A stretch of DNA of 15,265 nucleotides, taken from positions 1-15,265 of the forward strand of contig URTC01000008.1 of the NCBI GenBank assembly GCA_900550765.1, read 5' to 3'. The stretch is from an uncultured Clostridia bacterium. Lineage in GTDB: Bacteria; Bacillota; Clostridia; Christensenellales; QALW01. This document shows positions 1 to 15,265 of the stretch, piece by piece. Each line of letters opens with the position of its first letter. Within the stretch, counting starts at the first letter, position 1. The notes beneath the pieces are model-generated. The model saw nothing but the letters and a program-made list of their open reading frames with translations. It was not told the DNA's origin and did no database searches. The position numbers were made by a program, and so were the translations under genes.

Positions 1-254
1 GAGCTGTTCCTAGTACGAGAGGACCGGAATGGACGCACCGCTGGTGCACCAGTTGTCACGCCAGTGGCACAGCTGGGTAGCGAAGTACGGATTTGATAAA
101 CGCTGAAAGCATCTAAGCGTGAAACAAACCTCAAGAAGAGATATCCCACTTGAAAGAGGTAAGCCCCCTAACAGACGATTAGGTAGATAGGTCGGAGGTG
201 AAGGCGCTGTAAGGCGTAGAGCTGACCGATACTAATAGGGCGAGGGCTTAATCA
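1..254 (+). rRNA. 23S ribosomal RNA, 3' end (partial)
   Basis: This is the last quarter-kilobase of domain VI of the large-subunit rRNA; its 5' part lies outside the window. The sarcin-ricin loop core AGTACGAGAGGACCGG is at 12-27, and the typical Firmicute 3' end with GACCGATACTAATAGG and a terminal GGCTTAATC is at about 224-253. The exact mature 3' end is estimated. The following 23S-5S spacer (about 255-356) holds no tRNA, only a small GAAA-capped hairpin at 337-350. Confidence 0.97.
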
Positions 255-356
255 AGAGCATTCGAAAGAGAGAGACGGAGTATGTATTGAGCGAACTTCA
301 GTTGTGAGGGTGCGGGAAGAAAAAGAGAAGAAAACGACAGCGAAAGCTGTAAAAAT

Positions 357-473
357 TTCCGGTGGTAATGGCGAAAGGGATCACCTGTTCCCATACCGAA
401 CACAGAAGTTAAGCCTTTCAGCGCAGAGGGTACTTGGCTGGAGACGGCCCGGGAGAGTATGTCGTCGCCGGAT
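357..473 (+). rRNA. 5S ribosomal RNA
   Basis: A complete 5S rRNA of about 117 nt. The terminal helix pairs TCCGG (358-362) with CCGGA (468-472). The conserved loop segment CCATACCGAACACAGAAGTT (391-410) is present, as is the Clostridia-like GGAGACGGCCCGGGAGAGTA region. It follows 23S in the usual 16S-23S-5S order and is closed by the hairpin terminator just downstream. The ends are set by the terminal pairing and may be off by one or two bases. Confidence 0.95.
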
Positions 474-481
474 TCTATTAG

Positions 482-511
482 AGAAACCATAGAAATATGG
501 TTTCTTTTTTT
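482..511 (+). terminator. rRNA operon intrinsic terminator
   Basis: A perfect 10-bp stem, AGAAACCATA (482-491) with TATGGTTTCT (496-505), is capped by a GAAA tetraloop and followed by a T-run. It ends the rrn operon. The same hairpin recurs at 2549-2577 (identical stem and loop) and 3256-3283 (shortened by one base pair). Confidence 0.9.
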
Positions 512-531
512 GTAAATAAATGAATTTTTTA

Positions 532-560
532 TTGATTTCCTTATTAGCATGTGGTAATAT
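532..560 (+). promoter_or_regulatory. sigma-A-type promoter for the CBM gene
   Basis: A -35 TTGATT (532-537), 17-bp spacer and -10 TAATAT (555-560) sit right after the rrn terminator. A start site about 7 nt after the -10 would fall inside the Shine-Dalgarno sequence (565-573), leaving an unusually short leader. This lowers confidence that the promoter acts exactly as drawn. The surrounding bases resemble those of the promoter at 2598-2626. Confidence 0.55.
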
Positions 561-579
561 TTAGAAGGAGGTGTTAATT

Positions 580-1947
580 ATGAAAAATATTAATGGTTTT
601 GGCAGACGAAAAATACATTCTTTTGTTTCCTTTTTGCTTGTTTTGGCAATTTTGGCGTCGGTATTATTGATACAGATACAAGGTATCAATCAACGCTGGA
701 GTTTTGATTTTGAAACGGTAAGCTCCGTAACGGATTCGGGATGGATTGCGAAATACGGCGGAGAAATTGCGTATACAAGAGAAGCGTCTCATACGGGTAA
801 TTCTTGTTTAAAAATGACGGGTAGAACGAAATCATGGCATTCTCCGGCGCTGCAATTAGATGATATTTTTTATCAGGGCGGCCCTGGAATTTATTCCATT
901 ACGGTTTGGGTGATGGTGAGCAATTTGGATTCTACCTGCCGTAAATATGGCAGAAGCCTTGTGCGCGGCTATGAAACGACTTCTTTTGCCTGGGCGCATG
1001 GTGAAAACTATTTTGGGCCAATTGCGGATACGAATTTATTCTCCGGAAAATGGGCCTGCATTCAGGGAAGCCTTGCGGTTACGAGTGATGATATCCATAG
1101 AGGGGATTTTTATTGGATGCTGGATTGTATCGACCCGGTTGCCGGCCAGGTTTTATATATTGATGATTTTGTAATATATAAGCTGTCTGATAATACGAAT
1201 ATCAATGATGCTACAACTCCGGTTATTAACGATAAGCCTTTTTTAAAATATTATCAATATCAGGGAATGGGAAACCGTACCGGTGATGAGGCGGCTGCTT
1301 GGTATTATGACAGAATGGACACGATGAATGTGGCGGGGCAGTTTGAATTGATTTTTACCTTTACAAAGGATATGTTGGTTCCGTTAAAAAATATACTGAA
1401 TGAAATTGCTCAGAAGCTTTGGTGGCAAGAGCAGAAACAATTGGAGTTATCTGAACTTAGAAAAGCAATTAAAATGATTTTGGGCTATGCTTTTTCTAAC
1501 AGTTTAGGGGAAATCTTTACTACTATGGATATTTATGAATCTGTAAACAGCGCGGGAGGGGCATATTTTTCAGATATTACAAAATTTAATAATGATTTAA
1601 CCTATCTGTATGATCTGCCGGAAACAATACAAAAGGATGTTACGATTTCCATATGTCTTTTACGAAAATCTGCTTACGGCGGTTTTGAATATCGGATATA
1701 CCGTTCGGATAAAAGAGGAATCATAGATAAAAATGCGCCCGGTTCAGAGAAATTAGGAATTATTGATGAATCCCTGTATAATGTGCTGGTGGCATATTGC
1801 ACGCATGTGCTTTCAGGGAACTATGAACATCCTGTTGAAAGTGTCTCCTATTATCAATTACCCAGCGTAAACAAAGTTTTTATGGGCTATTCTTATTTGG
1901 ATGAATATATGTATCGCTTAAATTATGAAGCAATGGGCAATGCGTAA
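580..1947 (+). CDS. Secreted or membrane-anchored protein with a CBM4/9- or CBM22-like domain
   Basis: A 455-residue protein. Residues about 11-32 form one hydrophobic signal peptide or membrane anchor, so it acts outside the membrane. Residues about 38-202 resemble a carbohydrate-binding module of the CBM4/9 or CBM22 type: FDFET near the start, then an SHTGNSCLKMTGRTKSWHSP stretch, a TVWVMV strand and a closing YIDDFVIY strand. The remaining 250 residues match no family I recognise and show no catalytic motif I can name. The ATG at 580 is preferred over an in-frame GTG at 571 because AAGGAGGTG (565-573) is the ribosome-binding site. The next gene begins 15 bp after the stop, so the two are probably co-transcribed. 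Binding of a polysaccharide is inferred from the domain; the role is unknown. Confidence 0.8.
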   Translation: MKNINGFGRRKIHSFVSFLLVLAILASVLLIQIQGINQRWSFDFETVSSVTDSGWIAKYGGEIAYTREASHTGNSCLKMTGRTKSWHSPALQLDDIFYQGGPGIYSITVWVMVSNLDSTCRKYGRSLVRGYETTSFAWAHGENYFGPIADTNLFSGKWACIQGSLAVTSDDIHRGDFYWMLDCIDPVAGQVLYIDDFVIYKLSDNTNINDATTPVINDKPFLKYYQYQGMGNRTGDEAAAWYYDRMDTMNVAGQFELIFTFTKDMLVPLKNILNEIAQKLWWQEQKQLELSELRKAIKMILGYAFSNSLGEIFTTMDIYESVNSAGGAYFSDITKFNNDLTYLYDLPETIQKDVTISICLLRKSAYGGFEYRIYRSDKRGIIDKNAPGSEKLGIIDESLYNVLVAYCTHVLSGNYEHPVESVSYYQLPSVNKVFMGYSYLDEYMYRLNYEAMGNA

Positions 1948-1962
1948 AGAAAGGTCTTGCAT

Positions 1963-2541
1963 ATGGTTATGGAAAAAAAGAAGTTGGTCTTATGCCTTAT
2001 ATCCATTGGTTGTGTGCTGTTGCTTTGCCTGACGGCGATGTGGTATATGTTTGGCCTAAAGCATGTGCATTTGCCGGATACCCTTGAAGTTCCCGATGAA
2101 GTTTTGCAGGAGGCATTTACGGGAAAAATACAGGAATATAAAGGAACTCGGTATATATCCTATTATCTTCCACAGGATGAAGCTGTAAAAAAGTTTGAAA
2201 AGAATGGGTTTAAAGCTGTTTGCAGCGGTGGATTGGCTAGTCATAAGAATGGAGGAATTCGGGAAGAGGATATTCAATCGGGGAATGAAGATTATCTTGT
2301 TCTTGCAGACGGTGCTTATATGACAAATAATGCTTGGGATTTACGTAAGGAGCCTAATAGAAAAATATTTCCATGCTATTGGTATTGGACACAGTTTTTT
2401 TATCAAAAAAATGATGTATTAATTATTGTCGAAATTGCCTGCAACGATCCGAGAAAGCCGGAGCTTCAATTGCTTTTCGATGAGATTGCCGCATATTTTA
2501 ATGGATATATTGAAGAACAGAATGCCATTTTGGAGGCGTAA
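1963..2541 (+). CDS. Membrane-anchored protein of unknown family, paralog A
   Basis: A 192-residue protein with a Lys-rich start and one hydrophobic segment (residues about 8-29), then an extracytoplasmic domain. I do not recognise the family. The Cys in ISIGC does not form a good lipobox and the hydrophobic stretch continues past it, so this is more likely a signal anchor. Hallmarks shared with the next two genes are HVHLP just after the anchor, a central DGAY, and a C-terminal PELQLLFDEIAAY helix. The ATG at 1963 is chosen because AGAAAGG lies 8 nt upstream; an ATG at 1969 is possible. It lies 15 bp after the CBM gene and is closed by its own terminator. Confidence 0.75.
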   Translation: MVMEKKKLVLCLISIGCVLLLCLTAMWYMFGLKHVHLPDTLEVPDEVLQEAFTGKIQEYKGTRYISYYLPQDEAVKKFEKNGFKAVCSGGLASHKNGGIREEDIQSGNEDYLVLADGAYMTNNAWDLRKEPNRKIFPCYWYWTQFFYQKNDVLIIVEIACNDPRKPELQLLFDEIAAYFNGYIEEQNAILEA

Positions 2542-2548
2542 AGAGGAG

Positions 2549-2577
2549 AGAAACCATAGAAATATGGTTTCTTTTTT
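2549..2577 (+). terminator. Intrinsic terminator after paralog A, copy of the rrn hairpin
   Basis: Stem AGAAACCATA (2549-2558) and TATGGTTTCT (2563-2572) with a GAAA loop, then a T-run. Stem and loop are identical to the 5S terminator at 482-505, and the flanking GAG and T-run are shared too. Confidence 0.88.
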
Positions 2578-2597
2578 GTTCAGGGGATATTTTTTTA

Positions 2598-2626
2598 TTG
2601 CTTTCTTTTATTGTATATGCTACACT
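2598..2626 (+). promoter_or_regulatory. sigma-A-type promoter for paralog B
   Basis: A -35 TTGCTT (2598-2603), 17-bp spacer and -10 TACACT (2621-2626) lie between the terminator of paralog A and the start of paralog B. The expected start site near 2633 gives a leader of about 40 nt. The segment from the T-rich stretch through the -10 lines up with 525-563, suggesting a common origin. Confidence 0.6.
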
Positions 2627-2672
2627 TTAGCTGTACGAAAGAAGTAGAAAAGTAAGAAAGATGGGGAGAGAA

Positions 2673-3245
2673 ATGGCTATCCAAAAAAAGAAATTATTTA
2701 TCTGTCTTTTATCGATTGGCTGCATCATATTACTGGTGTTGACAGCTGTATGGTATGTGTTTTGCCTAAAGCATGTGCATTTGCCGGATACCCTTGAAAT
2801 TCCTGCTGAAGTTTTGCAGGAGGCGTTTACGGGAAAAATACAGGAATATAAAGGAACTCGGCATATATCTTATTATCTTCCACAGGATGAAGCTGTAAAA
2901 AAGTTTGAAAAAAATGGATTTAAAGCTGTTTGTTCGGGAAGCTTAGCAAATAATATGAATCACGGAAATGAGAAGAATTTTACACCGGAGAATGGATTCT
3001 TTGTTTTAGAAGACGGAGCTTATATGACAAGTAGTACATGGTATCTACGTAGGAAGCCAAACAGAAAGATATTTCCCAAGTATTTTTATCAGTCAAAGAT
3101 TACCTATAGAGAAGATGATCTATTAGTCGTTGTTGTTATTGACTGCAACGATCCGAGAAAGCCGGAGCTTCAGTTGCTTTTTGATGAAATTGCCGCGTAT
3201 TTTAATGGGTATATTGAACAGCAGAACGCGTTTTTAGAGGCGTAA
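2673..3245 (+). CDS. Membrane-anchored protein of unknown family, paralog B
   Basis: A 190-residue tandem duplicate of the preceding gene with the same plan: KKK start, hydrophobic anchor, HVHLP, DGAY and a C-terminal helix. From LKHVHLP to FKAVCSG, 55 of 58 residues match paralog A, and the last 33 residues match at 31. The roughly 65 residues between these blocks and the anchor are clearly more diverged, so the pair is mosaic. ATG 2673 is chosen over an in-frame ATG at 2661 because GGGGAG (2663-2668) is well placed for it. The function is unknown. The gene is a separate transcription unit between its own promoter and terminator. Confidence 0.75.
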   Translation: MAIQKKKLFICLLSIGCIILLVLTAVWYVFCLKHVHLPDTLEIPAEVLQEAFTGKIQEYKGTRHISYYLPQDEAVKKFEKNGFKAVCSGSLANNMNHGNEKNFTPENGFFVLEDGAYMTSSTWYLRRKPNRKIFPKYFYQSKITYREDDLLVVVVIDCNDPRKPELQLLFDEIAAYFNGYIEQQNAFLEA

Positions 3246-3255
3246 ATAGGGAGAA

Positions 3256-3283
3256 GGAACCATAGAAATATGGTTCTTTTTTT
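3256..3283 (+). terminator. Intrinsic terminator after paralog B, third copy of the hairpin
   Basis: Stem GAACCATA (3257-3264) and TATGGTTC (3269-3276) with the same GAAA loop, a possible extra G-U pair at 3256/3277, and a T-run to 3283. It is a slightly shortened version of the hairpins at 482 and 2549. Confidence 0.88.
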
Positions 3284-3301
3284 GCGAACAAAAATAGAGG
3301 A

Positions 3302-3330
3302 TTGACGGACTGCATTTTGCGTGATATTAT
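3302..3330 (+). promoter_or_regulatory. sigma-A-type promoter for the broken third paralog
   Basis: A -35 TTGACG (3302-3307), 17-bp spacer and -10 TATTAT (3325-3330) follow the third terminator copy, repeating the terminator-promoter-gene pattern. An open frame can be extended back to a TTG at 3302, but that TTG is the -35 element and the extra residues have no counterpart in the paralogs. Confidence 0.6.
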
Positions 3331-3388
3331 ACCGGCAGAATTCATTGATATATTTTTAAAGAAAAACGCGATAAAAAAAGGATTGTTG

Positions 3389-3936
3389 TTGGGGAAAAAG
3401 GGCTGGATTTTTTGCAGTATAGCTTTTTGCGTCCAGGCGGTACTCCTTGTAACGGCGAATTTATGGTATATGTATGCGGTTTTGCATGTGCATTTGCCGG
3501 GAGAGATCCTGCTTTCCGAAGACGTATGGAATGAAGCTTTATCAGGGAAAGTTTATATTTGTGACGAGCAAAAGATGACGTATTTGGGCTTTACTACTAA
3601 AATTATACGGGAATTTATCTGGGGAGGACTTTCGATCTATTATGTGAATGGAAGTACTTTTTCCAGCAAGCGGATCCCCCGGAATATGGTTACCCGCGAT
3701 ACACAGAATCGGTATCTGCCATTGGATGATGGCGCATATCTTTATAACGGCCACTGGAGACTGCAGCATCGTGCAGGGCTGTTGTTTCCTGCGTATGTAT
3801 ATTCCGCATATATCGGATATCAAAAAGAATATATGTAGTTGCGATGCAAAGTACCCGCAATGACATGGAAATGCCTGAATTTCAGGAGCTTTTGGCGGAT
3901 ATCATCGCTTATATCAATACGAATACGGTACAGTAA
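3389..3936 (+). pseudogene. Diverged third paralog of the membrane-anchored family, frameshifted
   Basis: The first part encodes a hydrophobic anchor, LWYMYAVLHVHLPGE and DGAYLYNGHWRL, clearly the same family as paralogs A and B but much diverged. The frame stops at TAG 3836-3838 just after GYQKEYM. The frame shifted by one base resumes at 3838 and runs to TAA 3934-3936, encoding PEFQELLADIIAYI, which matches the family's C-terminal PELQLLFDEIAAYF. One lost base near 3830-3838 explains the break; a sequencing error is the main alternative. The start is unsure: in-frame TTG codons at 3383, 3386 and 3389 follow AAAAAAAGG, and 3389 aligns best with the KKK starts of the paralogs. Confidence 0.75.
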
Positions 3937-3964
3937 AAAATGCATGCTGCTTGGGGGAGGAAAT

Positions 3965-4423
3965 ATGGAATCGATTAAAATACTTCGTCAAAATCCGGAA
4001 TGGTTAGAGAGCGCCGCTTGTTGGTTCCATCAAAAATGGAAAGTTCCCGTGGAAGCATATCGGGAAAGTATGCGGATCTGTGTTGAGAATGTGAAAGCAA
4101 TTCCTCAATGGTATATCGTTGCAGATTCACAGCAGAGGCTGATTGCTGGTGCGGGCGTGATAGAAAATGATTTCCATGACCGGCCGGATCTTTCCCCGAA
4201 TGTCTGCGCGCTGTTTGTAGAAGAAAAGTTCCGGAAAAAGGGAATTGCACGGTATATTTTGAATTTTATAAGAAAAGATTTGGGGAGCATGGGGATTGAA
4301 ACATTGTATTTAGTAACCGATCATACTGATTTTTATGAAAAATGCGGATGGCGGTTTTTAACCATGGTGCATGATAAGGAAGGCTTTGCAGAGCGCATGT
4401 ACTGTGCTTCTACCTATCAATAA
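3965..4423 (+). CDS. GNAT-family N-acetyltransferase
   Basis: A 152-residue protein of typical GNAT length, predicted to move an acetyl group from acetyl-CoA to an amine; the substrate cannot be told. The fold is indicated by a central ALFVEEKFRKKGIARYIL segment (residues about 79-96), which carries the acetyl-CoA pyrophosphate loop RKKGIA, by the following strand LYLVTD, and by the late YEKCGW motif common in this superfamily. ATG 3965 is supported by GGGGGAGG at 3953-3960; an upstream extension in the same frame overlaps the broken paralog and is unlikely. No promoter lies between it and the pseudogene, so it probably shares the promoter at 3302. It converges on the methyltransferase gene. 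Confidence 0.85.
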   Translation: MESIKILRQNPEWLESAACWFHQKWKVPVEAYRESMRICVENVKAIPQWYIVADSQQRLIAGAGVIENDFHDRPDLSPNVCALFVEEKFRKKGIARYILNFIRKDLGSMGIETLYLVTDHTDFYEKCGWRFLTMVHDKEGFAERMYCASTYQ

Positions 4424-4456
4424 GCGGCGGGATCTTTTCCGCCGCTTACTGCTTTT
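4422..4456 (+). terminator. Intrinsic terminator after the acetyltransferase
   Basis: A 9-bp GC-rich stem, AAGCGGCGG (4422-4430) with CCGCCGCTT (4439-4447), is followed by a T-run at 4452-4456. It overlaps the GNAT stop codon. The hairpin also lies just past the convergent methyltransferase gene, but the minus-strand side lacks a T-run, so two-way termination is uncertain. Confidence 0.8.
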
Positions 4457-4459
4457 TGA

Positions 4460-5176
4460 TTATAGCCGTTTGAGGATGATTGCAATAAAGTTTAAATATT
4501 TACCGCCCCCGGCTTCAAAAATTCTGCGGTCACCGCGGGCATATTCGTTATCGCAGGCAAGCCAGTCCTTCCATACTTCCTCGTTGCTTTCCATTTCGTG
4601 GATAGAAAGGATTTCTATTCCGGGAGTTTTTTCTATCAAACTGCGCCACCAGGAACAATCATGGATCGTATCCAGATCCTCTTTTGTCCAGAACAATAAA
4701 AGCTCGGGAGGGAGCGCTTCATGCAGATCTTTTTTCATTCCGGGAACGGCAATATAGAGGTACCCTCCATGCTTTAGCAAAGGCAATAATTTATCTTTTA
4801 AAAAATTCTTATCCCGTCCAAAATAGTGATAGGAATCGATACTGACGATGCCGTCAAAGAACTCTTCGGCAAAGGGAAGAGACGCTGCATCACCTTTCAG
4901 CGGAATGATTTGCTTTGAGGAAAAACCCATTTCATCAAAAAAACGTTTGTTGTCAGAAGGATTGCTCCATAAATCCACCGAAAAAACTCTAAAGCCGTAT
5001 TCTTTTACAAGGAAGATGCTCGTAATACCGCGGCCGCAGCCTAAATCCATAACAACAGCATCCTTAAAGAGTTTATGCTTAGAAAGCAGCTCTTCTTCAA
5101 GCTTTATAGGGTTCGGTCCCATAATTTTGCTTTGTATCAGGTGTTTATCGTAGTGATTGCTTCTATTATATTTCAT
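4460..5176 (-). CDS. Class I SAM-dependent methyltransferase
   Basis: A 238-residue protein with a Rossmann-type methyltransferase domain. Motif I is DLGCGRG (residues 44-50), the acidic motif II end is VDLW (67-70), and a GDAASLPF motif III and an FDGIVSIDSYHYFG motif IV follow. HGGYLYIAVPG is the usual post-IV strand. The methyl acceptor cannot be read from the sequence; the family includes small-molecule and tRNA or protein enzymes. The start is set at 5176, where AAAGGA on the minus strand lies 7 nt upstream. A longer open frame to 5281 runs through a structured leader and is not supported. The promoter is at 5378-5406. Confidence 0.88.
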   Translation of the reverse strand: MKYNRSNHYDKHLIQSKIMGPNPIKLEEELLSKHKLFKDAVVMDLGCGRGITSIFLVKEYGFRVFSVDLWSNPSDNKRFFDEMGFSSKQIIPLKGDAASLPFAEEFFDGIVSIDSYHYFGRDKNFLKDKLLPLLKHGGYLYIAVPGMKKDLHEALPPELLLFWTKEDLDTIHDCSWWRSLIEKTPGIEILSIHEMESNEEVWKDWLACDNEYARGDRRIFEAGGGKYLNFIAIILKRL

Positions 5177-5218
5177 AAAAATGTTCCTTTCAAAAAACAG
5201 AATAAAGTACAAGTTAGC

Positions 5219-5326
5219 GGAACATGAGTACAGCAAATAAAAAGTCCGTCGAAGTCTTGCAGATATCAAATTGTATAACAAAACAAAGCGGACTTTGCCG
5301 CTTTTCAGCCGTACAATTCATGTTCC
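5219..5326 (-). promoter_or_regulatory. Structured 5' leader of the methyltransferase gene
   Basis: On the minus strand, between promoter and start codon, nested inverted repeats can form a long stem. The outer arms are 5219-5227 and 5318-5326 (9 bp, GGAACATGA type), continued by GTAC at 5228-5231 and 5311-5314. An inner stem joins 5241-5248 (AAAGTCCG type) with 5289-5296. A competing local hairpin, AAAGCGG with CCGCTTT (about 5284-5304), shares bases with the inner stem. In transcript order the 3' arm of the inner stem reads CGGACTTTTTATTT, which resembles an attenuator. No known riboswitch class was recognised. Confidence 0.5.
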
Positions 5327-5377
5327 TTATCTGACAATATCCAAACAGACACCTCAAATATGATTCATAATATATTC

Positions 5378-5406
5378 AATATAGCATAAAGCAAGTGATT
5401 TTGCAA
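5378..5406 (-). promoter_or_regulatory. sigma-A-type promoter for the methyltransferase
   Basis: On the minus strand, -35 TTGCAA (5401-5406), a 17-bp spacer and -10 TATATT (5378-5383). The predicted start near 5371 leaves a leader of about 195 nt. It is back to back with the TRIC gene promoter. Confidence 0.65.
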
Positions 5407-5418
5407 GTATTTTCCCGC

Positions 5419-5444
5419 CTATGCATAATTGACATTACGCATAG
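5419..5444. promoter_or_regulatory. 26-bp near-perfect palindrome, likely operator
   Basis: Left arm CTATGCATAAT (5419-5429) and right arm ATTACGCATAG (5434-5444) are inverted repeats matching at 10 of 11 positions around a TGAC centre. The palindrome covers the -35 box of the rightward promoter (5429-5434) and lies 13 bp upstream of the leftward -35. Its size and place fit a dimeric repressor site. The regulator is unknown. Confidence 0.6.
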
Positions 5445-5457
5445 AATATGTTACGAT
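5429..5457 (+). promoter_or_regulatory. sigma-A-type promoter for the TRIC-family gene
   Basis: -35 TTGACA (5429-5434), 17-bp spacer, -10 TACGAT (5452-5457), with a predicted start near 5464. An open frame extending back to the TTG at 5429 is spurious because that TTG is the -35 box. Confidence 0.65.
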
Positions 5458-5500
5458 TAATGGGAGGCTTAAACCAGCAATCAGTGCGGGGATTCGTTGT

Positions 5501-6148
5501 ATGTTTCTTATTGTTCTTGAGATTTTAGGGCTTGTTTCTTTTGCAGTTTCCGGTGTGGTTACTGCTATGCGTAAAAAAATGGATATTTTTGGCGCCTATG
5601 TATTGGCGCTGATTACCTGCTTCGGCGGAGGGGTACTGCGTGACCTTATTTTAGGCCGGACACCGCCCGCGGTATTCCGTCAGCCTATTTATCCGATTAC
5701 GGCGACAATCACGGCGGCCGTATTTCTAATAGCGCCGCTGCGCCGCAGTATTATGAGAAGAAAGAGAATATATGAATTTTTGTTGTTTTTGATGGATTCA
5801 ATTGGCTTAGGCGCTTTTACGGTTGTAGGGGTGACTGCATCAATTGCAGCCTTTCCGGAATATAATTTTATGCTGCATATTTTTATTGGCATTATTACCG
5901 GCGTTGGCGGCGGAGTCCTTCGGGATACGTTGGCGGGGGACATTCCGTATATTTTTGTAAAGCATATCTATGCATTGGCTTCCTTGATCGGTGCGGCAGT
6001 ATGCACGGCGCTTTGGAAGGTTACGGGAGCCGCAGCCGCAGCAGGTATTGGTGCGGCTGTAGTTTTGCTTATTCGCTGTTTTTCGGCATATTATAAGTGG
6101 AATCTTCCTGCACTGGAGGAAGAAAAAAAGCAGGAGGAATCTTCATAG
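5501..6148 (+). CDS. TRIC/UPF0126-family membrane channel (YicG/YadS-like)
   Basis: A 215-residue integral membrane protein of the bacterial TRIC cation-channel family, also annotated as UPF0126 or putative glycine transporter. Two homologous three-helix repeats are visible. The first has LEILGLVSFAVSG then FGGGVLRDLILGRTPP; the second has DSIGLGAFTVVG then VGGGVLRDTLAGDIPYIF. The repeated GGGVLRD motif is the family hallmark, and the length is normal. ATG 5501 is chosen because family members begin directly at the first helix and GCGGGGA lies upstream; the longer frame overlaps the promoter. The C-terminal tail is Glu/Lys rich and cytosolic in appearance. The transported ion or solute is not determined by sequence. 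Confidence 0.9.
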   Translation: MFLIVLEILGLVSFAVSGVVTAMRKKMDIFGAYVLALITCFGGGVLRDLILGRTPPAVFRQPIYPITATITAAVFLIAPLRRSIMRRKRIYEFLLFLMDSIGLGAFTVVGVTASIAAFPEYNFMLHIFIGIITGVGGGVLRDTLAGDIPYIFVKHIYALASLIGAAVCTALWKVTGAAAAAGIGAAVVLLIRCFSAYYKWNLPALEEEKKQEESS

Positions 6149-6171
6149 TTTGGCGGTGAGCCGCCAGTGCT

Positions 6172-6213
6172 AAAAAAGTAACCCCGCAGCAAATTTTGCT
6201 GCGGGGCTGTTTT
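6172..6213. terminator. Bidirectional intrinsic terminator
   Basis: A GC-rich stem, CCCCGCAGCAAA (6182-6193) with TTTGCTGCGGGG (6195-6206), separates the TRIC gene from the repeat region. Rightward it is followed by only four Ts (6210-6213). Leftward it is followed by TTACTTTTTT (6181-6172), a better T-run, so it is also well suited to end the minus-strand transcript from 6621. A smaller GGCGG/CCGCC hairpin lies at 6152-6165. Confidence 0.85.
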
Positions 6214-6306
6214 ATGCATTTTATGATATATCTCATTTCTGCTTCTATTGGTTCAATAGAAAAATTATTTATTGTATATGATATTTAATTTTTTTGCTAA
6301 ATGAAA

Positions 6307-6613
6307 CATTGGACTCACATCTTCCTTTTAGATTTTGTAAATGAAAAGGAGAAGAAACATACGCAACACTCCATAAAAATTTACAAAAAGGGAAAACTAA
6401 ATTATAAAGGAATAGGAACCTTGGTTAGACGGTTATCATTGGACTCCCTCTTTCTTTTTTAAAGTTTGATAAAAATTGCATTTCTGAACATAAGATCATA
6501 CCATCCTTTACAGAAGCTTATTTTATCAAATTACTGTCCCATTGGATTCACGTCTTTCTTTTAAATTTTTAAGGTTAGAAATATTAAATTCCCATTGGAC
6601 TCCCTCTTTCTTT
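6307..6613 (-). repeat. Four direct copies of a 21-23 nt motif in a-b-a-b order
   Basis: Copies lie at 6593-6613, 6540-6561, 6437-6457 and 6307-6329 in minus-strand order. Copies 1 and 3 (type a) read GAAAGAGGGAGTCCAATG at their end. Copies 2 and 4 (type b) have GACGTGAATCCAATG and GATGTGAGTCCAATG and are one base longer. TCCAATG and the A/G-rich lead-in are constant. Start-to-start distances are 53, 103 and 130 bp, and the intervening sequences differ, each containing an inverted repeat. Confidence 0.85.
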
Positions 6614-6627
6614 CTATTTACACTTTC

Positions 6628-6656
6628 ATTATACACGGGAGAAAGTGAAAAGTCAA
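6628..6656 (-). promoter_or_regulatory. Strong minus-strand sigma-A promoter for the repeat RNA
   Basis: On the minus strand, -35 TTGACT (6651-6656), spacer of exactly 17 bp, -10 TATAAT (6628-6633). Predicted start about 6621, just ahead of the first repeat. A CACTTTC/GAAAGTG inverted repeat (6621-6627, 6641-6647) spans the -10. Confidence 0.72.
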
Positions 6657-6670
6657 TATCCAAAATAAAA

Positions 6671-6688
6671 AAATTCTTACAAGAATTT
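6671..6688. promoter_or_regulatory. 18-bp palindrome between divergent promoters
   Basis: AAATTCTT (6671-6678) and AAGAATTT (6681-6688) are perfect inverted repeats around AC. It lies 15 bp upstream of the minus-strand -35 and about 95 bp upstream of the clpB operon -35. Low base complexity makes chance origin possible. The rest of 6690-6783 is AT-rich and holds only a small ATAAAT-A-ATTTAT palindrome at 6762-6774. Confidence 0.35.
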
Positions 6689-6783
6689 ATCACTAAAACA
6701 GCAAAATAAAGCAGAAAAAAATAACGACAAAAGAGATTCGGAATAAAATATATAAAATTCGATAAATAATTTATATAAAATAC

Positions 6784-6812
6784 TTGACAAATTTATTTGA
6801 TTAGATTATAAT
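6784..6812 (+). promoter_or_regulatory. Perfect-consensus sigma-A promoter of the RHH-clpB operon
   Basis: -35 TTGACA (6784-6789), 17-bp spacer, -10 TATAAT (6807-6812), start near 6819. A small inverted repeat, CAAAT/ATTTG (6788-6799), lies between the two boxes and could be an operator. No CIRCE (HrcA) or CtsR heptad repeat is visible, though these control clpB in many Firmicutes. Confidence 0.8.
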
Positions 6813-6866
6813 GAGAACATCAAAAGGGGCAAACGGTCTGAATGCCCGGAATGGAGGAGAGTATCT

Positions 6867-7514
6867 TTGAGTAAGAGTTTATATAGTGTAATGCTGATGG
6901 ATGAGGTAGTACTGGAAATCGATCGGCAGGCGCTGCAGCAGAATACGAACCGTTCCAACCTGATTAACCAGATCCTGGCCGAATATGTCTCCTTTACCAC
7001 GCCGGAGATGCGTATCAGCAATATTTTTAAAACAATAGAGGATTTTATCAATAGCTGTGAAGCGGATATTGTTCCTTACGTTGCACCGCATCAAAGTACC
7101 ATGTCATTAAAAAGCAGCTTGGAATATCGGTATCGACCTACGATTAAATACGATGTAGAGCTGTACCGGGAGCCTGACGGCGGTGCGATCGGTCAGCTGA
7201 GTGTCGTATTCCGCACACAGTCGCCGTCTTTGATTGAGGCAATGAATCGTTTTTTTAAACTGTGGGCGCATGTGGAAAAGAAGCATGGGAGAAATACCGG
7301 TATACGGTATGCTTTATATGAAGGTCGTTTTATCCGCAGTATTACTGTTCCGCAGGATAAGAATTATACCAGTCGCCAAATTGCCGATGCAATTTCAAAT
7401 TATATCCGAATGTTTGATACCGTTATGAAAGGTTATTTAAGCGGTAAATATGACGAAAATGCAATTGAAACCATGTATAAGGAATACCTGGATAAGGGGG
7501 TAGATTTAATATGA
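6867..7514 (+). CDS. Ribbon-helix-helix-like protein coupled to clpB
   Basis: A 215-residue protein. Residues about 5-42 have the pattern of a ribbon-helix-helix (CopG/Arc-type) DNA-binding domain: a short strand (LYSVMLMD), then a helix, NRSNLINQ at the turn, and a second helix ending AEYVSF. The remaining 170 residues form a domain I do not recognise, with a [14 protein letters not shown] segment and a C-terminal helical [13 protein letters not shown] segment. The start is TTG 6867, supported by GGAGGA at 6853-6858 and by the absence of a better ATG; the first ATG (6891) would remove the strand. The stop overlaps the clpB start in ATGA, so translation is coupled. Autorepression of the operon or co-function with ClpB is inference. 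Confidence 0.75.
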
Positions 7515-10117
7515 CGGACAAATTTACGCAAAAAACAATGGAAGCAATCCAAACGGCGCACAGAATTGCAATTGAAAATCAAAATATGCAGATTATGCCC
7601 GAGCATATCGTATATGCCTTGGTTGACCAGAACGGGGGGCTGATCGGCAGTCTTTTGAATAAAATGGGCATTGATACCGATAAACTTGCCGCAGCGGTTG
7701 ATGCAGGAATCGAGGGCCTTCCAAAGGTCAGCGGCAGCGGCAGAGAGCCGGACAAAGTGTATATTTCACCGGAAACGGATAAAGTCTTAGCTTCGGCAGA
7801 GAAACTTGCCCAAAAGAACGGAGACGAATATGTTTCGGTAGAACATATCATGCTGGCGATATTACAGAATCCTACCGCAAAGCTTAAGGAGGTTTTTCGT
7901 CAGTTTAATATTACCAAGGAAAACTTTGCAAAAGAGCTCGATAAGGTAAAGGCCGGCCAGAAGGTAACCAGTGATAATCCTGAGGGCACTTATGATGCAT
8001 TGAATAAATACGGTTTTGATCTTGTGGAAAGAGCCAAGGAGGGAAAATTGGACCCTGTAATCGGGCGGGATACGGAAATACGAAATGTAATCCGTATTCT
8101 TTCAAGAAAAACGAAAAATAACCCGGTATTAATCGGTGAGCCGGGCGTAGGTAAGACTGCGATAGCCGAGGGACTCGCGCAGCGGATCGTACGCGGTGAT
8201 GTGCCGGAAGGATTAAAAGAAAAAACGATTTTTTCCCTGGATATGGGCTCACTGATTGCCGGCGCCAAGTTCAGGGGTGAATTTGAAGAGCGGCTGAAAG
8301 CCGTATTGAATGAGATCAAGAGCAGCGAGGGCAGGATTATTCTGTTCATTGATGAGCTGCATACGACCGTAGGTGCCGGAAAGACGGACGGCGCTATGGA
8401 TGCAGGCAACCTGCTGAAGCCGATGCTTGCCCGCGGTGAGCTGCATTGTATTGGTGCAACAACACTGGATGAGTACCGTCAATATATTGAAAAAGATGCC
8501 GCGTTGGAGAGACGGTTCCAGCCGGTACAGGTGGATGAACCTACTGTGGAGGATACCATTTCTATCCTGCGGGGGTTAAAAGAGAAATATGAAATTTTTC
8601 ACGGCGTACAGATTCATGACAATGCTTTAATAGCTGCGGCAACGCTTTCTAATCGCTATATCACCGATCGTTTTCTGCCGGATAAGGCCATTGACCTTGT
8701 GGATGAAGCCTGCGCATTGATACGCACGGAGATTGATTCCATGCCCGCGGAGCTGGACGACGTGCGGCGCCGGATTATGCAGATGGAAATTGAAGAAATG
8801 GCGCTTTCCAAGGAAACAGACACGCTTTCTAAAGAACGGTTGGAGAAACTGAAGGCTGAACTGGCGGAGGCCAGAGAAACATTCAATAGTATGAAAGCAG
8901 CCTGGGAGGCTGATAAACAGGAGATCGATGCGGTAAAAAATATCAAAACAGAGATTGATCAAACACAAAGCGATATTGAGACCGCCCAGCGCAATTATGA
9001 ATATGAGAAAGCCGCAAAGCTTCGGTATTCCGTTTTGCCGGCACTTGAACAAAAGCTGGCAGAAGCACAGAAGAAGAGCGAAGAGCGTGCCGATAAGCCA
9101 AGCAACAGCTTAGTGCGCGATACCGTTACGAAGGAGGAAATTGCGGGTATCGTAGCAAAGTGGACGGGAATTCCCGTGGCAAAGCTGGTGGAAGGAGAGA
9201 GGGAGAAAATTCTGCACTTGGATGAAATTCTGCACCGGCGTGTGGTTGGCCAGGAAGAGGCCGTGACGAAGGTTACCGAGGCGATTCTTCGATCCCGGGC
9301 AGGGATCGGCGACCCGAACCGGCCGATTGGTTCCTTTCTGTTCCTGGGGCCTACGGGTGTGGGAAAAACGGAACTGGCTAAAGCGCTGGCAGAGAGCTTA
9401 TTTGATGATGAACATAATATGATTCGTATCGATATGAGTGAATATATGGAGAAATTCTCTGTTTCCCGTTTGATCGGCGCCCCTCCGGGATATGTGGGCT
9501 ATGATGAGGGCGGCCAGCTGACGGAGGAGGTAAGAAGAAAACCGTATTCAGTAGTACTGTTTGATGAAATTGAAAAGGCACATCCGGATGTTTTCAATAT
9601 TTTACTGCAGGTATTGGACGACGGAAGAATTACCGATTCTCAGGGCCGTACGGTGGATTTTAAAAACACCGTTATCATTCTTACCAGTAATTTGGGTTCT
9701 CAGCTGCTGCTGGAGGGAATCGACGCCAACGGCGAGATATCACAGCAGGCAAAAGAGGGGGTTTCCTCTTTGCTGAAGAATAGTTTCCGGCCGGAATTTT
9801 TGAATCGATTAGATGAAATTGTGTTCTACAAGCCTCTTCGTAAAGAAGATATGGGCCAGATTATTGATATTATGCTTAAACATTTGGAGGCACGGCTTGC
9901 CGATCGTTCTTTAAAGCTGCATATTACCGAAAGAGCAAAAGAGTATATCATAGAACATGGATTTGACCCGATCTATGGCGCCCGACCGTTGAAGCGGTAT
10001 ATCCAGAGCCATGTAGAAACGATGATCGCCCGCACGATTCTTTCAAAAGAACTGAATATCAACGATACGATTACTGTAGATACCGATGAGAGCGGAGTCC
10101 TGCAGGTAACGGTATAA
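7511..10117 (+). CDS. clpB: ATP-dependent disaggregase ClpB
   Basis: An 868-residue, full-length ClpB of the AAA+ Hsp100 family. As a hexamer it pulls polypeptides out of aggregates in the cytosol, working with the DnaK system. The N domain spans about 1-145. NBD1 has Walker A GEPGVGKT (209-216) and Walker B ILFIDE (277-282). The coiled-coil M domain (about 405-525) separates ClpB from ClpA and has the long ClpB length. The linker [17 protein letters not shown] (540-556) is diagnostic. NBD2 has Walker A GPTGVGKT (613-620), GYVGYDEGG (660-668) and Walker B VVLFDE (681-686). ATG 7511 overlaps the upstream TGA by four bases. It shares the promoter at 6784. Confidence 0.97.
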
Positions 10118-10125
10118 GTTCAGGC

Positions 10126-10168
10126 AGTCAAGACCGCCGGCAGATAAAGCCGGAGGCCTTGACTTTTT
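10126..10168 (+). terminator. Intrinsic terminator after clpB
   Basis: AGTCAAG (10126-10132) pairs with CTTGACT (10158-10164), and the inner CCGGC (10137-10141) with GCCGG (10149-10153), with two mismatches between. The hairpin is followed by a T-run to 10168. Confidence 0.88.
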
Positions 10169-10244
10169 ACGGATTCTGCCGATATTGGCAAAAATTGCCC
10201 TAAATCGTGGCTATTTTATTTTTATTTACATAAAGGAGGCTGCA

Positions 10245-11471
10245 ATGGAAAAACAGTTAATTACACCGGAAATGGTTGCACCATACCGAAAAATGGTGTT
10301 GGAGCGTATCAGAAAGGAGCATCTTCGTCGGATTCCTCAGCATAATGGACGGCTTTTTCTTATTTCCACTACATATCCCGGCTATTGGCTGGAGCATACC
10401 TTTGATGCACTGGCTTGGGCACAGTCGTATCCCGAGGATGCGGATATCGCCGCTTCGCAGGTTCGCTTTTTTATGGAGCACCAGCGCGAGGACGGCCGCC
10501 TTCCCTGCAATATTATTGACGATAGTATTTTGGAGGGGAGAAATGAAATCCACGTATTCTATACCCAGCTGCAGGAGTGCGTTTCCTTTGCATCGCTGTG
10601 CTATGAGGCTTGGCAGATGAACCCGCAGGAGGATTTGGGGGCGTATTATACCTCCTGCTGCCGGTGGGATGAATGGCTTTGCCGCAATCGTATGACCCGC
10701 GAAACAGGGCTGGTGGAGATGTTCTGCGGTTTTGACAGCGGCCATGATAACAGCAGCCGTCTTTGGAATATGAAGTATCCTACAGGTCCCTGCCGGGAGA
10801 AGGCAGAAAACCTGCCGGAGGGATATCCGATAGGCTGTGATTGCGCGCCGGTTATCGCACCGGATATTAACGCCGTATTTTATGGTTCCCGGCGGGCGCT
10901 GGCACATATGGCAAGAGAATTGAAAAGATTTGATGAGGCCGCTGCGTGGGAGAAAAAAGCCGAGGAAGTAAAGCAGAGACTTTTGGAGATTTGTTTTGAC
11001 CCGAAAACCTGTTTCTTTTACGATGTGGATAAGCATGAGCATAAAATACCGGTAAAGAGTATTTCGATTACTTCCTTGTTTTGTGAACATGTATTGGAAA
11101 AAGATCTGGCGGATGAAATTTATGTCCGGTATTTGGCTAACTCAAAGGAGTTCGGTACGCCATATCCGTTTCCGTCCGTTTCTATTTCCGATCCGACCTG
11201 GCAGCAGCGGCATAAAGGAAATTCCTGGGGATTTTAATCTCAGGGATAGGTGGCGCTGCGTTCTTTGCGCTGGATGGATTTTTACGGCCGCGGAGAAGAG
11301 ATGAACCGCATGATGCGTGCATGGATCTCCGCTTGGTGCCGGGAGGATATTCTTCGCTTTGGACAGGAGCTGCACCCGATAACAGGCGAGCCTTCCGAGT
11401 GTTCCCAGTGGTATTCCAGCTGTATGCTCTATTTCCTGCACGCGCTGCGCCGCTTAGGGCTGGAAGAGTGA
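10245..11471 (+). pseudogene. Six-hairpin glycosidase (MGH1/GH63-like) with two in-frame stops
   Basis: The whole 408-codon frame encodes an (alpha/alpha)6-barrel glycosidase related to MGH1-like and GH63/GH37 enzymes. Visible motifs are YWLEHTFDALAW (47-58), FFMEHQREDGRLP (75-87), GFDSGHDNSSRLW (162-174) and DCAPVIAPDINAVFYGSRRA (199-218). The start follows AAAGGAGG (10233-10240). The frame is cut by TAA (11235-11237) right after GNSWGF, and by TAG (11247-11249) after a conserved-looking SQG. The same frame then continues as VALRSLRWMDFYGR to TGA 11469-11471. No frameshift is needed. A 330-residue truncated product would lack the last helices of the barrel and probably not fold. The glycan substrate is unknown. 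No convincing promoter was seen between the clpB terminator and this gene. Confidence 0.8.
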
Positions 11472-11526
11472 CTACGGCTTAAAGAGCTCTTTCCCAGGTA
11501 ATGCGGCAAGAATTCGGATGCTTTTG

Positions 11527-11557
11527 AAACTTCCTTTTTTAAGGAAGTTTTATTTTT
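11527..11557 (+). terminator. Intrinsic terminator after the six-hairpin glycosidase gene
   Basis: AAACTTCCTT (11527-11536) pairs perfectly with AAGGAAGTTT (11541-11550), followed by TATTTTT. A second small hairpin, CTGTCTT/AAGACAG (11570-11586), lies just downstream without a clear T-run. Confidence 0.85.
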
Positions 11558-11638
11558 GGAGAAAACAGGCTGTCTTTTCAAGACAGAAGGATTATGGATT
11601 TTAAAAATAAAAAATTTTAAAAAAATATCGATTGCCTA

Positions 11639-11667
11639 TTGACTTTCCCGGTTTGAACTCTTACAAT
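11639..11667 (+). promoter_or_regulatory. sigma-A-type promoter of the WbsX-SGNH operon
   Basis: -35 TTGACT (11639-11644), 17-bp spacer, -10 TACAAT (11662-11667), start near 11674. The gene starts 58 nt further on. Confidence 0.72.
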
Positions 11668-11676
11668 AAGGAAAGG

Positions 11677-11704
11677 TGCTGCGGGAGGAATGGTTCCGGC
11701 AGCA
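11677..11704 (+). promoter_or_regulatory. 5'-leader hairpin of the WbsX operon
   Basis: TGCTGC (11677-11682) pairs with GCAGCA (11699-11704), and GGA (11684-11686) with TCC (11695-11697). The stem begins a few bases from the predicted transcript start, so it may protect the mRNA 5' end or be a regulatory fold. It also contains an SD-like GGGAGGAATG decoy with a spurious ATG. Confidence 0.4.
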
Positions 11705-11731
11705 AATTAAGAAAAAAGGCGGTAACTACTT

Positions 11732-12823
11732 ATGGCAAAATATGATGTAGCTTGTTATCATTGGTCCAACTGGCATCCTACAGAATACAATGATATAAAG
11801 CGCGGTAAGGGATGGACGGAGTGGGAATATACCAAGCGTGCGATTCCCCGTTTTCCGGGGCATGCGCAGCCCAAAATTCCCATGTGGGGATATTTGGACG
11901 ATTCTCAAATGGATACGGTGGAGCTCCAGATCAATACTGCGGCTGATCACGGCCTTACGGCGTTTATTTTTGACTGGGGCTATCGGGGGAATAATACCGT
12001 TCTGGAGCAGTTCCTAAAGGCTCCCAGCCGTAGCCGGCTGAAATTCGGCCTGATGCAGTGCGGCGGCGCAAAGGATTATGACGATACCTTGGGAATGTTT
12101 GATTATATTATTAACGAATACTTCAAGCAGCCTAACTACTGGAAAGTGGACGGTGCCTGCTATTATTCCATTTATGAACTGGGTAAACATGTGCATGCCT
12201 GGGGCGGGGTGGAAAAAGCCGCTGAGCTGCTGCAGATTTTCCGCCAAAAGGCCGCGGACGCAGGCTTAAAGATTCATTTAGTAGCGGTGGAGTGGGGACT
12301 GCAGGAGTTCTGCTGCAAGGAACTGGATCCTAAGGAACTGGTTGAAAAGCTGGGCATCGATGCGCTTACAAGTTATGTTTGGGCGCACAATACCGTTCCC
12401 CAGTGGCCCTGCGGCGATTACAGCGAGTGGGCAGAGAGTGCCTATGAAGAGATGAAGAAGATTGAACAAAAATATCCGGTACCGTATCATACGCATGTTT
12501 CTATGGGCTGGGATCCTTCACCGCGCTGTCCGGAAACTATGAAGTATTATGAGGGCGGCCCGCTGATGTATCATACTCTTTCGGGAGAATATGAAATTCA
12601 GCATACGCCGTATTTTTCCTCCATTATTAAAAACAATACGCCGGAGGAATTTCGGCGTGCTTTGCTGGCGGCTAAGCGTCATATGGATGATACCAATCCC
12701 AAAAATAAAATTGTAACGCTATATGCCTGGAACGAGTGGACCGAGGGCGGCTATTTAGAGCCGGATTCGGTAAACGGATACGGGTATTTGGAAGCGATAA
12801 AAAGTGTGTTTGGAGAGAACTGA
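11732..12823 (+). CDS. GH99-like WbsX-family protein, copy A
   Basis: A 363-residue protein of the WbsX family (glycosyltransferase WbsX / glycoside hydrolase family 99-like domain). Signature segments are YHWSNWHPTEYND (9-21), GKGWTEWEYTKRA (25-37), PRFPGHAQPKIPMWGYLDD (39-57), VAVEWG in the middle and WNEWTEGGYLEPD (about 333-345). No signal peptide is seen, so it probably works in the cytosol on imported oligosaccharides. GH99 enzymes are endo-acting mannosidases, but WbsX-type proteins are mostly uncharacterised. The start has AAGGCGG 9 nt upstream. The next WbsX gene begins one base after this stop. Confidence 0.85.
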   Translation: MAKYDVACYHWSNWHPTEYNDIKRGKGWTEWEYTKRAIPRFPGHAQPKIPMWGYLDDSQMDTVELQINTAADHGLTAFIFDWGYRGNNTVLEQFLKAPSRSRLKFGLMQCGGAKDYDDTLGMFDYIINEYFKQPNYWKVDGACYYSIYELGKHVHAWGGVEKAAELLQIFRQKAADAGLKIHLVAVEWGLQEFCCKELDPKELVEKLGIDALTSYVWAHNTVPQWPCGDYSEWAESAYEEMKKIEQKYPVPYHTHVSMGWDPSPRCPETMKYYEGGPLMYHTLSGEYEIQHTPYFSSIIKNNTPEEFRRALLAAKRHMDDTNPKNKIVTLYAWNEWTEGGYLEPDSVNGYGYLEAIKSVFGEN

Positions 12824-12824
12824 T

Positions 12825-13916
12825 ATGAAAAGAGAATATACAGTAGCAGCCTATTACTTTCCCCAGTGGCATCATGATCCTCAGCATGAGGAATTGCTGG
12901 GCTAAAGCAGAGATTGGAGCGAGTGGGACGTGTTAAAATATGCCGTTCCTCGTTTTCCCGGACATAACCAGCCTAAAGTTCCTGTGTGGGGATATTTGGA
13001 TGAATCCGATCCTAAAACCAGTGAAATTCAAATTGACGCGGCGGCAGACCATGGAATCGATGTGTTTATTTATGACTGGTACTGGGATATGAATGGAGAG
13101 GATACCGGTAAATTTTTGCATTCTGCCCTGGAAAAAGGTTTTTTAAAGGCTAAAAACAGAAGCAGAATGAAATTCGGTTTGATGCTGTGCAATCACCGGG
13201 AACTTTCCCGTGAGCGGTGGGAACTGCTGACAGATTATGTGATTGAAAATTATTTTCACCTGCCGGAATATTGGGAGGTGGACGGAGGCAAGTATTTTTC
13301 CCTGTATGAACTTTCTACATTTGTAAAAGGGTTAGGCGGTATGCAGCAGGCGGCTGAGGCCATCGAGTCGTTCCGCAAAAAGGCGGCAGCTAAGGGGTAT
13401 AAGCTGCATATAAACTTTGTAGAATGGGGATTGCAGAATGAGGCATTGACCGGAAGCGATAAAAATAAAGCTGTGGAGATCTGCAAAGGGGATAGTGTTA
13501 CCAGTTATGTGTGGATTCATAACTTTGTACCTAAGGCACCGCTTTATGCGCCGTATGCTGATTGGCGTGACGGTGCAGTCCCCTATTGGGAAAAGTTTAG
13601 AAATACGTTCTCAGTTGAATATTATCCCATTGTTTCTATGGGGTGGGATTCCAGCGGACGCTTTGATCCGCAGGAAGAATATGTGGCGGATCCCAACGGT
13701 GGCTATTATTGTACGATCATGAGTGAGAATACCCCCGAGGAATTTGAAAAGGCTCTGCAGATGAGTAAGGATTTTTTGGATGCCGGCAAAAACCGCAATA
13801 AGATCGTGACCTTGTATGCCTGGAATGAATGGACGGAGGGTGGCTATTTGGAGCCGGAGAAAAAATATGGTTACGGGTACTTAGAAGCCATTAAAAAGGT
13901 ATTCGGCACAAAATAA
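12825..13916 (+). pseudogene. GH99-like WbsX-family protein, copy B, with an in-frame stop
   Basis: A tandem paralog of copy A, 363 codons before the stop. Its full frame begins at ATG 12825 (GGAGAG 7 nt upstream) with AAYYFPQWHHDPQHEELLG, the normal family N-terminus. A TAA at 12903-12905 interrupts it where copy A has Lys in RGKGW; AAA to TAA is one change. After the stop the frame continues undisturbed with SRDWSEWDVLKYAVPRFPGH, FVEWGLQ and WNEWTEGGYLEPE. A GTG at 12930 could give a 328-residue product but lacks an obvious SD site and would drop the first strand and the TEW-type motif. Either it is decaying, or it is read through or restarted. Confidence 0.8.
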
Positions 13917-13962
13917 TAACATATGTGCATCCTTGCATAATTAATAGATACAGGATAAATAA

Positions 13963-14976
13963 ATGAAAGAATATTGTTTTAGAGAAGAGCCCTTTGAAAT
14001 TTACGGCGTACCGCTTTTTAAAAAAAGCGGTATGCTGGAAAGGCTTCCTGCCTCGGTGCGCGAAAGGCTTCCTTCTTTAAAGGACCTTGGCCGGCGCTGC
14101 CCGGGGGCAAGACTTCGTTTCCGCACAAATTCGAAAAGAATAAGTCTCTGCGTAAAATTTGAAAAGCTTACACCAGATGTAGGAATGTCACTGATGTCCG
14201 CACAAAGCGCTAATGTATTTGCCGGACCTATGCAGTCGGCCGATTATATCGGTCTTATTCGTCCCGTCAATTATTATACGGCTGAAGCTGCCGGCGAGGT
14301 CAAAAAAAGCGCAAGGATGGAGGATATAACGATCTTTCTGCCGCGCAATGAAGTGATTACCGATATTATAATAGGACTTGAGTACGATGCATATCTCGAA
14401 CCTCCTACTCCTTATCGCTATTCTTTGCCGATTTTATATTATGGTTCCTCCATCACTGAGGGCGGCTGCTGCAGTAAACCGGCTAACGCGTATAACGCCT
14501 TTATTTCCCGTTGGCTGGATACGGATTACTATAATTTTGGATTTTCCGGTTCGGCCCGCGGCGAACTTGCTATGGCTGATTACATCAATACGATTCCCAA
14601 AAGTATATTAGTGATGGATTATGATCATAATTCTCCCAGTGTTGAGCATTTACAGCAAACACATGAGCCTTTTTTTAAACGGATAAGGGAACACGACAGC
14701 AAACTGCCTGTCGTGCTTCTTACCAGGCCGAACTTTGATTACGGAGACGCGCCTATCCGCAGAGAGATTATTCGAAAAACCTATCAGAATGCAGTGGAAA
14801 AGAACGATAAAAACGTTTATTTTATCGATGGTGAAATGCTTTTCGGTACAGATAACCGCGACGCTTGCACAGCAGATACGATTCATCCCAATGATTTAGG
14901 AATGTATAGAATGGCAAAATGCATCTGTCCGGTAATACAAAAAATTCTGACCAAGCAAAACCAAAAAATCGAATAA
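13963..14976 (+). CDS. SGNH/GDSL-family hydrolase with an N-terminal beta domain
   Basis: A 337-residue protein. The C-terminal half is an SGNH hydrolase: YYGSSITEGG (159-168) carries the block I nucleophile Ser163, GFSGSARGE (193-201) is block II, DYDHNSP (219-225) gives the block III Asn, and DTIHP (305-309) gives the Asp305-His308 pair. The first 150 residues look like the beta domain that precedes many SGNH_hydro-type carbohydrate esterases. Removal of acetyl or other esters from a glycan is inferred from family and neighbours. No signal peptide is evident. ATG 13963 has only a weak AGGAT upstream. It lies 46 bp after WbsX copy B and is the last gene of the operon. Confidence 0.85.
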   Translation: MKEYCFREEPFEIYGVPLFKKSGMLERLPASVRERLPSLKDLGRRCPGARLRFRTNSKRISLCVKFEKLTPDVGMSLMSAQSANVFAGPMQSADYIGLIRPVNYYTAEAAGEVKKSARMEDITIFLPRNEVITDIIIGLEYDAYLEPPTPYRYSLPILYYGSSITEGGCCSKPANAYNAFISRWLDTDYYNFGFSGSARGELAMADYINTIPKSILVMDYDHNSPSVEHLQQTHEPFFKRIREHDSKLPVVLLTRPNFDYGDAPIRREIIRKTYQNAVEKNDKNVYFIDGEMLFGTDNRDACTADTIHPNDLGMYRMAKCICPVIQKILTKQNQKIE

Positions 14977-15029
14977 CATATGACTCTGTTTTTCAGCATT
15001 TTTTGTAAATAAAAAACATTAAAATTATT

Positions 15030-15265
15030 TTAATACCATGAGAGTGTAAAATGCACTCTCATTTTTTTTTGCAAAAACATACTGAAAACAATGTCCATAT
15101 CGTTTGCTTTATCAACCACCCGGATGCCCGTGTGTCCGAACAGCGAGTAGAGTTCGTTACCCGGGGAACACGTCAAGATACTGATTGTGGCGTCTTTGGA
15201 CAACTTAATAGAAGCCGACGTACTCGCCGTGAGTAAAATCAAGAACAAGGATATGATGAATAGTT
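15030..15265 (-). pseudogene. Truncated Lnb-N/DUF4105-like secreted protein, 5' part, running off the window
   Basis: On the minus strand the frame entering from the right edge encodes a hydrophobic signal peptide (LFIISLFLILLTASTSAS). ISILTCSPGNELYSLFGHTG then IRVVDKANDMDIVF follow, the typical start of the Lnb N-terminal periplasmic (DUF4105) domain. That family is common in Bacteroidota and expected to continue with a VFNYGTFDF-type motif. Here the match ends at about 15084. The frame then runs through poly-A and the SGNH terminator and stops at 15030, so the rest of the domain is missing. The start codon lies beyond the window. It may be a transferred remnant or a chimeric contig end. Confidence 0.6.
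15038..15070 (+). terminator. Intrinsic terminator after the SGNH gene
   Basis: ATGAGAGTG (15038-15046) pairs perfectly with CACTCTCAT (15054-15062), followed by nine Ts. An AT-only palindrome, ATTAAAAT-T-ATTTTAAT (15018-15034), lies just upstream. Confidence 0.92.

What the first reader, a model, noticed from the sequence alone, without database searches (positions are those of the whole stretch)
6172..6656. Possible new repeat-bearing RNA divergent from the clpB operon
A gene-free stretch has a full minus-strand transcription unit: promoter TTGACT-17-TATAAT, then about 450 nt, then a GC stem with a T-run on the minus side. Inside are four copies of a 21-23 nt motif (core GAGUCCAAUG) interleaved with non-homologous stem-loops. 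Preserved motifs with different but still paired intervening sequence suggest a structured RNA presenting several protein- or RNA-binding sites, as sponge RNAs of the CsrB/RsmZ kind do. The class is not one I know.
Basis: partly seen in the sequence, partly recalled or inferred. Interest (0 to 1): 0.75.

Follow-up and report, generated by a model that had tools for sequence, protein, structure and literature searches.

The report
RNA with repeated ribosome-docking-like sites
A gene-free stretch of a Clostridia-type bacterial genome probably makes a small RNA that repeats a ribosome-landing-like signal four or five times in front of almost no coding sequence, so it may act as a decoy; that it is made at all, and what it does, is untested.

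Summary
The longest exact repeat is 21 nt; 1000 shuffles gave at most 16. The interleaved stem-loops are only partly supported: without the terminator the fold is ordinary, z -0.84. New here: each repeat (minus strand, AAAGRAAGA..G.GA.UCCA then AUG) resembles, with gaps, the complement of the single-stranded 16S rRNA 3' tail and ends in AUG. A fifth site (6489-6509), not clearly a repeat copy, shares this. Five of 13 AUGs in the 411-nt body have strong tail pairing; 1000 shuffles gave at most two (threshold chosen after a first look). The frames opened have 3, 3, 10, 4 and 14 codons. Best reading: a stand-alone small RNA presenting Shine-Dalgarno-like decoys, for 30S subunits or for C-rich small RNAs as with RosA of Bacillus subtilis. 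CsrB-like action is not shown. No Rfam family matches at its threshold. No diverged relative was reached, so covariation is untested. One metagenomic protein (P0123) joins this promoter and the first two repeats to a different upstream sequence, hinting at a second genomic context.

The parts
6628..6656 (-). Promoter-like site TTGACT-17-TATAAT; start of transcription expected near 6621
   Evidence: 11 of 12 consensus positions; start point inferred
6593..6613 (-). Repeat copy 1, AAAGAAAGAGGGAGUCCAAUG
   Evidence: tail pairing -17.5 kcal/mol
6540..6561 (-). Repeat copy 2, AAAGAAAGACGUGAAUCCAAUG
   Evidence: tail pairing -13.6 kcal/mol
6489..6509 (-). Fifth tail-complementary site ending in AUG, AAAGGAUGGUAUGAUCUUAUG; not clearly a repeat copy
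6437..6457 (-). Repeat copy 3, identical to copy 1 over 21 nt
   Evidence: tail pairing -17.5 kcal/mol
6307..6328 (-). Repeat copy 4, AAAGGAAGAUGUGAGUCCAAUG
   Evidence: tail pairing -13.1 kcal/mol
6584..6595 (-). Micro-frame MGI-stop behind copy 1
   Evidence: translation not shown
6531..6542 (-). Micro-frame MGQ-stop behind copy 2
   Evidence: translation not shown
6459..6491 (-). Micro-frame of 10 codons (MFRNAIFIKL) behind the fifth site
   Evidence: translation not shown
6425..6439 (-). Micro-frame MITV-stop behind copy 3
   Evidence: translation not shown
6265..6309 (-). Micro-frame of 14 codons (MFHLAKKLNIIYNK) behind copy 4
   Evidence: translation not shown
6465..6530 (-). Possible hairpin between copies 2 and 3 (contains the fifth site)
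   Evidence: z -2.33, -1.59 for a longer cut
6333..6388 (-). Hairpin between copies 3 and 4
   Evidence: z -3.85 for 6330-6400; -1.43 for the whole interval
6180..6208 (-). Terminator-like hairpin followed by a T-run; also terminator-like on the + strand
   Evidence: -23.1 kcal/mol, z -5.92

Best explanation
The stretch is a stand-alone small-RNA gene: promoter at 6656-6628, transcript of about 450 nt, intrinsic terminator at 6208-6180. Its repeated motif is a translation-initiation mimic: a long, gapped complement to the single-stranded 3' tail of 16S rRNA, immediately followed by AUG, present four times plus one fifth site with the same property, each opening a frame of only 3 to 14 codons. 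Most likely it works as a decoy: the sites are bound by whatever recognises Shine-Dalgarno regions, either 30S subunits (loaded on near-empty frames, lowering mRNA loading) or C-rich small RNAs (sponged). Shown by computation: repeats, pairing potential, AUG placement, micro-frames. Inferred: transcription, binding, decoy action.
For: Pairing with the tail beats letter shuffles of each copy: 1, 1, 2 and 28 of 1000 as good for copies 1-4. Shuffled tail complements reach the summed alignment score of the four copies in 2 of 2000. Of 13 AUGs in the 411-nt RNA body, 5 have upstream pairing of -12 kcal/mol or better; 1000 dinucleotide shuffles gave 0 (932), 1 (63) or 2 (5). Of 539 AUGs in the window, both strands, 15 reach this: these 5, three probable gene starts (580, 7511, 10245) and 7 others. 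The + strand of the same stretch has none at -10 or better. The tail sequence was seen in a Clostridia record. A viral contig has AAAGAGGGAGTCCAATG in front of what reads as an open frame (frame not called). Precedents: RosA (passages), SprF1 (review passages).
Against: No transcript data. The copies are homologous, so their counts are not independent, and the -12 threshold was chosen after seeing first scores. Copies 2 and 4 lack a canonical Shine-Dalgarno core (GACGUGA, GAUGUGA), while UCCA, free to vary in an ordinary ribosome site, is invariant. The best tail-like alignment score in the RNA (22) is reached by 11 of 1000 shuffles of the RNA itself. In the predicted fold the SD parts are mostly paired (mean unpaired 0.12 to 0.48). 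The window's own 16S gene is not in view. No diverged relative was found to show selection.
Confidence: 0.45

Rival explanations
1. The stretch is a small messenger for tiny peptides: each site is an ordinary ribosome-binding site with start codon, and the frames of 10 and 14 codons (and perhaps the shorter ones) are the product.
For: Five sites combine tail pairing and AUG. The 10-codon frame behind the fifth site stops just before copy 3, as does a 10-codon frame (MFLLLFIYKI, AUG at 6360) just before copy 4; four sites are spaced 53, 51 and 52 nt.
Against: Three of the five frames have only 3 or 4 codons. The AUG at 6360 has weak tail pairing, -7.5. The repeat ends at the AUG and the coding parts do not resemble each other, so the start region rather than a peptide is what is repeated.
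Confidence: 0.15
2. The RNA is a sponge for an RNA-binding protein of the CsrA kind or another protein that reads GARUCCAAUG.
For: Four copies of one motif in one RNA, invariant UCCAAUG; a GGA lies in or right beside each copy.
Against: The GGA is at different places in the copies, and the predicted fold does not present the motif in loops. No Rfam family of this kind matches. Whether the organism has csrA was not tested, as no genome is held.
Confidence: 0.07
3. The repeats are decaying sequence duplications in an AT-rich gap, perhaps of a ribosome-binding region or of a dispersed element, without function.
For: Ordinary fold without terminator; four-copy 10-mer families arise in 3 of 60 shuffles; Subdoligranulum has the neighbouring gene pair without the motif; promoter- and terminator-like sites are common by chance in such DNA.
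Against: A 21-nt exact repeat and kept motif letters while the intervals differ; a near-perfect promoter match and a strong terminator in the right order.
Confidence: 0.25

Closest known systems
RosA of Bacillus subtilis (sponge RNA of RoxS and FsrA)
   Same: Own promoter and terminator; several G-rich sites; one may be the Shine-Dalgarno of a 7-residue frame (passages)
   Different: About 229 nt with three G-rich regions; repeats of the present kind are not mentioned in the passages seen; two of the four copies here are not G-rich
SprF1 of Staphylococcus aureus (ribosome-binding antitoxin RNA)
   Same: A purine-rich sequence binds ribosomes and lowers mRNA loading (review passages)
   Different: A type I antitoxin with an antisense toxin partner and a site at its 5' end; no such partner was looked for or seen here
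RsaI of Staphylococcus aureus
   Same: Two G-rich regions that sponge RsaE (passages)
   Different: No repeat array followed by AUG in the passages seen
Minigenes (two-codon frames)
   Same: Near-empty frames acting in translation control (abstract)
   Different: The published one acts in cis within a toxin-antitoxin operon; here a terminator follows and the next gene is convergent
CsrB/RsmZ
   Same: Many copies of one short site in one RNA (family description recalled)
   Different: GGA not at a fixed place and not in predicted loops here

Membership tests
CsrB/RsmZ sponge RNAs | Repeated GGA-containing motif (recalled) | tested here: inconclusive
   GGA inside copies 1, 3 and 4 at differing places; for copy 2 only just after the AUG
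CsrB/RsmZ sponge RNAs | Motifs shown in hairpin loops (recalled) | tested here: not met
   Single-sequence prediction only: motifs mostly paired, not in loops
CsrB/RsmZ sponge RNAs | Match to an Rfam covariance model | tested here: not met
RosA-type sponge RNA | Stand-alone RNA with promoter and intrinsic terminator | tested here: met
   by consensus only; no transcript seen
RosA-type sponge RNA | G-rich regions complementary to C-rich small RNAs | tested here: inconclusive
   Copies 1 and 3 G-rich, 2 and 4 not; no genome held in which to look for partners
Ribosome-binding small RNA (SprF1 kind) | Binding to ribosomes | not testable with these tools
   Only pairing potential with the 16S tail computed
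Any Rfam release 15 family | Score at or above the gathering threshold | tested here: not met
   Only 23S and 5S rRNA in the window; 15 weak matches in 6150-6870, lowest E 0.038, all below their thresholds
Conserved structured RNA class | Covariation in relatives | not tested
   No diverged relative obtained

The most novel reading that the evidence does not exclude
A dispersed small RNA built of repeated near-complete complements of the 16S 3' tail, each ending in AUG with a near-empty frame, that captures 30S subunits as a multivalent decoy and so tunes global translation initiation.
Probability: 0.13. Interest if true: 0.78.

Novelty: new variant of a known kind. Interest (0 to 1): 0.42.

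Why it matters
Small RNAs that imitate ribosome-binding sites or dock on ribosomes are known one by one (RosA, RsaI, SprF1). An RNA whose repeated element is a long complement of the 16S tail plus AUG, in four or five copies, would be an unusually plain multivalent design. It would make it directly testable whether bacteria titrate 30S subunits, or C-rich small RNAs, with a dedicated RNA.

Tried and rejected
CsrB/RsmZ: not adopted, because the GGA is not at a fixed place and the motifs are not in predicted loops; not strictly excluded. Known Rfam class: none at threshold. Phage or plasmid relatives: blastn of the stretch gave only partial matches covering at most 14% of the query among the rows listed. 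Viral contigs: one single-motif hit lies in front of what reads as an open frame. Of four double-motif hits, those in L004 and L005 lie in long open frames; L006 and L007 look like coding repeats by spacing and letters only. Two further motif scans were empty, as were three protein-guided scans of viral contigs.

Neighbouring gene: 1818 related proteins, of which the best 120 were listed and the few with an organism name are Oscillospiraceae, Ruminococcaceae or Clostridia MAGs. The single scan of genome contigs, with one sequence and exact peptide patterns, returned two weak gammaproteobacterial loci; an alignment query might have reached more. A Subdoligranulum plasmid record has a copG-like gene (36% identity) before clpB and no (A/G)TCCAATG in the 12,580 bases fetched. 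Tandem Repeats Finder did not report the array, only a 13-nt period at 6610-6636. Terminal inverted repeats of a mobile element: one AT-rich match scored 28 against at most 25 in 200 shuffles, judged uninformative low-complexity sequence. Pfam, PHROGs and NCBIfam: nothing for P0123; tblastn of P0123 in phages gave 4 matches with E of 4 or worse, in plasmids none. Pairing of the RNA with neighbouring gene starts was computed without a control and is not used.

Papers: PMC8216469, PMC9217828 and PMC8938821 seen as passages; PMC8708949 as outline with abstract; others only in search listings (one search found none). I make no claim that this RNA is absent from print beyond these nine searches.

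Full report
What is there. On the minus strand between the gene ending at 6148 (convergent, + strand) and the copG-like/clpB genes (start 6867), a promoter-like site TTGACT-17-TATAAT (6656-6628, 11 of 12) is followed by a GC-rich terminator-like hairpin at 6208-6180. The hairpin folds at -23.1 kcal/mol, z -5.92, and is also terminator-like on the + strand, so it may serve the convergent gene. No known RNA family matches at threshold: in the whole window only 23S and 5S rRNA at the left end. With permissive thresholds 15 weak matches appear in 6150-6870, the lowest E being 0.038, to a frameshift element on the + strand over the terminator.

Repeats. Four direct copies lie at 6593, 6540, 6437 and 6307. 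On the minus strand they read AAAGAAAGAGGGAGUCCAAUG (copies 1 and 3, identical over 21 nt), AAAGAAAGACGUGAAUCCAAUG (copy 2) and AAAGGAAGAUGUGAGUCCAAUG (copy 4). The longest exact repeat in 1000 dinucleotide shuffles of the 411-nt body was 16 nt against 21 observed. A looser measure is not impressive: four-member 10-mer families arose in 3 of 60 shuffles. Copies 2 and 4 agree at 87% over 30 nt, so the order is A-B-A-B.

Structure. The RNA from 6622 with terminator folds at z -3.76, but without the terminator at z -0.84, with 38 of 200 shuffles as good. Intervals between motifs give z +0.66, -2.33, -1.43 and -2.02. Two hairpins, 6465-6530 and 6333-6388, are plausible; the first interval has none. 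The claim of preserved motifs among different but paired intervals is therefore only half supported, and no relatives were available for covariation.

What the motif resembles. Before its AUG the motif aligns, with gaps, to the complement of the 16S rRNA 3' tail, AGAAAGGAGGUGAUCCA. The tail was recalled at first and then seen as GGCTGGATCACCTCCTTTCTA in a Clostridia record, in 2 of the 3 copies fetched; the window's own 16S gene is not visible. Predicted pairing of copies 1-4 with the tail is -17.5, -13.6, -17.5 and -13.1 kcal/mol, reached by 1, 1, 2 and 28 of 1000 letter shuffles of each copy. Shuffled tail complements reach the summed alignment score in 2 of 2000. Against this, the best single alignment score in the RNA (22) is reached by 11 of 1000 dinucleotide shuffles of the RNA, and other places in the window score 20-21. 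In a scan for pairing of -13 or better, 3 sites fall in the RNA body against 0 to 2 in 400 shuffles; in the window 29 sites pass on both strands, 6 of them close before an AUG, 3 of those 6 here.

Start codons. All four copies end in AUG, and a fifth site, AAAGGAUGGUAUGAUCUUAUG (6509-6489), not clearly a repeat copy, pairs with the tail at -13.6 kcal/mol and also ends in AUG. Of 13 AUGs in the RNA body, 5 have upstream pairing of -12 or better; 1000 shuffles gave 0 in 932, 1 in 63, 2 in 5. The + strand of the same stretch has none at -10 or better. In the whole window 15 of 539 AUGs pass: these 5, three at probable gene starts (580, 7511, 10245) and 7 others (assignment to starts by comparison). 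The threshold was set after the first scores were seen, and because the four copies are related this is in effect two independent observations, the motif and the fifth site. The frames opened have 3 (MGI), 3 (MGQ), 10 (MFRNAIFIKL), 4 (MITV) and 14 (MFHLAKKLNIIYNK) codons. The AUGs at transcript positions 27, 80, 131 and 183 are spaced 53, 51 and 52 nt; that of copy 4 is at 313. The regular spacing may be chance.

Distribution. No whole genome is held for the window. The copG-like protein has 1818 relatives, of which 120 were listed; the few with organism names are Oscillospiraceae, Ruminococcaceae or Clostridia MAGs. The one genome-contig scan found two weak gammaproteobacterial matches. Frames that happen to overlap the RNA served as probes of the protein collection. 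The + frame 6304-6462 found one protein, 98% identical. The minus frame 6529-6693 found two: the window's own and P0123. P0123 matches 6696-6529 at 100% over 56 residues, but its first 30 residues have no match in the window better than chance. So the promoter and the first two repeats occur next to another upstream sequence: a second copy, a rearranged relative, or a chimeric contig. The DNA of that contig was not available. Subdoligranulum has a copG-like gene before clpB without the motif in the 12.6 kb fetched.

Mechanism. I favour a decoy: a stand-alone RNA offering several Shine-Dalgarno-like sites. Two precedents frame it. RosA of Bacillus subtilis has three G-rich regions with complementarity to C-rich small RNAs, and one may be the Shine-Dalgarno of a 7-residue frame (passages). 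SprF1 binds ribosomes through a purine-rich sequence and lowers mRNA loading (review passages). I cannot choose firmly between the ribosome and the small-RNA branch. For the ribosome branch speaks that copies 2 and 4, which lack a G-rich core, keep the outer tail-complementary letters; against it, that they lack a canonical core and that the predicted fold mostly hides the sites (unpaired 0.12 to 0.48).

Verdict. A real repeat array with the signals of a small-RNA gene, reinterpreted from a CsrB-like sponge to an array of ribosome-site mimics. It is filed in no family. Transcription and function are unproven; I give about one chance in four that it has no function.

Noticed in passing
window 6766-7514: A copG-like protein without a Pfam match sits directly before clpB; a similar pair occurs in a Subdoligranulum plasmid record (L008), and the promoter stretch (AATAATTTATATAAA, then TTGACAAATT) is shared by both.
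   Followed up: partly
window 6529-6696; protein P0123: A metagenomic protein joins the RNA's promoter and first two repeats to a different upstream sequence.
   Followed up: partly
window 1957-2541 and 2661-3245: Two very similar 194-residue proteins in tandem; the first has no Pfam match, the second was not scanned.
   Followed up: no
window 11732-12823 and 12930-13916: Two similar proteins in tandem; the first matches the glycosyltransferase WbsX family, the second was not scanned.
   Followed up: no
window 1-473: End of 23S rRNA and a 5S rRNA: the window begins at the end of an rRNA operon.
   Followed up: no
record NZ_CP154629.1 (L009): A 2.6-Mb record labelled plasmid carries six 16S rRNA matches, so it is probably a chromosome.
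   Followed up: no
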